From an uncultured bacterium (GTDB taxonomy: Bacteria; Planctomycetota; Phycisphaerae; Phycisphaerales; SM1A02): a DNA stretch of 64,000 bases. The first letter of the stretch is position 1. Every line of letters begins with the position of its first letter. The stretch spans positions 1-64,000 of the forward strand of contig CAIXJC010000043.1 in assembly GCA_903919715.1 (NCBI GenBank), given 5' to 3'. This document shows, in pieces, positions 1 through 64,000 of this stretch. Under the pieces are notes generated by a model. That model worked only from the letters and a program-made list of their open reading frames with translations. It was not told the origin of the DNA and did not search any database. Made by a program: the position numbers and the translations under genes.

Positions 1-87
1 AGCGCGTGAAAGTCGTCGCTGCTAGTTGCGATGCGGCGGCGATGGCGCTACAAAAACGTGCCGAAACCGCACCGAGACTATTGCGAT
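1..87. other. Left edge, no gene supported
   Basis: The first 87 bases lie downstream of the ROK gene. One plus-strand frame is open from the edge to a TGA at 177-179, so the end of a convergent gene could enter here, but it would overlap the ROK gene by about 90 bp and has no recognisable motif. Confidence 0.3.
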
Positions 88-1068
88 TTATCGCTTCGCC
101 TGCTCTTGAGCGAGCAGCGAAGCACCGAGCACCCCAGCTGTATCGCCGAGTTGGCCAACGACGAGATGACATTTCTTGAGCGTTCCTGGGAAAACATTCC
201 ACTCGAACGACTCGCGTACGCGATCGACATATCGCTTGCCGAGCGCTTCGGTCACTCCACCGCCAAGAACGACGGCGCGAACGGACAAGAGCGTGACAGC
301 ATTTGCGATTGCCAACCCAAGGAGTTCAGCTGCATCGTCGATGACGCGTACCGTCAACTCATCGCCGCTCGCATAGCACTCGGCGATCGCCGAACTCCCA
401 ACCATTCCATCCTCGCCGCGCGCTTCGAAAGCTGCGCGAATCTTGCTCTGTGGATAGAAACCAACAATCGTTTCCATTGCGCGCACCATTGATAAACGGC
501 TGCAATGTTCTTCTAATGTTCTGCGACCAACTCCGCCGCGTGGGAAGAGAATCATCTGACCAATCTCGCCCGCGGTATGAAATGACCCGCGGAAGATTTC
601 GCCGCCGAGGACCAATCCTCCACCAATCCCTGTGCCGACCCAAACCGCCAAGACATCTGACCACGCCTTCGCCGCACCAAGTTTCGCTTCTCCCCAGATC
701 GCTGCGTTCACGTCATTTTCAACGACGACGGGAATACCAAGTCGCTTCTCGAGAATCGCGCGAAGCGGAACTTGTTTCCATCCGAGATTTCCAGCATTGA
801 TCACCATTCCCTCGTCGAAGTCAATTGCGCTCGGCGCGCCAAGGCCCACGCCATCAATCGCGTCAACCGCGACTCCCGCTTCTTCGCATGCGCGTTCAAT
901 CGCGCCGACGATGCGATCAATGACTGCGTCTCGTCCCATCGACGCCTTCGTCTTTCGCTTGACCGATGCGATGATCTTGTGATGCGAATCAACAACCCCG
1001 ACCATCATGTTGGTTCCACCGAGATCGACTCCGACCACAAGTCCACTTCTTTTTCGCTTCTTTGCCAT
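88..1068 (-). CDS. ROK family sugar kinase (glucokinase-like)
   Basis: A 326-residue ROK-family protein, probably phosphorylating glucose or a related hexose in the cytoplasm. The N-terminus carries the ATP-binding DLGGTN motif (about 15-20), then ENDVNAA with the expected catalytic Asp (about 119) and GTGIGGG (about 145-151). The usual zinc-binding segment of the family (GH followed by a CxCGxxGC cluster) is replaced by GEIGQM and GRRTLEEHC (about 167-189), so the structural zinc site is apparently lost. The frame is open further upstream, but that part overlaps the RND gene; the ATG at 1068 gives the normal ROK N-terminus and lies 11 bp after the RND stop, suggesting cotranscription with the efflux genes. 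The substrate cannot be read from sequence; the gene could equally be a sugar-responsive regulator relative, but no helix-turn-helix is present, so a kinase is favoured. Confidence 0.85.
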   Translation of the reverse strand: MAKKRKRSGLVVGVDLGGTNMMVGVVDSHHKIIASVKRKTKASMGRDAVIDRIVGAIERACEEAGVAVDAIDGVGLGAPSAIDFDEGMVINAGNLGWKQVPLRAILEKRLGIPVVVENDVNAAIWGEAKLGAAKAWSDVLAVWVGTGIGGGLVLGGEIFRGSFHTAGEIGQMILFPRGGVGRRTLEEHCSRLSMVRAMETIVGFYPQSKIRAAFEARGEDGMVGSSAIAECYASGDELTVRVIDDAAELLGLAIANAVTLLSVRAVVLGGGVTEALGKRYVDRVRESFEWNVFPGTLKKCHLVVGQLGDTAGVLGASLLAQEQAKR

Positions 1069-1079
1069 AGCCGTGCAGG

Positions 1080-4000
1080 CTATCTCGGCGAGGCAGGATC
1101 GGCGCCATCGATCGGCTGCGAACCATTCCAAATTCGCCCTGCGATCTTTTTTACATCGTCGATGATGTAAATAACTGACGGCAAAAGTATCAATGTCAGC
1201 GCCGTCGCACTGACCAACCCACCGCTGAGCGTGATCGCCATCGGCGCCACAAACCGCGCCTGAAACGAAGGCTCTAAGACAAGTGGCGCGAGTCCAAGAA
1301 TGGTCGTGACCGATGTCAACAAGATCGCTCGAATGCGCTTCTCTCCTGCAAGGACCAACCCCTCACGCAGCGGTCGACCAGCTGCGACTTCGATGTTTAC
1401 AAATTCGACCAGCACTAACGCATTGTTCACGACCACACCGGCAAGGGCGACCAGTCCGATCACGCTCAAGAATGTCAAGTCAGATCCAAGCAACAAGTGA
1501 CCGCCAACCATTCCGATGACTCCAAACGGAATCGAGATCATGACTGCAAGTGGCTGCGTGTAATTCCCAAAGAGCCACGCAAGAATTGCGTAGATCATCA
1601 AGAACGCCGCCGCAATCGCAAGCGGCAGCGTTGCGAATGCCTCAGTGAGATCGCGCTGACGGCCACCCTCGCGCAGTCGCACTGACGGATGTGCGGCGAT
1701 CAACTTCGCGATATCACCGCTCATTTGTTCCACCACCGCTTCGGGATACGTATCAGCTTGTGTATCGCCTGTCACAGTGATTGTTCGCATGCGATCAAGC
1801 CGATTGATCGTGCTCGCACTTGTCCTCTCACGAATTTCCGCTATTTCACCCAGAGGCACAGCAATACCAGAAGGTGGAACGACCCAAAGATGATCGGCGA
1901 AATCTCCATGTGATCGCATTCGATCATCCAAGCGAACTCGAACATCAACATCTTCGCGGTTGTCACTGAAGACATGCGCATCCAAACCATAAAGCGCTCC
2001 GCGTACTTGACGAGCGATATCCGCAGGAGTGAAACCAAGCGCAGCGGCACCGGGCCGAGGAAGAATTTGCACTTCAGGCTGAGCGTCAAAGTCATCATCA
2101 GCGACGCTCAGAACACCGTGCACCTGCGCGATGAGTTTCTTGATTTGCGCGCTCACATCACGAACCTCTTCAATGTCGTCACCAGAAATCTGATACGTAA
2201 TGTCTGCCCCAGCAGGACCTCCGGATATTTCTTGAACTGACACAGACTCCGCCTCGTCGAGCGGACCCGCCGCTTTCAAAATCGAATCCATCACGTCGGC
2301 TGAACGGCGAGATCGCTCTTCGACTGGCGAAAGTTCCACGAAAATCTGCGCTAAATTGCTGGAGGAACTATCTGCAATCGCCGTTTCATAATTGACGCGA
2401 AGACCATAGATCGAAGTGATCGCACGTACATCGGGTTGAGCTCGGGCTGCTTTTTCAACGCGAGCGCCGACGACCTTTGTGAGATCCATGCTGGCTCCAA
2501 GGGGAAGACGAATTTCAACGATCGCAGTTTCCGAATCGTTGCTTGGAAGAAACGTGAACGGCAATCGCCCACCCACCACAAGCGCCACGGAAATGATGAA
2601 TGCGGAAATGCCAGCGGAAACCGTCAGATAGCGGCGATCGATGCACCAGAAAGCTGTTCGGCGATAGCACCGCTCGATTGACGGCCAGAGCCAATGCTCG
2701 CGCCAGCGATCAATTGGGCGCATCAGGCGATCGATCATTCCAGTCTTCCCCGCACGTTCACGAACAATCCCGACCGCCATATGTCCAGGCAGAAGCAGAA
2801 TCGCCTCGAGCAAACTGATCAACAGAGCAAGCGAAACAACGATGGGAAGTTCGCCCAAGATGTCGCCAATCCGTCCCTGAACCAAGACAAGAGGAATGAA
2901 CGCAACAATCGTGGTCACCGAGCTTGCGACGACTGGCCAGAGGACCTTGCTCACGCCGTCGAGGACATTTTTTTCAACATCGCCCCCACCAGACGCTTCG
3001 ATCTCAATGCTCTCCGACAACACGATCGCGTCATCGGCGAGCATGCCAAGCGTCATTAACAAGGCAAACATCGTCAGCAGGTTTAACGAAATCCCAGTGA
3101 GGTCCATCACCAACAATGTGCCAAAGATGGCGACGATAATTCCAAGAGTCACGAAACATGCAGCTCGCCAGTGCACTCCAAGAAGCAGTGTGATGAAGAC
3201 AAGCATTCCGCCTTGCAACGCATTGCGTGTCAACAAATCAAGCCGATCTTCAATCAGTTTCGCCAAGTCATTATGCTTTTGAATCGAAACCTGCAGCGGG
3301 CTGCGCGATGCGCCAAGCTTCCATCCGTCCATCCGCTTTGAGCCGAAGAGTCGCTCCCAAATCGATGGATTCAGCGGTTCACTCCGACGCGCCGCGACAT
3401 ATCCACGCGTGAATTGCGCCATATCAACTGCATCTTGCTGACCCTTGCGAAACACGGTGCAATTCGCCGAAGGTTCGCCATTGAACTTGCGGACAACTTC
3501 TGCGTCAGTAAATCCTTCCTCGACCTTGGCGATATCGCCGACATGCACAAGACCGCCATCGGGATATGCCTTGACGACAATTTCGCGAATTCGGTCTGCT
3601 CGCTCTTCAACGCCAAGCGTTCTCACTTTCACTTCCCCATCAGCGTTGCGAACGCTCCCACCCGGAATTTTTCGCATCCACGCTGACACAACATCGGCAA
3701 CTCTGGTGATTGGAATCTCGTGACGCAACAAATCTTCATGGTTCACTTCGATGCGCAGTTCGTCATCGCGAGTTCCACTGATCACCACTTGTCCCATTCC
3801 AGAGAAAGTCTTGAGGTCGTCTGCCACCTGCCGAATCGAACTCTTGAGTGTCTGGTTATCCGAGTCGCCATACACCGTGACCTGAATCACAGGCAGATTT
3901 GGCTCGAATTCTGTCACGCGAATTCGTTCGGCATCAGCCGGCAAATCCGTCAGCGACTCCAGCCGATCGCGAAGATCTTCGACGCGCCGACGCACGTTGA

Positions 4001-4298
4001 CTCCACCTTCAAACTTGACGACGATTCCGCCACCGCCTTCGGAGACCGTCGTCTCGAGTCGATCCACTCCGTCGACTTCTACGGCAAGGTCTTCGACGCG
4101 CCGGACCAGAGATTCCTCAACTTCTTGAGGCGACGCACCGGGATACAGAAGAAGGATGCGAGCGGAATCGGGTGCGATGTCCGGAAAGAATTCGCGTCGA
4201 ATGTGAAACGCGGCAAAAATTCCGCCCGCAATGATGCTCACCGTCAAGAGATTCGACGGGACGTGATGCCGAATGAAAAAACGAACAAGCCCGTTCAT
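1080..4298 (-). CDS. RND-family efflux transporter (AcrB/MexB-like inner membrane pump)
   Basis: About 1072 residues, the normal size for a proton-driven RND exporter. It begins with a cytoplasmic stretch and first membrane helix (FFIRHHVPSNLLTVSIIAGG), followed by a large periplasmic loop, a block of helices around residues 340-500, a second periplasmic loop and a final helix block. The helix-4 region reads GMLADDAIVLSE, retaining the paired Asp used for proton relay in AcrB-type pumps. The ATG at 4298 forms a 4-bp ATGA overlap with the upstream adaptor gene, so the two are translationally coupled; the longer open frame upstream overlaps the adaptor and is rejected. No outer membrane channel gene lies in this operon; the TolC homologue at 23.5 kb belongs to another operon. 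Substrate (drug, metal or lipid) cannot be assigned. Confidence 0.93.
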   Translation of the reverse strand: MNGLVRFFIRHHVPSNLLTVSIIAGGIFAAFHIRREFFPDIAPDSARILLLYPGASPQEVEESLVRRVEDLAVEVDGVDRLETTVSEGGGGIVVKFEGGVNVRRRVEDLRDRLESLTDLPADAERIRVTEFEPNLPVIQVTVYGDSDNQTLKSSIRQVADDLKTFSGMGQVVISGTRDDELRIEVNHEDLLRHEIPITRVADVVSAWMRKIPGGSVRNADGEVKVRTLGVEERADRIREIVVKAYPDGGLVHVGDIAKVEEGFTDAEVVRKFNGEPSANCTVFRKGQQDAVDMAQFTRGYVAARRSEPLNPSIWERLFGSKRMDGWKLGASRSPLQVSIQKHNDLAKLIEDRLDLLTRNALQGGMLVFITLLLGVHWRAACFVTLGIIVAIFGTLLVMDLTGISLNLLTMFALLMTLGMLADDAIVLSESIEIEASGGGDVEKNVLDGVSKVLWPVVASSVTTIVAFIPLVLVQGRIGDILGELPIVVSLALLISLLEAILLLPGHMAVGIVRERAGKTGMIDRLMRPIDRWREHWLWPSIERCYRRTAFWCIDRRYLTVSAGISAFIISVALVVGGRLPFTFLPSNDSETAIVEIRLPLGASMDLTKVVGARVEKAARAQPDVRAITSIYGLRVNYETAIADSSSSNLAQIFVELSPVEERSRRSADVMDSILKAAGPLDEAESVSVQEISGGPAGADITYQISGDDIEEVRDVSAQIKKLIAQVHGVLSVADDDFDAQPEVQILPRPGAAALGFTPADIARQVRGALYGLDAHVFSDNREDVDVRVRLDDRMRSHGDFADHLWVVPPSGIAVPLGEIAEIRERTSASTINRLDRMRTITVTGDTQADTYPEAVVEQMSGDIAKLIAAHPSVRLREGGRQRDLTEAFATLPLAIAAAFLMIYAILAWLFGNYTQPLAVMISIPFGVIGMVGGHLLLGSDLTFLSVIGLVALAGVVVNNALVLVEFVNIEVAAGRPLREGLVLAGEKRIRAILLTSVTTILGLAPLVLEPSFQARFVAPMAITLSGGLVSATALTLILLPSVIYIIDDVKKIAGRIWNGSQPIDGADPASPR

Positions 4299-5611
4299 CG
4301 AGTGGCAGCTCCAGCCTCCGATGTTGGAAGAGATTCCTTTGGTTGAACGCGCGCACCAGGCGCAACCGTTCGGCCGCCATCCGCTGCGAGGACGATCCCA
4401 TCCGCAAGCGGCACCTTCAAGACGATCCACTCAACATCAGAAACTCCCGATCCTTCGATCGCACCTCGATACGAATGCGAAACGATCACCGGACGAGAAT
4501 GCAGCGTCCCGTCAACCAATTCGAGCACGCGGTCGGCGCGAATCGATCGACGTGGTATCGCTGTGTGCGCTGTTGAATCTGCCGACTCGATCAATGCTTC
4601 GACAAATGCTCCAGGCGAGAGTCGATCCGCGGAATCAGTCGTTTGATGCATCTCAACATAGACCGCCATCGTTCGCTCGATCGGGTCATCTTCGGGCTCG
4701 ATTCGTGTCACCTTTGTTCGCACCGTTCGAGGCGTCTGCCCGCCGACTTCAACGGTAACGGGGTCGTCAATGCGAATGAATCCACGCGCCGATGCTGGCA
4801 TACGAATGGCGATTTCAACACTCGTGACATCAACGACGCGCGCCACGACCTGACCCGGCGTTACATTTTCGCCGACCTCAAGATCGAATCGTTGCAGCAC
4901 TCCACCGATCGGGCTGACGATCCGACATCGCTCAACATTTTTTTGCGCATTATCTCGGATTATTTTCTGTATTTCATCCTGTGCTGCAAGAGCGGCCCGC
5001 TTGGGAGCCACCTGGTTCAGCGCCTCGCGCAAGATTAATTCTGACCGCTCCGCTGCGATCGTGATTTGACGCGCTCGATCAAGTTCACGTCCAACGGCAG
5101 CGCCCGACTGGACCGCCTCGCGAACGCGAGCCTCATCACTGCGGATCAAGCTCGCATCTTCCTGAGCCAATTCAATTCGAGCCTCAAGACCTTTTTCCTC
5201 AACGAGCAGCGAGCGCAATTGAGCATCGATTGCCGCGAGTTGTTGACTGGAAGAATCCAAAACGCGCCGAAAGTCCTGATCATCCAACTGCAACAGAAAT
5301 TGTCCTGGGGCAATCACCGAGCCAGCCTTGCTTGCCGATGCAATTTCGATCACGACCCCTCCGACACGTGCGGGAATATCGTCCGAATCGAGCGCGCGAA
5401 CTGTTCCATATCCAACCCATTGCCGAGGCAACTGCACCATCCGCGGCTTGAACACCGCGATGGAGTGAGCCGCTGCACGATCGTCATTGACTCCTGGCAT
5501 TGGCCGAGTCAGCGCTAAAACGATTAAGACAGCAATCGAACCGCCGACCATTCCGAGCGACAGAATGGCTCTGATGATTCGCGTTCTGGTCGATATATGC
5601 GGGGCGTTCAT
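4295..5611 (-). CDS. RND efflux periplasmic adaptor (HlyD/AcrA family)
   Basis: A 438-residue membrane fusion protein that would link the adjacent RND pump to an outer membrane channel. One N-terminal membrane segment (IIRAILSLGMVGGSIAVLIVL) is followed by a lipoyl/barrel-sandwich half (IASASKAGSVIAPGQFLLQL), a long helical hairpin (about 125-215), the second lipoyl half (IVSPIGGVLQRFDLEVGENV), and beta-barrel and membrane-proximal domains. The ATG at 5611 is preceded by a G-rich possible ribosome site and is chosen over a start eight codons earlier. It is first in the adaptor-pump-ROK operon and divergent from gatC, with about 100 bp between the starts in which the promoters of both should lie. 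Confidence 0.9.
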   Translation of the reverse strand: MNAPHISTRTRIIRAILSLGMVGGSIAVLIVLALTRPMPGVNDDRAAAHSIAVFKPRMVQLPRQWVGYGTVRALDSDDIPARVGGVVIEIASASKAGSVIAPGQFLLQLDDQDFRRVLDSSSQQLAAIDAQLRSLLVEEKGLEARIELAQEDASLIRSDEARVREAVQSGAAVGRELDRARQITIAAERSELILREALNQVAPKRAALAAQDEIQKIIRDNAQKNVERCRIVSPIGGVLQRFDLEVGENVTPGQVVARVVDVTSVEIAIRMPASARGFIRIDDPVTVEVGGQTPRTVRTKVTRIEPEDDPIERTMAVYVEMHQTTDSADRLSPGAFVEALIESADSTAHTAIPRRSIRADRVLELVDGTLHSRPVIVSHSYRGAIEGSGVSDVEWIVLKVPLADGIVLAADGGRTVAPGARVQPKESLPTSEAGAATR

Positions 5612-5711
5612 GGCGAGCCCCCAATGGTATTCCAAACCTTCGATCAGTCCCGTATGTCAATCAATTTCGCCGTCGCCAAGAGATTTCTTTCGGCGTTAGA
5701 CTTCCGCTTCA

Positions 5712-6026
5712 ATGAACGCAGAATCCCCTTCCCTGAGCATCGACGACGTACGCCATGTCGCGAAATTAGCTCGCCTGGCGATTCCCGAAGCACGACTTGA
5801 TGCGCTTCAGCATGAACTCAAAGCGATTCTGGGACATATCGCCCAGCTTCAGTCCGTGAATACCGAGGGCCTCGAACCCATGGCGCATCCACTGACGCTG
5901 GTCAATCGACTCGGAGAAGATGTGCCAGAACCTGGAATGCCCATCGCGGACTTACTGCGCAACGCCCCTGCGACCGAAGGTGTTTTCTTGGCTGTTCCAA
6001 AGGTGCTTGGCGGTGAGTCTTCATGA
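5712..6026 (+). CDS. gatC: Asp-tRNA(Asn)/Glu-tRNA(Gln) amidotransferase subunit C
   Basis: A 104-residue GatC, the small subunit that wraps around and stabilises GatA/GatB in the tRNA-dependent amidation of misacylated Glu-tRNA(Gln) or Asp-tRNA(Asn). The N-terminal part LSIDDVRHVAKLARLAIPE is the characteristic GatC opening helix; the C-terminus (LRNAPATEGVFLAVPKVL) is the segment that runs along GatB/GatA. Its stop overlaps the gatA start by ATGA, so the subunits are made coupled. No gatB is present in this window, so the third subunit must be encoded elsewhere. Confidence 0.95.
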   Translation: MNAESPSLSIDDVRHVAKLARLAIPEARLDALQHELKAILGHIAQLQSVNTEGLEPMAHPLTLVNRLGEDVPEPGMPIADLLRNAPATEGVFLAVPKVLGGESS

Positions 6027-7480
6027 GTAGCGACCTCGTCCAAATCCGAAATGACATACGCGATCGCACAACAACTGCGCGTGAGGTTGTCGATCAAACT
6101 CTTGCGCGAATCGCACAGAGCAACACTGTGCTCAACGCCTATCACGAAGTCTTCGACGACGAAGCGCGATCTGCGGCAGATCATGTCGATCAAGAAATCG
6201 CCGCGGGAAAACCCGTCGGCGCACTTGCTGGCGTGCCCATCGCGATTAAGGACAATATTGTCACGCGAATCGGGCGCACGACATGTTCATCGCGCATCCT
6301 GGAAAATTATCGTTCGCCCTTCGATGCAACTGCGATCGTTCGACTCGTCAATGCTGGCGCCGTCATTGTCGGCAAGACAAATCTCGACGAATTTGCGATG
6401 GGCTCTTCATGCGAAAAATGCGCGTGGGGAGTCGTCAGAAATCCATGGGACTCCACTCGCGTCCCCGGCGGAAGTTCGGGCGGAAGCGCTGCGGCAGTCG
6501 CTGCGAATCTCTGCGCAGCAGCACTCGGCTCTGACACGGGCGGATCGATTCGACAACCCGCCGCACTCTGTGGAGTTGTTGGATTCAAGCCGACCTACGG
6601 GCGAATTTCTCGTTATGGACTCGTTGCATTCGGGAGCAGTCTGGATCAAATCGGTCCCATCACGCACAGCGTTCGTGATGCAGCACTTCTCTATCAATGC
6701 ATGGCCGGCGACGATCCCCACGATTCAACCTGTGCGCCTCGACCCGTTGAAGACGTGGTCACGACACTCGAAGAGACGCCGAAGTCATTTCGCGTCGGCT
6801 TGCCAGCGCAGTATCGCAAAGGCAATTCGCCAGCGGTGGATGCAGCCGTTGCACATGCGGTCGAATTCTTCCGTGGCATGGGCGCAACAATCGTTGATAT
6901 CGACTTGCCGCTGACCGATGTCGGAATCTCGACCTACTACGTCATCGCTCCAGCCGAAGCATCGAGCAACCTCGCCCGCTTCGATGGGATTCGATATGGG
7001 CACCGAACAAAATCAGCGAGCGCCAAAGAACTCTTCGATCTCTATGCGCAGAGTCGCGCAGAAGGATTTGGCCCCGAAGTGCAGCGGCGCATCATGCTTG
7101 GAACGTATGTACTCAGCGCAGGCTATTACGATGCGTACTACCGACGTGCATTGCAGATCCGAAGACTCATCAAGCACGAATTCGATGCGGCCTTTGAGAA
7201 GTGCGATGTCATTCTCGGCCCAACGTCACCAACCGCCGCGTTCCCAATCGCTGGCATGACAGATCCACTTGCGATGTACATGTGCGATGTCTATACAGTC
7301 AACACAAATATCGCTGGAATCTGCGGCATTTCACTCCCCGCTGGATTTGATGAAACTTCTTCTAAGCCGCTTCCCGTCGGTATTCAATTGCAAGCGCAAG
7401 CTTTCGCAGAACCAACTCTGCTCAAGATCGCACGTGCATACGAGCGAGTGCAAGGCGGGCGAGCGCATCCCAAAATATAA
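6023..7480 (+). CDS. gatA: Asp-tRNA(Asn)/Glu-tRNA(Gln) amidotransferase subunit A
   Basis: A 485-residue amidase-signature enzyme that releases ammonia from glutamine for transamidation of misacylated tRNA. The Ser-cisSer-Lys triad is complete: Lys about 76 (VPIAIKDNI), Ser about 151 in GGSSGGSAAAVAA, and Ser about 175 in SDTGGSIRQPAA. The length is normal for GatA, and coupling to gatC supports GatA rather than a generic amidase. The stop codon is the first triplet of a 14-bp tandem repeat (7478-7505). Confidence 0.96.
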   Translation: MSSDLVQIRNDIRDRTTTAREVVDQTLARIAQSNTVLNAYHEVFDDEARSAADHVDQEIAAGKPVGALAGVPIAIKDNIVTRIGRTTCSSRILENYRSPFDATAIVRLVNAGAVIVGKTNLDEFAMGSSCEKCAWGVVRNPWDSTRVPGGSSGGSAAAVAANLCAAALGSDTGGSIRQPAALCGVVGFKPTYGRISRYGLVAFGSSLDQIGPITHSVRDAALLYQCMAGDDPHDSTCAPRPVEDVVTTLEETPKSFRVGLPAQYRKGNSPAVDAAVAHAVEFFRGMGATIVDIDLPLTDVGISTYYVIAPAEASSNLARFDGIRYGHRTKSASAKELFDLYAQSRAEGFGPEVQRRIMLGTYVLSAGYYDAYYRRALQIRRLIKHEFDAAFEKCDVILGPTSPTAAFPIAGMTDPLAMYMCDVYTVNTNIAGICGISLPAGFDETSSKPLPVGIQLQAQAFAEPTLLKIARAYERVQGGRAHPKI

Positions 7481-7505
7481 AAACCAAGGCGTAAAAACCA
7501 AGACG
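7478..7505. repeat. Two tandem copies of a 14-bp unit at the gatA stop codon
   Basis: Units at 7478-7491 and 7492-7505 (TAAAAACCAAGGCG and TAAAAACCAAGACG) differ at one base. The first begins with the gatA stop codon. It lies in the short convergent gap between gatA and the lipoprotein gene; no function is evident, and slippage duplication is the simplest explanation. Confidence 0.7.
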
Positions 7506-7562
7506 TGATGACTTTGATTAGCAAGATTTCCGCGGAGCAAGAAGTGAAATTGCCAGATACTT

Positions 7563-8069
7563 CTACGACGGTCGCTTGAGCGCTCCGAAGCGGCGCATCG
7601 CCATTCGGAACTCGCGCACGATTCGTTCTGATTCAACGTACTTCTCGCCGAATGCTCCCACGGTCGCCGTTGCAAGAAACATCTCCGGAGGTGCACGGCG
7701 CACAACAGTCAACCGTGCGGGTTCGCCGCCTTGAGTGTTGATTTCAAATGTCCACGTCTCGCCATCGAGCTTTGAACTGGCAATTCCCATTTCGGCCGAA
7801 CTGATCGCCGCATTGGCAGCCGCATGGACATCAGACCAGCGCACTGAACCCGGAGCTGATGTGAGAGGCTCGGTTGGCACACCGACCGCAGTCGCATGAA
7901 ACGCGGCAAGAATCTCATCACTTTGAGACTCATCAAGCAACGTATTCGGCGAATACTTTTCTCCTGGAAATCGCTCGTTCGACAACACAGGGTTTTCCTT
8001 CGGCTGGCAACCAACAGACACAGCGCAGGCCAAGAAGAATGCCAGCGAAGTTGCGAAGTTGCCGTTCAT
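7563..8069 (-). CDS. Predicted lipoprotein of unknown function
   Basis: A 168-residue protein whose N-terminus (MNGNFATSLAFFLACAVSVGC) is a lipoprotein signal peptide with lipobox VSVGC, so the mature protein is probably membrane-anchored in the periplasm. The rest has an Ala-rich helix (WSDVHAAANAAISSAEMGIA) and a strand-rich part; the C-terminal tail is basic (FRMAMRRFGALKRPS). I do not recognise the family. Its ATG overlaps the mutY stop by ATGA, so it is probably translated from the mutY message. The longer upstream frame lies inside mutY and is rejected. Confidence 0.75.
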   Translation of the reverse strand: MNGNFATSLAFFLACAVSVGCQPKENPVLSNERFPGEKYSPNTLLDESQSDEILAAFHATAVGVPTEPLTSAPGSVRWSDVHAAANAAISSAEMGIASSKLDGETWTFEINTQGGEPARLTVVRRAPPEMFLATATVGAFGEKYVESERIVREFRMAMRRFGALKRPS

Positions 8070-9223
8070 GACTGCATGGAGGGTACTCGCTTCCCTCGGC
8101 TCTTTCCAGATGTGATCGTCGGTGTTGATTTCACGAATGGCGTAATCCCACACGCAAAGACTCTTTGCATCGCGCTTGTGATCGAAAGTTTTTTCACAGA
8201 TCCCTTTGCATGCCATGACCAACTTCCTTTATGGGCCGTCTTGAGAAATTTCGCCGTCGCATCATCGACACTCCACACTCGAAAGCGCACGGTTCGATGA
8301 GTCGCCACGAATGTAAATGTTCCGCATACTGAAAACGCTTTCGCATCGACGCCAAGCCGCTTCCCCAGAGTCGCACGAGAAATTGCGATCGGCGATTCAA
8401 TCGTCGGCGGAAAGAACAAGCCAGCCCATAAACCACTTTCTCCACGGCGCACCAGTGCCCACCGACCATTCACGCTGACCAAGATGGCATGGGCGTGCAG
8501 AATGGATCTTGTCGCACGACGCCGCGGGCGCGGAATTTGATCCTGCTTGCCAACGGCGCGCGTAGCACACATCATTCGCACTGGACACTTGTCACACTTG
8601 GGAGAGAGCGGGGTACACACAGTGGCTCCTAATTCCATAAGCCCTTCGTTTGCCATCCCTGGATCACACGACTCCTTTACATAGTCGCGAGCGCGATTCC
8701 AAAGCCAGGTCTTTCCGCTGCGGGAATCCCCGTCGACATTTCGCCCGTGAATGCGCATCATGACCCGCGCGACATTGCCGTCCACGATCGCCTCACGTTG
8801 GCCATAGGCGATCGACGAGATTGCCCCAGCGCAGTACGGTCCGATTCCGGGCAATTCTTCGAGCGACGCTCGATCGGATGGAATTTTTCCCCGATATTTG
8901 ACAACGATGACCTTGGCGGCAGCCTGAAGGTTTCGTGCGCGGCGGTAATAGCCAAGCCCCTGCCATGCCTCCAAGACCCGAGCTTCGGAAGCCGTCGCCA
9001 AAGCCGTCACTGATGGAAAATTCCTCAAAAACGCCTTCCAAGCAGGGCAAACTCGAGCGACCTGAGTCTGCTGAAGCATCGCTTCGCTGACGAGCGTCCC
9101 ATATGCGCTGCGCCTTCGGCGCCAAGGCAAGTCCCGCGCCTCCCTCTGAAACCACGTTTCGATCCGTTGGGCAAGCGTCGCTTCTGCCTGACTTCGCCAC
9201 GAATTGCCTTGCGCAACCACCAT
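8066..9223 (-). CDS. mutY: Adenine DNA glycosylase
   Basis: A 385-residue MutY, which removes adenine mispaired with 8-oxoguanine. Seen in order: catalytic Glu about 47 in SEAMLQQTQ, helix-hairpin-helix LPGIGPYCAGAI (about 124-135), catalytic Asp about 148 in VDGNVAR, the four iron-sulfur cysteines with C-X6-C-X2-C-X5-C spacing (about 203, 210, 213, 219), and a C-terminal NUDIX-like recognition domain (ILVSVNGRWALVRRGESGLWAGLFFPP). The complete set of key residues distinguishes it from endonuclease III. It is divergent from the helix-turn-helix gene with about 36 bp between the starts and is followed by a coupled lipoprotein gene. Confidence 0.95.
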   Translation of the reverse strand: MVVAQGNSWRSQAEATLAQRIETWFQREARDLPWRRRRSAYGTLVSEAMLQQTQVARVCPAWKAFLRNFPSVTALATASEARVLEAWQGLGYYRRARNLQAAAKVIVVKYRGKIPSDRASLEELPGIGPYCAGAISSIAYGQREAIVDGNVARVMMRIHGRNVDGDSRSGKTWLWNRARDYVKESCDPGMANEGLMELGATVCTPLSPKCDKCPVRMMCATRAVGKQDQIPRPRRRATRSILHAHAILVSVNGRWALVRRGESGLWAGLFFPPTIESPIAISRATLGKRLGVDAKAFSVCGTFTFVATHRTVRFRVWSVDDATAKFLKTAHKGSWSWHAKGSVKKLSITSAMQRVFACGITPFVKSTPTITSGKSRGKRVPSMQS

Positions 9224-9259
9224 AGTCGCCGTAGCGTAGGTATTCTCACCCCTCCCGCC

Positions 9260-10579
9260 ATGGCAAAGCTTTTTTACACAATCGACGAAGCCGCAGCACG
9301 ACTCGGCAAATCCGAGTCAGACCTGCAGAAAATGGTCAACTCTGGGCAACTTGAAGAGTTCAAGATGCACGACCAAGTGCACTTCAAGCGAGCTGTCATC
9401 GACCAACTCGTGGTCGACGACAGCGATGACTTGGTACTTCCTGGCGACGACGATCTCGATCTGAGTGATTCGAGCATCAAGAGTTCACCAACACCTGCCA
9501 TTTCGCTCAACGATGCCTCAGGCAGTGCAATAATTGATGATTTGAAGTTCGATGACGATGCGCCAACTGCTCCTGCGTCAAAACCATCTGCAAAGTCAGA
9601 AATGGATTTGGGCATGGATTTGGGCATGGATTTGGGCATGGATTTGGGACTCGACTTGGGACTGGATTTGGAACTCGACTTAGATGAAGGCGTGAAATCA
9701 GCCAGCGCTGGAGCCAAGGCCCCGTCGACTTCCTCGAAGCCAAAGGTTGATGCCTCAGGGCCAATCGACTTTGGAGATCCAATCGGTTTGGTGGATTCTG
9801 CGGATGCGAGTGGAATTGCTCCAGCCGCTCCCGCAAAGAGTTCCACCGGATCAGGCTCGAGTCAAAATTTAGGTAACGATTTGGATCTTGATTTAGGTTT
9901 GGATTTGGGTCTTGATGACGCCCCGCCAACTAAATCAGCCCCAGCAAAGGGTGGCATCGATCTCATGGGAGATAGACGTGGGGACTCAGCCGCAGCGATG
10001 GCTGCCTCTGACGCAAGCGGTTCGATGGCGCCCCCAACAAACCGCCGCCCTGCGCCACAAAACGATGACTTTTTGGATGTTGGCTCCATGACTGGTTCTG
10101 GAAGCCTTTCACTAGAAACTGTTGGATCTGGCAGCGGAATGCTTGATGACTCAACTGATTCTGATCAATCCACTGTTGGCGCCGCACTTCTGGATGACGG
10201 CGGCGACGATACTTTTGGAACTGGCGCTTCGCTTGGCGGTGCAAGCGGGCTCTTTGCGGAGCCAACCGGCATGGATGGCTTCGATCAAGACTCCGATGAC
10301 TCTGTTCCAATGGCAGCATCTGCGATTGGCGGCGGAATGGTGGCGATGCAAGTTGAACGCGTCGAAAGTGCCAGCAGCGGAATGGGATTAGGCTTGATGG
10401 TCGGATCGCTCGTTGCAATCGTTTTAGCCGCTCTCGTCGTGATGGGGAGCCGCATGGGCGGTGGATCCGCACTCGCTGCAATGATCACCCAAGACTGGAT
10501 GATGTGGTGCGGCGGACTGGCGATTGGAACTCTCGTCGCTGGTGGAATCGGATTCTTCGTCGGCAAGTCACTCGAGTGA
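9260..10579 (+). CDS. Helix-turn-helix domain protein with acidic repeat linker and two C-terminal membrane segments
   Basis: A 439-residue protein. Residues 1-60 (FYTIDEAAARLGKSESDLQK ... MHDQVHFKRAVIDQL) resemble the excisionase/MerR-type winged helix-turn-helix found in many planctomycete proteins. A long acidic, low-complexity linker follows, including seven 12-bp units encoding MDLG/LDLG-type repeats (9602-9685) and later Ser/Gly/Asp-rich stretches. Two hydrophobic segments close the protein (GLMVGSLVAIVLAALVVMG and a final WCGGLAIGTLVAGGIGFFVG). This architecture suggests a membrane-tethered DNA-binding or protein-binding factor; what it binds is unknown. The ATG at 9260 is chosen because the domain begins there; the frame upstream overlaps mutY. 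Its stop overlaps the GTG start of the next gene (GTGA). Confidence 0.8.
   Translation: MAKLFYTIDEAAARLGKSESDLQKMVNSGQLEEFKMHDQVHFKRAVIDQLVVDDSDDLVLPGDDDLDLSDSSIKSSPTPAISLNDASGSAIIDDLKFDDDAPTAPASKPSAKSEMDLGMDLGMDLGMDLGLDLGLDLELDLDEGVKSASAGAKAPSTSSKPKVDASGPIDFGDPIGLVDSADASGIAPAAPAKSSTGSGSSQNLGNDLDLDLGLDLGLDDAPPTKSAPAKGGIDLMGDRRGDSAAAMAASDASGSMAPPTNRRPAPQNDDFLDVGSMTGSGSLSLETVGSGSGMLDDSTDSDQSTVGAALLDDGGDDTFGTGASLGGASGLFAEPTGMDGFDQDSDDSVPMAASAIGGGMVAMQVERVESASSGMGLGLMVGSLVAIVLAALVVMGSRMGGGSALAAMITQDWMMWCGGLAIGTLVAGGIGFFVGKSLE
9602..9685 (+). repeat. In-frame 12-bp tandem repeat encoding (M/L)DLG units
   Basis: Seven consecutive 12-bp units, the first three identical (ATGGATTTGGGC) and the later ones diverging at synonymous or conservative positions, encode alternating MDLG and LDLG. 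The period is a multiple of three, so copy-number changes keep the frame of the helix-turn-helix protein. Confidence 0.9.
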
Positions 10580-11241
10580 TTCTTTCTTCTTACGGTCTTC
10601 GAGAATGGGGAATGGCGACCGCCGCGGCGTGCGCAATGATTATTCTCACTGGCCCGATCTGGTGGGTAGTCATTCTCGTGGGGATTTTCTGGTTTGCGGC
10701 TGCGGCGTTCTTTCGAGATCCGCTCTTTCGAAAACCAGCAACCAACGATTCAACAGACCTTGTCAGTCCAGCGGATGGCGTGGTCTCCGCAGTCTTGACG
10801 GTCGATCATCATCCCGCAACCAATGGCCCCGCAACAATCGTCCGAATTTTCTTAAGCGTTCTTGATGTTCATATCAACCGAATGCCATGCGCAGCGACTG
10901 TTGTTTCAATGACCCATACTCCTGGCCGTTATCTCGATGCGAGATCAGCAGAAAGTGCGCAAGTCAATGAATCCAACCTCATTGTTGTGAAGACTCGTGA
11001 TGGCGATCTCTTGGGAGTACGACAGATTTCAGGCGCAATCGCCCGCCGAATCGTCTGTCCGATTTCCATCGGGGACTCCTTCGATCGTGGCCAACGATTC
11101 GGCATGATTAAATTCGGCTCGACGACGGAACTCATTGTGCCAACGAGATCGACAATGACTGTCCGAATCGCCAAGGGAGATCGAGTCGTCGGAGGCGTCA
11201 CGATTCTTGTTGCGCTTCCGCCACAATCGACCAACCCTTAA
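10576..11241 (+). CDS. psd: Phosphatidylserine decarboxylase proenzyme (short, archaeal-type)
   Basis: A 221-residue pyruvoyl-dependent enzyme predicted to make phosphatidylethanolamine from phosphatidylserine at the inner membrane. Two N-terminal hydrophobic segments (about 10-45, ending FFRDP) are followed by LVSPADGVVS, the conserved FLSVLDVHINRMP and the self-cleavage site FGST, with Gly-Ser at about 181/182 near the C-terminus; the Ser would become the pyruvoyl group. The GTG at 10576 gives a 4-bp GTGA overlap with the preceding gene and a good family N-terminus (ILSSYGLREWG). No phosphatidylserine synthase gene lies next to it. Its stop lies within the palindromic TTAA at 11238-11241; a second, remnant copy of this gene end lies at 13196-13216. 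Confidence 0.88.
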   Translation: MILSSYGLREWGMATAAACAMIILTGPIWWVVILVGIFWFAAAAFFRDPLFRKPATNDSTDLVSPADGVVSAVLTVDHHPATNGPATIVRIFLSVLDVHINRMPCAATVVSMTHTPGRYLDARSAESAQVNESNLIVVKTRDGDLLGVRQISGAIARRIVCPISIGDSFDRGQRFGMIKFGSTTELIVPTRSTMTVRIAKGDRVVGGVTILVALPPQSTNP

Positions 11242-11265
11242 CTCGGATCCGCAGGAAAATCGGAT
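11221..11265. repeat. Left 45-bp imperfect direct repeat flanking the decarboxylase island
   Basis: This segment contains the last codons of psd and, beyond TTAA, a minus-strand remnant matching the end of the pseudo-receiver/GAF gene. It aligns without gaps to 13196-13240 with four mismatches. On the minus strand it reads SSDFPADPS then stop, against SSDFPADSG then stop in the intact gene. The two copies bracket the AT-richer decarboxylase gene. Confidence 0.85.
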
Positions 11266-11429
11266 GAGGGATCTTGGATCGTTCTATTACCCGTGTCGTA
11301 GCCGACATGAATCTTGGTGAGATCGATGCGGGTAATGGTCCACCTAGCGCATTGTCAAGCATTGGATGCGACGAGCTTGCTCGACTGCGGTGGCGAGCAT
11401 TCGTGCAAAGCTGCGAGACCGACGGAACT

Positions 11430-12887
11430 TCACGCGTGCGTGCCGAGCAATGCTTTCAATTCTTCAAAGTAACGATCAAAAAACTTGTGGTATGCCCCTT
11501 CTTCTTGATGCGGCATGGCGATCGTGTGGGCTCTATTTTTTTCAGGCTCCGCGGCAATACTATAAGTTTTACGCAACTCACTACTCAAACCTGTATGCCA
11601 GGGATATACAACCGTTGTCGAAAAAGGATTTCGCCAGGCTTTCACCAGTCTTTCATCTTTACTCGATAGCCCTGAAAGCTCTAGCCGTCGATTAAATTCG
11701 GCAATCGACCAATCCGCCAGCTTATAACAATCTGCTGCCATTTTCTCATACCGGGCTTTTCCGCTCAGGCCATCTTTTTCAATGTTGAGCGCGAGCCATG
11801 TCATGACTGGCAGGATGCCGATCCTCGATCCGCCTATGCAATTATCTTCCGATCCAATATATGGGATGACTTTGCCTTTATGCGTAACAGTATTTACATA
11901 AAAAAGGCCACCAGGGACTGCAGTCCCGATCTGTTTGCTCGTGCTCACTGCAAGCGAGTCGAAATGTACTTTGACTTCATCCCAATAACTTATGTGTTCC
12001 CCATCATTAAATGGCAGGAGCATCATTCCCAGAGCGCCGTCACCATGGAGATGGAAATCCTCAATTTCGAGTTCCGCCAATAGGTGGATTATTTTCCTCG
12101 AATCCTCTACCGCACCTGTCATGGTTGTTCCAAGATTAACAATAATGATCGGGACAAATGGCTTTGATTCTTTATCTGCCAGCTCCGCTTGCAGTTCTCG
12201 TTTTCGGTTATTGTTAAAAACGATTTGATCCTGAATAACATTTGTGCCGTTCGTCGTTTTTGAAATAGGCAGCAATGCTTTCGTTAATACATCAAGCTGC
12301 TCTATATTTATTTTTATAGCCTGTAATTCTTCTTCGTATTTCGTTTTCTGTTGGACAAGAACGTCTTTCAGATGCCCATAATCCATTTCTCCACTTTTTT
12401 GAGACTTAATCAGTGGAAAATCAACCGCATTGTGATTCGCCAGACCCAGAATGTCTGCACATTTATCCCCACTGTAATGGGTCTGGTCGGAATAGAACAT
12501 CTTTCCCCATGGATACTTCGTTCGAGCATTGAGCATCGAGTTGATATTGCCGAAAGTTCCCCCTTCGACTACCTGCCCTACAAAGTCCGCGCTCAAACCA
12601 AAGAACTCCCGAAAGGAATCAACGACTTTCTGTTCAAAGCCGAAAGCATTCAGGCTATAGGTTCCTCCTGATGCGTACCCTCCCAGATTGGCTATGAACT
12701 TATCTGCCAAATGACTAATTTCGGAAAGATAACTGATATCAAGGTTAAACGGATACCCAAGCATGAGGGGCGTATGCTCATCTATATAGGCATTATAATT
12801 TTTAATTTGGCTCATTATTTGCAAGGGAAGCACAAAGCCATCTTTCAACGGCTTGCCTTGCATACTTTCGATTACTTCCGACTTCAT
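11430..12887 (-). CDS. PLP-dependent group II decarboxylase, histidine-decarboxylase-like, probably horizontally acquired
   Basis: A 485-residue pyridoxal-phosphate enzyme. Recognisable parts are EGGTFGNINSMLNAR (about 108-122), SDQTHYSGDK with the His that stacks on PLP (about 137), NLGTTMTGAVED (about 251-262), HGDGALG with the PLP-binding Asp (about 283), and STSKQIG with the Schiff-base Lys (about 318). The layout is closest to PLP-type histidine decarboxylases, but substrate assignment is tentative. A charged helical insertion of about 60 residues (about 181-242) separates the N-terminal PLP motifs from NLGTT; I do not expect it in the usual enzyme. The gene is visibly AT-richer than its neighbours, has a clear ribosome site (AAAGGAAT, about 5 bp before ATG), stands alone, and lies between duplicated junction repeats, all pointing to transfer. 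Confidence 0.82.
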   Translation of the reverse strand: MKSEVIESMQGKPLKDGFVLPLQIMSQIKNYNAYIDEHTPLMLGYPFNLDISYLSEISHLADKFIANLGGYASGGTYSLNAFGFEQKVVDSFREFFGLSADFVGQVVEGGTFGNINSMLNARTKYPWGKMFYSDQTHYSGDKCADILGLANHNAVDFPLIKSQKSGEMDYGHLKDVLVQQKTKYEEELQAIKINIEQLDVLTKALLPISKTTNGTNVIQDQIVFNNNRKRELQAELADKESKPFVPIIIVNLGTTMTGAVEDSRKIIHLLAELEIEDFHLHGDGALGMMLLPFNDGEHISYWDEVKVHFDSLAVSTSKQIGTAVPGGLFYVNTVTHKGKVIPYIGSEDNCIGGSRIGILPVMTWLALNIEKDGLSGKARYEKMAADCYKLADWSIAEFNRRLELSGLSSKDERLVKAWRNPFSTTVVYPWHTGLSSELRKTYSIAAEPEKNRAHTIAMPHQEEGAYHKFFDRYFEELKALLGTHA

Positions 12888-13195
12888 TTTCTATTCCTTT
12901 CAATTGCCGACGAAACATTGCATTGATAGGAATTCGCATTTGCAGTGTCGCGGGCGAGCTCCCGTTCAATCCACTGAAAGATGGCGTTACCGTGACTCAA
13001 GTGTAATGACATGGCGGGAAATAGCAGGACATTCCCACGCGAAAGCCACGGCGAATTTCAAATTACGTTTGGCACACCTGCTTCAGCGCGGTCGTTCGCA
13101 CTCCGAATCAGCAATCAGATCCCGCAGTCATAGTCCAGCATCGGATCGTCAAGCCATTGTTTCGATGACGAATTGACCTCGATTCAGGGCACGAA
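12888..13195. other. Non-coding stretch upstream of the decarboxylase gene
   Basis: About 300 bp between the decarboxylase start and the right repeat. It contains the ribosome site of the decarboxylase and presumably its promoter. Apart from short open frames with no recognisable protein character I see no gene. Base composition is higher in GC than the decarboxylase gene itself, so it may hold decayed sequence from the donor. Confidence 0.5.
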
Positions 13196-13240
13196 CCACA
13201 ATCGATCAACCCTTAACCCGAATCCGCAGGAAAGTCGGAT
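13196..13240. repeat. Right 45-bp imperfect direct repeat flanking the decarboxylase island
   Basis: It aligns to 11221-11265 with four mismatches. Read on the plus strand, its first part encodes PQSINP then stop, a remnant of the psd end (PQSTNP then stop). Read on the minus strand, its second part is the true C-terminus of the pseudo-receiver/GAF protein. The shared TTAA serves as stop on both strands. Confidence 0.85.
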
Positions 13241-14379
13241 GATGTATCTGGCGGCGAATCTAGTTCCGAATCCGAAGGTAAGTCCGGCGATTCCTTCGGC
13301 CACTGCGGTTGTGCTCGCATCAGAACGCGACGAACTCGAGCCAATCCACTCGCGAATGCTGGTCCGACAGCTCGCGCCACTTTTTCAAGATCTGGACTGA
13401 ATGGTCGCTGTCCGTCGCGAAAGAGAAAGATAACTGCACAGCCGTTAATGGGATCGAGATTGGGACAGGCAAATGCGAAGACCGATCGTCCAGGAAGAAC
13501 GCCCGACAATTCAGCAAAGCGCGCGGAGGGTGGATCGCTTGGCCCAAATCGGATGACGCCAGGCTGCGCCGCCACCTTTGCGCACCACAGGCTTGCGAGA
13601 TGTTCGACCAATCCGCCTGCGGCACGCCGCGACAAGTCGTCCCGCACATAACCGGCGAGGCGATACTGCCCATGATCCTGCAGAAAAATCGCTGCATTCG
13701 TCACGCCGACGCGGGCGATCAGATAGCGCGTACTCAACTCCACAATTGACTCGACTTCGCTTTCCTGCGCGAGCAACATTCGGCATTCAGCCTGCATCGA
13801 TGCAACTCCTTCTCGATCACGTGCGCTCTCTTCCGCATCGGCGAGATGTGCGCATGCCCCGCCGAGTTTTTCTTCAAGCTCTTTGCGCTCATGCGTCAAT
13901 CGACGGCACGCATTTTCCAACACAACGAGGCGCTCGCCACGAACACGGTCCATGATGGCGTTCTCGATCCTTCCCGCGACTCGACTGACGGTTGATTCTT
14001 GCTCACCCCAATCGCAGCCGTCAATCCAATCGTTAATCCCCAATCTGAAAAATTCGGCAACGACAATTGCAGCTGGCAGTTCGCCGACGATGATGATGCC
14101 TGCGAATGGAAATGCCTTGCGCAGAACGCTCACGAGACGACTCGTTCGTTCACCGATCATCGCAATGTCTATCACCACACAATCGATCAATCTTCCACGC
14201 ATCCAACTGACCGCTTCACGTGCGGATTCAACTCGGTCGACACGCGCGGTCCGCAATATCTCGCGACAATCGTCCGTTGAACGAGTCACAATCGGCCACG
14301 TGATTGCACCGATGAACAACACATTGGCTCGCCCGTTAATCGGTCCATTGATCCGTTGAAATTCGCTGACGTACTTCAT
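13213..14379 (-). CDS. Pseudo-receiver / coiled-coil / GAF domain protein
   Basis: A 388-residue cytoplasmic protein. Residues about 18-135 have the strand-helix rhythm of a response-regulator receiver domain (VLFIGAITWPIV ... DCVVIDIAMIG ... GIIIVGELPAA ... GINDWIDG), with a possible acceptor Asp in VVID, but the conserved Lys near the end and the Ser/Thr switch are not evident. A helical region rich in Glu/Arg (about 145-200) leads to a GAF-like domain (about 205-360, ISTRYLIARVGVTNAAIFL in outline). The tail is Asp/Ser/Pro-rich. It probably senses a small molecule or relays a signal without phosphorylation. It is last in the DUF1573, phosphoesterase, tsaB operon, about 60 bp after tsaB. 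Confidence 0.65.
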   Translation of the reverse strand: MKYVSEFQRINGPINGRANVLFIGAITWPIVTRSTDDCREILRTARVDRVESAREAVSWMRGRLIDCVVIDIAMIGERTSRLVSVLRKAFPFAGIIIVGELPAAIVVAEFFRLGINDWIDGCDWGEQESTVSRVAGRIENAIMDRVRGERLVVLENACRRLTHERKELEEKLGGACAHLADAEESARDREGVASMQAECRMLLAQESEVESIVELSTRYLIARVGVTNAAIFLQDHGQYRLAGYVRDDLSRRAAGGLVEHLASLWCAKVAAQPGVIRFGPSDPPSARFAELSGVLPGRSVFAFACPNLDPINGCAVIFLFRDGQRPFSPDLEKVARAVGPAFASGLARVRRVLMRAQPQWPKESPDLPSDSELDSPPDTSSDFPADSG

Positions 14380-14441
14380 GTGTCTCGCTCCTCATCCGAA
14401 TGATCGGACGAAAACAGGAGGCTCTTGAGACCAATTGCGAT

Positions 14442-15167
14442 CTAGCTTGGTTTTTTCGGGGTAAATCCGTCTGGATATCGGGCGCGCCATAACGTGATCG
14501 CTTCTGGTTCTCGGGGGTATCGCACGCGCAAACCAACTGAATCCGTCACTTCTCCACGCATAAACATCGATTCCGCAATCACCAAGCAATCTTTCGCCGC
14601 AAAGACTGGGGTCACGATCGACATCCCCGCATCAATCGCCCGCTTCTTCAACTCGGGCGGAAGGTGATCGTCCGCGACGAGAACAAGTGCGGATCCAGGA
14701 TCGAATGCATCATGCTCCGACCATCGATACCACTCTTGCTCCCGCACCGAAAGTACGCCGTCCATCCCCGCCTCAACAGTCGTCATCCAACACTCTTCGC
14801 CTTTGGCCGAAAGCGTGACGATGACTTTCTGCGCGCGCGGCCACCACTGCGATCGCTGCCCCATCGCTGCGACACTCGCAGATGGCACGTCGATCGCTGG
14901 GATAGAAAGCGCTTCGCAGATCCCTTTCGCCGTTGCAATTCCAACTCGCAGTCCAGTGAATCCACCAGGCCCAGTCGAAACCGCAACGGCACAGAGTTCC
15001 GCGCTCGAGATTTTCGCATCGTCGCACAGGGCGACAATTGCAGGCAGAAGAAGATCGCTCTGACGTGGATCACCGACAGGACTTCGTTCCTTGATAGCCC
15101 CATCTCGACAACGAATCGCAACAGAGATACTCCGCTGACTCGACTCGATCGCAAGAAGTCCGTGCAT
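14442..15167 (-). CDS. tsaB: tRNA N6-adenosine threonylcarbamoyltransferase complex subunit TsaB
   Basis: A 241-residue TsaB, the partner of TsaD/TsaE in making the t6A modification at position 37 of ANN-decoding tRNAs. The N-terminus LLAIESSQRSISVAI and the signature VSTGPGGFTGLRVGIATAKG (about 65-84) are typical of the ASKHA-fold TsaB; there is no metal site as in TsaD. The start codon shares one base with the stop of the upstream metallophosphoesterase (TAATG), indicating coupled translation. Confidence 0.93.
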   Translation of the reverse strand: MHGLLAIESSQRSISVAIRCRDGAIKERSPVGDPRQSDLLLPAIVALCDDAKISSAELCAVAVSTGPGGFTGLRVGIATAKGICEALSIPAIDVPSASVAAMGQRSQWWPRAQKVIVTLSAKGEECWMTTVEAGMDGVLSVREQEWYRWSEHDAFDPGSALVLVADDHLPPELKKRAIDAGMSIVTPVFAAKDCLVIAESMFMRGEVTDSVGLRVRYPREPEAITLWRARYPDGFTPKKPS

Positions 15168-16045
15168 TACGACAACGCGCGGTAAAGAACAAGCGGGATG
15201 GCAGACTTCACCAACTCCTCCGCTGATGGGAGCGGCGATTCGAGATTGATCACAACAACAGCTCCTCGTTCGTGATCGCTATTGATCACGAGGAGCCCAT
15301 CGGTCGGGCTTTCGATACCCATCTCCGCATGACAGTGGCCCACGACAAACAACTTGGCTCCAAAACGCTTCAAAAGCGCCTGAATATGCACAGGATCTTG
15401 CGATCGCCCCCACACCATGCACCATGCTGTCCCCTTGGGAGATTGGTAATCCTCCAAGACCAATGCTCGGTCGAAAGCGCCATCATCGAAATCCATTCGC
15501 GCTGGAATCGAGTGCGAACACCAGAGTCCATTTTCGGCACGAAGGACGAGAGGCATCGCAAGAATGAATTCGCGAATAGCTGTGGCGACCTCTTCGGCAC
15601 GATCACCGAAAACATAATCCAAACCATCGTCGAACATCGCCACCTGATCGCCACCGCCTTTACTGACGCTCATTCGGTGGCACTGCGCCAATTCATGATT
15701 CGCCAAAAGTGGGTGCACCTGCTGGGGATATCGCTTCACCAATTCAGCCACGATTGCAAGATTGCGATACGAGACATCCATGCCGCTGATCAGTCTCTCG
15801 CCATGAATTAATTCGTGGAGCATCACGTGATGATCGGGCGATTCATCCAATTCGGCCAAGCGCACGATCGCCTCCAAATGTCCGGGGAAGTCGTGAATGT
15901 CGCCAGTTGCCAACAACCTGCCACGTGCGGGAAGATGCACCGTCGATCCTCGACGAAGCGGCGAAGATGCCATCAACTCTGCGGCGCTCTCGAATGATTC
16001 GATCATCGCGTCGGCATCAAGAAAATGAATCTCCGGCAGCGCCAT
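15167..16045 (-). CDS. Calcineurin-like metallophosphoesterase
   Basis: A 292-residue protein with the spaced metal-binding motifs of metallophosphoesterases: TGDIHDF (about 47-53), LLANHELAQ (about 114-122, the NHE signature), WCSHSIPA and VVGHCHAEMGI near the C-terminus (the GHxH motif). It is probably a soluble phosphatase or nucleotidase; the substrate is unknown. The usual GDxxDRG second motif is not clear (LHELIHGERL occupies that region), which makes the family member unusual. It starts 2 bp after the stop of the DUF1573 gene and its stop overlaps tsaB, so it is the second gene of the operon. Confidence 0.8.
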   Translation of the reverse strand: MALPEIHFLDADAMIESFESAAELMASSPLRRGSTVHLPARGRLLATGDIHDFPGHLEAIVRLAELDESPDHHVMLHELIHGERLISGMDVSYRNLAIVAELVKRYPQQVHPLLANHELAQCHRMSVSKGGGDQVAMFDDGLDYVFGDRAEEVATAIREFILAMPLVLRAENGLWCSHSIPARMDFDDGAFDRALVLEDYQSPKGTAWCMVWGRSQDPVHIQALLKRFGAKLFVVGHCHAEMGIESPTDGLLVINSDHERGAVVVINLESPLPSAEELVKSAIPLVLYRALS

Positions 16046-16047
16046 TA

Positions 16048-17148
16048 CTATTTTTTATCCACTGGCGCGGCCTTGCCGCTCGCCTGCATCGAAACTGCGA
16101 AGACTCCCGCCCCCGTCGCTGTCTCGATTTCCACTGGCACGTACAAGATTCCAGAGGCAAGCGCGGTGGGCGTGATACGAATCATGACCGCAACATCATC
16201 CTTGTTCCCTGGCCGAACACCCTCGAGTTTCGCTGTGATTTTCGGCGAAAGTGACCGAACACGCTTGATGTCGGACCAGTCAGGCCGAACGATCTCGCCA
16301 CGTCCTTTGGGGTTGTAGTGCTCGATGACCATCGGAATCACAATGGATTCGTCTGGACCCAATCGGCCAGCAACTGCAAGTGGTTCTGGGATGAACCAAT
16401 ATCGATCAGCCTTTGTTGGATCCGCCTTCGAACCAGTGCATTCATGTCGAATCCGCATCGCGACCAAGGGACAATCAACGCGGTCCGTCTCAACGATCCA
16501 CCACAGTGGCATTGACTCGCACGGCGTATTGGGAACTGTCCAACGCAATGTGTACGACTCCCTCGGCGCATCTTTCGTCGCATCGAACCCGACGAATGCT
16601 GGAGCGATTCCACCTGCGCTGAGAATCGAAAATGCTTTTCCATCCTCGCTCGTCACTTTGATCGTTCCATTAACGACCGATTTGAGCGCATCGATATATT
16701 CGGGAGTCACTCGGATCGGCAGACTTGCATCCGCTTTCAGCATCGCCATTCGCGGAGCGCCGTATCCGTCAAATGTCAGAAAGACCTTCGCTTCTTTGAT
16801 GCCAGGAGTCCCAGGCACATCAAGCGTCGCAAGCAAGTCGACTGATGCACCAGGCGCAATCACCGTTCCAGCAAGCACATTGACGTCCGTGCATTTACAA
16901 CTGGGAACGACAGAAGTGATCTTGAGCGGATCAAGACCGGTGTTTCGAATCACAAACTTTGCTGGAAGCTTCGAACCTGGCTTTACCTTCCCAAAGTCAA
17001 TCAACGGCGGCTCGATCGAAACTGGAGCGGGCGGCGTCGTCTGTGCTGGTGATTGGATCGGCGAGGTTGCTGCAACCGCTGCGAAACTGATTCCACCCGC
17101 AACGAGCAATACGAAAGAAAAAAAGAGTGATGTGCGCATCAAAGTCAT
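16048..17148 (-). CDS. Secreted DUF1573 domain protein, first copy
   Basis: A 366-residue exported protein with an N-terminal signal peptide (SLFFSFVLLVAGGISFAAVA) and an Ig-like DUF1573 domain (about 45-130: PPLIDFGKVKPGS, FVIRNTGLDPLKI, PSCKCTDV). The remaining 230 residues have beta character and no recognised domain, but share order and motifs with the protein at 34718-35839 (AFVGFDATKDAP, ESMPLWWIVETD, MRIRHECT). The two are full-length paralogues. DUF1573 proteins are common in the envelope of planctomycetes and Bacteroidetes; a precise function is not established. The gene heads the operon leading to tsaB and is divergent from terC with only 26 bp between starts; a second ATG three codons in (17139) could be the real start. 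Confidence 0.82.
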   Translation of the reverse strand: MTLMRTSLFFSFVLLVAGGISFAAVAATSPIQSPAQTTPPAPVSIEPPLIDFGKVKPGSKLPAKFVIRNTGLDPLKITSVVPSCKCTDVNVLAGTVIAPGASVDLLATLDVPGTPGIKEAKVFLTFDGYGAPRMAMLKADASLPIRVTPEYIDALKSVVNGTIKVTSEDGKAFSILSAGGIAPAFVGFDATKDAPRESYTLRWTVPNTPCESMPLWWIVETDRVDCPLVAMRIRHECTGSKADPTKADRYWFIPEPLAVAGRLGPDESIVIPMVIEHYNPKGRGEIVRPDWSDIKRVRSLSPKITAKLEGVRPGNKDDVAVMIRITPTALASGILYVPVEIETATGAGVFAVSMQASGKAAPVDKK

Positions 17149-17174
17149 GATCTTCCTATCTTACGCCTCCACCG

Positions 17175-17915
17175 ATGGAACTCTTGACCTTCGACAATCT
17201 CATTGCCTTTGTGACACTCAGCGCTCTCGAAATTGTCCTCGGCATCGACAATGTGGTCTACATCGCAATCCTGTGCGCAAGACTGCCCGAACAACAGCGC
17301 GACAAAGCGAGATTCTGGGGCCTTCTATTGGCAATGGGAATCCGCATCCTGCTCTTGATGTGCATTGACTGGCTTGCGAAGCTGACCACCCCGCTCTTCG
17401 CGATTTCTGTCATGGACCATGCCTTCGAGCCAAGCGTCCGCGATCTTGTGTTGGGAGTGGGCGGACTTGTTCTGATGGCAAAGGCGGTGCTGGAAATGCA
17501 TCATCAGGTCGAGTCCCCACACGATCCCACCAAACCATCCGTCAAACGCGCTGCTCTTTCGATCATCCTCGCACAGATCTGCTTGATGGACATCATCTTC
17601 TCCATTGATTCTGTCATCACCGCGGTTGGGATGGCGAACAACCTCACCATCATGATCACTGCGATCGTCGTGGCAGTACTCGTGATGATGATCTTTGCGG
17701 GCGCCGTGTCGAGAGTGATCGAGCGCCATCCAACTCTCAAGACACTTGCACTTTCATTTCTTGTTCTGATCGGCGCCGCGCTGATTCTTGAATCAGTACA
17801 TATTCCCTTCCCAAAGGGAGCGATCTACTTCACGATGGCATTCTCGCTAGTGATCGAAATGATCAACCTTCGAGTGCGCGCGAAAACTTCGGCGCGCGCG
17901 CAATCAGCAGAGTGA
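17175..17915 (+). CDS. TerC/Alx family integral membrane protein
   Basis: A 246-residue inner-membrane protein with about seven hydrophobic helices. The two diagnostic motifs with buried acidic residues are present: EIVLGIDNVVYIAIL (about 19-33) and MDIIFSIDSVITAVGM (about 139-154). Family members export metal ions, including manganese, to load exoenzymes or relieve metal stress; the substrate here is not determinable. A hydrophilic loop rich in His (LEMHHQVESPHDP) separates the two halves. It is divergent from the DUF1573 gene and converges with the sugar dehydrogenase gene, with 6 bp between the stops. Confidence 0.9.
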   Translation: MELLTFDNLIAFVTLSALEIVLGIDNVVYIAILCARLPEQQRDKARFWGLLLAMGIRILLLMCIDWLAKLTTPLFAISVMDHAFEPSVRDLVLGVGGLVLMAKAVLEMHHQVESPHDPTKPSVKRAALSIILAQICLMDIIFSIDSVITAVGMANNLTIMITAIVVAVLVMMIFAGAVSRVIERHPTLKTLALSFLVLIGAALILESVHIPFPKGAIYFTMAFSLVIEMINLRVRAKTSARAQSAE

Positions 17916-17921
17916 CCTAAA

Positions 17922-19316
17922 TCAGGTTCCCCATGCACTCAAGAGCGCCGTCAGATCTGCTCCATCGGTAAAACCGTCACCGTTGATATCGCCGCAGGAG
18001 ACACTCCAACAACCGAGAAGGGTTGTCATGTCGATTCCGTCAACGAATCCGTCGTGGTTCAAGTCGGCTGGATTCGGTGGAGGTGGTGGGTTACAAACAA
18101 CCTCTCCCGAAGCAGGAACGATTTTGTAAATCTGTCCGCCAAGATCCGCTATATAGATTTCGCCATTGGCATCTTCACCAAAGGTGCTGATCTGATTGAC
18201 AGACTGCCCACCGAGCGCAACTTGCAATTCGCTATTGCGCGTCACGAATTCGGTCACGACTCCGCCAACCATCCTCATCGACCACGAATTATTCGTCGAG
18301 TAGTCAGCGTAAAAATAGATCCCCTGCATGTCCGGCATTGCGCAGCCTCGATAGACATATCCACCGATGATGCTGTATCCGCCTGCTGCGCTATGGGTGT
18401 ATGTTCGAACTGGCGCAACCAGCCCTGCCCCATTGCAGGTGCAACCAGTCAATCCAGTGCAACTCGTACCTTCGGTGCACCGCCATCCATAATTAAGACC
18501 TCCAGCTGAATTCGCTGGCTCATAGTCGATCTCTTCAACCGCATTCTGGCCAACATCTCCGATGTACAAATCGCCGTTTAATCGATCGAAACTGCAGCGC
18601 CAAGGATTGCGAAGGCCATAATCCCAAACAGTATCGTCAGCGGTCGTCGCTCCGCCGGCAAATGGATTATCTGATGGAATTGTGTAATACGGAGCTACAC
18701 CACCGACCGTCGGGGTGATGCGATGCAACTTTCCAAGGCGAATCAAGAGGTTTTGCGCATTTCCAGAGGGATCATTCGCACTTCCACCGTCGCCAGTCCC
18801 CATATACAAATTGCGGGTTCCTGGTTTAAATTGAATCGATCCGCCGTTGTGGTTGGTGTATGGATCAGCCCAAGTCATCATCACGACACCAGTCGGATTT
18901 GCTATGTTGGGGTTGGCCGAAACTGTGTATCTCGCAAGGTTGTTCGTATAAGTCGTCGTCCCTCCGGTGTAATAAACATAGAACTGTCCATTCACCGCAT
19001 AGTCCGGGTCGAATATAAAACCAAGGCAGCCTTGTTCGTCGCCAACCGTCGCACTCCCGTTGACGATCAAATCGATATCAAGGAATGGCGTCGCAATCAA
19101 TGTTGGAGTTGGAGTCGTCAGATCGATGATCCGAATCGCACCTCGCTTTTCGAGCACAAAAAGACGGGTGGTATCTCCTGGAGGAGCGGCGATGCACGTC
19201 GGCAGACCCAAACCCGTCACCACCAATTTGGGCTTGATCGCAGTCAAGCCAGCAGAAGCCGTCGTTGTAATGAGTGCAGTGAGTGCGAGAAAAGTGGCAA
19301 GTTTGAGACGCATCAA
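17922..19316 (-). CDS. Secreted PQQ-type glucose/sorbosone dehydrogenase with dockerin-like tail
   Basis: A 464-residue exported protein with a signal peptide (KLATFLALTALITTTASA). The main domain is a six-bladed soluble aldose dehydrogenase fold (GDTTRLFVLEKRGAIRIID, FYVYYTGG, HNGGSIQFKPGTRNLYMGTG, YGLRNPWRCSFDRLNGDLYI, DVGQNAVEEIDY), which in this family oxidises sugars with PQQ. A Cys-rich loop (CTEGTSCTGLTGCTCNG) interrupts the late part of the propeller. The C-terminus carries paired calcium-binding dockerin-like motifs (DLNHDGFVDGIDMTTLLGC and DINGDGFTDGADLTALLSAW). A closely similar but distinct copy begins beyond the right edge of the window (63437 onwards). It converges with terC. 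Confidence 0.85.
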   Translation of the reverse strand: MMRLKLATFLALTALITTTASAGLTAIKPKLVVTGLGLPTCIAAPPGDTTRLFVLEKRGAIRIIDLTTPTPTLIATPFLDIDLIVNGSATVGDEQGCLGFIFDPDYAVNGQFYVYYTGGTTTYTNNLARYTVSANPNIANPTGVVMMTWADPYTNHNGGSIQFKPGTRNLYMGTGDGGSANDPSGNAQNLLIRLGKLHRITPTVGGVAPYYTIPSDNPFAGGATTADDTVWDYGLRNPWRCSFDRLNGDLYIGDVGQNAVEEIDYEPANSAGGLNYGWRCTEGTSCTGLTGCTCNGAGLVAPVRTYTHSAAGGYSIIGGYVYRGCAMPDMQGIYFYADYSTNNSWSMRMVGGVVTEFVTRNSELQVALGGQSVNQISTFGEDANGEIYIADLGGQIYKIVPASGEVVCNPPPPPNPADLNHDGFVDGIDMTTLLGCWSVSCGDINGDGFTDGADLTALLSAWGT

Positions 19317-19470
19317 TTGCTCTTTCGTGTGGGTTTCATGTATGAATTTCGTGGATCGATACCTGATGAAAACTCCCCAAACAAAGAGGGATAGACAATC
19401 GAACTATAGCTTTGTTTTTCTGTTTTTCAAAATAATCCGCCTTAATTCGCCCAAAAATTGGCTGTGCCTG

Positions 19471-21621
19471 TCATTTCCCAGACAAGACACTCCCCAACTT
19501 ATCAGCACAAGCACACAGGCGATCGGCGGCGGCGGCGATTTCCGCAAAATCCTCAGCTTCAGCCAAGGATGGAAGCGCAGTTGCCTTGTATCCACTATTG
19601 CGATCTGAAGCGATTGAGAGGTTGCGAAACCAAGTTCGACCTGGAACTCCGCGCTCATCCAAGAGCGCTCGGTCGATGGATCGGGCACGTTTCGCAAGCG
19701 CTTCTGCGTATGCAGCATCCGTGTGCGACGGCGCTACCGCCACCTCGGCATCGAATGCTCGAGCGGCATCTTCGAGTTTGCCAAAGCAATCGTCGACTTG
19801 CTGCACAGCCGCAATTCGTGCGTTGTCGTCTTTCGTCGGATGGCTTGCGATCGATTTTCTCATTTCCGAGCACGACTTTCGAATCGATGTAACCATCGAC
19901 AAAGCGGAAACTGGTGACACCGTACGGTCAGCTATTTCGACCGACGCCTCAAGCGTTGCGCGTGTCACAATCATTGCGCTCGCGTAATCCTCGCCGACCG
20001 TCTTTCGATACCACGCCGTTGTGTCATAGTTCGAGTGATAGCTCGTTCCAGGCGAACCGCCTGCGCTGATCGAAATGCACGGGACGGCACACCGAAATAG
20101 GAAACCAACATGATCGCTTCCACCACCGATCAATCCAATCTTTGCTGCATCAACTCCACATGCTTTCGCCACCGCACTTTGCAGTGATGGCGATGCCGAA
20201 AAACCCAAGTTCATTCCCATCGACGCCATATCCAAATTGATATACGCAGTTGCATTGACCAATTCATCTGCATGCGCTTCGACCCATTCCGTCGACCCAA
20301 TGATTCCAAATTCTTCCGCACCCCAAGCGCAGAACATGATGTCGCTCTTGGGCAGCACGCCCTTCGCAGCGCACTCGGCGAATGCACGAGCCGTTTCCAT
20401 CAACACGATCGTCCCCGCAAGTGGATCGGCGGCGCCGAATCCCCATGCATCGTGATGGCAGCCGATGATGACAACAGAACCGTCGTTTGCGCTTCCCTTC
20501 AGCCGTGCGATGACATTTGCAGTGCGACGAATTTCTCGCTTCTGCTCGACCTTCATGCGCACCTTCAACGCCGCACCACCTTCGATGGGGTATGGCATTT
20601 CCAGTCCCCCGCGCCACGCAACATCCGATACTTCTGCGCCCGTCATCTTTGCCAAGATCTGGCCTGCGGCACCATATCCAATTGGCTGCACAGGAATCTT
20701 GGGAAGGTCGATCGCATCTGGATCAAGTCGAACCGCATCTTTCGTTGCGCAAACTCCAGGCGTCAATGGATCACCTGGATATGGAAGACTCAAAATCGAA
20801 CCACGCTGGATGCACGTGTCATTCGCCCACGTCCCTGTTGGATACACATCGCCCTTCTTGAAACCGCTGTCTGCAGGATCGGTATAAATCAAGAGGCCGA
20901 CTGCTCCTGCCTCTTGCGCAAATTTGGCTTTGTATCCGCGAAAATTGCCGCCATATCGAGCAAGAACGATCTTCCCATTCACGTCGATACCAAGCTCTTT
21001 CAGCCGAGCAAAATCTTCGCGTGTTCCATAATTCGCGTACACGATTTCACTCGTCACATCAGCGGATGCGCTGTATGCGTTCCATCCCCAAGTCAAATCG
21101 GGATGCGCAGCTGCTGGATCTTCAGCGAGATTCTTTTCTATGACGGGGAGGACCCCACGACGAGTCGACGCACTTGGTCCAACAGCAACATCGCGGCTAT
21201 TTGGGTCAACGATCTCAACACGTGCCGAAATTGGTCTGGCAAGCAGCGCCCAGAAATCATGCGTTTCTACGGTCAGTCCCATCTGACGAAATGCAATTTC
21301 AATTCTTCGAATCTCGCGTGCGTCTCCGTCCGTTCCCGCAATATGCGGTTCGCTTCCAAGCAAATCATGCCACGCTCGCAATTGTTGGGCGCGCGGCACA
21401 GATTCAAGGCATTTAAGAAGTGACGGCTCTGCTGTTCCCGCAGGCTGAGTTGGCGAAGATTCCTGTGGAGCTTGCGGCAGAGTCTGCCCCATCACAGGCA
21501 ACGCAAACAGCGTGATCGAAACGAATCCAATTGCACGGCTGAGTTCAAGCGCACGTCCGAATCCAATTGCGTTCACTTCGCTACGCCTAACACCTGCGGC
21601 CATGGATTCCCGACATGGCAC
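19471..21621 (-). CDS. M28 family metallopeptidase (glutamate carboxypeptidase II-like), exported
   Basis: About 716 residues from the first start, or 710 from the ATG at 21603. A signal-like segment (AIGFVSITLFALPVMG) precedes a PA insertion domain (about 150-330) and a two-zinc peptidase core: the His and Asp in GCHHDAWGFGAADPLAG, the Glu pair in WGAEEFGIIGS, Asp in AYINLDMASMG, and His in SYHSNYDTT. All zinc ligands and the general-base Glu are present. A helical dimerisation-type domain follows. It probably trims peptides in the periplasm for nutrition. The start overlaps the end of the upstream msrBA gene by 31-49 bp, which suggests coupled translation or a start further inside. Confidence 0.88.
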   Translation of the reverse strand: MPCRESMAAGVRRSEVNAIGFGRALELSRAIGFVSITLFALPVMGQTLPQAPQESSPTQPAGTAEPSLLKCLESVPRAQQLRAWHDLLGSEPHIAGTDGDAREIRRIEIAFRQMGLTVETHDFWALLARPISARVEIVDPNSRDVAVGPSASTRRGVLPVIEKNLAEDPAAAHPDLTWGWNAYSASADVTSEIVYANYGTREDFARLKELGIDVNGKIVLARYGGNFRGYKAKFAQEAGAVGLLIYTDPADSGFKKGDVYPTGTWANDTCIQRGSILSLPYPGDPLTPGVCATKDAVRLDPDAIDLPKIPVQPIGYGAAGQILAKMTGAEVSDVAWRGGLEMPYPIEGGAALKVRMKVEQKREIRRTANVIARLKGSANDGSVVIIGCHHDAWGFGAADPLAGTIVLMETARAFAECAAKGVLPKSDIMFCAWGAEEFGIIGSTEWVEAHADELVNATAYINLDMASMGMNLGFSASPSLQSAVAKACGVDAAKIGLIGGGSDHVGFLFRCAVPCISISAGGSPGTSYHSNYDTTAWYRKTVGEDYASAMIVTRATLEASVEIADRTVSPVSALSMVTSIRKSCSEMRKSIASHPTKDDNARIAAVQQVDDCFGKLEDAARAFDAEVAVAPSHTDAAYAEALAKRARSIDRALLDERGVPGRTWFRNLSIASDRNSGYKATALPSLAEAEDFAEIAAAADRLCACADKLGSVLSGK

Positions 21622-22715
21622 GCCCGTCCCGTCTTGTCTACATAATCCTGGTGATATTCCTCGGCTGGATAGAACTTCTTTGCCAATTCAACTTGGGTCA
21701 CAATCGGGCGGCTGAATTTCTTATCGCTCGTCAACTTCGAAACGACCTCTTTGGCTTGCGCGAGCTGCTCGGGAGTCGCGCAGAAAACGCCACTGCGATA
21801 TTGCGTCCCCGCATCAGGACCTTGTCGATTGACCTCTGTTGGATCGTGCATCAAGAAGAACCCATCAACCAATTGTCGATAGGTGATCACGGTTGGATCG
21901 AAAACAACCTTCACGGTTTCGGCATGCCCGGTATCGCCCTCACAGACTTCTTTATAGGTCGGATTTTCCTTGGTTCCCTGCATAAAACCACTTTCAGCAG
22001 TGATCACACCTGGGGCCTCTTGAAAGATGTGCTCGATTCCCCAGAAGCATCCACCAGCAAAATATGCGGTCTGACTCTTAACTGGTTCGCTTGATGCAGG
22101 CATCGTCGATCCTTTCTCATGAAAAACAAGTGCTGCGCTGTTGAGACAATATCGCAATCCTGTTGGAGCTGGACCATCTTCGAAAACATGACCAAGATGC
22201 GCACCGCAACGAGCGCAGTTGATCTCGGTGCGTTCCATTCCATGTCCGCCGTCAACTTTCTCGCTGACATGCGCAGGATCAACGGGTGAAAAGAAACTCG
22301 GCCAGCCGGTACCTGAATTAAATTTGCTGTTGCTTGAAAAAAGCGGCAAGCCGCAAACCACACAGCAATACTCCCCTTGCTTCTTGTTGTCGACGAGATT
22401 GCCGCAGAATGCAGGCTCCGTTCCAGAGCTCTGCGTGACTCGAAATGCCTCAGGATCGAGCTTCTTCGCCAACTCGGCAATATCACTCTTTGCAAGCGGC
22501 GTTACGTCGAATCCAGATTTGGAATATGTTCGTTTCGAAGGGATGTTCGTTTTAGGTGGCATTGAATGCGTGTCCTGTTGGGTGGCTTTCGAATCCGATT
22601 CCGCTTGCTGCTTGACCGTGTCATCGGCACGAGCGTCCGATGATTCACACGATGGAAGCAACAGGAGAGCGAATGTGGCTCCAAGCGCACAGAGAATTTT
22701 ATGAGGTCGATTCAT
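21573..22715 (-). CDS. msrBA: Exported peptide methionine sulfoxide reductase, MsrB-MsrA fusion
   Basis: A 380-residue two-domain repair enzyme with a lipoprotein-type signal (ILCALGATFALLLLPSC), so it probably repairs oxidised methionine in envelope proteins. The MsrB domain comes first (about 80-205): zinc cysteines in CCVVCG and CARCGAHLGHVF and the catalytic Cys in GLRYCLNSAAL. The MsrA domain follows (about 218-375), with the nucleophile in AYFAGGCFWGIEH and the conserved EVCEGDTGHAE and EEYHQDY. The usual fusion in many bacteria is MsrA first, so the order B-A is worth noting. Both domains look complete. Confidence 0.93.
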   Translation of the reverse strand: MNRPHKILCALGATFALLLLPSCESSDARADDTVKQQAESDSKATQQDTHSMPPKTNIPSKRTYSKSGFDVTPLAKSDIAELAKKLDPEAFRVTQSSGTEPAFCGNLVDNKKQGEYCCVVCGLPLFSSNSKFNSGTGWPSFFSPVDPAHVSEKVDGGHGMERTEINCARCGAHLGHVFEDGPAPTGLRYCLNSAALVFHEKGSTMPASSEPVKSQTAYFAGGCFWGIEHIFQEAPGVITAESGFMQGTKENPTYKEVCEGDTGHAETVKVVFDPTVITYRQLVDGFFLMHDPTEVNRQGPDAGTQYRSGVFCATPEQLAQAKEVVSKLTSDKKFSRPIVTQVELAKKFYPAEEYHQDYVDKTGRACHVGNPWPQVLGVAK

Positions 22716-22932
22716 GAAGCGAAAGGATAGGTGACCAAAATTGATTCGCCCTGTTTGCGGTCAAAGATCAATATGAAAATTGTGCACCCAGACTTTACGG
22801 GCAGCGTTGACTGATTTTCGAGGTGTAATTGCCCGTAAGCCGCGGGGAGAGAATTTGATTTGTGAGCAAATCGATCAATTTGTTCGCCGTCAAGAATCAA
22901 ACACCGTATGCTTGACCTGTTCTTTGACAATC
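22716..22932. other. Upstream region of the tmRNA gene
   Basis: No open frame of protein character. The promoters of msrBA (minus) and tmRNA (plus) must lie here. A TATGCT hexamer at 22907-22912 could be a -10 element, which would give a short 5' leader removed by RNase P, but I cannot find a convincing -35 element at normal spacing. Confidence 0.4.
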
Positions 22933-23280
22933 GGGGCCGAACTGGCTTCGACCGGCCAGCATGGTCTGTCGTCGCGCGTCGTGGAGCATCCAGGCCACGT
23001 AAAAAGGATGCAAAACACGTCTGCAAACACGCAGTACGCACTCGCGGCCTAATTTGGCCACGCGGTCACCCCGCCTGACGTCCGATGAGGCGGGGGGCCG
23101 ACACAAATCGGACTGGTTCCAAAGGGCTGGCACGCCGTGGAGGAACGAGAAAATTGCGTGCCAAGGTTTGCTGCACGCCGCCGTCCAACGGAGCGCAGAC
23201 CGAGATTGAATGGGCGGCTACACGCGTAGATGCGGCTTTTCATCTGGATCGGCACAGGGGTTCGACTCCCCTCGGCTCCA
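22933..23280 (+). ncRNA. ssrA: Transfer-messenger RNA (tmRNA)
   Basis: About 348 nt. The 5' end GGGGCCGAACTGGCTTCGAC and the 3' end with T-arm (AGGGGTTCGACTCCCCT) and CGGCTCCA form a seven-base acceptor stem with one G-U pair. The discriminator A is at 23280 and no CCA is encoded. The tag-coding part runs 23023-23052 and reads ANTQYALAA followed by TAA, ending in the canonical ALAA degradation signal; the preceding Ala is carried by the RNA itself. GC-rich segments between the tag and the 3' end can form the expected pseudoknot ring. It rescues stalled ribosomes together with SmpB, which is not in the window. The encoding is single-piece, not permuted. Confidence 0.95.
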
Positions 23281-23281
23281 T

Positions 23282-23490
23282 TTTCACGCTCGCCTGCGCT
23301 CGCTGATCTGGTTTCACGGGCGCCTGCGCTCGCTGATCTGGTTTCACGCTCGCCTGCGCGCCCTGATCTGGTTTCACGGGCGCCTGCGCTCGCTGATCTG
23401 GTTTCACGGGCGCCTGCGCGCCCTGATCTGGTTTCACGGGCGCCTGCGCTCGCTGATCTGGTTTCACGGGCGCCTTTGCATGCTGATGAG
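23282..23490. repeat. 30-bp minisatellite directly downstream of tmRNA
   Basis: Six full 30-bp units begin at 23282, 23312, 23342, 23372, 23402 and 23432, followed by a degenerate seventh from 23462. Units share TTTCACG, a central CGCCTGCGC and CTGATCTGG; two internal hexamers alternate between CTC and GGG/GCC versions. Because 30 is a multiple of three, all six frames stay open, giving spurious Ala/Arg-rich frames. There are no spacers, so this is not CRISPR. It fills the gap between the tmRNA 3' end and the convergent tolC stop. Confidence 0.9.
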
Positions 23491-23494
23491 ACTT

Positions 23495-25162
23495 TCAACG
23501 CACTGAAGCGGGATCGATCGAATCTGGCAAGACGATTCCTGAATTTCCCAGCGTCGTCCCTGTTGCAAACGCCAGATCAATCAGCGAAATTTCATAACCA
23601 GCAAGCGCATCAACTTCGCGACTCTGCGCATCAGCCAACCGCGCCGCAGCATCGAGCACATCGGTACTCGTGCGAAGCCCCACATCAAACTGCCGCTTTT
23701 CTCCGTCAAATGTTCGCCCCGCTAGAACACTTTCCAAGCGTGCCGCCAAGATTCGCCGCCATGTGTTTTCGACCGTATCCGCAGCATTGAGAACTTCCTG
23801 CGTGATCGCCTGCCGACGCGCCTCGCGAGTTGCCAATCGTTGCATCCTCGTCAATATTGTTCGGCTGATCATCGACTTGGCAGCTTCATTACCAAGCGGC
23901 ACCGATGCAGTCGCAGTAAAAATCGCTCCGTCCGCATCGCCCATCGAACTATACGCCGATCCAATCGACGAATCATCTCCCAAGAATTGATATTGATATC
24001 CAAGGACAAAATTCGGAAGTGCTGCATTGCGTGCTAAGTCCACTTGCTCTGCATCCACGAGCAATTGAAGCTCGATCTCCAAGAGTTCCATCCGCCCCGC
24101 CATTGCATCTGCAACGAGTTTGCGATCGTCAAATCGAAGACTCACTGGCGCTGCACTTGTTGTTGGCTCGATCGACGTTGGACTTTCCACTGGCAACCGC
24201 GGATCATTCATAAAGCGCTTCAAGTCCCGCTGTCGCAGACGCAGCGCATTGTCCGTGATGATGACTTGTTCGACGGTCGCGCCTAATCCGCTTTCAGCTC
24301 GCATGACTTCGATCTCAGGAGCAAGCCCCTGCTCAACACGCCTGCGCGCCTGCGCCAACTGTGTCGCAGCCACGTCATATTGGCGAATGCGCACCTCCAA
24401 TTGTTTCGATGCGCGGTAGAGATTCCAGTATGTCTTCTCCGCATCCGCGAGAATTCGAATTGCCTGAAGCTTGGTTCGAGAATCGATAATCCGCCCCTGA
24501 TACTTCGCGATGCGAATCGACGCAGTATTCGTGCGAATCCCTCCTCCTCGAAGCAGCGGCTGCGAAATTGAAAACTGCATTCCAGCCTCGTATGGCGACG
24601 TTCCTGGAGCCACGTACGACTGCGTATCAAATTGATTAATAAGCGTGCCCGCACTCACCGTACCACCAGTTGCAAGCGGAACGCTCACGCCAAGTGCGCC
24701 GTTGCTCGAATCTGTCGGCACACCATCTTCCAACTGAGTCAGAAGCCCCGTCGTGTTTTTGGTGTATGTCGCATTGAGAACCGCTTCAAACTTCGCAAGT
24801 TCTTTGTCAATCGCCGTCACACCAATCGCAGGATCGAACTGCACAACACGCAGATCCAAATTGTTGGCAAGTGCGCTTGTTCGAACTTGCGAAACAGAAA
24901 TTTGCGTACGCACTGGATAACTCGGTGTTGTAAAACCCTTTGCGGTCGCCTCGGCAACTGCGGCTTCGAGTGACTTGGGCGGTATGTCGGAATTCACCGC
25001 CGGATCAAATGCCCCAATATCTTTCGTGCTTGTCGGTGGCCCCGTGATCTCTTCTTCCCGCGAAAACAATTCGTTCTGGCAGCCAGACGCAACGACGAAC
25101 GCAGCGAATACAGATGCACACAAGACGCGACGTATGCTCATCATCACGCATGCATCATTCAT
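23495..25162 (-). CDS. TolC-family outer membrane efflux channel (lipoprotein)
   Basis: About 555 residues from the ATG at 25162. A signal peptide with lipobox (LCASVFAAFVVASGC) precedes two outer membrane efflux protein repeats rich in long helices (SVPLATGGTVSAGTLINQ, FSISQPLLRGGG, LGYQYQFLGDDSS, ASVPLGNEAAKSMISR, RQFDVGLRTSTDVLDA). It would form the trimeric outer membrane exit duct for the MacA-ABC genes immediately upstream. The start overlaps the permease stop by 8 bp; later in-frame ATGs at 25144 and 25141 are alternatives. Confidence 0.9.
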   Translation of the reverse strand: MNDACVMMSIRRVLCASVFAAFVVASGCQNELFSREEEITGPPTSTKDIGAFDPAVNSDIPPKSLEAAVAEATAKGFTTPSYPVRTQISVSQVRTSALANNLDLRVVQFDPAIGVTAIDKELAKFEAVLNATYTKNTTGLLTQLEDGVPTDSSNGALGVSVPLATGGTVSAGTLINQFDTQSYVAPGTSPYEAGMQFSISQPLLRGGGIRTNTASIRIAKYQGRIIDSRTKLQAIRILADAEKTYWNLYRASKQLEVRIRQYDVAATQLAQARRRVEQGLAPEIEVMRAESGLGATVEQVIITDNALRLRQRDLKRFMNDPRLPVESPTSIEPTTSAAPVSLRFDDRKLVADAMAGRMELLEIELQLLVDAEQVDLARNAALPNFVLGYQYQFLGDDSSIGSAYSSMGDADGAIFTATASVPLGNEAAKSMISRTILTRMQRLATREARRQAITQEVLNAADTVENTWRRILAARLESVLAGRTFDGEKRQFDVGLRTSTDVLDAAARLADAQSREVDALAGYEISLIDLAFATGTTLGNSGIVLPDSIDPASVR

Positions 25163-26399
25163 GGCGCAGTGCCTCGATCGGATCAAGCCTCGATGCTTTC
25201 AGTGCTGGGAAGAATCCAAAGCCAAGACCAACGGCGGCACTAAACGCAAAGCTGAGAAACACTGCCCAAAGTGGAACATCTGCATGTTCAAGCCGCGCTC
25301 CTGGAATCATTGTCAGCCCCACCGCAAATAGTTTTCCGATGATGACGCCAACAAGTCCGCCCGCCAAGCACAGCACCATGGCCTCCAAGAGAAATTGCAT
25401 CATGATCGCCGCAGGAGTCGCTCCGACCGCTTTGCGAAGTCCAATCTCACGCGTGCGCTCGGAGACAGAAACCAGCATGATGTTCATGATTCCAATTCCA
25501 CCAACCAGCAGACTGATACCAACAATGCCCGCGGCGATCGCCGTGATCCCAGACGCGAGCGACTTAAATTGATCGATATATCGATCGATCGCCTCTGCCC
25601 GAAATGTGTCTGGATCGCCTGGTTGAATGCCGCGAATTCTCCGCATCGTTCGCTGGATTTCCGCCTTCGCTTCTTCAGAGACATCCGCGCTCTTGGCAAG
25701 AGCCACGACGCGAATGAAGTAATCCGTCGATTGCAATTTGATTGCAACAGAGAAGGGAATAAATATCTCCGCCGTATTTGAATCGCCGCCGAACATGCGC
25801 GATTGCAACGTCTCGACAATTCCGACCACCAGAAATCGCCGCCCATCCACCAAGATATGCGACCCCACCGCATTGGCTGGAAGTCGCAATTCGTCAATCG
25901 CAGATTGATTGAGCAAACAGACCTGCCGCTCGCCCGACTCATCGATTCGGTTGAAGATTCTTCCGTCGATCACTCGGCGGTTTTCCGCCTCATGCCAATC
26001 AGGCCAAATGCCAACAACAGTGATCCCATCAAGTTCGCGACCTTCGCTGGCAATCGAAACTCCAAACTCCGTCACTGGCGTGATCGCCCTCAACGATGGG
26101 CACGATGTCTGCAACTCGAGCACTTCCCAAGGCTTGATCCGAATCTTCTCTCGCGGATAGAGATTGCGCGGTTTGTCATCAGGTCGATTTGGGAAAAGAT
26201 AAATTCGATTTGCACCGAAGGACTCAAACTCCGTCAGCACACTCGTCTTGAGCCCGCTCAGCGCAGCGATCACCGAGGTCGTGCTGGCGACGCCAACAAT
26301 AATTCCAAGCGCCGTCAACAAACTGCGCTTGCGATTCGCCCAAATCTGGCTCAATGCCAACTTGATCGCCTGAGAATAAAAATACGGGCTCAAGATCAT
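25155..26399 (-). CDS. ABC transporter permease, MacB/FtsX type
   Basis: A 414-residue inner-membrane protein with the four-helix MacB topology: first helix after [18 protein letters not shown] (about 23-40), a large periplasmic domain (about 60-275), and three C-terminal helices (about 285-400) with the conserved [17 protein letters not shown] segment and the ending [17 protein letters not shown]. MacB-type permeases transmit ATP hydrolysis to the periplasm rather than transporting through the membrane directly. Here the permease is separate from the ATPase, and the start overlaps the ATPase stop by ATGA. Confidence 0.92.
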
Positions 26400-27109
26400 G
26401 CGATCACCTGCCCCGCCTGATCCTGCGCGATCGGCAGGTCACTCAATACCAAACCGTCTCGCAAACGAATCACCCGCTGGCAATATGCCGCAACCTCATT
26501 TTCATGAGTCACGATCAGCACGGTCTGACCCTCCGCATGCAACTGGCGAAAAATCTCCATCACTTCGTTGGTGGTCACAGAGTCCAAATTGCCGGTGGGT
26601 TCGTCGGCCATCAAGATCGCTGGCTGATTGAGAATCGCACGCGCAATTGCGACGCGTTGCTTCTGACCACCGGAAAGTTGGTTTGGTCGATGAGTGACTC
26701 GGTCGGAGAGTCGAACTCGGTCGAGCGCTCGCAGTGCTCTTCGCTCACGTTCACGACTCGTCAAACCCGCTTCGCGCGAATAAATCAGCGGCAACTCGAC
26801 ATTCTCCAGTGCTGTCTGCCGAGCCAGCAACTCGAATGACTGAAAGACGAAACCAATCTTTTCGTTTCGCACTAATGCCAACGATGCTTCCGACATCTGC
26901 GCAACCCGTTGGCCGTCGAGTTCGTACGAGCCATCCGTTGGCTTGTCCAAGCAGCCAATGATGTTCATCAAGGTGCTCTTACCAGAGCCAGACGCACCCA
27001 TGACTGCGACCATTTCGTTCTTGCCAATATGCAAGTCGACGCCGCGAAGCGCATGAATTTCCTCTTCGCCAACTCGATAGACTTTTTGTAATTGGCGAAC
27101 GCGAATCAT
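26396..27109 (-). CDS. ABC transporter ATP-binding protein (MacB/LolD type)
   Basis: A 237-residue ATPase with Walker [10 protein letters not shown] (about 38-46), Q-loop in FVFQSFELL, signature [14 protein letters not shown], Walker [13 protein letters not shown] and the switch His in VLIVTHE. The sequence class is the LolD/MacB group that powers mechanotransmission complexes. It is coupled to the permease through ATGA and lies 7 bp after the adaptor gene. Confidence 0.95.
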
Positions 27110-27116
27110 TTGTGAA

Positions 27117-28457
27117 TCAAGCTCCGACCTTCACTGAGACGCTCGACGACTTACCTGAACTGGCTGGAACGCCTTCTTCCTTGAGAAGCGTTTCGCCGCC
27201 TTTCAACTTCTCAAGCGTCTTGTATGGGCCGACGACGACCGATTGCCCTGCGCTCAATCCAAGTTCGATGATGGTCTCCGTCAGACTGCTCGAACCCAGT
27301 CGCACGGGAGTCGCGATTGCGATTCCTCCTTCGTCTCGAAAGACAATCGCCACAACGCGCTGCGCTCCTTGAAAAACAGGTGATTCTGCGAGTGCCGTTG
27401 GCAAGTCATCACGCTTTCGCTCGACAATGGCCTGCGTCGGCACAAGCAAGCCGCGATGCTCCTTGATTGCGATATCGACATTCGCTGCGAGTCCAGAAAA
27501 AATTCGTACCCCGTCTGCATCGAGCGATACATCAACCTTGAATGTCCCTGCTCCCTGCGTTGCCGATGAGGAAGCTCCTTGCCCCGACGACGTTCGCTGC
27601 AAAGCGACTTCTTCCACCACTCCGTGAAATGTCCGCCCAGAAAAAGCGTTGATGAAGATCTCTGCAGGCTGCCCTTCCTGCACTTTGGCGATGTCCGCCT
27701 CGGCCACTTGAGCGCGAACACGCATTCTGGCCAGATCACCAATGGTCATGATGACCGTGCCGGCATTATTCATCGTTCCCACAACGACCAACTCGCCGAC
27801 TTCCGCATTCAACCTCGTGATCGTTCCATCGATTGGCGCACGAATGGTGGCGTATGAGACTTCTTCGCGAACACGTTCAATTTCCGCCTCGCTTGCCGCA
27901 AGCGAACTTTCCAAGGCGCCGATGTTCTTCGTGCTCCCGACCACAGCAGCCTCGATTTCCTGAACTTTGACCATTGCATCTTCGAGCGCTTGGCGAGCGA
28001 CATCTCCGGTCTCGAACAACTTTCGCTGTCGTTCAAGATTGCGTTTGGCATTCTCGAGCGATTGCTTGGGACCTTCGATTCGAGCCCGCTCCGCTTCGAG
28101 TCGTGCGCGCTCGCCATCTCTCCGCGCCGTCGTCGATGCAAGAACCGCTTTCAAATTGCGGTCGTCCAATTGCACAACGAGATCCCCCTTGTGCACAACA
28201 TTGCCCTCCCGAAATGGAAGTGCCATCACGCGCGCAGAAATCTGCGCAGAAATATCCACCTTTGCGACGGGCTCTACAAATCCAGGAGCAGAGACGCTTT
28301 CACGAAGCGAGCCCTCGCGGACTGCGATGGAGCGAGATTCCAACCCGTCAAGCGCCCGCCATCCCATGAAAGCGGTGAATATTTCACGCCCGCTGAGAAT
28401 CGCAATCACAAGTGCACTTGAGATCGCAATTAGTGCATATTTCTTTGGCTTTGACAA
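27117..28457 (-). CDS. MacA-type periplasmic adaptor of the tripartite ABC efflux system
   Basis: A 446-residue adaptor with an N-terminal membrane anchor ([17 protein letters not shown]), lipoyl half ([20 protein letters not shown]), a long coiled-coil hairpin (about 95-200), second lipoyl half ([20 protein letters not shown]), beta barrel and membrane-proximal domains. It would connect the ABC complex to the TolC homologue. It is the first gene of the operon adaptor-ATPase-permease-channel (28457 down to 23495). The terminator at 28523-28548 isolates this operon from the dockerin-tailed gene upstream. Confidence 0.92.
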
Positions 28458-28522
28458 TGAGTTCTCCTGAAGTCTTGGGTGGGTCTGGCAAGACTACCTA
28501 ACCAGCACCACCAATGAAAAAA

Positions 28523-28548
28523 AGCCCCCAGTCACAGGACTGGGGGCT
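28523..28548 (-). terminator. Rho-independent terminator of the 28591-30657 gene
   Basis: A perfect 11-bp stem (AGCCCCCAGTC pairing with GACTGGGGGCT) with a 4-nt loop. On the minus strand the second arm runs into an unbroken run of T residues (the A run just before 28523 on the plus strand). It lies about 40 bp after the stop of the secreted protein gene. Confidence 0.92.
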
Positions 28549-28590
28549 TGAAATCACACCTTTAAATCACATCAAAGAGGAAACTGAAAC

Positions 28591-30657
28591 TTACTGTGGG
28601 CAAGCGCCCCAACCGCTAAGCAGCGTCGAAAGATCGGCGCCGTTCGTGTTGCCGTCGCCATTGATATCGCCTGCAGGCGTACCCCATGCGGATAGAAGGG
28701 TTGCCAAGTCCGCACCGTTGCGAACACCGTCGGCATTGTAATCGCCTGGGCATGGTGGCGTCGTTGATGCTGGGTTTCCGAAGATGTCGAACGCATTGTT
28801 GTACAGATCGTTTGGATCTGCGCCCGTTTGCACGTGATACGCGCCGTTCAGGCCCGTGTACTTAACAAATCCCGGGCTTGGGAATGTTTGCGAACGCCAT
28901 CCGAATGGTGCGTTCGTGGCATCAAGCAGGTTGACGCCGTTGTATGCACAGACGAACCATGCGAAATTCGACAAGACTCCAGTTGCACAATCAGGATTCG
29001 ACGCATACGCCGTCAGGTAGTAATCACCCGCTGGCAAATTGAAGCTGACTGCAATGTCGTACGAACTCGTTGCAGAACTGTCGAGAGGATTGTTATACGC
29101 CGTTGGCATCGGAACCGAACCAGCAACAACTTGGTCTGCTGCCAGTGGTGCTGGATTACCAGCCAATCGACGCCAAACAACATAGTTCAATGTTGCGTTG
29201 ACACTTCCAGCAGGCTGAAATCCCTTCACCGTCATACGAGTGAGATTCCAAGAAGACGAGCTTGATGGAACAGTGAACGGCGCAGCAATCCAACGCTGCT
29301 GACTCGCAGGCGGTGCAGCAATGCAGCCCGAACTCAAACCAAGGTTGGTATTGGCTCCAGCTGTTGTGACGATGTACTGCTGAGGTCCTGTTGTGAAGAC
29401 AACATTTTCGAATGTCGTCACGATTGGCAGCGAGAATGTCACAGATTGGTCAGGAGTTCCACCAGTTGCGTAATAACCACCAATGCGGATCAAGTAATAA
29501 TTGTTCGCGAGAGCATCGATCAGATTGATCTGACTTGCGCTTCCACAAGAATCATCATTGCAGCCGATGTAAAGATCAGGAAGAGTCTGAGCTCTTGCTG
29601 AAGTCATGACTGGATCAGTTCCAAGGCCATAGATTTCCATGACAGAATCTTTCGTCTGATCGCCAGTGCATGTTGACACAGTCAAGGAGCCATTCGCAGG
29701 TGTCTTGATCGTGTACCAAAGATCCTTACCCATTGCAGATGAGCAAAGTCCAACGGCTGGGCCAGGGCCGTCCGTTCCTGCATTTGTATTGTCCGCGTAA
29801 ACATTTCCCTGACCAATCGTGATCAACTGGGATGCTATTGCGCAATCATTCAGCGGTGCACTTGGTGGTGGCGCACAGTTGTAAATGAACAATCCACAGA
29901 GCGAGACAGCGCTATCAACGCAGCCTTGATCCCAACCGATATCGCAGCAGAGCGGGTTGAAGCTGCACACTTGGTCGCAGCATGCTGGAAGATTGCATCC
30001 ACCAGCAGCATGCACTTCAGTGCATGACGCAGTGGCAGTTCCGCAAATTGGATATGTCAGCGGAGTGTGCGAGAGTGTCATCAAATACGTTCCGCATTGC
30101 GACGGCGACGACGCAACCGCAGTTGTGTCGAACTCAGTCGTAACGACGACCAAATGTTGTCCAGCTCCAGCAGTGATTGACTGGATATGTGGGCATGCTG
30201 TGCTTTGTATTGCAACGTCAAAGCTTCCAAGACATGGATCAGCACCAACATTTGCCTTGATGAAAATATCTGAACTAGGCATCTGTCCAGTGCCAGTGTA
30301 ACTCTGCGTCGACAATGAAACTTGCAGAGTTCCTGCTGGACAAGAGACAAGGAACCAATCGAGATCGCGCGAGCTCATCGTTGTTCCTGCAGTTGGAATG
30401 TAAAGACCCATCTGTCCTGAAACATTCATGACTCCGCCGCTGCTCAGCGCACCGAGATCGGTGAAGAGATTTGGGGTTGCATTGCAACCACCGTTGTTGT
30501 CAATAGCGCCATTCAAATGTGCGCAACCGTCTGTTGTCGCAATCGTCCCAGGCGGCGGGGTGACTGTGCATTGGCCGAACGCAGTTCCGCCGAACAACAT
30601 AGTTGTTCCAACGATCGCAGTAGCGAGACTGCACGAAAAATTTGTTTCGAATCGCAT
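28591..30657 (-). CDS. Secreted Cys-rich protein with dockerin-like tail, copy 1
   Basis: A 688-residue exported protein with signal peptide (CSLATAIVGTTMLFGGTAFG) starting at the ATG at 30657, which has AGAGGA about 10 bp upstream. After two beta-rich regions it has a compact Cys-rich module of about 50 residues (GGCNLPACCDQVC, NPLCCDIGWDQGCVD), another beta-rich domain pair, and the paired dockerin-like motif at the C-terminus (GDYNADGVRNGADLATLLSA and GDINGDGNTNGADLSTLLSG). It is probably a cell-surface or secreted protein; no enzymatic site is recognisable. The neighbouring gene at 30932-33418 has the same module and an almost identical tail. Confidence 0.8.
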   Translation of the reverse strand: MRFETNFSCSLATAIVGTTMLFGGTAFGQCTVTPPPGTIATTDGCAHLNGAIDNNGGCNATPNLFTDLGALSSGGVMNVSGQMGLYIPTAGTTMSSRDLDWFLVSCPAGTLQVSLSTQSYTGTGQMPSSDIFIKANVGADPCLGSFDVAIQSTACPHIQSITAGAGQHLVVVTTEFDTTAVASSPSQCGTYLMTLSHTPLTYPICGTATASCTEVHAAGGCNLPACCDQVCSFNPLCCDIGWDQGCVDSAVSLCGLFIYNCAPPPSAPLNDCAIASQLITIGQGNVYADNTNAGTDGPGPAVGLCSSAMGKDLWYTIKTPANGSLTVSTCTGDQTKDSVMEIYGLGTDPVMTSARAQTLPDLYIGCNDDSCGSASQINLIDALANNYYLIRIGGYYATGGTPDQSVTFSLPIVTTFENVVFTTGPQQYIVTTAGANTNLGLSSGCIAAPPASQQRWIAAPFTVPSSSSSWNLTRMTVKGFQPAGSVNATLNYVVWRRLAGNPAPLAADQVVAGSVPMPTAYNNPLDSSATSSYDIAVSFNLPAGDYYLTAYASNPDCATGVLSNFAWFVCAYNGVNLLDATNAPFGWRSQTFPSPGFVKYTGLNGAYHVQTGADPNDLYNNAFDIFGNPASTTPPCPGDYNADGVRNGADLATLLSAWGTPAGDINGDGNTNGADLSTLLSGWGACPQ
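28598..28749. repeat. Dockerin-tail DNA repeat, copy 1 (pairs with 30939-31090)
   Basis: About 150 bp encoding the C-terminal tail is nearly identical to 30939-31090 in the same orientation, with about a dozen and a half scattered differences. The rest of the two genes is much more diverged, so the tails have been duplicated or homogenised recently. Confidence 0.85.
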
Positions 30658-30746
30658 GATTGGGGGGTCCTCTTTGAAAATGAAAAGCCGAGCACGTGTT
30701 TCCAACTTGCATTCAATGGGGCAGCGCCAACACGACAACACCCACT

Positions 30747-30802
30747 AAATACAAAGTGAACATAACTCGATGAGCGGACTTGGCAAAAAGACCTTTGTAT
30801 TT
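30747..30802. promoter_or_regulatory. 10-bp perfect inverted repeat bracketing a predicted promoter
   Basis: AAATACAAAG at 30747-30756 and its exact complement CTTTGTATTT at 30793-30802 are separated by 36 bp. On the minus strand the half-sites lie just upstream of a -35-like element and across the expected start of transcription of the gene at 28591-30657. This is the arrangement expected for operator halves of a repressor. Confidence 0.55.
30759..30786 (-). promoter_or_regulatory. Predicted sigma-70-like promoter of the 28591-30657 gene
   Basis: On the minus strand TTGCCA (30786-30781) is followed after 16 bp by TATGTT (30764-30759). Transcription would begin near 30752 and give a leader of about 95 nt. 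The second secreted protein gene has a similar pair with the same -10 sequence. Confidence 0.5.
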
Positions 30803-30859
30803 GACGGAAATAATTTGCAAAGTTATCGGACATCCAACTCTCAATCACCCAATGCAAAA

Positions 30860-30885
30860 CCCCCTCGGCATTTCGGCCGAGGGGG
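30860..30885 (-). terminator. Rho-independent terminator of the 30932-33418 gene
   Basis: A 10-bp stem (CCCCCTCGGC with GCCGAGGGGG) and a short loop. On the minus strand it is followed by TTTTGCATT. It lies about 47 bp beyond the stop of the second secreted protein gene and separates it from the promoter of the first. Confidence 0.88.
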
Positions 30886-30931
30886 AGTGTTCAAAGCTAG
30901 AAAAACTACCTACTAACAAGTCGAAACTGGG

Positions 30932-33418
30932 TCAGTTCGGGCAAGCGCCCCAACCGCTGAGCAGCGTCGAAAGATCGGCGCCGTTCGTGTTGCCGTCACC
31001 AGTGATATCGCCTGCAGGCGTACCCCAAGCAGACAACAAGGTTGCCAAATCCGCACCGTTGCGGACATGATCGCCGTTGTAATCGCCAGCGCATGCTGGA
31101 GCGCTGCAAGAAGCAGCGTTGTTGCCGTTGATCGCACAAACCCATTGCGCTGTGTACGCCGCACCGACTGTTTCAGTCGTGACGAACGCGCCAGTGTCTG
31201 CGCAACTCAAGCGGCAATATGTATTGCCACCAGGTCCTGCAGCATTACCACCGGCACGAAGACCGTAACTCTTCGCAGCAGGCACTCCAGGAGCACCTGC
31301 ATACAAACTTGGGATGTCCATGATGACAACCAAGTTCTTAGCGTGATACTGATCGACGCAAATTGGCTGGGCGAAATTGAGGGTCGCAACATAAACGCCT
31401 CCTGGGATCGAGACTGCTTGATCAGCAATCTTGTCCAAATCGCCACCATCAACGCCGTGATCTGCGGTCACGTAACGTGGTGCACCGCCGTCAAGATCTT
31501 GGTAGATCCCGATCGTCGCTGGAAGAGGAATGTCGCTGTAATAAGTCGCGCACGCCGTTCCAGTTGAGCCACGAACTGTCGCATAAGCACCAAAGTTGAT
31601 GCAACTGATGTTTCCACCAACTGTTCCTGCTGGGAAGACGCGAGCATAAGCATTTGCTGTTGTTCCACCACCAACATTGCAATTTGGGAATGCTGGGTTG
31701 CCAACTGCGCACGCAACAAGACCACTCGTAACGGCGTTTGGATCCGTATTGAGTGTCATCGTGTTAGGTCCAGGCGCAGCGCACGATCCGTTGATCGCAG
31801 CACCACCAGAGACAAGGATTGGACATGTCGCAGGCGCTGATGTGATCTTAATGGTGTAGTCGTTGAATGCACCGCTATTGCAAGGATTGCCTTCGTATGC
31901 GGCATCGGCAACAAATGCGTAGTACACGCCTGGATTGAGACAATATGTCGCAACCGATGGGCACGCACCTGTTCCACTTGCAAGTGTCGTCACACCTGCA
32001 CAAGCAGCTGTGCTGATGTTGCCGGACAGAACCAAGACTGTTGCCAAACGCGCCGCCTTCACGGAGACGGTGACTTGACTTCCAGCCGCAACAGTGAACG
32101 AATAGAAATCCGTATCGCGTGTCGCCGCATCCGCCCAGAAGGTTCCTGCGATGGTTGACCCCATAACAAATGGTGTCGTCTGACCTGCTGCATTGCATCC
32201 GTTGTTGTATGCACTGCCGCAAGGTTCGCCTTCGCTACCACTTGACGTGTCGAGAGCGCACGCAGTTGGCAGAGTGAATGCAATCGATCCTGCGCCAGTA
32301 TCGCCCAAAGTGAACGAACCCAAGCGGACCAGATATGTGTGGCCGAGCGCAACAGTCACGCTCAGTTCGGACGCATAATTCGAAGCAGGGTTCGAGGTGG
32401 TCATACATGTTCCACTGTCGCCGTCGTCATTGCAGCCAATGAGAGCAGCACCAAGTAGGTTGTAATCAAATGTCGCCGGAGTTGTTCCCAAGTCGTAAGC
32501 AGCGATCATGCTGTCAAAGGGAACGGATCCGCAAACAGAAGCCGTCATAGTCCCGTTCGCAACTGGGGAAACTTTGTACCAAATATCATTTTCGACATTG
32601 GAACAGTTGTAAGCAGACTGAATTGGTCCGTCTGTAGTTGCGCCGACATTCGTGAATGAACGCGTACTACTGAGCGCTGGAATAACCGTTGGGCTATTTG
32701 CGCAATTATTGACAGGCGCTCCAGCAACTGCTGGGCACGAGTAGTAACCGCACGTCGAGACTGCGAGATCTACGCAGCCTTGATCCCAACCAACTTCACA
32801 GCAAAGTGGATTGAATGTGCAGATGCTGGTACAGCACACTGCATTATTGCAACCGAAACCTGCATGGACAACATCGCAGGCTCCCGTCGCGCCAACGCAT
32901 CCTGCGCTTGACGCAGTGAAGGTGACAGTCAATGTTCCTGGTCCAAAGTCTGCGTTGTATCCACCGATACGCACATAAAAGACATCGCCACTCACGCAAG
33001 CAACTCCAGAGATCAGCGAGTAATAGGCTTGGCAGCCAGCAAGTCCACTTCCGTCACCATTGCAAGCGACGAGATTCGAGCAGCTCGACTGATACAACGC
33101 CATCGATGTGTCATATGAAGCAGCATCGCATGTTGAAAAATCAACAAGACCCGGACCTGTCGCCGTGTATTTAAACCAGACGTCAGGGCAAGTAGCAATC
33201 CAGTTCAGAAAGGACGACGCACAGAGAGTGTCGACCGGAATGTTTCCGCTCGCGGTTGCGGTCGTTGTGTTGAACGCAACAGGAACTCCAGCACTGACAG
33301 TCACCGCAGAGGCGCATTCATCGCCTCCACCGAGTTGAGCGGATGCTCCAGCAGTGATGATGGCTGCCGCGAATGCGCCAGCAATCATCGTTGAATAACA
33401 GTAATTTCGACTTTGCAT
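30932..33418 (-). CDS. Secreted Cys-rich protein with dockerin-like tail, copy 2
   Basis: An 828-residue exported protein with signal peptide (IAGAFAAAIITAGASAQ). It has repeated beta-rich segments of the pattern seen in bacterial pre-peptidase-type domains (CPDVWFKYTATGPGLVDFST, YDTSMALYQSSC, FYVRIGGYN), a Cys-rich module (GFGCNNAVCCTSIC, NPLCCEVGWDQGCVD), more beta domains, and the paired dockerin-like tail (GDYNGDHVRNGADLATLLSA, GDITGDGNTNGADLSTLLSG). No catalytic motif is evident. AAGGAG lies about 8 bp before the ATG. It is cotranscribed with nothing: its own promoter and terminator are visible. Confidence 0.8.
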   Translation of the reverse strand: MQSRNYCYSTMIAGAFAAAIITAGASAQLGGGDECASAVTVSAGVPVAFNTTTATASGNIPVDTLCASSFLNWIATCPDVWFKYTATGPGLVDFSTCDAASYDTSMALYQSSCSNLVACNGDGSGLAGCQAYYSLISGVACVSGDVFYVRIGGYNADFGPGTLTVTFTASSAGCVGATGACDVVHAGFGCNNAVCCTSICTFNPLCCEVGWDQGCVDLAVSTCGYYSCPAVAGAPVNNCANSPTVIPALSSTRSFTNVGATTDGPIQSAYNCSNVENDIWYKVSPVANGTMTASVCGSVPFDSMIAAYDLGTTPATFDYNLLGAALIGCNDDGDSGTCMTTSNPASNYASELSVTVALGHTYLVRLGSFTLGDTGAGSIAFTLPTACALDTSSGSEGEPCGSAYNNGCNAAGQTTPFVMGSTIAGTFWADAATRDTDFYSFTVAAGSQVTVSVKAARLATVLVLSGNISTAACAGVTTLASGTGACPSVATYCLNPGVYYAFVADAAYEGNPCNSGAFNDYTIKITSAPATCPILVSGGAAINGSCAAPGPNTMTLNTDPNAVTSGLVACAVGNPAFPNCNVGGGTTANAYARVFPAGTVGGNISCINFGAYATVRGSTGTACATYYSDIPLPATIGIYQDLDGGAPRYVTADHGVDGGDLDKIADQAVSIPGGVYVATLNFAQPICVDQYHAKNLVVIMDIPSLYAGAPGVPAAKSYGLRAGGNAAGPGGNTYCRLSCADTGAFVTTETVGAAYTAQWVCAINGNNAASCSAPACAGDYNGDHVRNGADLATLLSAWGTPAGDITGDGNTNGADLSTLLSGWGACPN
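30939..31090. repeat. Dockerin-tail DNA repeat, copy 2
   Basis: Near-identical direct copy of 28598-28749, about 2.3 kb away. Recombination between them would fuse the two genes and delete one. Confidence 0.85.
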
Positions 33419-33443
33419 TTGGTGTTTCTCCTTGATAAAGAAC

Positions 33444-33490
33444 TTGAACTTTGAACGGGCCTCAAACGGGCTTTGAACGGTTTTTGAACG
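33444..33490. repeat. Iteron-like TTGAACG repeats with 11-bp period in the leader of the 30932-33418 gene
   Basis: TTGAACG or a close variant occurs at 33451, 33462 (TCAAACG), 33473 and 33484, exactly 11 bp apart, with a further TTGAACT at 33444. They lie between the predicted promoter and the ribosome site of the gene, on the same DNA face. Confidence 0.8.
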
Positions 33491-33562
33491 ATCCTAAAAC
33501 AACACGGGATGCCAACAATCGAGAGGGCAACGAGCCTCCTACGCCCCCGTAGCATCGGATCA

Positions 33563-33591
33563 AACATAATCCAAATAAAATGAACTACCAA
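33563..33591 (-). promoter_or_regulatory. Predicted sigma-70-like promoter of the 30932-33418 gene
   Basis: On the minus strand TTGGTA (33591-33586) is followed after 17 bp by TATGTT (33568-33563), in an AT-rich segment. Transcription would begin near 33556 and produce a leader of about 138 nt carrying the 11-bp repeats. Confidence 0.5.
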
Positions 33592-33659
33592 TAATTGTCA
33601 CAAAACGACGAAATATTTTTTGCAAGCGCTTTATCTGCGATTTGGATTTGGTTATCGGA

Positions 33660-34691
33660 CTACGACCAATCGATCACAACTTTTCCGAATTGCTCGCCAG
33701 TTTCCAACCGTTGAAATGCGCTTCGGGCTTGTTGAGGCTTATGAACGGAATCGATCACGGGCTTGATGGCGCCAGATCGCAAGAAAGTTGCAACGGCTCG
33801 AAACTCGTCCATGTCCCCCATCGTCGATCCGATCAATGTGAGTTGGTTCCAGAAGAGCCGAGCAAGGTCGGTCGTTGCGTCACCGCCCGTGGTTGCGCCA
33901 CACGTGACGAAGACTCCGCCGCGAACCAGGCTCTTGACGCACTGACTATGGACCGCCTTGCCGATCGAGTCTGCGACGATGTCAACACCGCGCTTGCCAG
34001 TCAAGGTGCGGACGAGTTTGGACCAATCAGATCCGTCGTCCAAGATTCCGTGCGCTGCACCGATTTGGCGCGCACGATCAAGCTTCCATTGGTGACGACT
34101 TGTCACGATGACCGTGCAGCCGAAATGCTTTGCAATATTCAAAAGCGCAACAGCGACTCCGCCACCGATTCCCGTGACGAGGATGGTCATTCCTGGTCGA
34201 AGCTGCGCACGCGACATCAACATGCGCCACGCAGTGAGATGCGTCAGTCCAAACGCCGCAGCTTGAATCGGATCAATTTCCCCAATATCCAAGACGTTTT
34301 TCGCTGGAGCGCAGAAAAATTCTCCCATCGTTCCAGGCGAATGCTCACCGATCATGCGAATGTCTTCGCCTGATGAGATTCGATCGGGATGTGCTGGGGC
34401 ATCTTGCATCACGGCCGCATTCAACAAGATGCGACGGCCGATCCATGCGCGATCAACTCCCGCGCCAACTTCTTCAACGCGTCCAGCACCATCAGAACCA
34501 CTTGAAAACGGATACTGCGTATCGATGCCAGGCAATCCACGACCCACCCAAAGATCCAAGCTGTTCAGCGCGGATGCTTCTGTGCGAACCAAGACCTCGC
34601 CCGCTTGTGGTAGCGGCTTCGCACGGTCCATGACCAGAGCAATATTGGGCGAGACAGGATTTCCGCGCTGTTGAACGACGATGGCTTTCAT
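33660..34691 (-). CDS. Zinc-independent medium-chain dehydrogenase/quinone oxidoreductase-like protein
   Basis: A 343-residue MDR-superfamily oxidoreductase. The N-terminal GroES-like domain (VLVRTEASALNSLDLWVGRG, PFSSGSDGAGRVEEVGAGVD) is followed by a Rossmann domain with the nucleotide motif VTGIGGGVAVALLNIAKHFG (about 165-184) and NADP/NAD-contacting TSRHQWKLDRARQIGA. The structural zinc cysteine lobe of alcohol dehydrogenases is absent, favouring a quinone-reductase or enoyl-reductase type. The substrate is unknown. It is divergent from the second DUF1573 gene with only 26 bp between the starts. Confidence 0.88.
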   Translation of the reverse strand: MKAIVVQQRGNPVSPNIALVMDRAKPLPQAGEVLVRTEASALNSLDLWVGRGLPGIDTQYPFSSGSDGAGRVEEVGAGVDRAWIGRRILLNAAVMQDAPAHPDRISSGEDIRMIGEHSPGTMGEFFCAPAKNVLDIGEIDPIQAAAFGLTHLTAWRMLMSRAQLRPGMTILVTGIGGGVAVALLNIAKHFGCTVIVTSRHQWKLDRARQIGAAHGILDDGSDWSKLVRTLTGKRGVDIVADSIGKAVHSQCVKSLVRGGVFVTCGATTGGDATTDLARLFWNQLTLIGSTMGDMDEFRAVATFLRSGAIKPVIDSVHKPQQARSAFQRLETGEQFGKVVIDWS

Positions 34692-34717
34692 GTGGAGTGC
34701 ATCTATAGTAATGCTCT

Positions 34718-35839
34718 ATGAGAATGCAGCAATTCATTCGGCCGTTCACCTTGACGATGTCCCTCATTTGTCTTTTCGCCATCGATTCTCAAGTAGGAGC
34801 GAGATCAGCCGAACCAGCGCAAATTGCGAATTACTCTCAGCCAACGACGGTCCTTGCTGATCCCCCGTTGATCAATTTGGGATTCATCGAGCCGCGGTCC
34901 ACCATTACGCGAACATTCCGCCTTTCCAATATTTCCAAAGCACCCATCACGATTGAAACGGTGACTCCGAGTTGCACTTGCACCACGTTGGATGCTGCGG
35001 GCAAGATCATCCCCGCATTTGGAAGCTTGGAAGTTCCAGTGACGATGAAGGTCGCTGCATCGACTGGGGTCAAGTCCGCATCAGTCACTTTCACCTTTTC
35101 AGATCGAAGCACCCCCACCGTCTTAAACATGAGCGGTGAAATTGCATATCAAGTGCGTGCGACGTGCATTGATGTTGTCGGTGGAACTCGCGTGCCATTC
35201 ATTAATTTGTTCGACGATCCACAGCGACCGAAAGACATTGCCCCACCACCAATGGCAGGCACGTTGAAAGTCATGTCGATTGACCAACGACCGTTTCGAA
35301 TTCTTTCCGTGATGAACCAACCGCCCGCATTCGCAGGTTTTGATCCCGCCAAGGATTCGCCCGCGACTTCGTACGACTTGGTCTATGACTTCTCGAAAGT
35401 TCCATGTGAGCGAATGCCGCCATACTTGATCATCGAGACGGACCATCCACTTGCCCCAGTGATCGACATGCGCATCCGACATGCATGTACGAAGATCATG
35501 CCGCAACTTCCGTTTGCGGAGTATCGCGCAAATCTTGGCGCCGTCACGACGGGGTCGCCTCAACCGTTTGAATTCGAGCTGAAGAAATCGCAGGGATGGA
35601 AAGTCATTTCAACCACTTCCAAAGATCCCCAGTTCACCGTCAAAGTGATCGACCAGCGTTCGGATTCTGATCATGCAATGATTTCGATGATGATCACGGT
35701 CGATCCTTCTGCGCACGGAATTGTGCTCGCTCCAGTCACAATGACTGCGACCGATCCCACTGGTGCAACGAGGTCGAGCGATTTCTGGGTCTATTTCAAA
35801 ACCGTCGCACCCGCGACGAATCAGAAAACAGGATCGTAA
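34718..35839 (+). CDS. Secreted DUF1573 domain protein, second copy
   Basis: A 373-residue exported protein with signal segment (LTMSLICLFAIDSQVGA) and DUF1573 domain (about 45-130: PPLINLGFIEPRS, FRLSNISKAPITI, PSCTCTTL). The downstream 240 residues parallel the protein at 16048-17148 (PAFAGFDPAKDSP, ERMPPYLIIETDHP, DMRIRHACT). This copy is not linked to tsaB. Its end overlaps the malic enzyme gene on the other strand by 19 bp. ATG codons at 34718 and 34724 are both possible starts; the leader is extremely short because the divergent gene begins 26 bp away. Confidence 0.82.
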   Translation: MRMQQFIRPFTLTMSLICLFAIDSQVGARSAEPAQIANYSQPTTVLADPPLINLGFIEPRSTITRTFRLSNISKAPITIETVTPSCTCTTLDAAGKIIPAFGSLEVPVTMKVAASTGVKSASVTFTFSDRSTPTVLNMSGEIAYQVRATCIDVVGGTRVPFINLFDDPQRPKDIAPPPMAGTLKVMSIDQRPFRILSVMNQPPAFAGFDPAKDSPATSYDLVYDFSKVPCERMPPYLIIETDHPLAPVIDMRIRHACTKIMPQLPFAEYRANLGAVTTGSPQPFEFELKKSQGWKVISTTSKDPQFTVKVIDQRSDSDHAMISMMITVDPSAHGIVLAPVTMTATDPTGATRSSDFWVYFKTVAPATNQKTGS

Positions 35840-37491
35840 ACGCGCTCGCGAACAAAAACCGAGATATCTGTTGGTCGCGGGACTCGTGCGAGACCCTGAT
35901 CGAAAATCCACTGTGCGACAGCGATGGCGACTTCGACGCTCGTTTCATAGATGGACGAAATCGGCGGATAAATCAAACCGACCGAAAGATCTTGATCCGT
36001 CGTCTGCGATGCGAGCGATTCTGCTGCACGCAAGAACATTTCATCTGTGACGCGATTTGCTTCTGTGGCATACACCGCCAACCCAACTGCTGGATAGATA
36101 TAAACATTATTTCCTTGGCCAGGAACGAATAATTTCCCGCCGAAATGCATCGGCGGAAACGGGCTCCCCGTTGCAACGATCGCTCGACCTTCCGACCAAC
36201 GAATCGCTTCTTCGGCGGTGCACTCAGACTTCGATGTCGGATTTGAAAGCGGGAAAATAATTGGACGCGCATTGATCCGCGCCATCGATCGAACGACCGT
36301 TTCATTAAAGGCGTGCGCCACCGTTGAGACGCCAATGATTGCCGACGGCCGCACAGTTTCGACTACATCCGACAATCGAGTCAATGGAGAATCCAGTCCA
36401 GATGGTGCGCCAACTGGGAACTTCAGCCCCGACACATCGTGTGCGTATCGCTGCAAATACCCTGGAAGATTGGGCATTCCAGCATGGACCATGCCACGCG
36501 AATTGACGAACCAGCAGCGTTCGATCGCTTGCCGTTCCGTCATTCCATCGCCACAAAGTTGCTTCACGAAGAGATCGGCGATGCCGACCGCTGCACTTCC
36601 TGCACCCATAAACAAGAGCCGTTGATCGCTCATCTTGGTGCCATTCATTCGACACGCACCAAAGAGGCCTGCAACGGCGACGGATGCCGTGCCCTGAATG
36701 TCATCGTTGAAGCAGCAAACTTTGTCGCGATATCTTTCGAGAAGCGGAATCGCATTCTTGTTCGTGAAATCTTCAAATTGAATGCAGCAGCGCGGGAACA
36801 CTTCTTGGACGGCCGCGACGAATTCGTCGATGAACGAAAGGTACTTATCGCCGCCGATACGTGGCACGCGAAGTCCTGGATAAAGCGGATCGTTGAGGAA
36901 TCCTTCGTTGTTCGTTCCCATATCGAGAACAACTGGAAGTGTGACCTGCGGCGGAACTCCAGCGCACGCCGTATAGAGCGCAAGCTTTCCAATAGGAATG
37001 CCCATCCCGCACACGCCTTGATCTCCAAGACCCAAGATTCTCTCACCATCGGTGACGACAATGAATCGAACATCTTTCACAGGCCAATTGCGCAAGACTT
37101 GAGCGAGCTTGCCTCGACGATTCATCGAGAGGTACATGCCCTTGGGGCGGCGCATGATGTGACCAAACTTCTGACATGCTTCACCCACCGTCGGGGTATA
37201 AACGATAGGCATGTACCGCTGAAAATCACTACGCAGCAAGGCGTAAAAGAGCCGCTCCTGTCGATCCTGAAGCGCAGACAGAAACTGGTACTTGCCAAGA
37301 TCCGACGACTGCTGCTCAAACTGCAGTCGTGCGCGATCCAATTGAATGTCCATCGATTCGATCCCGTCTGGGATCAGTCCCACCAGCCCAAATTCTTCGC
37401 GCTCGGATTCGGTGAAAGCCGCACCCTTATTCATTCGCGCATCAAAGAGAAGTTGAAAGGCCGAGGGAGAGTCGTTCCGTGACTGGCTCAT
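35821..37491 (-). CDS. NAD-dependent malic enzyme
   Basis: A 556-residue oxaloacetate-decarboxylating malate dehydrogenase that converts malate to pyruvate, CO2 and reduced cofactor. It has the large-type malic enzyme features: RYMPIVYTPTVGEACQ near the N-terminus, RILGLGDQGVCGMGIPIGK (about 149-167), the metal-binding FEDF followed by CFNDDIQGTASV, a Rossmann dinucleotide site LLFMGAGSAAVGIADL and PLSNPTSKSECTAEEA. Length and motifs match the MaeA/SfcA class rather than the short MaeB class; cofactor preference is inferred from that. The ATG at 37491 is preferred to one nine codons earlier. Confidence 0.93.
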   Translation of the reverse strand: MSQSRNDSPSAFQLLFDARMNKGAAFTESEREEFGLVGLIPDGIESMDIQLDRARLQFEQQSSDLGKYQFLSALQDRQERLFYALLRSDFQRYMPIVYTPTVGEACQKFGHIMRRPKGMYLSMNRRGKLAQVLRNWPVKDVRFIVVTDGERILGLGDQGVCGMGIPIGKLALYTACAGVPPQVTLPVVLDMGTNNEGFLNDPLYPGLRVPRIGGDKYLSFIDEFVAAVQEVFPRCCIQFEDFTNKNAIPLLERYRDKVCCFNDDIQGTASVAVAGLFGACRMNGTKMSDQRLLFMGAGSAAVGIADLFVKQLCGDGMTERQAIERCWFVNSRGMVHAGMPNLPGYLQRYAHDVSGLKFPVGAPSGLDSPLTRLSDVVETVRPSAIIGVSTVAHAFNETVVRSMARINARPIIFPLSNPTSKSECTAEEAIRWSEGRAIVATGSPFPPMHFGGKLFVPGQGNNVYIYPAVGLAVYATEANRVTDEMFLRAAESLASQTTDQDLSVGLIYPPISSIYETSVEVAIAVAQWIFDQGLARVPRPTDISVFVRERVYDPVF

Positions 37492-37564
37492 TCTGCCGAT
37501 GATAGCCAACCATTTCAAATTCGTCGCCAGCAGGGCCGACGCACTTCTTTCTTATACTCGCATC

Positions 37565-38512
37565 ATGCAGCGCATCCAAGCAATCGATAGTCACACTGAA
37601 GGCGAACCCACTCGCGTGATCGTTTCGGGTGGACCAAATCTTGGCCGCGGCTCGCTTCGAGAGCGACGAGAAATCTTCGCGCGAGATCACGATGATTTTC
37701 GGCGCATGGCTGTCGAGGAACCGCGCGGGTCTGATGTTCTCGTCGGAGCGATACTGGTCGATCCACACGAGGAAGATTGCGTTGCTGGAGTGATCTTCTT
37801 CAACAATGCCGGAGTCTTAGGGATGTGCGGACATGGAACGATTGGCGTCGCACGCACGCTTGCCCATCTTGGAAAAATCAAAGCGGGTACGCATCGACTT
37901 GACACACCCGTTGGTGTTGTGGAATTCACGCTGCGAAGCGACGATGTTGTCGAGGTCGCCAACGTGCCGTCACGGCGCGCACACGCAGGAATTGCAGTGA
38001 ATGTCCCAGGACTTGGTGTCATCATCGGCGACGTTGCGTGGGGCGGCAATTGGTTTTTTATCGCACCGTCGCCTCAAAAAATTCCTCTTCAGCTCGATCG
38101 CGTTGCTGAACTGAATGCGCACGCATGGTCTGTTCGCGGTGCACTTGCCGCGGCAGGAATAACGGGCGACGACGGCGGCGAGATCGACCACATCGAATTC
38201 ACAGAACCTGCTCGACGCGCAGACTGCGCGTGGCGAAACTTCGTGCTCTGTCCTGGCGGCGCATATGACCGTTCACCTTGCGGAACAGGAACATGCGCAA
38301 AGATTGCATGCTTGGCGGCTGACGGGAAACTTGCGCCGAGTGAACGAGTCGGCGCCGAGAGTTTTATCGGCACACGGTTTGAAGGGTGGCATTCAATCGA
38401 CTCGCGCGGTGTGGTTCACCCCACAGTTGCAGGGCGTGCGTGGATCACGGCTGAAATTGAATTGCTGATCGATCCTTCTGATCCCTGCGCTGCGGGGATT
38501 CCAAAGCAATGA
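37565..38512 (+). CDS. Proline racemase family protein, probable 4-hydroxyproline 2-epimerase
   Basis: A 315-residue enzyme with the two catalytic cysteines of the racemase/epimerase type in LGMCGHGTIGVARTL (about 86-100) and DRSPCGTGTCAK (about 237-248); the dehydratase branch lacks the second Cys, so epimerisation is expected. The N-terminus QRIQAIDSHTEGEPTRVI is typical of the 4-hydroxyproline epimerase group. The usual Ser after GTGT is replaced by Cys. It would convert trans-4-hydroxy-L-proline to the cis-D isomer at the start of hydroxyproline catabolism. Its stop overlaps the next gene by ATGA, and that gene's family fits the third step of the same pathway. Confidence 0.87.
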   Translation: MQRIQAIDSHTEGEPTRVIVSGGPNLGRGSLRERREIFARDHDDFRRMAVEEPRGSDVLVGAILVDPHEEDCVAGVIFFNNAGVLGMCGHGTIGVARTLAHLGKIKAGTHRLDTPVGVVEFTLRSDDVVEVANVPSRRAHAGIAVNVPGLGVIIGDVAWGGNWFFIAPSPQKIPLQLDRVAELNAHAWSVRGALAAAGITGDDGGEIDHIEFTEPARRADCAWRNFVLCPGGAYDRSPCGTGTCAKIACLAADGKLAPSERVGAESFIGTRFEGWHSIDSRGVVHPTVAGRAWITAEIELLIDPSDPCAAGIPKQ

Positions 38513-39492
38513 CTTCTTCCACATCATCCTTCGAGTGGTCGGGGGTCATGCCTGCGATCACCACTCCGCTAACCTCACTCGATGATGTCGACTTCGCCGC
38601 AGCCATTCGTCACGCGTCCTGGATGATCGACGAAGGCTGCGATGGCATCGTCATTGGCGGATCGCTTGGTGAAGGACAAACGCTGACGATTGATGAGAAG
38701 GTTGAATTGTGGCGCAGCATTTCTGCAGCCTTGCGAGGTCGTGCCCCAGTTATCGCTGCGATCGGATCCGCTTCGACCCATGAAGCTTGTTCGTTGGCGC
38801 AGTATGCAGCGAACGCAGGATGCGCAGGGTTGATGATTTTGCCGCCGTATGTTCACTGCGGAGATGAGCGCGAGGCGATTGCGCACATCGAAACCGCTGC
38901 ACGTGCCACAAACTTGCCCGTGATGGTTTACAACAATCCGCAGGCGTACCGCGCAGATTTTTCGGCAACATCGCTCGCGGCGCTGGCGATGCGTCAATCC
39001 AATATTCGTGCCGTCAAAGATTCCACCGGTGATGTCCGCCGCATTGCACAACTTGCGAAACTCATTCGTGACGGAAATGCGCCAAGCGACTTGGCAATTT
39101 TCGTTGGGCTTGACGATATTGTTCCCGCCGGGGTCGCTGCAGGCGCGCGAGGCTGGGTCGCTGGACTTGCAAATGCGCTTCCTGCTGCAAGTGTTGCGCT
39201 GTGGAAACTCGCCGTTGCAGCACAGACAGATTCACACGTCGCATCGATTCGCGCAGCCGAGGTCGACCGAGCTTTCCGACCGCTCCTTCTTATGGACACG
39301 CTTCCAGACTTTGTTCAGCGCATCAAATTGGTGCAAGCATTTGTCGGTCGCGGCGAAGAACGTGTGCGTGCACCACGACTTGCGCTTGATCCCGAAGTGC
39401 GCGACGCATGCATCCAAGCCACACGATTGGCCCTTGAAAGGCTCGATCACCTTGGAATTCCAACAAGTGCGGGTACACCGAATGGCTACTAA
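38509..39492 (+). CDS. DapA-family aldolase/deaminase, possibly 1-pyrroline-4-hydroxy-2-carboxylate deaminase
   Basis: A 327-residue (alpha/beta)8 barrel protein with the Schiff-base Lys in NIRAVKDSTGD (about 166-176), the conserved YNNPQAYRADFS and GGSLGEGQTLT near the N-terminus. It belongs to the dihydrodipicolinate synthase family, whose members include lysine-pathway DapA, sugar-acid aldolases and the hydroxyproline-pathway deaminase. Coupling to a hydroxyproline epimerase gene points to the last function. No D-hydroxyproline oxidase or ketoglutarate semialdehyde dehydrogenase gene is visible nearby, so this is an inference from context. Confidence 0.8.
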   Translation: MTSSTSSFEWSGVMPAITTPLTSLDDVDFAAAIRHASWMIDEGCDGIVIGGSLGEGQTLTIDEKVELWRSISAALRGRAPVIAAIGSASTHEACSLAQYAANAGCAGLMILPPYVHCGDEREAIAHIETAARATNLPVMVYNNPQAYRADFSATSLAALAMRQSNIRAVKDSTGDVRRIAQLAKLIRDGNAPSDLAIFVGLDDIVPAGVAAGARGWVAGLANALPAASVALWKLAVAAQTDSHVASIRAAEVDRAFRPLLLMDTLPDFVQRIKLVQAFVGRGEERVRAPRLALDPEVRDACIQATRLALERLDHLGIPTSAGTPNGY

Positions 39493-39503
39493 TTGATCGA
39501 ACG

Positions 39504-39965
39504 ATGACGACGCATCCCCGAATCTGGCCAACGGAGTTGTCGTGCGATCTGCGTGCTGATCTGCACGCATGGTGCGCGCTTTGGAATGTGACCAGCCTCG
39601 TGCCAGAAATTTCGGTCACGATCAGCCGAAGAATGACATCAAGTCTTGGTCGAGCGAGTTACACCCGTCAATCGATCGGACTTCAACACACCTTGCTCCA
39701 TCCAACTGCTGCAGAACTTCTTCGAGAAGTGTTATGCCACGAGGCAGCGCATCTTGCTGCGTATCGATTGCATGGGACGACGATTCGACCGCACGGACCA
39801 CAGTGGCGGTCGCTGCTTGCTTCAGCCGGATACCCGCCTCGCGCAACGATTCGCGCAGAGACTCTTCCCGAATGTTTTCCTGTGCGAACAGCGCGGCGAA
39901 TCGTGCGCCGACGAAAAGCTCGTCGAAGTCCATGGAAAGTGATCACGCGCTGGATCCGCGGATGA
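39504..39965 (+). CDS. SprT-like zinc metalloprotease-fold protein
   Basis: A 153-residue small protein with the HExxH zinc motif as CHEAAHLAAYRLHG (about 78-91) followed by HGPQW, the pattern of SprT-like domains (HExxH ... HGxxW). The eukaryotic relative SPRTN degrades DNA-protein crosslinks; bacterial members are mostly uncharacterised. The C-terminus is strongly basic (ARRIVRRRKARRSPWK), compatible with nucleic acid contact. It starts 11 bp after the DapA-family gene and may be cotranscribed with it by accident of layout. A zinc-ribbon tail is not seen. Confidence 0.72.
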   Translation: MTTHPRIWPTELSCDLRADLHAWCALWNVTSLVPEISVTISRRMTSSLGRASYTRQSIGLQHTLLHPTAAELLREVLCHEAAHLAAYRLHGTTIRPHGPQWRSLLASAGYPPRATIRAETLPECFPVRTARRIVRRRKARRSPWKVITRWIRG

Positions 39966-39969
39966 TGCG

Positions 39970-41967
39970 TCACTTCATGACGCTCGCCATGCGCTGCTCA
40001 TGAAGTTGAGCATCAGTCTCACGACCAACAATTCGCAGTGCAGCGGCAAGCATTACTCCTGAGCGATACCAATTGCTTTGGCGCGCAAACTGCGGCGCAA
40101 TACCGACAGGAACTTCCATCGCATGAAATGCACGCTGATGAAGCGCAACGTTTGCGATTGCGTCATTTCGCTGCGCAAGAATCTTCGATGCCTCCTGAAG
40201 TGCAACGATTGCAAAGGGACCATCGTTGGGATAACGGCTCAGAATCATTTCATAACAACGCCCTGCTCCCGTCGCATTCTTCTGCGCTTCATAGAGCGCG
40301 GCTTGTTGAAGGAGAATCTGGCCAGCCAAATCACCGCGCGCCTGAAAAATCGAAAGTGCGCCATCGAGTGCCGCTTGACGCTGCGCAACATCGTCTATTG
40401 AAATGATCATCGGTGCGATCGTGCGCCATGCGAATTCGGGATAGGAATCGCCACAGAGAGTCAAAACGTCGGAGGACCACTGCTCCTTCTGTTCTGTCGT
40501 CATCGCGCCACTCGCTGCCGCACGGCCGATGATCTCCCACGACCGTGCATCAGTCACGCATGCTTCGACTGCGACATGAACGAGCGCAAGCACTTGCGAA
40601 ATAGTATCGGCCGAAGTCGCCGGAGAAGTCGGCTTGGAGTCTGGTGTTGCAACACCCTTCGTTGCCAGAGTCGATGCTTGCAGCAACCGCCCCGCTGCGA
40701 TTCTCAGCGCCGCGGCTGAGAGGCGATCTGAAAGTGGCTCGAGGCCATACTTCACCAACATGGGCATCTGCGTATTGGAAATTTGATTCCCCGTCTGAGG
40801 ATCGCGAATGAATCCTTCAACGCTTTGATAGCCACCGAAACGTCCGACTTCGTCCCACACTGGTCGACCGCTGGACTTGTTCACGAAACCAATCCATGCG
40901 TGCGACAAAACGCCATCTGTCGCCGTGGTATAGACACAGGGAACGCCGATCGATTTCCCGACCGTCGAGGCGAAGTACGCCTGATCTGCGCACACCCCGC
41001 CGTAGCGCAAAATGTTCTGAAGATTCCATCCTGCGACTGAAACTTTTTTGGGACGACCTTTTTCGAGATGATCGAAGTCATATTCGATCTTGTCATACAG
41101 TCCTCCCACTGCACGGTTGCCGCTATACGTCCGCAGCGCCCATGCCATCTCATCGCGTTGCGCTGCGATATCCACCATATAGATCAAGAGCTCTGGAGCA
41201 ATCCCTTTGATGCCGAAGAGCATTTTCTTTTCGCTCGCTACAAAGTGATCGAACGTCGGAATCGGACCGCATCCTTGAGCGATGTTTTCGTTGATCTGCA
41301 TCACGACCGGCGCATCGTCAACGACTGAAATCGCCGCCGCCAATTCTGGAACGCGCTCGACTATTTCACCTCGCTCGGCTATCAGCAAACGTGCAACCCG
41401 AAGAACTTTTGCGAGATCTTCCTTGTCTGGATCAACCACAAGCGCCAAGGTCCTTGCGAACTTTGGATGCGCAATAAATTCCTTCGCCACACCGACTTGT
41501 TCAGAGACTGGTGCCGAATTGACAATCCGTGCTAACTGCCATGTCGCAGCAGACTGAATGAGCTGAGCCAACTTGGCTTTCGAATCGGGAGAAGCTGTCT
41601 CGTGCTTCGACGGCCGATGTGCTAGAGCCTGCGGATCAGTCGCATTCTTCGCAGACCATGCGAGAAGAAAGCCGCTTGCGTCGGCGTCGAGCCGATCGCC
41701 ACACTCGGCGACCACCGCCAACCCTTGCGCCGTTCCAAGAACGATGGACGTAATGCTCGCTTCGCCAACGTCCCCAAAGAGCGAACGAAAGTCCTCGCCA
41801 GACTTTTTCGCCACATTTGGGCCTGGATCAGCCTTGGGCGCCGGATGTGCAGTTGGCGAATTCGGCGACTGACCGTCGGCAACACTGGCCAAATTCCCAG
41901 CGAGTATCGAGACCGTCAGCAACACGGCTGAACTCGCCCGAACATCACTCCAATATCGCATGTTCAT
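39970..41967 (-). CDS. Exported transglutaminase-like protein
   Basis: About 665 residues from the ATG at 41967, which overlaps the upstream lipoprotein stop by ATGA. An N-terminal signal segment (SSAVLLTVSILAGNLASVADG) is followed by a helical region and a transglutaminase-like core with Cys in RYGGVCADQAYFAS and His in GVLSHAWIGF; a following Asp in RPVWDEVGRFGG may complete the triad. The C-terminal 250 residues are Ala-rich, helical and repeat-like (possible TPR-type scaffold: YEAQKNATGAGRCYEMILSR). It could crosslink or hydrolyse envelope proteins; no substrate is known. Confidence 0.65.
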   Translation of the reverse strand: MNMRYWSDVRASSAVLLTVSILAGNLASVADGQSPNSPTAHPAPKADPGPNVAKKSGEDFRSLFGDVGEASITSIVLGTAQGLAVVAECGDRLDADASGFLLAWSAKNATDPQALAHRPSKHETASPDSKAKLAQLIQSAATWQLARIVNSAPVSEQVGVAKEFIAHPKFARTLALVVDPDKEDLAKVLRVARLLIAERGEIVERVPELAAAISVVDDAPVVMQINENIAQGCGPIPTFDHFVASEKKMLFGIKGIAPELLIYMVDIAAQRDEMAWALRTYSGNRAVGGLYDKIEYDFDHLEKGRPKKVSVAGWNLQNILRYGGVCADQAYFASTVGKSIGVPCVYTTATDGVLSHAWIGFVNKSSGRPVWDEVGRFGGYQSVEGFIRDPQTGNQISNTQMPMLVKYGLEPLSDRLSAAALRIAAGRLLQASTLATKGVATPDSKPTSPATSADTISQVLALVHVAVEACVTDARSWEIIGRAAASGAMTTEQKEQWSSDVLTLCGDSYPEFAWRTIAPMIISIDDVAQRQAALDGALSIFQARGDLAGQILLQQAALYEAQKNATGAGRCYEMILSRYPNDGPFAIVALQEASKILAQRNDAIANVALHQRAFHAMEVPVGIAPQFARQSNWYRSGVMLAAALRIVGRETDAQLHEQRMASVMK

Positions 41968-42371
41968 TTTGTCTCGCGAACCCATGCTTGCGCCATCATC
42001 GTTCGTCGACCAATACATGTATCGAATGGATCTGCCGCTCGCATATTCGACCCATTAATCTCCAGGGTGTACTGACCAGGTTCTTCGGGGCATGCTGATG
42101 CGCCCATTTGGTATCGCATCGTGACGCGTGTTCCAATGAAGGAGCAACGCCCAACCATGGTTTCGGCATCCTTCAAGTCGACGACGAAAATTCCCGTCTC
42201 TGTGAATTCGAGCAGCGCCCCGCTTTCAACGCCGCGCCAACGACCCACCACACTCTCGGGAACCGTGATTTTCGTTCCACTCGCACAACCGATCGCCATT
42301 GTTGTCATGAGACCGACGACCAAGGCCAGGCATACAAATCGAAGAGCCCTTAATGCGACCGCAAAACACAT
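41964..42371 (-). CDS. Small predicted lipoprotein of unknown function
   Basis: About 135 residues from the ATG at 42371: hydrophobic signal (RFVCLALVVGLMTTMAIGC) with lipobox MAIGC, then a compact beta-rich domain (VVGRWRGVESGALLEFTETG ... GQYTLEINGSN) containing two Cys pairs. It resembles the general lipocalin-like META/lipoprotein folds but I do not recognise it. No ribosome site is obvious, and an earlier in-frame start at 42461 would add a polar stretch. It is coupled to the transglutaminase-like gene, so the two may act together at the envelope. Confidence 0.65.
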   Translation of the reverse strand: MCFAVALRALRFVCLALVVGLMTTMAIGCASGTKITVPESVVGRWRGVESGALLEFTETGIFVVDLKDAETMVGRCSFIGTRVTMRYQMGASACPEEPGQYTLEINGSNMRAADPFDTCIGRRTMMAQAWVRETK

Positions 42372-42461
42372 TGCCAGTCGGGAGGGGCAGGGAAAGCCAT
42401 CTGGAACCCGAATTTTGATCCACGGGACGTTAGGGGCGCATAATCGAGACATCGAGCGCAA

Positions 42462-42739
42462 GTGTAGAGAAAAATTCCCCCGAGATCATTTGCATTCATG
42501 TTTCCATATTCAACATTACTGGCAGTCCATCGGCGCGGGGAATTTTCGCAACAAACACCGAAGGCAACTGTGACGGGTCGGTTCACCTCAGCGGGAACCG
42601 ACCCGTCAGTTTTTTTGCGTCTCGTTTTTGCTCATGTACATCAATGGACTCTATCGATCGTTTTTATCGCTGGTGCTCGTGTATATCGATCTTGGTGTTT
42701 CGCATTTGCCTTTGAAGCCATTGCCGTGTCGTTACGGCT
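42462..42739. other. Intergenic region holding an orphan plus-strand terminator
   Basis: No protein of convincing character starts or ends here on the plus strand. It contains the terminator at 42572-42616, for which there is no upstream gene on that strand, so a short transcript is possible. The right part upstream of 42740 is ordinary 3' flank. Confidence 0.5.
42572..42616 (+). terminator. Orphan rho-independent terminator on the plus strand
   Basis: A 13-bp perfect stem (GACGGGTCGGTTC with GAACCGACCCGTC) with a 10-nt loop, followed by seven T residues (42610-42616). Both flanking genes are on the minus strand, and the opposite strand shows no T run, so this terminator serves an unannotated plus-strand transcript. 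Confidence 0.88.
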
Positions 42740-43378
42740 TCAAGGAAGTTCTGGTTCATGCAACTCGGAAGATTCATCCGACGGCGTCGAGTCGCCTCGA
42801 TCGGGCTTGGGCAAGTCTCGATCCCGATCACTCGGTGGAACCATCGGCATAACCTCGAATCCATTCTCCTTCGTGAATTGAAGGCGCTCGCTACTCGACG
42901 CGTAATACCGCTGATAAATCTCCCGCTCGAGCGGCCCACCGCCGCCGATCAAATCGATGAATTCGTGCACTCCAGAATCTGGGGGGAGATCTCGAACTGG
43001 CTCGACCAAGATTCGATCAACAAGTCGCTCGTACAGAGTGCGATCATTCAAGTGATTCGAATGCAACAAGAAAATCCCAAGATCTCCAAGAGCTGCGATG
43101 ACCTCCCATAGTGCATCAAAGAGTTGCGCGTCATCCATCGATTGGGCTGGCGGTGGCCGCACTCCGCATTCCTCCAACTGTTTGAGATTCGTGGTCATCG
43201 CAGCGTGCTCAAAGTCGTAAATCAATGTCCAATACAGGCGATCAACACAATCGTTCCGAGCCGCCGCTTCTGCGACCAACTGGTCGATCGCATCCTGACG
43301 AACCCTGCGTTTTTTGTCGTGTTTGTCCTCAACAATCCCAGAAAAATTGGCGACCGGTGTCTGTGTAACTCGCTGCAT
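42740..43378 (-). CDS. Protein of unknown function
   Basis: About 212 residues from the ATG at 43378 (MQRVTQTPVANFSG). It is hydrophilic, mostly helical, with no signal or membrane segment. It contains two helical stretches (RVRQDAIDQLVAEAAARND; LFDALWEVIAALGDLGIFLL) and an acidic Pro/Ser-rich tail (GDSTPSDESSELHEPELP). I do not recognise it. The frame is open earlier to 43447, but the added part is poor in protein character. It lies about 85 bp after the beta-mannosidase gene and may share its transcript. Confidence 0.6.
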   Translation of the reverse strand: MQRVTQTPVANFSGIVEDKHDKKRRVRQDAIDQLVAEAAARNDCVDRLYWTLIYDFEHAAMTTNLKQLEECGVRPPPAQSMDDAQLFDALWEVIAALGDLGIFLLHSNHLNDRTLYERLVDRILVEPVRDLPPDSGVHEFIDLIGGGGPLEREIYQRYYASSSERLQFTKENGFEVMPMVPPSDRDRDLPKPDRGDSTPSDESSELHEPELP

Positions 43379-43462
43379 ATTTGACTCCCTGCGGATCGGA
43401 ATGATCGGCAGGCGGCAACATATGTATCTGCGAAGCCCCCTCATCAAACATCACCTTTTTTC

Positions 43463-46075
43463 TTACGCCCCGTCTGCGACATTCAAGAGTGCAATGCGTT
43501 GTCCTGCAGCGAAGAGATCCACTCGGCGATCGTTCTCGCCGATATTCGCCATCAACTCTTCACGCCAAGTGATGTCGACGCGCTGCGACTCTCCACGTGG
43601 GAGCGTGATCAACATCGGAGTCACAGTGACCCAACTTCCTCGTGGAACGACGAGTGCATCAACAATCGACGTCTCAGCGCGGATCACAACCGACGCCCGT
43701 ATAAAATTGCTTCGAGTTGATGCGGAATGATCAGCCCACTTCATCGTCGCCTTGGGAATAAACACTTCCCCCGTTGGCGTGCGTAAATCTCGCTCATGCG
43801 CTCCAGAAGTCCATGCGCTTGCGCTTGGATCCGCCCGAAAATCCGTCGGAGCTTCCGCGAATAAAATGCTTCGGTCATCTGGGATGAATTCCGCCGGTAT
43901 GCGAAGCGCCGTGATCGCTTGCCACGGCTCGACGGTAAATCCTTCGAGAAAATGCTCGCGCAAATCATCCTGCGCATTGACCTTCCTCCCACCGTCATTC
44001 GCACACTTCAATAAACAGACGCGACTTCGCCACGGAGTCGGCGAATCATTGACGGCATCGACAACCCAATTGCCATCACGTCGATGAATTGTCAGCATCC
44101 GCGCGGCGCACGATTCGCGAACCGCATGCCATGCTGGTTTCGCTCGCCCCTGTACATCGATGAGCGACCACGAATGCCCTGTCCAAGCGTCATTCATCTG
44201 CCACACAAGCGCACCTGAACATCGCGGACGATTTGTGCGATACCACGTGTATGCGATTCGCATCGCCTTCGCCTGAACGATCTGCGCTTGAACAATCCAC
44301 GTTGCAAAGTCCTTGGCAGGAAGAAATCGACTCGAGAGAAACTCACCATACTGCGGTGTATCGCCACCAGTCGCGCGTTGTCGATCGCGAATGAGCGTGC
44401 ATCCATCCTCGGCCGACATTGACGCGACTGCGTCCTCATCCATCATCAACGCATGTGCGAGAGACCGCAAAGCTGGCGGCGACTGGTGACCGAACTCGCT
44501 CGCGAATCGCGGAGTGATCGAGCGAAGACCCTCGACCTTCGCCGTTGCGTCCCAGATATGTCGATCTCCTCGAGCAGGATCATTGGGATCGAGTTCGAGA
44601 GATCCCGACCAAGGACTCTCCGCCCAATACGGACGTGACGGATCCAACTCAGCGCAAATTCGCGGCAGAATCTCTAACCAATATCGACGCCCCCACGTTT
44701 GCCCCAGCCGCAATCGATCGCGAAAGCCCCACGAATACCAAGCGAGAATGTCCTCATTTCCTCCGCACCAAATCACCACGGATGGATGCGAAGAAAGCCG
44801 TGCGACTTGATGGCGCGCTTCCGCTTCGATCAGCGCAGGAAATGGATCATCCTCGGGATAGGTCGCACAAGCAAATGCGAAGTCCTGCCAGACGAGAATG
44901 CCGAGTTCATCGCAGAGTTCATACCACGCTTCAGACTCGTACCCACCGCCACCCCAGACACGCAGCATCACCAAATTCGCTTCGCATACTTGCAGAAGCC
45001 GCTCACGGATATCGACATGATGCGATTGAAAGAGACCATCTGGAATCCAATTCGCTCCTGCGCACCAGATCGACTGATCATTCACTCGTATTGCAAATCG
45101 TGCGCCATCCACTTCTGGCGTCGTATCAAGCGCCACGGAACGCAATCCGATTCTGCTGGACCAACGAGAAATCGTCGCGCTCTGCTGCGTTAATTCAACA
45201 CGCATTCGGTGAATGTGCTGCGCACCATAACCACGCGGCCACCAACGCATAGGCCGCGGTACAACGATTGCGACATGAGCCGTGACATCGCGAGCGCCTT
45301 GATCCACCGCACCCAAGACTTGCGGATGTCGCCTGAATGAAATGATCGCTTCAAATGTTCGTCCATCGGGCGATTCAATCTCAATCCGCGACTCGAATCG
45401 AGATGGATCGCCATCACAGACCGCATCGACGAAAACATCAACGATCGCTTGCTCTTGAGTGCAAGTCCGAATGAGCGGACGAACTGACCTCAATCGCACT
45501 CCCGTCCAAGCATGAACAAAGGCCACTCCGACGAGGCCACTCGAAGGAACACGAGGACCCCAATCCCACCCGAATTGACAAGCCGTCTTGCGAAGGAACG
45601 GATATGGCGTCCAGTCGCCGTTGACTGGACGGGATCCCAACTCTTTCTCTAATCGTTCAACTTCGCATACTGGCGCGGCACACACAATCTCTAACACCAT
45701 CGTGCGTAATGGATCGCCTCTGCGAGCGATCGCTGCGATGTCAACGCGGTGCGGATGAAATTGATTCGCCGTGCAAAGAATCACGCTGCCATCCAACCGC
45801 ACCTCTGCGACCGTATCGATCGACTCGAATACCAATTCGATGTGCGTGTGCGCCAACATTTCTGCGGTCAACACAACGGCACGACTCCATGTGAATGACA
45901 TTCGACCAATCCACTCCTGGGCCGCTTCGCCTCCGGGCGCATCTGGATTTGGAATCACTCCAGCACGCAACAAATCCAAGTGCGCACAACCAGGAACCTG
46001 CGCCGGCCATGAGCGACCATCGGCTGCTGTCATCCGCCATGCATCGCCACAGAGACTCGACTCAATCGATCGCAC
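43463..46075 (-). CDS. Glycoside hydrolase family 2, beta-mannosidase
   Basis: An 870-residue enzyme of GH2 architecture: sugar-binding domain (about 1-190), immunoglobulin-like domain, a TIM barrel and C-terminal beta domains. The acid/base Glu is in VVIWCGGNEDILAW (about 425-438) and the nucleophile region reads RFASEFGHQSPP, both typical of beta-mannosidases. There is no clear signal peptide, so it probably hydrolyses mannosides in the cytoplasm after uptake. It starts 9 bp after the SSF transporter gene, forming a transport-and-hydrolysis pair. Confidence 0.88.
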   Translation of the reverse strand: MRSIESSLCGDAWRMTAADGRSWPAQVPGCAHLDLLRAGVIPNPDAPGGEAAQEWIGRMSFTWSRAVVLTAEMLAHTHIELVFESIDTVAEVRLDGSVILCTANQFHPHRVDIAAIARRGDPLRTMVLEIVCAAPVCEVERLEKELGSRPVNGDWTPYPFLRKTACQFGWDWGPRVPSSGLVGVAFVHAWTGVRLRSVRPLIRTCTQEQAIVDVFVDAVCDGDPSRFESRIEIESPDGRTFEAIISFRRHPQVLGAVDQGARDVTAHVAIVVPRPMRWWPRGYGAQHIHRMRVELTQQSATISRWSSRIGLRSVALDTTPEVDGARFAIRVNDQSIWCAGANWIPDGLFQSHHVDIRERLLQVCEANLVMLRVWGGGGYESEAWYELCDELGILVWQDFAFACATYPEDDPFPALIEAEARHQVARLSSHPSVVIWCGGNEDILAWYSWGFRDRLRLGQTWGRRYWLEILPRICAELDPSRPYWAESPWSGSLELDPNDPARGDRHIWDATAKVEGLRSITPRFASEFGHQSPPALRSLAHALMMDEDAVASMSAEDGCTLIRDRQRATGGDTPQYGEFLSSRFLPAKDFATWIVQAQIVQAKAMRIAYTWYRTNRPRCSGALVWQMNDAWTGHSWSLIDVQGRAKPAWHAVRESCAARMLTIHRRDGNWVVDAVNDSPTPWRSRVCLLKCANDGGRKVNAQDDLREHFLEGFTVEPWQAITALRIPAEFIPDDRSILFAEAPTDFRADPSASAWTSGAHERDLRTPTGEVFIPKATMKWADHSASTRSNFIRASVVIRAETSIVDALVVPRGSWVTVTPMLITLPRGESQRVDITWREELMANIGENDRRVDLFAAGQRIALLNVADGA

Positions 46076-46084
46076 AGAAGATCC

Positions 46085-48124
46085 TCATGATTGACGCCGC
46101 GCGACTTCGTCGGCATTGACGCCATCGATCACCGTTCCGTCATCGCGCACATCGATGGACCGAGCACGCAGCAATCTCACCATCCGAATGAGATCCCGCA
46201 CTCCGCCAGTTGTGAACCAAACAACAACAACCAAGCTGGTGCCAAGAATGAGCCACGTCCACCAGAACCACCACTCACTCCACGCTGCGAGGGTGATCGG
46301 ATCACCAGACTGTTTGCGCCAAAGCGCATACGCCGTTCCGAAAACAAAGACGCCCGTAAAAAACAGCGGCCACGCCAACGTAATGAGTGTGACAGCGCGA
46401 TCAGTTCCCTTGAATTGCCGATCAATACCGAGTTTTTCGAGAAGTGTCCGAGGAGCATCATCGATCGATGCATCCCCCTCGACTCGCCATCGACCACGGT
46501 TCAACATGCGTTCGAGATTGAATTCAGTGCGAGGACCAAACAGGCTGACGCCCACATACATCACGCACGCAGAAATCATTCCAATGAAGCTCATTTCTTG
46601 GCCCGTGAACGTCGTGCGCAACCAGAGTGCAACTTGTGCGGGAAGAGTTCCAACCCCACCTGCGTCAATCGTCCCTCGCAGCATCGTCTCGGGAAGTTGA
46701 TTCACGATCACACCCAATGCGGCGAGCACCATACCCGTCAACATCGCCGACCATGCCGCTTCCGTCGATCCACGCTTCCAATACAAACCGCCGATGATCG
46801 CCGCTCCCGCACCGCCGACAAAGACACTCGCAGTCAGCGCCGCGAACATCGCGATGTACTGTGTGGGTTCATACAGCAGAGAAAAAGTAAAGGCGAAGAT
46901 CGCCACTCCGAGCGCCGCGAGTTTCAAGAGCAGGATGTGCGTCTTGGGATCGAATGGCTTGCGACGAAACGGAAGGATCACATCTTGAATAAAAATCGAT
47001 CCCCACGAATGCAAATATGCCTCGTCCGTCGACACCGCCGCACCCAACATCGCAGCGATGAAAAGTCCGAGAATTCCAGTTGGAAGCATCAGCGCCATCG
47101 CCAGCGGCGTTCGCATTTCTGCACGCAGCGCACCACTCGGGATCTGCTCGAGCGCTGTATGAATCGGCGCGGCCGCGGCGGCGTATTCGGGTTGCGTCAG
47201 AAAAGCGCGCACGGCAAGTGGAATCACGATTGTCACCAGCATCAGCACTCGATAACGCCAGCCATTAAGAATCTGGGCCATCCGAGCTTCGTGCGCATTG
47301 AGCGGCGCAGAGTTGTAACCCTGATCGCCCTGCCACGCGCGCGCTGCATAAAACAAGATGAACGCCGAGATCGCCCAATACAAGACATCGAAATTCTTTT
47401 CCTTACTCAAGTTGAATGGATCGATAAACGACGTGCCTTCTGGCATTGAAAACATTGTGCGTTCCAAGACTGGCCACGGAAATTGTGCCAGCAACCAGAA
47501 GCAGATGAAAACAAACGATCCGAAGCAGAACACCCCCTGAAGAAAATCGGTCATGATGATCGAGACCATCCCGCCGGCAAAAATCATGAAGAGCCCGAGG
47601 CTCAACAAGATCAGCATGACGACTGGAAACGTTGCAAACGTCTCGCCAGCGATCGTGAAATGTTCCGACATGCCACAGAGAGCCATAAAGAAACGCGCCG
47701 TCACGCCGGGGAAAATCCCATAATTCACGATGCCTGAGACGAAGGCAACGATTCCCGACATCACGCGAAACTTCTTCGAGTATCGCAGTTCAAAAAACTG
47801 CGCCAAGGTCATCGCTCGTGTTTCGCGGAATCGATAAATCACCCAACCGGTGACCGCTAAGAGAATGAGTGATGGACCTTCGAAATATCCCCACCAAATT
47901 TGGGTATATCCCACGTCGTATCCCAGTTGGAAATACCAGACGAGCGTGATGACCCCGACCTGTGCCATGTTGTACGCAACCGTGACGAGATATCGACCCG
48001 CACATCGATCGGCACTCAAGAAACCCGAGACCCCACGTGCGAGGCGATTGGCGTAGAGCGCCGTACCAATCAGCACGGCGACAAACGCGATCACAATCGA
48101 CCAGTCCAGTGCAGATGGTGTCAC
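46085..48124 (-). CDS. Sodium:solute symporter family transporter (SSF)
   Basis: About 679 residues from a GTG at 48124, chosen because it gives a normal N-terminus (TPSALDWSIVIAFVAVLIG) and leaves room for the divergent gene; no strong ribosome site is visible, so the start is uncertain. About 13-14 membrane helices are present, including ARAWQGDQGYNSAP and the conserved AAMLGAAVSTDEAYLHSWGS segment. The protein extends well past the family core with extra C-terminal helices (LAWPLFFTGVFVFGTAYALW, WWFWWTWLILGTSLVVVVWF). With the beta-mannosidase directly downstream, a sugar or mannoside substrate is likely. Confidence 0.85.
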   Translation of the reverse strand: MTPSALDWSIVIAFVAVLIGTALYANRLARGVSGFLSADRCAGRYLVTVAYNMAQVGVITLVWYFQLGYDVGYTQIWWGYFEGPSLILLAVTGWVIYRFRETRAMTLAQFFELRYSKKFRVMSGIVAFVSGIVNYGIFPGVTARFFMALCGMSEHFTIAGETFATFPVVMLILLSLGLFMIFAGGMVSIIMTDFLQGVFCFGSFVFICFWLLAQFPWPVLERTMFSMPEGTSFIDPFNLSKEKNFDVLYWAISAFILFYAARAWQGDQGYNSAPLNAHEARMAQILNGWRYRVLMLVTIVIPLAVRAFLTQPEYAAAAAPIHTALEQIPSGALRAEMRTPLAMALMLPTGILGLFIAAMLGAAVSTDEAYLHSWGSIFIQDVILPFRRKPFDPKTHILLLKLAALGVAIFAFTFSLLYEPTQYIAMFAALTASVFVGGAGAAIIGGLYWKRGSTEAAWSAMLTGMVLAALGVIVNQLPETMLRGTIDAGGVGTLPAQVALWLRTTFTGQEMSFIGMISACVMYVGVSLFGPRTEFNLERMLNRGRWRVEGDASIDDAPRTLLEKLGIDRQFKGTDRAVTLITLAWPLFFTGVFVFGTAYALWRKQSGDPITLAAWSEWWFWWTWLILGTSLVVVVWFTTGGVRDLIRMVRLLRARSIDVRDDGTVIDGVNADEVARRQS

Positions 48125-48171
48125 AACCCAAGAGTAGATCGACTCGGGAAATTCCGTGCGTGGCCACGCCT

Positions 48172-48186
48172 CCCCTCGACGAGGGG
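48172..48186. promoter_or_regulatory. Perfect 15-bp palindrome between divergent sugar genes
   Basis: CCCCTCGACGAGGGG is a perfect dyad with a single central A. It sits between the start of the SSF symporter gene (48124, minus) and the redoxin-xylB operon (48203, plus), the usual place for an operator controlling both. It could instead be a stem in the redoxin leader. Confidence 0.45.
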
Positions 48187-48202
48187 GGATACCCTTGCAA
48201 TC

Positions 48203-48811
48203 ATGTTGATGCGCGCACTCGCTGCAATTTCCATCGCAGCCACACTGCTTTCGGCGTCCAACTGCACCACCGCAACGGCGTCCAAAGATCGATCGATCGA
48301 ATCGATCATCCCCGCAAATGATCTGCCGACAACCGACTTGGACGGTCATCCCCTTCCTGCGGCAACGCTGGCGACTGTCTACCTCTTCGCGGGTCCAGAG
48401 TGCCCAATCTCACGTTCGTATTGCCCCGAACTTGCGCGACTTGCAGCCCGTGACCGTGCACGAGGGATCTCATGGGTGATGGTCTTTTCGGAATACGACA
48501 TTTCTGCAGAAGCCATCCGCACATTTCAACGGGAGTATTCCATTCCGTTGCCGTCGATCATTGATTCATCTCAACAACTCGCCTGCAGAATCGGCGCAAC
48601 GGTCATTCCGTCGGTTGTCGTGATCGATGCGAATCGACATGTCCTGTACCGAGGACGCATCGACGATCGCTACAAAGCGCTCGGAGTTTCGTATGGACCA
48701 CCGACAAAACGTGATCTCGCCGATGTCGTCGATGCGATCGCAGCAGGGCATCCACTTCCTTTCGCATCCACCGCCGCCGTCGGATGCGTTCTTCCTCGTT
48801 GTACGCCATGA
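48203..48811 (+). CDS. Redoxin/thioredoxin-fold protein, exported
   Basis: A 202-residue protein with an N-terminal signal (ALAAISIAATLLSASN) that may be a lipoprotein signal with Cys at about 21. The thioredoxin-like core has VYLFAGPECPISRSYCPEL (Cys about 67 and 74), SWVMVFSEYD and the cis-Pro segment GATVIPSVVVID. The CxxC pair of thioredoxins is replaced by C-x6-C, the pattern of a planctomycete redoxin group often found with c-type cytochromes; no cytochrome is fused here. Its stop overlaps xylB by ATGA, an odd partner for a sugar kinase. Confidence 0.78.
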   Translation: MLMRALAAISIAATLLSASNCTTATASKDRSIESIIPANDLPTTDLDGHPLPAATLATVYLFAGPECPISRSYCPELARLAARDRARGISWVMVFSEYDISAEAIRTFQREYSIPLPSIIDSSQQLACRIGATVIPSVVVIDANRHVLYRGRIDDRYKALGVSYGPPTKRDLADVVDAIAAGHPLPFASTAAVGCVLPRCTP

Positions 48812-50346
48812 AACGACCAGAATTCTGCATCGGCATCGACGTTGGAACAAGTTCGCTGAAGGCGCTCGCTGTCGACTGCAACGGATCCGTCGTCGCAACC
48901 GCAAGCGTGGAGTACGAATTCGACTCTCCGCATGCTGGATGGGCGGAAACTCACCCCGATGTCTGGTGGCGCGCGGCATGCGTCGCACTCCGCAACCTGA
49001 CATCAAGCGACGCAGTACGCGCTGGCGACATTCTCTCAGTCGGACTCGCAGGCCAGATGCATGGCCTTGTGCTTGTTGATTCCGACAATCGACCAATTCG
49101 CCCCGCACTCATGTGGAACGATCAGCGCACTGCTGAAGTCTGCGACCGAGCCGAACGCGAATTGACCGCGGACGAAATCTGGAGACGCACCGGCAATCGC
49201 ATTTTGCCTGGCTTTACTGCGCCAAAATTGCTCTGGCTCAAGGAACATGAACCAGAAACGATGCGGCGGGCAAAGCGCATGATGCTTCCGAAGGATTTTA
49301 TTCGCCTTCAACTCACGGGCAAGATTCACACTGACATGGCTGACGCGTCTGGAACACTTCTGCTCGACTGCGAAAATCGCCAGTGGTCATTGCCGATGTG
49401 CGATGCTCTCTCCATCGACTTCAATCTCCTCCCAGAACTTTTCGAATCAACAGTTCCAAGTTCACGCGTTCATGCCGCAGGCGCCGCCGCAACTGGACTG
49501 CCAGTCGGAACGATCGTCGTTGCAGGTGCAGGCGATCAAGCGGCGCAGGCTGTGGGAACGGGGATCATCACTGAAGGACCCGTTGCGTGCACCGTGGGAA
49601 CTAGCGGCGTGATCTTTGCAACGACGAATCAGTGGCGCCCAACTCCGCGCGGTGTTTTGCACTCGTTTTGCCATGCAATTCCAAACCGTTGGCACTTGAT
49701 GGGCGTCACATTATCTGCAGGCGGAAGTCTGCGATGGTGGCGGGATTCCATGTGTGCGGATCTCGTTGCATCGGCGCGCGAACTTGGTGTCGATCCATAC
49801 GAATTGATGCTCAGTGAAGCGCGCAACGCACCGATGGGATGCGAGGGAGTCACCTTCCTTCCATATCTCTCTGGCGAGCGAACCCCCCATGCTGATCCGC
49901 ATGCGCGTGGCTCCTTCTTGGGGATGTCAACGAGATCAACGCGAGCGCATCTCACACGAGCTGTTGTTGAGGGAGTGACCTGTTCTTTGCGAGAAGTGCT
50001 TGTGTTGATTCGACAAACTGGCGCTCGCACTGATCGCATCCGACTTTCGGGTGGAGGCGCACGCAGTCCATTCTGGCGACAATTGTTGACCGATGCCTTC
50101 GACCTTCCGACTGCGACGGTTGATCAACTCGACGGCGCAGCGTATGGCGCAGCCCTCATCGCCGGCGTTGGTGCGAATCTTTGGGCCAACATCGAAAGTG
50201 CGACAGCTCACATCCGCGAGTCGAATTCCACGAGTGTCAGTTGCGACGCCGATCAATTCCAGATGATTGCCCGGCGGTACGCCGACGCCTATGCCGCACT
50301 CGCTCCTTGGTTCGCCGATCAATCCAAGCATCGTCGGCTAAAGTAA
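48808..50346 (+). CDS. xylB: Xylulokinase
   Basis: A 512-residue FGGY-family kinase that phosphorylates D-xylulose. The N-terminal actin-like fold begins with FCIGIDVGTSSLKALAVD (about 5-22), followed by GLAGQMHGLVLVD and MWNDQRTAEVC, the pattern specific to xylulokinases. The second half contains TVGTSGVIFAT, LSAGGSLRWW, FLPYLSGERTPHADP and the FGGY region IRLSGGGARSPFWRQLL. The ATG at 48808 is coupled to the redoxin gene. No xylose isomerase is present nearby, so it may serve pentose entry with tkt and rpiB elsewhere in the window. Confidence 0.93.
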   Translation: MKRPEFCIGIDVGTSSLKALAVDCNGSVVATASVEYEFDSPHAGWAETHPDVWWRAACVALRNLTSSDAVRAGDILSVGLAGQMHGLVLVDSDNRPIRPALMWNDQRTAEVCDRAERELTADEIWRRTGNRILPGFTAPKLLWLKEHEPETMRRAKRMMLPKDFIRLQLTGKIHTDMADASGTLLLDCENRQWSLPMCDALSIDFNLLPELFESTVPSSRVHAAGAAATGLPVGTIVVAGAGDQAAQAVGTGIITEGPVACTVGTSGVIFATTNQWRPTPRGVLHSFCHAIPNRWHLMGVTLSAGGSLRWWRDSMCADLVASARELGVDPYELMLSEARNAPMGCEGVTFLPYLSGERTPHADPHARGSFLGMSTRSTRAHLTRAVVEGVTCSLREVLVLIRQTGARTDRIRLSGGGARSPFWRQLLTDAFDLPTATVDQLDGAAYGAALIAGVGANLWANIESATAHIRESNSTSVSCDADQFQMIARRYADAYAALAPWFADQSKHRRLK

Positions 50347-50350
50347 AACC

Positions 50351-50518
50351 GTGTTCAGCTTTCTCTCAATAATCGTCATGATCGTCAGCATGGCCGCGAT
50401 CGGGTTCATCACCTGGAAATTGGTCAATAGACAAGAACGAAAAGACCCTGAGTTTCAGGCCAAGTTAGATGCCGATGATGAGAGAGCGCGAAAGGGACGC
50501 GAGAGCCGCATGGGCTAA
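50351..50518 (+). CDS. Small single-pass membrane protein, about 55 residues
   Basis: A short frame starting with GTG at 50351 (or ATG at 50378) encodes one hydrophobic segment (FSFLSIIVMIVSMAAIGFIT) followed by a charged helix (NRQERKDPEFQAKLDADDER). It begins 4 bp after the xylB stop and ends 4 bp before the stop of the convergent amidase gene. The membrane-plus-charged-tail design is typical of genuine small proteins, but no family is recognised. No strong ribosome site is visible. Confidence 0.55.
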   Translation: MFSFLSIIVMIVSMAAIGFITWKLVNRQERKDPEFQAKLDADDERARKGRESRMG

Positions 50519-50522
50519 GCGG

Positions 50523-51278
50523 TCATGCGACCGCGCGACGAATACCGTCCATTTTCGATTGCAAATTTCGGCCCGGACAAGCGGTATGCGCACTCGCCCA
50601 CTCTTGATGGGAAAGCACATGCGGGCTCTTCACCTTGTACTTCATCATGCATGTTCGCAGATGCCGATCGAGAGCTGCGAGCTGAGCCATACTGGGCGTC
50701 TGCTGATCAAAGTTCCCGACGCATAAAATGCCTAAATTGCCTTCGTTTTGGTCCTTTACATGCGCCCCTTGATAGCGCATATCCCGCCCTTCCCAGACTC
50801 GCCCAGAGCGATCGATGACGAAGTGGTATCCGATATCCGCCCACCCTTTGCCGCGATGGCCATTTCGGATCAATTCGATACGCCCAGCGCACGAGTCGAA
50901 GTCCGTCGCGGTAAATGGCGACATTCCATCGTGATGAACGGTGATCCACTTGACTGGCAACATCGGATCGATATTGCCTGCATCCGGTGTCGCCTTGGTC
51001 CACGATGAACGGGGAATAACGCCGATCAACGTCGGGGTCGGCGGCAACGGGGCTAGCGGTGCGGGAGTCAAGATTTCGGGTTTCGCAGTCAAGAGTGACT
51101 GATCTGGCCAGATTGGCCCTGGCAAGCGTGCTGATTTCGGCCCTCCCGTCACACAACCCGCCGTCATACAACCCGCGAAGAGCCCAAGACCGAGCATCAA
51201 GAGACTTCGCCGAGCCACGGGTGGCGCGCTTGCCTGCATCCCTTCAGCGGGCGTCGAGTTGGGATCCAGGTTGGTCAT
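50523..51278 (-). CDS. N-acetylmuramoyl-L-alanine amidase (Amidase_2 family), lipoprotein
   Basis: A 251-residue zinc amidase that would cleave the peptide from muramic acid in peptidoglycan. After RRSLLMLGLGLFAGC, a lipoprotein-type signal, and a Pro-rich linker, the Amidase_2/PGRP domain begins (about 95) with WITVHHDGMS (zinc His), WADIGYHFVIDRSGRVWEGR, YQGAHVKDQNEGNLGILCVG, and ends with the second zinc pair in SAHTACPG. This fits cell-wall remodelling or recycling at the periplasmic face. It is divergent from gyrB with about 115 bp between the starts. Confidence 0.9.
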   Translation of the reverse strand: MTNLDPNSTPAEGMQASAPPVARRSLLMLGLGLFAGCMTAGCVTGGPKSARLPGPIWPDQSLLTAKPEILTPAPLAPLPPTPTLIGVIPRSSWTKATPDAGNIDPMLPVKWITVHHDGMSPFTATDFDSCAGRIELIRNGHRGKGWADIGYHFVIDRSGRVWEGRDMRYQGAHVKDQNEGNLGILCVGNFDQQTPSMAQLAALDRHLRTCMMKYKVKSPHVLSHQEWASAHTACPGRNLQSKMDGIRRAVA

Positions 51279-51394
51279 GTGCAGAGCATTTCCTATCGAC
51301 TCAAATCGTCAGGGAACTGCAGTTTACGCCACCGCTTTACAGGTGGTTCAGGTAGAATAATGAATCTAGTTTTCTCTAGAAATTACTTGAAATT

Positions 51395-53941
51395 ATGAGC
51401 GCTCACACCGAATCTGAAAGTCGTTATACCGCCGAAGACATCCAAGTTTTGGAGGGGCTCGAAGCAATTCGCAAGCGCCCGGGGATGTATGTCGGCGGAA
51501 CTGGTCTCAACGCCCTCCACCACCTCGTCTATGAATGCGTCGACAATTCGATCGACGAGACGATGGCAGGATTTGCAACGCAGATTCTCGTTCGTCTAGG
51601 CGTCGATGGGTCTTGCACTGTGGTCGACGATGGCCGAGGAATGCCCGTCGATCCGATGAAGAGCGAAAATCCAAAGATCGATGGTCGACCAGCGGTTGAA
51701 GTCATTCTGACTGAGCTTCATGCGGGTGGAAAATTCGATAACAACGCATACAAAGTCTCTGGTGGTCTCCACGGCGTCGGAGTGAAATGCGTCAATGCGC
51801 TCAGCGCATGGACGGAAGTGGAAGTTCACAAGGGTGGAGCTTCGTGGGGAATTTCCTTCGAACGAGGCGTCTGCGTCAAGCGCCTTCACAAGATCAAAGA
51901 ATCTGGAGTCGTCGGATCAGGAACACGAATGACGTTCCTTCCAGACCCTGAGATTTTCCCAGACACGCAGTTCCGTTCCGAAATGCTCGAATCACGCCTG
52001 CGCGAACTTGCATTTCTGAATCCTGGCGTCAACATTCGCTTTGTTGATGAGCATGTTGGCAACGACGGTAAGCCGCGCGACGTCACTTTTCGTGACACCG
52101 AAGGAATCGCCTCCTATGTCAAGTGGCTCAACGAAGCCAAGGTCGTCCAGAGTTCCTGCATTGCTGTTCGTCGCAATGATCAAGAACGTGGCTTCCAATG
52201 CGATATCGCACTGCAATACACCGATGCCACTGCGGAGAATCTGCTGGCGTTTGGAAACAACATTCGCAATCCCGATGGCGGAACACATATCCAAGGATTC
52301 AAGTCTGCGCTGACTCGCGTTGTGAATGGCTATGCGAAGCGCGAAGGAATTCTGAAAGATCTTGTGCCAAGCGGCGACGACTTGCGAGAAGGACTGACTG
52401 CAGTCATCAGCGTCAAACTGCCGAATCCACAGTTCAATAATCAAACGAAAGAAAAGCTCCTAAATGAGGAGATTGAAGGATTTGTGAGTGCCTCAGTGAT
52501 TGAGGAATTGACTGCGTGGATGGATAAAAATCCACGCGAAGCGAAGCAGATATGCCAACGAGCAATTCTCGCAGCTGAGGCGCGCGAGGCTGCACGAAAG
52601 GCACGAGAACTGATCAAGCGCAAAGGCGCGCTCGGCGATAGTGCACTTCCCCAAAAACTCTCTGACTGCTCCAGCGACGATGTTGAGTCAACCGAAATCT
52701 TCATCGTCGAAGGCGATAGCGCAGGTGGAAGTGCCAAAGGTGGGCGAGACCACGTCCACCAAGCGATCCTTCCGCTGCGAGGAAAATTGCTGAACGTTGA
52801 AAAATGCCGGCTCGACAAAGTGCTGGCGTTCGAGGAAATTCAAACTCTCATTCAGGCGTTGCAATGCGGCATCGGCCCAGAGATGGATCCGGCGAAACTT
52901 CGCTACGGACGCGTCATCATCATGACAGACGCCGATGTCGATGGAAGTCATATCCGAACGCTGCTGCTCACTTTTCTCTTTCGGCAAATGTACGAGCTCG
53001 TTCGACAGGGACGCATCTTCATCGCGCAACCCCCGCTGTATCAAGTGATCCGCGGAAAGAGCAGCAAATACGTCTTGAATGATCGGCAGATGAACGACAC
53101 ACTCGCTGACTTGGCACTCAAGCATGCCGTCTTTGTTGTGCGGGACGAACGCGGAGCGATTGTCCGCACGCTTGATGGCGATGTCCTGCGCAAGATGCTC
53201 CGCCTTCTTCATCGACTTGAAGATTTGTCAGGCGTCGCTCAACGCCGCGGAATCCCGTTCCAGAAATTGCTTGAAGCTCGAAGTAGCGATCCCACTGGAG
53301 CACATAGATTGCCGTCCCACCATGTTGTATGGAGTGGCGGAGATCTGCTCGCCTGGGGAGAAGAAGAAGCTCATTCGGCGGTGGCCGAACGAGGGATGGT
53401 GCTAGACGAACTTGCATCCGCAGGTGGAAGCCCAACAGAAAAGACACCTGAAATCCCAGGCGCCGCTGCACCTGTGCGAGGCATCGTTGCGTCTCTGCGT
53501 CAAATGCACGAGACGGCGGAACTCGAACGAATCTTCGCGCAACTTCTTGAATTTGGGATCGACATCGACGACTACGGATTGGTGCAAGAAGAATCTGTCA
53601 CTGGCGAAAAAATGCCTTCGAAGTATGGCTGGTTGATCACCCCTGAGAAGGGCGAACCAGATCTTGCGCAAAGCAGCAATGTTGCAGGAATCATGCGAAC
53701 TCTCCACGACTGCGGACGACGCGGCATCGAGATCAAGCGCTTTAAGGGTCTGGGAGAAATGGAACCTGAGCAACTCTGGGAAACCACGATGGATCCTGCT
53801 CGTCGAGTTCTCTTACGCGTCACGGTGGAAGCCGCCGCCGAGGCGAGCAAACTCTTCACAATTCTGATGGGAGAGAATGTCGAGCAGCGCCGCGCATACA
53901 TCGAGAAGCATGCGCTCGAAGTCAAGAATCTCGACATCTGA
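51395..53941 (+). CDS. gyrB: DNA gyrase subunit B
   Basis: An 848-residue type IIA topoisomerase ATPase subunit. The GHKL site is complete (VYECVDNSIDETMAG; VDDGRGMPV; HAGGKFDNNAYKVSGGLHGVG), and the Toprim motifs are EGDSAGGSAKGGRD and DADVDGSHIRTLLL. The C-terminal IKRFKGLGEMEPEQLWET is the gyrase signature. Compared with the shorter GyrB of many bacteria (about 640 residues), an insertion of about 170-190 residues lies between YVLNDRQMN and IEIKRFKGLG, analogous to the insert known from enterobacterial GyrB. gyrA is not in the window. The stop lies 3 bp from the convergent queC stop. Confidence 0.96.
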   Translation: MSAHTESESRYTAEDIQVLEGLEAIRKRPGMYVGGTGLNALHHLVYECVDNSIDETMAGFATQILVRLGVDGSCTVVDDGRGMPVDPMKSENPKIDGRPAVEVILTELHAGGKFDNNAYKVSGGLHGVGVKCVNALSAWTEVEVHKGGASWGISFERGVCVKRLHKIKESGVVGSGTRMTFLPDPEIFPDTQFRSEMLESRLRELAFLNPGVNIRFVDEHVGNDGKPRDVTFRDTEGIASYVKWLNEAKVVQSSCIAVRRNDQERGFQCDIALQYTDATAENLLAFGNNIRNPDGGTHIQGFKSALTRVVNGYAKREGILKDLVPSGDDLREGLTAVISVKLPNPQFNNQTKEKLLNEEIEGFVSASVIEELTAWMDKNPREAKQICQRAILAAEAREAARKARELIKRKGALGDSALPQKLSDCSSDDVESTEIFIVEGDSAGGSAKGGRDHVHQAILPLRGKLLNVEKCRLDKVLAFEEIQTLIQALQCGIGPEMDPAKLRYGRVIIMTDADVDGSHIRTLLLTFLFRQMYELVRQGRIFIAQPPLYQVIRGKSSKYVLNDRQMNDTLADLALKHAVFVVRDERGAIVRTLDGDVLRKMLRLLHRLEDLSGVAQRRGIPFQKLLEARSSDPTGAHRLPSHHVVWSGGDLLAWGEEEAHSAVAERGMVLDELASAGGSPTEKTPEIPGAAAPVRGIVASLRQMHETAELERIFAQLLEFGIDIDDYGLVQEESVTGEKMPSKYGWLITPEKGEPDLAQSSNVAGIMRTLHDCGRRGIEIKRFKGLGEMEPEQLWETTMDPARRVLLRVTVEAAAEASKLFTILMGENVEQRRAYIEKHALEVKNLDI

Positions 53942-53944
53942 TTT

Positions 53945-54661
53945 TTAGACGATTCGATCTGCCACAGCGCATTGTCCGCCGTCCACTCGCTTTGCTTGAG
54001 AAAATCCAAGCGCACGAAGATGGCATGCATCGCATCGCCCGCACGGGGTTCCATCACTCTGCGGGTCATAGCAACTCGTCGTTATCGAAAAATCCACACC
54101 CAACTCTGCTCCAAGTTTCACAATCTCGCACTTCGACAAGGCGATCAATGGTGCGTGAATTTGAAATGCGCATTCTCCAGCCGCAGTCGCTTCGACGCCA
54201 GCACGCGTTGCGAGATTTGCCAAACGAGAAAATGCCGCAAGAAACTCTGGGCGGCAGTCTGGGTATCCCGAATAGTCGACTGCGTTGACTCCCAAAGCAA
54301 TGTCGCTCGCCCCTCTCGCCTCGGCAACAGCGAGTGCATAGGAAAGAAAGAGCGTGTTACGCGCTGGGACGTAGGTGATCGGAATTTCTCCCCCTAGTAC
54401 GGCATCGGCACGATCTTTTGGAACGGCAATGTCTGCGGTCAATGCGCTTGCGCCAACAGCGCGAAGGTCCAGCGACTGAAAAAGGTGTTCACTCACTCCA
54501 ATCGCCGCCGCGACTCGCCGCGCACACTCCAACTCAATTCGGTGACGCTGCCCATAATCGAAACTCAGCGCAATGCAATCGAATCCATCTCGCTTCATAC
54601 AAGCGAGGACCACCGCAGAATCCATTCCGCCTGACAGAAGTACGACTGCTCGCTTTTTCAT
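53945..54661 (-). CDS. queC: 7-cyano-7-deazaguanine synthase
   Basis: A 238-residue enzyme that makes preQ0, the precursor of queuosine in tRNA. The PP-loop ATP site is SGGMDS (about 10-15), followed by [10 protein letters not shown], and the C-terminal zinc cysteines are at about 197, 207, 210 and 213 (SCYDP and PCGRCDAC). The ATG at 54661 gives the normal family N-terminus; the longer frame upstream reads into the divergent gene. The other preQ0 genes are not here. The threonine aldolase gene diverges from it 40 bp away. Confidence 0.95.
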
Positions 54662-54701
54662 CGCTGTGAAGAATAGGGCAATCGCCACTAGGATCGCTTC
54701 G

Positions 54702-55757
54702 ATGGCAAGCCCGATGATCGACCTTCGTAGCGACACAGTGACACAACCAACTCCTCCGATGCGTGCCGCAATGATGGCAGCGCCACTCGGGGATGACGTC
54801 CTCGGCGACGAGCCAACCGTACAAGCGCTCGAACGAAAGATCGCCGACATGCTTGGGAAGGAAGCAGGATTGTTCGTGCCAAGCGGAACGATGGCGAATC
54901 AACTCGCCATCCGAGGCCACTGCGAATCTGGCGATGAAATCATCGCCCACGGCGAGAGTCACATCATCCACTACGAAACAGGCGCACCCGCTGCGATTTC
55001 AGGTTGCATGATTCGCCCCCTCGATGGGCCCCGTGGGATTTTCGATGCGGCCGCCGTGTATGGAGCGATTCGTAATCGCGATATTCATTCACCAAAGTCT
55101 CGACTCGTCGTTGCAGAGAACACACACAATCGAGGCGGCGGATCGGTCTGGACGCTCAATCAATTCGAAACTGTCTGCGCCGCTGCACACGAACACGAAC
55201 TCGCCGTCCATGTTGATGGCGCGCGTCTCTTCAATGCGTGCGTCGTCGCTGGATATTCAGCGCGCGCCTTTCTCAAATCGGCAGACACGGCAAGCGTCTG
55301 CTTTTCCAAAGGACTTGGAGCGCCCGTCGGCAGCGCACTTGTTGGATCCAGCGCATTCATCGAGCGCGCACGGAGATTTCGCAAGATGTTCGGCGGTGGC
55401 ATGCGCCAAAGCGGATTCCTTGCCGCCGCAGCGATCTATGCGCTCGATCATCATGTCGACCGCTTAAAGGAAGACCACGCGCGCGCGAAACTTCTTGCCC
55501 AGCGGATTGCGAAGATTCCCGGGATCACGGTCGATCCCCCCCTTGAACAGATCGAATCCAACATGGTCTTTTTCAGCATTGCCGAGCGACTCGGCGACGC
55601 GCGATCATTCTGCGCGCAACTTCACAAGATTGGCGTCCAAATGATTCCAATGGGACCGCGCCGCGTCCGCGCTGTCATGCACCTCGATGTGCCAGCCGAT
55701 GTGATCGACCGAGCGGTTGATGCACTACTGTCCGTGACGGCATCTCCTTCACCGTGA
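54702..55757 (+). CDS. Low-specificity L-threonine aldolase
   Basis: A 351-residue fold-type I PLP enzyme that cleaves threonine or allo-threonine to glycine and acetaldehyde. The opening [31 protein letters not shown], the stacking His in [11 protein letters not shown] (about 83-93), the Asp in [10 protein letters not shown] and the Schiff-base Lys in [12 protein letters not shown] (Lys about 203) are all intact. The ATG at 54702 is preferred; the upstream frame overlaps queC. It heads a four-gene operon with a HAD hydrolase, an aminopeptidase and a lipoprotein gene, each overlapping or closely spaced. Confidence 0.92.
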
Positions 55758-56437
55758 ACACTTTCGGCGCCATCTTTGACCTTGACGGAACGCTCGTCGA
55801 TACATGCGACTGTCACGAACGAGCGTGGCGTGCGCTGGGAGAATCGGTTGGCATTCCCGTCTCGAAGGAATTCTTTATGCGCTTTTTTGGCCGACAGAAT
55901 ACGCCGATCATTGAAGCCCTCTTTAGAGAAGCTGGTCACCCTATCCCCGACGCAGCAATGACCGAAACACTTGCCATACGCAAGGAAGATTCTTTTCGAG
56001 AACTCGTTGCCGAAAACTTTCCCATTATGCCTGGAGCGCTCGCCCTCTTGAATGCGCTGCATGCCAAATCATGGCGACTCGCGATCGGTTCGAGTGCTCC
56101 CCAAGTCAATGTCGACTTCATGCTGCAACAGATGTCCGCTGGCGCCGAATCATCGAATCCGTTCGACGTGATCATCACAGGCAGTTGCGTTTCGCGTGGG
56201 AAACCGCATCCGGACGTCTTCCTCGAAGCCGCCCGCCGATTGCAGTTGCCTGCGAGCGCATGCGTCGTGATCGAAGACGCCGCTCCTGGCATCGAAGCGG
56301 CGCACCGCGCGGGAATGAAGTGCGTTGCACTCTGCTCGGCGGGACACACGATCGAAGAACTTTCCGCTGCGGACCTTCTTGTACACCACCTTGACGAACT
56401 CTCCCCCCTTCGACTTCAATCTCTAGTCACACTATGA
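55754..56437 (+). CDS. HAD-family hydrolase (beta-phosphoglucomutase-like)
   Basis: A 227-residue HAD phosphatase or mutase. Motif I is IFDLDGTLVDT (nucleophile Asp about 9), motif II IGSSAPQ, motif III Lys in SRGKPHPDVF and motif IV VIEDAAPGIEAAH. A helical cap domain is inserted between motifs I and II, as in the phosphoglucomutase/phosphoglycolate group. The start is GTG at 55754, overlapping the aldolase stop (GTGA). The substrate is not predictable from sequence. Confidence 0.87.
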   Translation: MNTFGAIFDLDGTLVDTCDCHERAWRALGESVGIPVSKEFFMRFFGRQNTPIIEALFREAGHPIPDAAMTETLAIRKEDSFRELVAENFPIMPGALALLNALHAKSWRLAIGSSAPQVNVDFMLQQMSAGAESSNPFDVIITGSCVSRGKPHPDVFLEAARRLQLPASACVVIEDAAPGIEAAHRAGMKCVALCSAGHTIEELSAADLLVHHLDELSPLRLQSLVTL

Positions 56438-57561
56438 ACGACCCTCGATTCCAAATCCTCGCTTCCACAATTGTCAATCACTCCTGCCAACTGAAGGCCG
56501 GCGAAAATATTTTGATCGAGTCCTTCGACATCCCCGAAGAGATGGTCATCGCACTCGTGGAAGCCGCACAAAAGGCTGGCGGTAATCCGCACGTCGAAAT
56601 GCGCTCGACTCGCGTTTTGCGATCACTGCAAGAGAACACATCGATCGATGGCATCCGAGCCTGGGCAGAGTGCGATCTCCACCGCATGACCAAGATGCAA
56701 GCGTATGTTGGTCTGCGTGGCGCGAATAACGCCAACGAGATGTCAGGGATGGCCGAAGCGCAAATGAAAATCGTAGGAGCGAATTACCAGAAGCCAGTCC
56801 ATCTTGAACGGCGTGTGAAGCACACAAAGTGGGTCGTGCTTCGCTGGCCGAGTCCCAGTATGGCGCAACTTGCCAAGACCAGCACCGCGGCATTCGAGGA
56901 GTATTACTTTCGAGTCTGTTGCGTGGACTATGCAAAGATGGACCGCGCAGTGCAACCGCTCGTGGCACGAATGAAGAAGGCCGACCGAGTACACATCAAG
57001 GGACCGGGCCCGACCGATCTCAAGTTCTCGATACGCAATGTCGGCGCAGTCTCTTGCTCTGGCGAACGAAACATTCCAGACGGCGAGTGCTTCACGGCTC
57101 CAATACGCGACAGCGTCGAGGGCATCTTGCAATACAACACGCCAACGCTCTATCAGGGCTCCAGCTTTGCGAACATTCGATTCGAATTCGTCAAAGGCAA
57201 GATCGTCAAAGCAACTTGCGACGGAGATCAAGAGAAACTCAACAGCATCTTGGATTCGGACGAAGGGGCGCGATACATCGGTGAATTCAGCCTTGGCTTC
57301 AATCCGGCCATCCTGACACCGATGCAGGACACGCTCTTCGACGAAAAGATCGCAGGAAGTTTTCATTTCACTCCAGGCCAGTGCTATGAAGAAGCGGAGA
57401 ATGGGAATCGCAGTCAAGTGCACTGGGACATCGTCTGCATCCAAAGACCAGAGTTCGGCGGTGGAACAATTGCCTTCGATGATGAAGTCATTCGTCGCGA
57501 CGGACGGTTTATCGTCAGCGACCTCCAAGGACTGAATCCCGAGGCGCTCGGATCAGCGTGA
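56434..57561 (+). CDS. M29 family aminopeptidase
   Basis: A 375-residue metallopeptidase of the thermophilic aminopeptidase (AmpS/PepS/AmpT) type. The N-terminal domain (LKAGENILIESFDIPEEMVI) is followed by the C-terminal metal-binding part with ERNIPDGECFTAPIRDSVEG (including a metal Glu), IGEFSLGFNP and GSFHFTPGQCYEEAEN. These glutamates, His and Asp match the conserved metal ligands. It would remove N-terminal residues from peptides in the cytoplasm. The ATG overlaps the HAD stop. Confidence 0.88.
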   Translation: MNDPRFQILASTIVNHSCQLKAGENILIESFDIPEEMVIALVEAAQKAGGNPHVEMRSTRVLRSLQENTSIDGIRAWAECDLHRMTKMQAYVGLRGANNANEMSGMAEAQMKIVGANYQKPVHLERRVKHTKWVVLRWPSPSMAQLAKTSTAAFEEYYFRVCCVDYAKMDRAVQPLVARMKKADRVHIKGPGPTDLKFSIRNVGAVSCSGERNIPDGECFTAPIRDSVEGILQYNTPTLYQGSSFANIRFEFVKGKIVKATCDGDQEKLNSILDSDEGARYIGEFSLGFNPAILTPMQDTLFDEKIAGSFHFTPGQCYEEAENGNRSQVHWDIVCIQRPEFGGGTIAFDDEVIRRDGRFIVSDLQGLNPEALGSA

Positions 57562-57581
57562 TCGGCGGATAGCATCTGAGC

Positions 57582-57893
57582 ATGAAGAAAACCAACCTGC
57601 TTGGCTTTGGAGCGATCTCCGCGATGACAGCAGTGCTGTCACTTGGTTGTGATCCGACAATTGATCGTGGCCAATCAAAGCAACCGCCGATTCCGCCTGC
57701 AGGTGAACCAACACAAAATACATTTGACACCGTTCCTGAAGGTGGCAGCAAATCATCCTTGGGAAAATCCAGAGATGCTGCAGTTCGAGTTCGTGAAAAG
57801 ATGGAAGCGCGCGACGCCGAAATTGGAAAGATGGCGGACGATGTCTTCAAGACAACGCCATCAACAACTCCAACGACTCCTTCCAAACCCTAA
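57582..57893 (+). CDS. Small predicted lipoprotein
   Basis: A 103-residue protein with a signal peptide ending in lipobox LSLGC (GAISAMTAVLSLGCDP), then a low-complexity Pro/Gln stretch, a charged helix (RDAAVRVREKMEARDAEIGK) and a Thr/Pro-rich tail. No domain is recognisable; a tethered helical protein of the envelope is the simplest reading. It begins 20 bp after the aminopeptidase gene. Confidence 0.65.
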   Translation: MKKTNLLGFGAISAMTAVLSLGCDPTIDRGQSKQPPIPPAGEPTQNTFDTVPEGGSKSSLGKSRDAAVRVREKMEARDAEIGKMADDVFKTTPSTTPTTPSKP

Positions 57894-57922
57894 CTGATTC
57901 AGATTTGTTCCAGGCCGATCAA

Positions 57923-58876
57923 TCAATGCTTGGCGGCTGGTGATGCTGGGGCGTCTTGGTCGGTCGATGAATCGCTGACAATTTTGATGAGTTCCACATC
58001 GAAAATCAACGTGGCTTTGGCAGGAATCACCGGCGCTCGACCAGCCGCTCCATATGCCAAGGTGTACGGAATGATCAGTTTGCGCTTGCCGCCAACATTC
58101 ATCGAACCGACTCCTTCGGTCCACCCCTTGATCACATTGGCCAGCGGAAACGATGCGGTCTGTCCGCGATCAACTGATGAATCAAACTTTGTTCCATCAA
58201 CCAAATATCCAGTGTAATGAACTTCGACCACGGCACTGGGTCCAGACGGCATCGGTCCAGTTCCCTTCACAATGTCGATGTACTTCAATCCATCTGGCTG
58301 CGTAACCATTTCGCCGCTCACATCGGTTCCGGGGAACTGCCCGCGAGCCGTGTCAGAAACAACCGTTCCGTCGACTGCGTTCACGACGACCGTGTGGATC
58401 TTGCCGCTCGCGAAAAGTATCACGGAGTATGTCGGTGGTGTCGCGCCAAAGTCACCAGTGACACTCTGCACGACGCCATTCACCTTTGCGGATGCTTTCA
58501 CAATTGCATCGAGTGGCGAGAACTTGATCGCGGTGACTGTGCCGGTCGCTCCATCGATCAAAATGCGCTGCGGAACTCCGCCGACTGCGCAAACGATTTC
58601 ATACGTGGCACTTTCGCCCTTCGTCATCGCGGTCCCCGAAATGACAGTTCCGCCCGACGCCTTGACAGCCATCTCGATCGCCATGGGCATCGTGATCTTT
58701 GCGGCTCCGAGTTTTTGTGCTGCCTCCGATGGATCTGGCGGCAGAGTTTCGTAATCACACGGTGGGGCTTGTGCAGCAGCGCGATTCATAATTTCTCCGA
58801 TGGGCATCACAGGTGACACCAGTGCGAAGGTCAGAGCGAGGGTGGCAATGGCGGATTGGATTGAAGTGAGGTTCAT
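57923..58876 (-). CDS. Exported FKBP-type peptidyl-prolyl isomerase with two PepSY-like domains
   Basis: A 317-residue protein with a signal segment (SAIATLALTFALVSPVMP). Two PepSY-like repeats follow (about 52-120: MAIEMAVKASGGTVISG ... ILIDGATGTVTAIKF; and about 121-190: TYSVILFASGKIHTVVVN, DGTVVSDTARG). The C-terminal FKBP domain (about 205-300) has VVEVHYTGYLVDGTKFDSS, WTEGVGSMNVGGKRKLIIP and LAYGAAGRAPVIPAKATLIF, matching the rotamase consensus. The combination suggests a periplasmic folding helper. The leader carries four copies of a 13-bp ribosome-site repeat. Confidence 0.82.
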   Translation of the reverse strand: MNLTSIQSAIATLALTFALVSPVMPIGEIMNRAAAQAPPCDYETLPPDPSEAAQKLGAAKITMPMAIEMAVKASGGTVISGTAMTKGESATYEIVCAVGGVPQRILIDGATGTVTAIKFSPLDAIVKASAKVNGVVQSVTGDFGATPPTYSVILFASGKIHTVVVNAVDGTVVSDTARGQFPGTDVSGEMVTQPDGLKYIDIVKGTGPMPSGPSAVVEVHYTGYLVDGTKFDSSVDRGQTASFPLANVIKGWTEGVGSMNVGGKRKLIIPYTLAYGAAGRAPVIPAKATLIFDVELIKIVSDSSTDQDAPASPAAKH

Positions 58877-58929
58877 TTTTCGTGGTCCTTTTTCGTGTTC
58901 CTATTTCGTGATCCTATTTCGTGATCCTT
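58877..58929 (-). repeat. Four tandem 13-bp Shine-Dalgarno repeats before the FKBP gene
   Basis: On the minus strand the leader reads four successive 13-bp units, each containing AGG(A) and CACGAA; on the plus strand CGTG recurs at 58881, 58894, 58907 and 58920. The copy nearest the ATG has AGGA nine bases before the start, at normal spacing. Confidence 0.85.
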
Positions 58930-58994
58930 ATGAGAGGCAATTTCGTGACTTGACTTTCAGTTGCGAAACTCGGATTCGAAGAATACCCGATGAT

Positions 58995-59450
58995 TCAAGA
59001 ACGGCTGTAACGAGCCTCAATCGCCTTCACTTTGGCGAGTCGACGCGCATGACGTTCTTCATTTGTGTACTTCGCATCCAAATAAGCGCGAACCATGTCC
59101 TGTGCAAGCGCACCGCCGACGATGCGACCTCCGAGGACAAGCACGTTCATCGCATCGTGTTCGACGCCTTGATGCGCAGAATAATAATCCTCACAGTTTC
59201 CGGCGCGGATTCCTGGAATCTTGTTGGCTGCAACGCTTGCGCCAACACCAGATCCACACAGCAAGATCCCCTTCTCAGCACGACCCGAGAGAATCTCGAC
59301 CGCAATTTTCTCGGCGAAGTCTGGATAGTCGCATGAAGCAGTTGAATCCGTACCAAGATCCGTCACGGTATGGCCGAGCCCGCGGACGAATGCAACCAGT
59401 TCTTGCTTCAGCGTGAAGCCTGCGTGATCGGATGCGAGTGCGACGATCAT
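58995..59450 (-). CDS. rpiB: Ribose-5-phosphate isomerase B
   Basis: A 151-residue RpiB/LacAB-type isomerase interconverting ribose 5-phosphate and ribulose 5-phosphate. Typical segments are IVALASDHAGFTLKQELV at the N-terminus, LLCGSGVGASVAANKIPG (about 66-83), and VLVLGGRIVGGALAQDMV. The catalytic Cys of the family lies in the CGSG motif. The ATG at 59450 forms ATGA with the tkt stop, so the two pentose phosphate enzymes are coupled. Confidence 0.94.
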   Translation of the reverse strand: MIVALASDHAGFTLKQELVAFVRGLGHTVTDLGTDSTASCDYPDFAEKIAVEILSGRAEKGILLCGSGVGASVAANKIPGIRAGNCEDYYSAHQGVEHDAMNVLVLGGRIVGGALAQDMVRAYLDAKYTNEERHARRLAKVKAIEARYSRS

Positions 59451-61597
59451 TTGGTCGAGCTCGCCTTCACTCGCGCCAAGACTGCACGCGCGCGTGCCGC
59501 AACGGCTTCCGGCTGGAATCCGAACTTCTTCAACAAGACGTTTATCGGTGCGGATGCGCCGAATGACGTCATGCCAATTGCGTCGCCATCGAGTCCTACG
59601 TAACGATCCCATCCAAATGTTGAGAGTGCTTCAACCGAGACACGCGCTCGAACCGATGGAGGCAAGACCGAATCGCGATACGCCTGGTCCTGCTGATTGA
59701 ACAGTTCGCAACAAGGCATGCTGACGGTGCGAACCTTGATTCCTTCCTTGGCGAGCAGTTCATGAGCTGCCATACAGAGAGTGACCTCGCTGCCTGTGCC
59801 GATGAAAATCAAATCTGGCTTGCCATCGGGCGCATCTGAAACGATGTATGCACCGCGTGAAACTCCAGATGCAGCGCCATATTTGGTGCGGTCGATTGTC
59901 GGCAAATCCTGTCGCGAAAGCGCCATCACGACCACCTGATGAACCATTGGCATAACCGTTCGCCAACACTCTGTGACTTCATTCGCATCTGCTGGACGGA
60001 AGACGAGCACTTGCGGTGTCGCGCGAAGTGCTGCGATCTGTTCGATCGGTTGATGGGTCGGACCATCTTCGCCGAGTCCAATTGAATCGTGCGTGAAGAT
60101 GTAAATCACAGGCAGATCCATGATCGCGGAGAGTCGAATCGCGCCTTTCATGTAATCACTGAAGATCAAAAAGCCCGCACCAAATGCGCGCAGTTTGCTC
60201 AGCGTCAATCCATTGCAGATTGCACCCATCGCATGTTCGCGAATTCCAAAGTGCATATTGCGACCGCCATACGATTCGGCTTGAAAAGATCCGGTGCCGT
60301 CAAAGGTCATCAGAGTCTTCGTGCTCGGCGCGAGATCTGCAGCGCCACCGACCATCCACGGCACGCGCTTCGCCACTGCGTTCAGAACCTTTCCGCCAGA
60401 AATTCGCGTCGCCATTCCTTTCGCATCTGCAGGGAACACAGGAAGATCAGCAGCCCAATCATCTGGAAGCTTGCGCGTTTCCATCTGATTGATTTCTTTC
60501 GCTTCCTTTGGGAAAGCCTTGGAATACGCCGCGAACTTTGCGTCCCATTCTTTGCTCAACGTGGCGCCGCGTGCACCGACCCCAGACTGAAAGCGTTCCA
60601 TCACACCATCTGGAACGAAGAACTTCGGATCTGCTGGCCAGCGATAAAATTTCTTGGTTCCAACTATTTCTTCTTCGCCAAGCGGCTCGCCATGCGCTGC
60701 ACTGGTGTCTTCCTTGGTCGGAGCTCCCCAACCAATGCGACTATCAACGATGATCAACGTCGGGCGATCAGTCGTTGCTGCCGCAGCGGCGTAGGCGCGG
60801 CGAAGGAGATCCATGTCATTCGCGTCAGAAACACGCAGCACATTCCAGCCATATCCCAGGTAACGCGTTCCAACATCGTCGTTGTACGCCAGAGTCGTGT
60901 GGCCTTCGATGGTGATGTGATTGTTGTCATAAATCCAACACAAGTTGGAAAGCTTCAAATGTCCGGCCAAACTCGCGGCTTCTCCAGAGATGCCTTCCAT
61001 CATGCAGCCATCTCCGCAAATCGACCAAACGCGATAATTGAAGAGTTCGAACCCAGGACGGTTGTATCGCGCAGCAAGCCAACGCTCCGCCATTGCCATT
61101 CCAACGCTCGTCGCAAGTCCTTGACCGAGCGGACCCGTTGTCGTTTCAATTCCACTTGTCCAGTGGTATTCAGGATGTCCAGGACAACGTGTGTCGAGTT
61201 GCCGAAATCCTTTGATGTCGTCGATCGAAACGCTCGGCTTTCCAGTCAACTGATACTCCGCATTGACCGCTTGCGTCTTCGTCAAGTGCAGAAGTGAATA
61301 CAGAAGCATTCCAGCATGTCCGTTACTCAAGACAAATCGGTCGCGACTCGGGCAGAGCGGATTCGCAGGATCGAATCGCAAAAATTCTTGCCACAGCGTG
61401 TACGCCACAGGAGCGAGTGCCATCGGTGTGCCAGGATGACCGGACTTCGCCGCCTGAACCGCGTCCATCGACAATGTGCGGATGGTGTTGATGCAGAGTC
61501 CGTCGATTTCAGGAATGTCGCCCGGAACTCCACTCACTGGATAGGGGCTAGCGGATGTTGCGCGATTGGACGTGGATGGCGTGGTGATTGATGACAT
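59447..61597 (-). CDS. tkt: Transketolase
   Basis: A 716-residue thiamine diphosphate enzyme moving two-carbon units in the pentose phosphate pathway. It contains SGHPGTPMALAPVAYTLW, GHASMLLY-like NGHAGMLLYSLLH, the ThDP motif GDGCMMEGISGEAA through WIYDNNHITIEG, and in the second domain FTHDSIGLGEDGPTHQPIEQ. The ATG at 61597 has GGAG eight bases upstream and is preferred to starts at 61609 and 61660. It is the first gene of the tkt-rpiB pair and divergent from a small secreted protein gene. Confidence 0.95.
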   Translation of the reverse strand: MSSITTPSTSNRATSASPYPVSGVPGDIPEIDGLCINTIRTLSMDAVQAAKSGHPGTPMALAPVAYTLWQEFLRFDPANPLCPSRDRFVLSNGHAGMLLYSLLHLTKTQAVNAEYQLTGKPSVSIDDIKGFRQLDTRCPGHPEYHWTSGIETTTGPLGQGLATSVGMAMAERWLAARYNRPGFELFNYRVWSICGDGCMMEGISGEAASLAGHLKLSNLCWIYDNNHITIEGHTTLAYNDDVGTRYLGYGWNVLRVSDANDMDLLRRAYAAAAATTDRPTLIIVDSRIGWGAPTKEDTSAAHGEPLGEEEIVGTKKFYRWPADPKFFVPDGVMERFQSGVGARGATLSKEWDAKFAAYSKAFPKEAKEINQMETRKLPDDWAADLPVFPADAKGMATRISGGKVLNAVAKRVPWMVGGAADLAPSTKTLMTFDGTGSFQAESYGGRNMHFGIREHAMGAICNGLTLSKLRAFGAGFLIFSDYMKGAIRLSAIMDLPVIYIFTHDSIGLGEDGPTHQPIEQIAALRATPQVLVFRPADANEVTECWRTVMPMVHQVVVMALSRQDLPTIDRTKYGAASGVSRGAYIVSDAPDGKPDLIFIGTGSEVTLCMAAHELLAKEGIKVRTVSMPCCELFNQQDQAYRDSVLPPSVRARVSVEALSTFGWDRYVGLDGDAIGMTSFGASAPINVLLKKFGFQPEAVAARARAVLARVKASSTK

Positions 61598-61672
61598 TTC
61601 GTTCTCCATTTCGACTCGACTGTGTTTCAAAACTGCTTCCAAGCGAAGCGAAGTCAGCATACCCTCACCACC

Positions 61673-62290
61673 ATGAAGACCGCACGAACCACCTGCTGCG
61701 TTTGTTTCCTGTTTGCATCGATTTCATTGCTTCCAACTGCGCCCGCACAGGCGCAACAAGAATCGACGACTTCATTCGATGGACCGCCAAAGCAGATCGA
61801 TGAGAATGCGACCCCCGCTGGCGTTGGGTTCAATCAGAAGGGTGGCGAACTCAGCTCGACTGCGCTCGAGCAAGCAGCGATCGGTAATGCCACTGTGCAT
61901 TACCACTACTACGGCGCGAGCGCTTCAAAGACTCCAGCCACTGTTGGATCTACGACCACGTTGTCAACACCGCCAGTTCCATCCGCTCCATCGACGACGC
62001 CTGGATATGCACCAAGCACATATGTCACCCCAATTACAAATTCGATGAACACGTCATGGCATCTATATCAAGGGAATCTTGGTGGCATCAGTCCAACCCC
62101 AACAGGACAAGCACTCGCAGCGAATTCGGGAGGCAACCTTCGAGGTGGCAGCACGAATTTTTATATCCCAAGTGGAATGTCTGGCTATCGCCCATCGATC
62201 GATAATGTCGCATATGGCAGTGGCGCATTCGTCGGCAACTGGGATCCATATGCCAACAACGGAACGGGATCAATTCAGGGATTCGATTAA
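61673..62290 (+). CDS. Small secreted protein of unknown function
   Basis: A 205-residue exported protein with signal peptide (TTCCVCFLFASISLLPTAPA). The mature part is rich in Gly, Ser, Thr, Asn and Tyr, with a Pro/Ser/Thr-rich linker (TLSTPPVPSAPSTTPGYAP) and C-terminal low-complexity segments (SGGNLRGGSTNFYIPSG). No domain is recognised. Its composition resembles surface or matrix proteins. The ATG at 61673 begins the signal; the frame upstream overlaps tkt. Confidence 0.65.
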   Translation: MKTARTTCCVCFLFASISLLPTAPAQAQQESTTSFDGPPKQIDENATPAGVGFNQKGGELSSTALEQAAIGNATVHYHYYGASASKTPATVGSTTTLSTPPVPSAPSTTPGYAPSTYVTPITNSMNTSWHLYQGNLGGISPTPTGQALAANSGGNLRGGSTNFYIPSGMSGYRPSIDNVAYGSGAFVGNWDPYANNGTGSIQGFD

Positions 62291-62328
62291 AAGCCCTGCC
62301 GAAAGCCCTGCCGAAAGCGCGAGTGATC

Positions 62329-62383
62329 AAAAATAAAAAAGGCGCTGGGGGGGCTACCCCACGAAGGAGCCCACCCGAACGCC
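62329..62383 (-). terminator. Probable rho-independent terminator of the isomerase-like gene
   Basis: On the minus strand a hairpin formed by 62383-62341 (GGGTGGGCT with AGCCCCCCC, one mismatch, extended by GGCG/CGCC) is followed by a T-rich run (62340-62329). It lies about 110 bp after the stop of the 62495-63373 gene. Confidence 0.7.
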
Positions 62384-62494
62384 CAATGGCTTTCGGCGTT
62401 GCCCTCTTCCACACACCAAACTTAACCTCAATCAGACAAGATGCAAAAAACGACTGAAATTTTAACCCATCAAAATTTCGAGATTGTTTCCCAG

Positions 62495-63373
62495 TCAAAC
62501 CGTGCAGATTCTCACTGCTTCTGCGAGTGACTTCATCGGATCGCGCTGCGGAATGAATTCTTGGGCAAGATACCCACGGTATCCCATCTCTTTCAGCGCA
62601 CGACAAATTGCTGGGTAATTCAGTTCTTGGGTCTGATCAATTTCAGCGCGGCCCGGTACTCCGCCCGTGTGATAATGAGCGATCGCCCATTGATTCTCGC
62701 CGATCGTGTGAATGACATCGCCTTCTTGCACTTGCATGTGATAAATGTCATAAAGCAATCGAAACCGATCGCTCTCTGTTCGCTTCACAAGTTCCGCTCC
62801 CCACGCAGTGTGGTCACATTGATAATCCTTGTGATCAACCTTGCTGTTGAGTAACTCCATAATGATGGTGACACCGAGCGCCTCCGCCATCGGCGTGATG
62901 AGCTTCAGCCCGATCGCACAGTTCTTCAAGCCATCGGCATCGGACAGCCCCGCCCGATTCCCTGAGAACACGATCATGTTGGGAATGCCGGCCGCTTTGA
63001 TCTTGGGCAAGAGTTGCTCCGCACGTTTCACGATCCCCGCATGATTTTCGATTCGATTGAATCCCGACGCAATAGTCGTTGGACCATTCGCGACCGCACA
63101 GGTCAATCCATTCGCCTGAACAATTTTCCATTGCTCTTCACCGAGCAACTCGATCGACTCGATTCCCATCGCCTTCGCCTTCTTCGTCAAATCAGCAAGG
63201 TCCATCGATGAGTAGCACCATTGACAGACCGAATGATGAAACGCACCGCGCGTCGGAACATCCGCTGGCGACGCCTCTTGGTTGGGACTCACGCCCCACG
63301 CATTCGCAGCGGCTGCGGTTGCTGCGATTCCCACCGGCACGGTTTGCATAAATGTTCGGCGGTTCATATTCAA
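62495..63373 (-). CDS. Tat-exported hydroxypyruvate isomerase / TIM-barrel sugar epimerase family protein
   Basis: A 292-residue protein. The N-terminus NRRTFMQTVPVGIAATAAAA is a twin-arginine signal, so a normally cytoplasmic family is here sent to the periplasm. The AP-endonuclease-2-like barrel contains ESIELLGEEQW, NMIVFSGNRAG, IIMELLNSKVDHKDYQCD, LYDIYHMQVQEGD, HYHTGGVPGRAEID and YLAQEFIP; the Glu, His and Asp residues that bind metal in hydroxypyruvate isomerases (Hyi) are present. Its sugar substrate is unknown. A PQQ sugar dehydrogenase lies immediately upstream, suggesting that both act on exported sugars. An alternative start is at 63367. Confidence 0.82.
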   Translation of the reverse strand: MNMNRRTFMQTVPVGIAATAAAANAWGVSPNQEASPADVPTRGAFHHSVCQWCYSSMDLADLTKKAKAMGIESIELLGEEQWKIVQANGLTCAVANGPTTIASGFNRIENHAGIVKRAEQLLPKIKAAGIPNMIVFSGNRAGLSDADGLKNCAIGLKLITPMAEALGVTIIMELLNSKVDHKDYQCDHTAWGAELVKRTESDRFRLLYDIYHMQVQEGDVIHTIGENQWAIAHYHTGGVPGRAEIDQTQELNYPAICRALKEMGYRGYLAQEFIPQRDPMKSLAEAVRICTV

Positions 63374-63436
63374 CAGCCTACGGCGAGAAGCTGATCAGTT
63401 CCAAATCGAGCCGCTGAAGGAGCGCTCCGCTCACCA

Positions 63437-64000
63437 TCAACCCCAGTCCGCAAGCATGACCGCCAAATCCGTGGAATCTGTTCGCCCATCGCCATTCAAG
63501 TCGGTCGGGCCAGGTGCGCCCCATCCAGCAAGCAAACCCGCCAAGTCTGCAGCGTCAACAACGCCACTGTTGTTGATATCTGCAATGCGAAGTTCGCAAC
63601 CGTCTGGAATGCCATCTCCATCTGCATCGGGCGGCACGGGATTGGAAGTGATTTTTCTCACCGTTCCAGTCAAGTGATTCACAACATACAAATCGCCATG
63701 GGCATCCTCGCCAATACACGTGATCCCGCTGATCGGTGCAAGTTGTGTGGTGATATCTGTCACAACTGGACTGCCAGTCGAAAGGTCCATACGCCATGCT
63801 TTGTTGTTCTGATAGTCGGCAAAGAGATACTGACCGACCAACCAAGGCATCGCGCAACCGCGATAGACGCTTCCCCCCGTGATCGAAAGGCCTACCGAAT
63901 GTGTGTATTCATAGATCGGCGCACTGAGCGTCGGGGACGGGCATCCACAATTAGCATTTGATGTACAGACCGTTCCTTCGACACAGTTCCAACCAAAATT
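63437..64000 (-). CDS. PQQ-type sugar dehydrogenase with dockerin-like tail (5' part beyond window)
   Basis: The visible 3' part encodes the last blades of a soluble aldose dehydrogenase and a dockerin-like tail (DINNSGVVDAADLAGLLAG, DLNGDGRTDSTDLAVMLADW). The frame runs uninterrupted to the right edge and reads WNCVEGTVCTSNANCGCPSP, matching the Cys-rich loop of the protein at 17922-19316, and VYRGCAMPWLVGQYLFADYQ. Thus it is a paralogue, not a fragment of that gene. A DGIPDGCEL stretch typical of planctomycete calcium-binding repeats precedes the tail. Confidence 0.85.
   Translation of the reverse strand, partial: NFGWNCVEGTVCTSNANCGCPSPTLSAPIYEYTHSVGLSITGGSVYRGCAMPWLVGQYLFADYQNNKAWRMDLSTGSPVVTDITTQLAPISGITCIGEDAHGDLYVVNHLTGTVRKITSNPVPPDADGDGIPDGCELRIADINNSGVVDAADLAGLLAGWGAPGPTDLNGDGRTDSTDLAVMLADWG

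Follow-up and report, generated by a model that had tools for sequence, protein, structure and literature searches.

A decarboxylase gene with a decayed IS91-related companion between long direct repeats at a convergent gene junction in an uncultured lineage of the Phycisphaerales

How does a single metabolic gene come to lie within a conserved pair of convergent genes, bracketed by direct repeats that each hold the ends of both neighbours? The question is raised by a locus in the 64-kb stretch of DNA analysed here (the window), in which positions 11221-11274 and 13196-13249 form a pair of direct repeats of 54 nt, with 89% identity and 6 substitutions (E = 1.1e-12 when the window is compared to itself with BLAST). 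A preliminary description of the locus had reported four substitutions between 11221-11265 and 13196-13240; a script count returns the same number over that 45-nt span, and the alignment extends beyond it to the full 54 nt. The longest in-register exact run between the two copies is 12 nt, and no third copy was recognized above chance in the organism's own genome with a 210-base query starting with the left copy.

In each copy the final 17 nt of psd lead up to a TTAA shared by the two genes, beyond which lies the terminal part of the opposing gene, an arrangement already recognized in the preliminary description and now borne out by both the reading frames and the alignment. The left neighbour, psd (phosphatidylserine decarboxylase, 10576..11241, plus strand; PF02666, 1.5e-36), whose end was compared with that of its relatives, has its open frame closed by the left repeat, which thus consists of the functional psd end, the shared TTAA and a remnant of the end of the other gene. 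Conversely, the right repeat consists of a psd-end remnant, the shared TTAA and the functional end of the right neighbour, whose open frame on the minus strand (13213..14379) it closes. This neighbour had been described as a pseudo-receiver/GAF gene: a receiver match is indeed present in its product, at a level below the Pfam cut-off (Response_reg, 5.4e-4), while no GAF domain was found with Pfam and no match of any kind with NCBIfam. Throughout the text "GAF" is therefore only a label kept from the earlier description.

The state of the junction before the insertion can be recognized in related genomes. The GAF-labelled protein has a match in 55 of the 61 genomes searched, the window's genome counted, and psd and the GAF-labelled gene are adjacent, convergent and free of any insert in 17 of the 18 other genomes of the same genus; the eighteenth (G017) has no GAF-labelled match and was left out of the junction scoring. 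None of the 17 relatives with a scorable junction carries cargo there, so that the comparison returns an empty, single-copy site and no site occupied by something else. The distance between the two stops in these 17 genomes, calculated by script, ranges from an overlap of 56 nt to a separation of 88 nt; a 4-nt TTAA overlap occurs in the five relatives with the most similar psd (G009, G012, G011, G016 and G002, 81-83%), as expected from the earlier proposal that the two genes met at TTAA, and is absent from G015, which has a psd at 74% and a GAF-labelled protein about as close as those of the five. Among named records the nearest psd matches are planctomycete metagenome assemblies, including several Phycisphaerales from Lake Baikal. 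Since the junction is empty in 17 relatives of the genus, the insertion is best read as derived in the window's lineage. At one place the psd ends differ in coding: the right repeat has an Ile codon where the left repeat has Thr, and Ile is found at the aligned place in 4 of the 5 nearest relatives; this codon, which can be either a relic or donor sequence, is a point against the capture proposed below.

The gene between the repeats (11430..12887, minus strand) has an open frame for a histidine/serine-decarboxylase-like PLP enzyme of 485 aa. The product matches the histidine decarboxylase model NF002748 (3.6e-66, 223.4 bits, below the cut-off of 305) and the PDB chains 7erv (1.6e-32) and 8jij (2.3e-29). 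It aligns with these histidine and serine decarboxylase chains along two stretches and, at their STSK/SGHK motif, retains the lysine, which we take to be the PLP-binding residue; it differs from them in about 60 residues (181-243) that lie between the two aligned stretches and have no counterpart, and in its score below the NCBIfam cut-off. Among the 19 genomes of the genus the gene occurs in the window's own and is absent from the other 18. It is likewise found in 1 of 392 genomes of the phylum at 1e-10 (the own genome) and in 6 of 397 genomes of the class at 1e-5, the five besides the own genome being at 31-40% identity. The 51 plasmid records that match it are all below 60% identity (26-32% among the matches listed, the best 20 of 51), as are 2 phage records, and peptide patterns, whose reach is limited to close relatives, did not find it in viral contigs. 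No donor was found among the genus, phylum and class genomes or the plasmid, phage and viral records searched.

The composition of the gene is foreign to the window: its GC (0.44), its GC3 (0.445) and its codon score are each lower than in any of the 38 other long ORFs of the window, which were chosen mechanically as having at least 200 codons. The preliminary description had called for a calculation of this kind, and had allowed that a decarboxylase conserved and codon-matched throughout the lineage would speak against an insertion; the gene is instead an outlier in GC3 and codon usage and is confined to one of the 19 genus genomes. Its frame of 485 codons has stayed open amid surroundings that have drifted by about 15%, which suggests selection for function.

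In the DNA between the start of the decarboxylase and the right repeat, the preliminary description overlooked the end of an IS91-related element: the stretch from 12922 to about 13185 corresponds to the 3' end of a decayed element of this kind, with the last transposase codons and the complete terminus. The terminus (12922..13006), complete but mutated, reads ATTGATAGGAATTCGC..., and 2 of its 30 pattern positions are changed; the consensus of this terminus is able to fold as a hairpin, and the element runs rightward from 12922. Further in (13012..13185, minus strand) are the 3' untranslated part and the last ~20 codons of the transposase, frameshifted and cut, which match the copy at locus L155 at 75.6% and whose C-terminus was compared with the frame at locus L152. 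The remnant is similar to 14 further places on 8 contigs of its own genome (E≤1e-3), and relatives match it too. Its complete end points at the decarboxylase, 34 bp ahead of the ATG, and lies 274 bp from the right repeat. A reading of the dispersed repeats in this flank as integron attC sites was dropped once the transposase had been recognized, and an outward promoter in the element end was rejected because promoter-like sites are no commoner there than in shuffled sequences.

Copies of the element have one sharp terminus, ATTGATAGGA(A/C)TTCGC..., outside which the flanks are unrelated and inside which the C-terminal codons of the transposase follow. The frame of 406 codons at L152 (genome G012) matches Y2_Tnp (PF04986, 6.6e-22) and the IS91 model NF033538 (1e-34, 120.2 bits with a cut-off of 125); about 80 N-terminal positions of the profile are unmatched, and the N-terminus of the frame may be missing. 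The motifs HPHLH (HUH) and YYGWY, with Y255xxxY259 (YxxxY), identify in L152 the HUH/Y2 transposase of the IS91 family, of which the window holds the last codons only. Transposase matches occur in 10 of the 19 genus genomes; apart from the L152 frame, they consist of fragments or of shorter frames. Matches to the terminus pattern number 13 in the own genome and were obtained in 17 of the 151 family genomes, while the reversed control pattern has none among the matches listed for those 151. The element departs from the IS91 family in two respects: similar terminal bases are present in inverted order in L228 and L148, whereas IS91 elements, as described in PMC5714925, are without terminal inverted repeats, and there is no fixed tetranucleotide beside the surveyed end: across 39 of its flanks the information content does not exceed 0.14 bits from position -9 to -1 and is 0.30 bits at -10, and any of ten IS801-type tetranucleotides occurs in 1 of the 39, about the chance level. 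We thus regard it, on its sequence features, as related to IS91 and not as a textbook member. No flanking duplication was found at the two-ended copy L228 or at the 1.3-kb inverted-end pair L148, a sample of just two two-ended cases. Of 48 element ends, 20 (a raw count) have a putative ORF of 100 aa or more whose start lies within 60 bp outward, and the outer flank in the window is the poorest in GC of the 48 (0.42). At L148 (contig C28 of the own genome, 4156-5491) the two inverted ends enclose a 252-aa ORF and no sequence that matches the transposase, possibly a passenger-bearing, non-autonomous copy. A second dispersed repeat, with ends TGGACTTCCCC...GTGGACAC, lies near the IS91-like copies in L150 and L221.

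At the right border of the island, an alignment of element copies keeps the transposase similarity clear to about 13183 and weak over the ~10 bases that lead to the right repeat; the BLAST match with L155 carries to 13206, 11 bases inside the repeat. A border test was run on four element copies out of the 13 other rows of this alignment. The copy L187, which is the same place as L155, has 16 of 19 matching columns across the border into the psd-end remnant (p = 0.006, 500 shuffles), making a microhomology join plausible; against it count the values for the three other copies (p = 0.09, 0.26 and 0.69) and the ~10 bases ahead of the border, which fit neither the element nor psd well. A reading of the right inner flank as eroded psd was rejected (p = 0.42 and 0.67). 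Because a separate later insertion would hardly end at this place, the decarboxylase and the element probably arrived already joined, with a breakpoint inside the transposase gene.

The left inner flank (11275..11429, 155 bp) has no plasmid match and no detectable remnant of the GAF-labelled gene. A loose near-register alignment to that gene gives p = 0.49, and the values under three scorings (0.15-0.38), with the genes of five relatives (0.11-0.73) and with anchored alignments (0.21-0.26) led us to reject such a remnant. In searches of 151 family genomes, with at most five candidates scored per genome, 97 of the 151 matched at E≤0.5 and the best match outside the own genome had an E per genome of 0.003; comparison with the other loci analysed returned short, low-scoring matches only. 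The proposal that follows does not explain these 155 bp, which also hide the left join; this counts against it.

We propose, with a probability of about one half, that the locus is the product of a one-off illegitimate capture of IS91-linked foreign DNA at the psd-GAF junction, by which about 43-54 bp of the target were duplicated. A foreign piece carrying the decarboxylase gene with the IS91-related element beside its start would have been captured a single time, in the window's lineage only among those sampled. The incoming DNA, broken inside the transposase gene, would have been joined to the last codons of psd, perhaps at the short similarity CCAC-ATCGAT, and its other end would have been joined ~33 nt past the TTAA; with overlapping chromosomal breakpoints, for example where replication left its template and returned slightly behind, some 43-54 bp would have been duplicated and each neighbour would have retained one working 3' end. 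The spare halves of the repeats and the element would then have drifted, while the decarboxylase stayed open. The fixed points of this scheme are the empty site, the foreign composition of the cargo, the element remnant and the nearness of its end to the repeat border; from the sequence we infer the joint arrival, the microhomology step and the template switch. According to passages of PMC5714925, insertion of the IS91 type leaves no direct repeats, so the element alone does not explain those seen here: it would account for the company of the gene, and illegitimate joining with overlapping breakpoints would account for the repeats.

The age of the repeats bears on this scheme and on its main rival. 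In the GAF-gene half, where the left copy is free to drift, 5 of 33 positions differ, and in the psd half 1 of 17, while the island's element terminus, compared with a consensus built from 30 copies, differs by 16.7% over 60 columns; only four of the 30 are more diverged. Since 5/33 is close to the divergence of the remnant, the two repeats may have started out identical, as an exact duplication followed by drift, albeit with few (33) positions to judge from. Drift is thus enough, and the DNA of a relative, to which the preliminary description had appealed because of the divergence of the repeats, is not needed to explain it. Such DNA would nevertheless be the source of the repeats if a circle or fragment carrying the psd-GAF junction of a close strain had recombined at the site, by a Campbell-type single crossover or by homology-facilitated integration. 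We consider this a tentative alternative with an appreciable but minor chance of being correct. The repeats do contain the ends of both genes, which is what one expects of a carried junction, but a donor with a transposase fused to the end of psd needs an explanation itself, and a 54-bp match whose longest exact run is now 12 nt offers little for homologous recombination. Homology-facilitated illegitimate recombination, as presented in PMC3240628, resembles the island in that small DNA is integrated with one end joined illegitimately, and differs in that no homologous anchor is identified in the island.

Parallels at other copies of the element were surveyed in 41 element-bearing entries, which represent 40 distinct places (L150 lies inside L226) and 291 kb, by searching for direct repeats of at least 35 nt that enclose element sequence and themselves consist of it to no more than 20%. 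Qualifying repeats were recognized at 7 places (the window, L143, L150/L226, L158, L221, L222 and L223) and, under the same thresholds, at none of sixteen control loci around psd (251.6 kb), a comparison biased by the abundance of mobile DNA at the element loci and by their closeness to contig ends; it suggests a recurrent process behind the repeats at related loci. The window itself has two other repeat pairs, 28598-28758/30939-31099 (88%) and 29902-29967/32756-32821 (80%). A general rule that element copies are bracketed by target repeats was rejected: the repeat of L143 has a further occurrence on a different contig and includes part of the element, that of L158 is found again in its own genome at 97%, that of L150 adjoins another dispersed repeat, and the L223 repeat is made of the contig's own identical ends. 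The latter contig (G012:C31, 3452 bp), with a decayed IS91-like transposase aboard, has its first and last 72 bp identical, and may therefore represent a circle or tandem array of ~3.4 kb.

The parallels that remain are L221 and L222. In L221 (G001) a 222-nt direct repeat of 96% identity (3844-4065 and 5291-5512) includes the end of a 16S rRNA gene; within the ~1.2 kb that it encloses, a decayed piece of 16S lies on the left, and 57 bp separate a transposase fragment from the right copy. In L222 (G011:C111, 2039-4913) repeats of 61 nt and 87% identity surround two ORFs, an element end and pieces of element and transposase, with the reserve that the element end is repeated there too, in a second repeated pair that overlaps it. 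By eye the two ORFs are pyruvyl-transferase-like and glycosyltransferase-like. The repetition in L222 of both the element end and the nearby 61-nt stretch speaks as well for the homologous capture considered above, as do L143 and L158, where repeats of an element piece with its adjoining DNA bracket other sequence.

These same loci are relevant to the possibility that transposition itself, of the IS91-like element or of another transposon since lost, produced a long target duplication. The 222-nt repeat at the 3' end of 16S rRNA in L221, with a transposase fragment between its copies, and the 61-nt repeat around element pieces in L222 favor it; we nonetheless consider it quite unlikely, as L228 and L148 are without flanking duplication and the complete end of the window's element faces the decarboxylase and not a repeat. 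Conventional target duplications of transposons are shorter than ~15 bp and lie next to the element ends, and are rejected here with repeats of 54 nt and an element end 274 bp from the nearer one. In a wider form of our proposal the IS91-like family of this planctomycete family would be a habitual agent of capture, with target duplications of 54 to more than 200 bp, often at the 3' ends of genes; its independent products would be the locus in the window, L221 and L222, and perhaps L143 and L158 as well. We hold this reading to be unlikely. If it were true, a rolling-circle transposase would be coupled to a duplicating integration step, which is not described for IS91 in the portions of PMC5714925 and PMC3189936 concerned with these elements.

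An attachment-site island, also suggested in the preliminary description, would have been integrated at the convergent ends by a recombinase whose gene was later lost, the 54-bp repeats being attL and attR. Both the length of 54 bp and the location at gene ends are typical of att sites, and both neighbours retain a working end. This mechanism is not supported, however, and appears improbable: a Pfam scan of the three island ORFs, beyond which no further ORF of at least 110 aa lies wholly between the repeats, returned no recombinase or integrase, none of the 17 scorable relatives carries cargo at the junction, the core is found nowhere else in the genome above chance, and the right inner part consists of an IS91-like end terminating at the border. 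A chimera of the assembly is highly improbable, for although the genome is in 85 contigs and a number of element copies are situated at the ends of contigs, synteny with relatives extends to both neighbours, the repeats have no in-register exact run longer than 12 nt, and the remnant has diverged from the other copies.

These results can be set against the known systems of gene mobilization. In the anatomy of ISCR elements an IS91-related transposase adjoins an acquired gene. The window has this arrangement in common with ISCR, which is named in the part of PMC5714925 that concerns us, together with a weak match of NF052416 (54 bits, with a cut-off of 925); it differs in that its remnant is cut and decayed and that no repeated unit with different cargo was seen. 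With IS91 and IS801, whose right-end fragments and mobilization of adjacent genes by rolling-circle transposition are treated in PMC3189936 and PMC5714925, the element has in common an HUH/Y2 transposase, the occurrence of solo ends of a few hundred bp from the transposase side, and an association with non-native genes. It differs in its similar inverted ends, in the lack of a fixed tetranucleotide beside the surveyed end, in having the cargo outside the complete end, and in long target repeats flanking the locus. In passages of PMC3189936, right-end fragments of IS801 are moved with adjoining DNA by one-ended transposition, while its genomic fragments are mostly thought to be products of rearrangement. 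In the parts of the open-licence literature covered, no report was found of an element such as this one or of duplications such as these.

Overall we interpret the locus as a lineage-specific gain of a gene with a decayed IS91-related companion and an unusually long target duplication: for the most part ordinary genome evolution, in which the length of the duplication and its parallels in L221 and L222 stand out. A single foreign metabolic gene would have come to lie within a conserved pair of genes in an uncultured lineage, with the frames of both neighbours left open, and the IS91-like family, whose terminus occurs in 17 of the 151 family genomes sampled, is indicated as a companion of such transfers. 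Should more captures show long target duplications, they would point to a second, testable route of integration for capture of the IS91 type.
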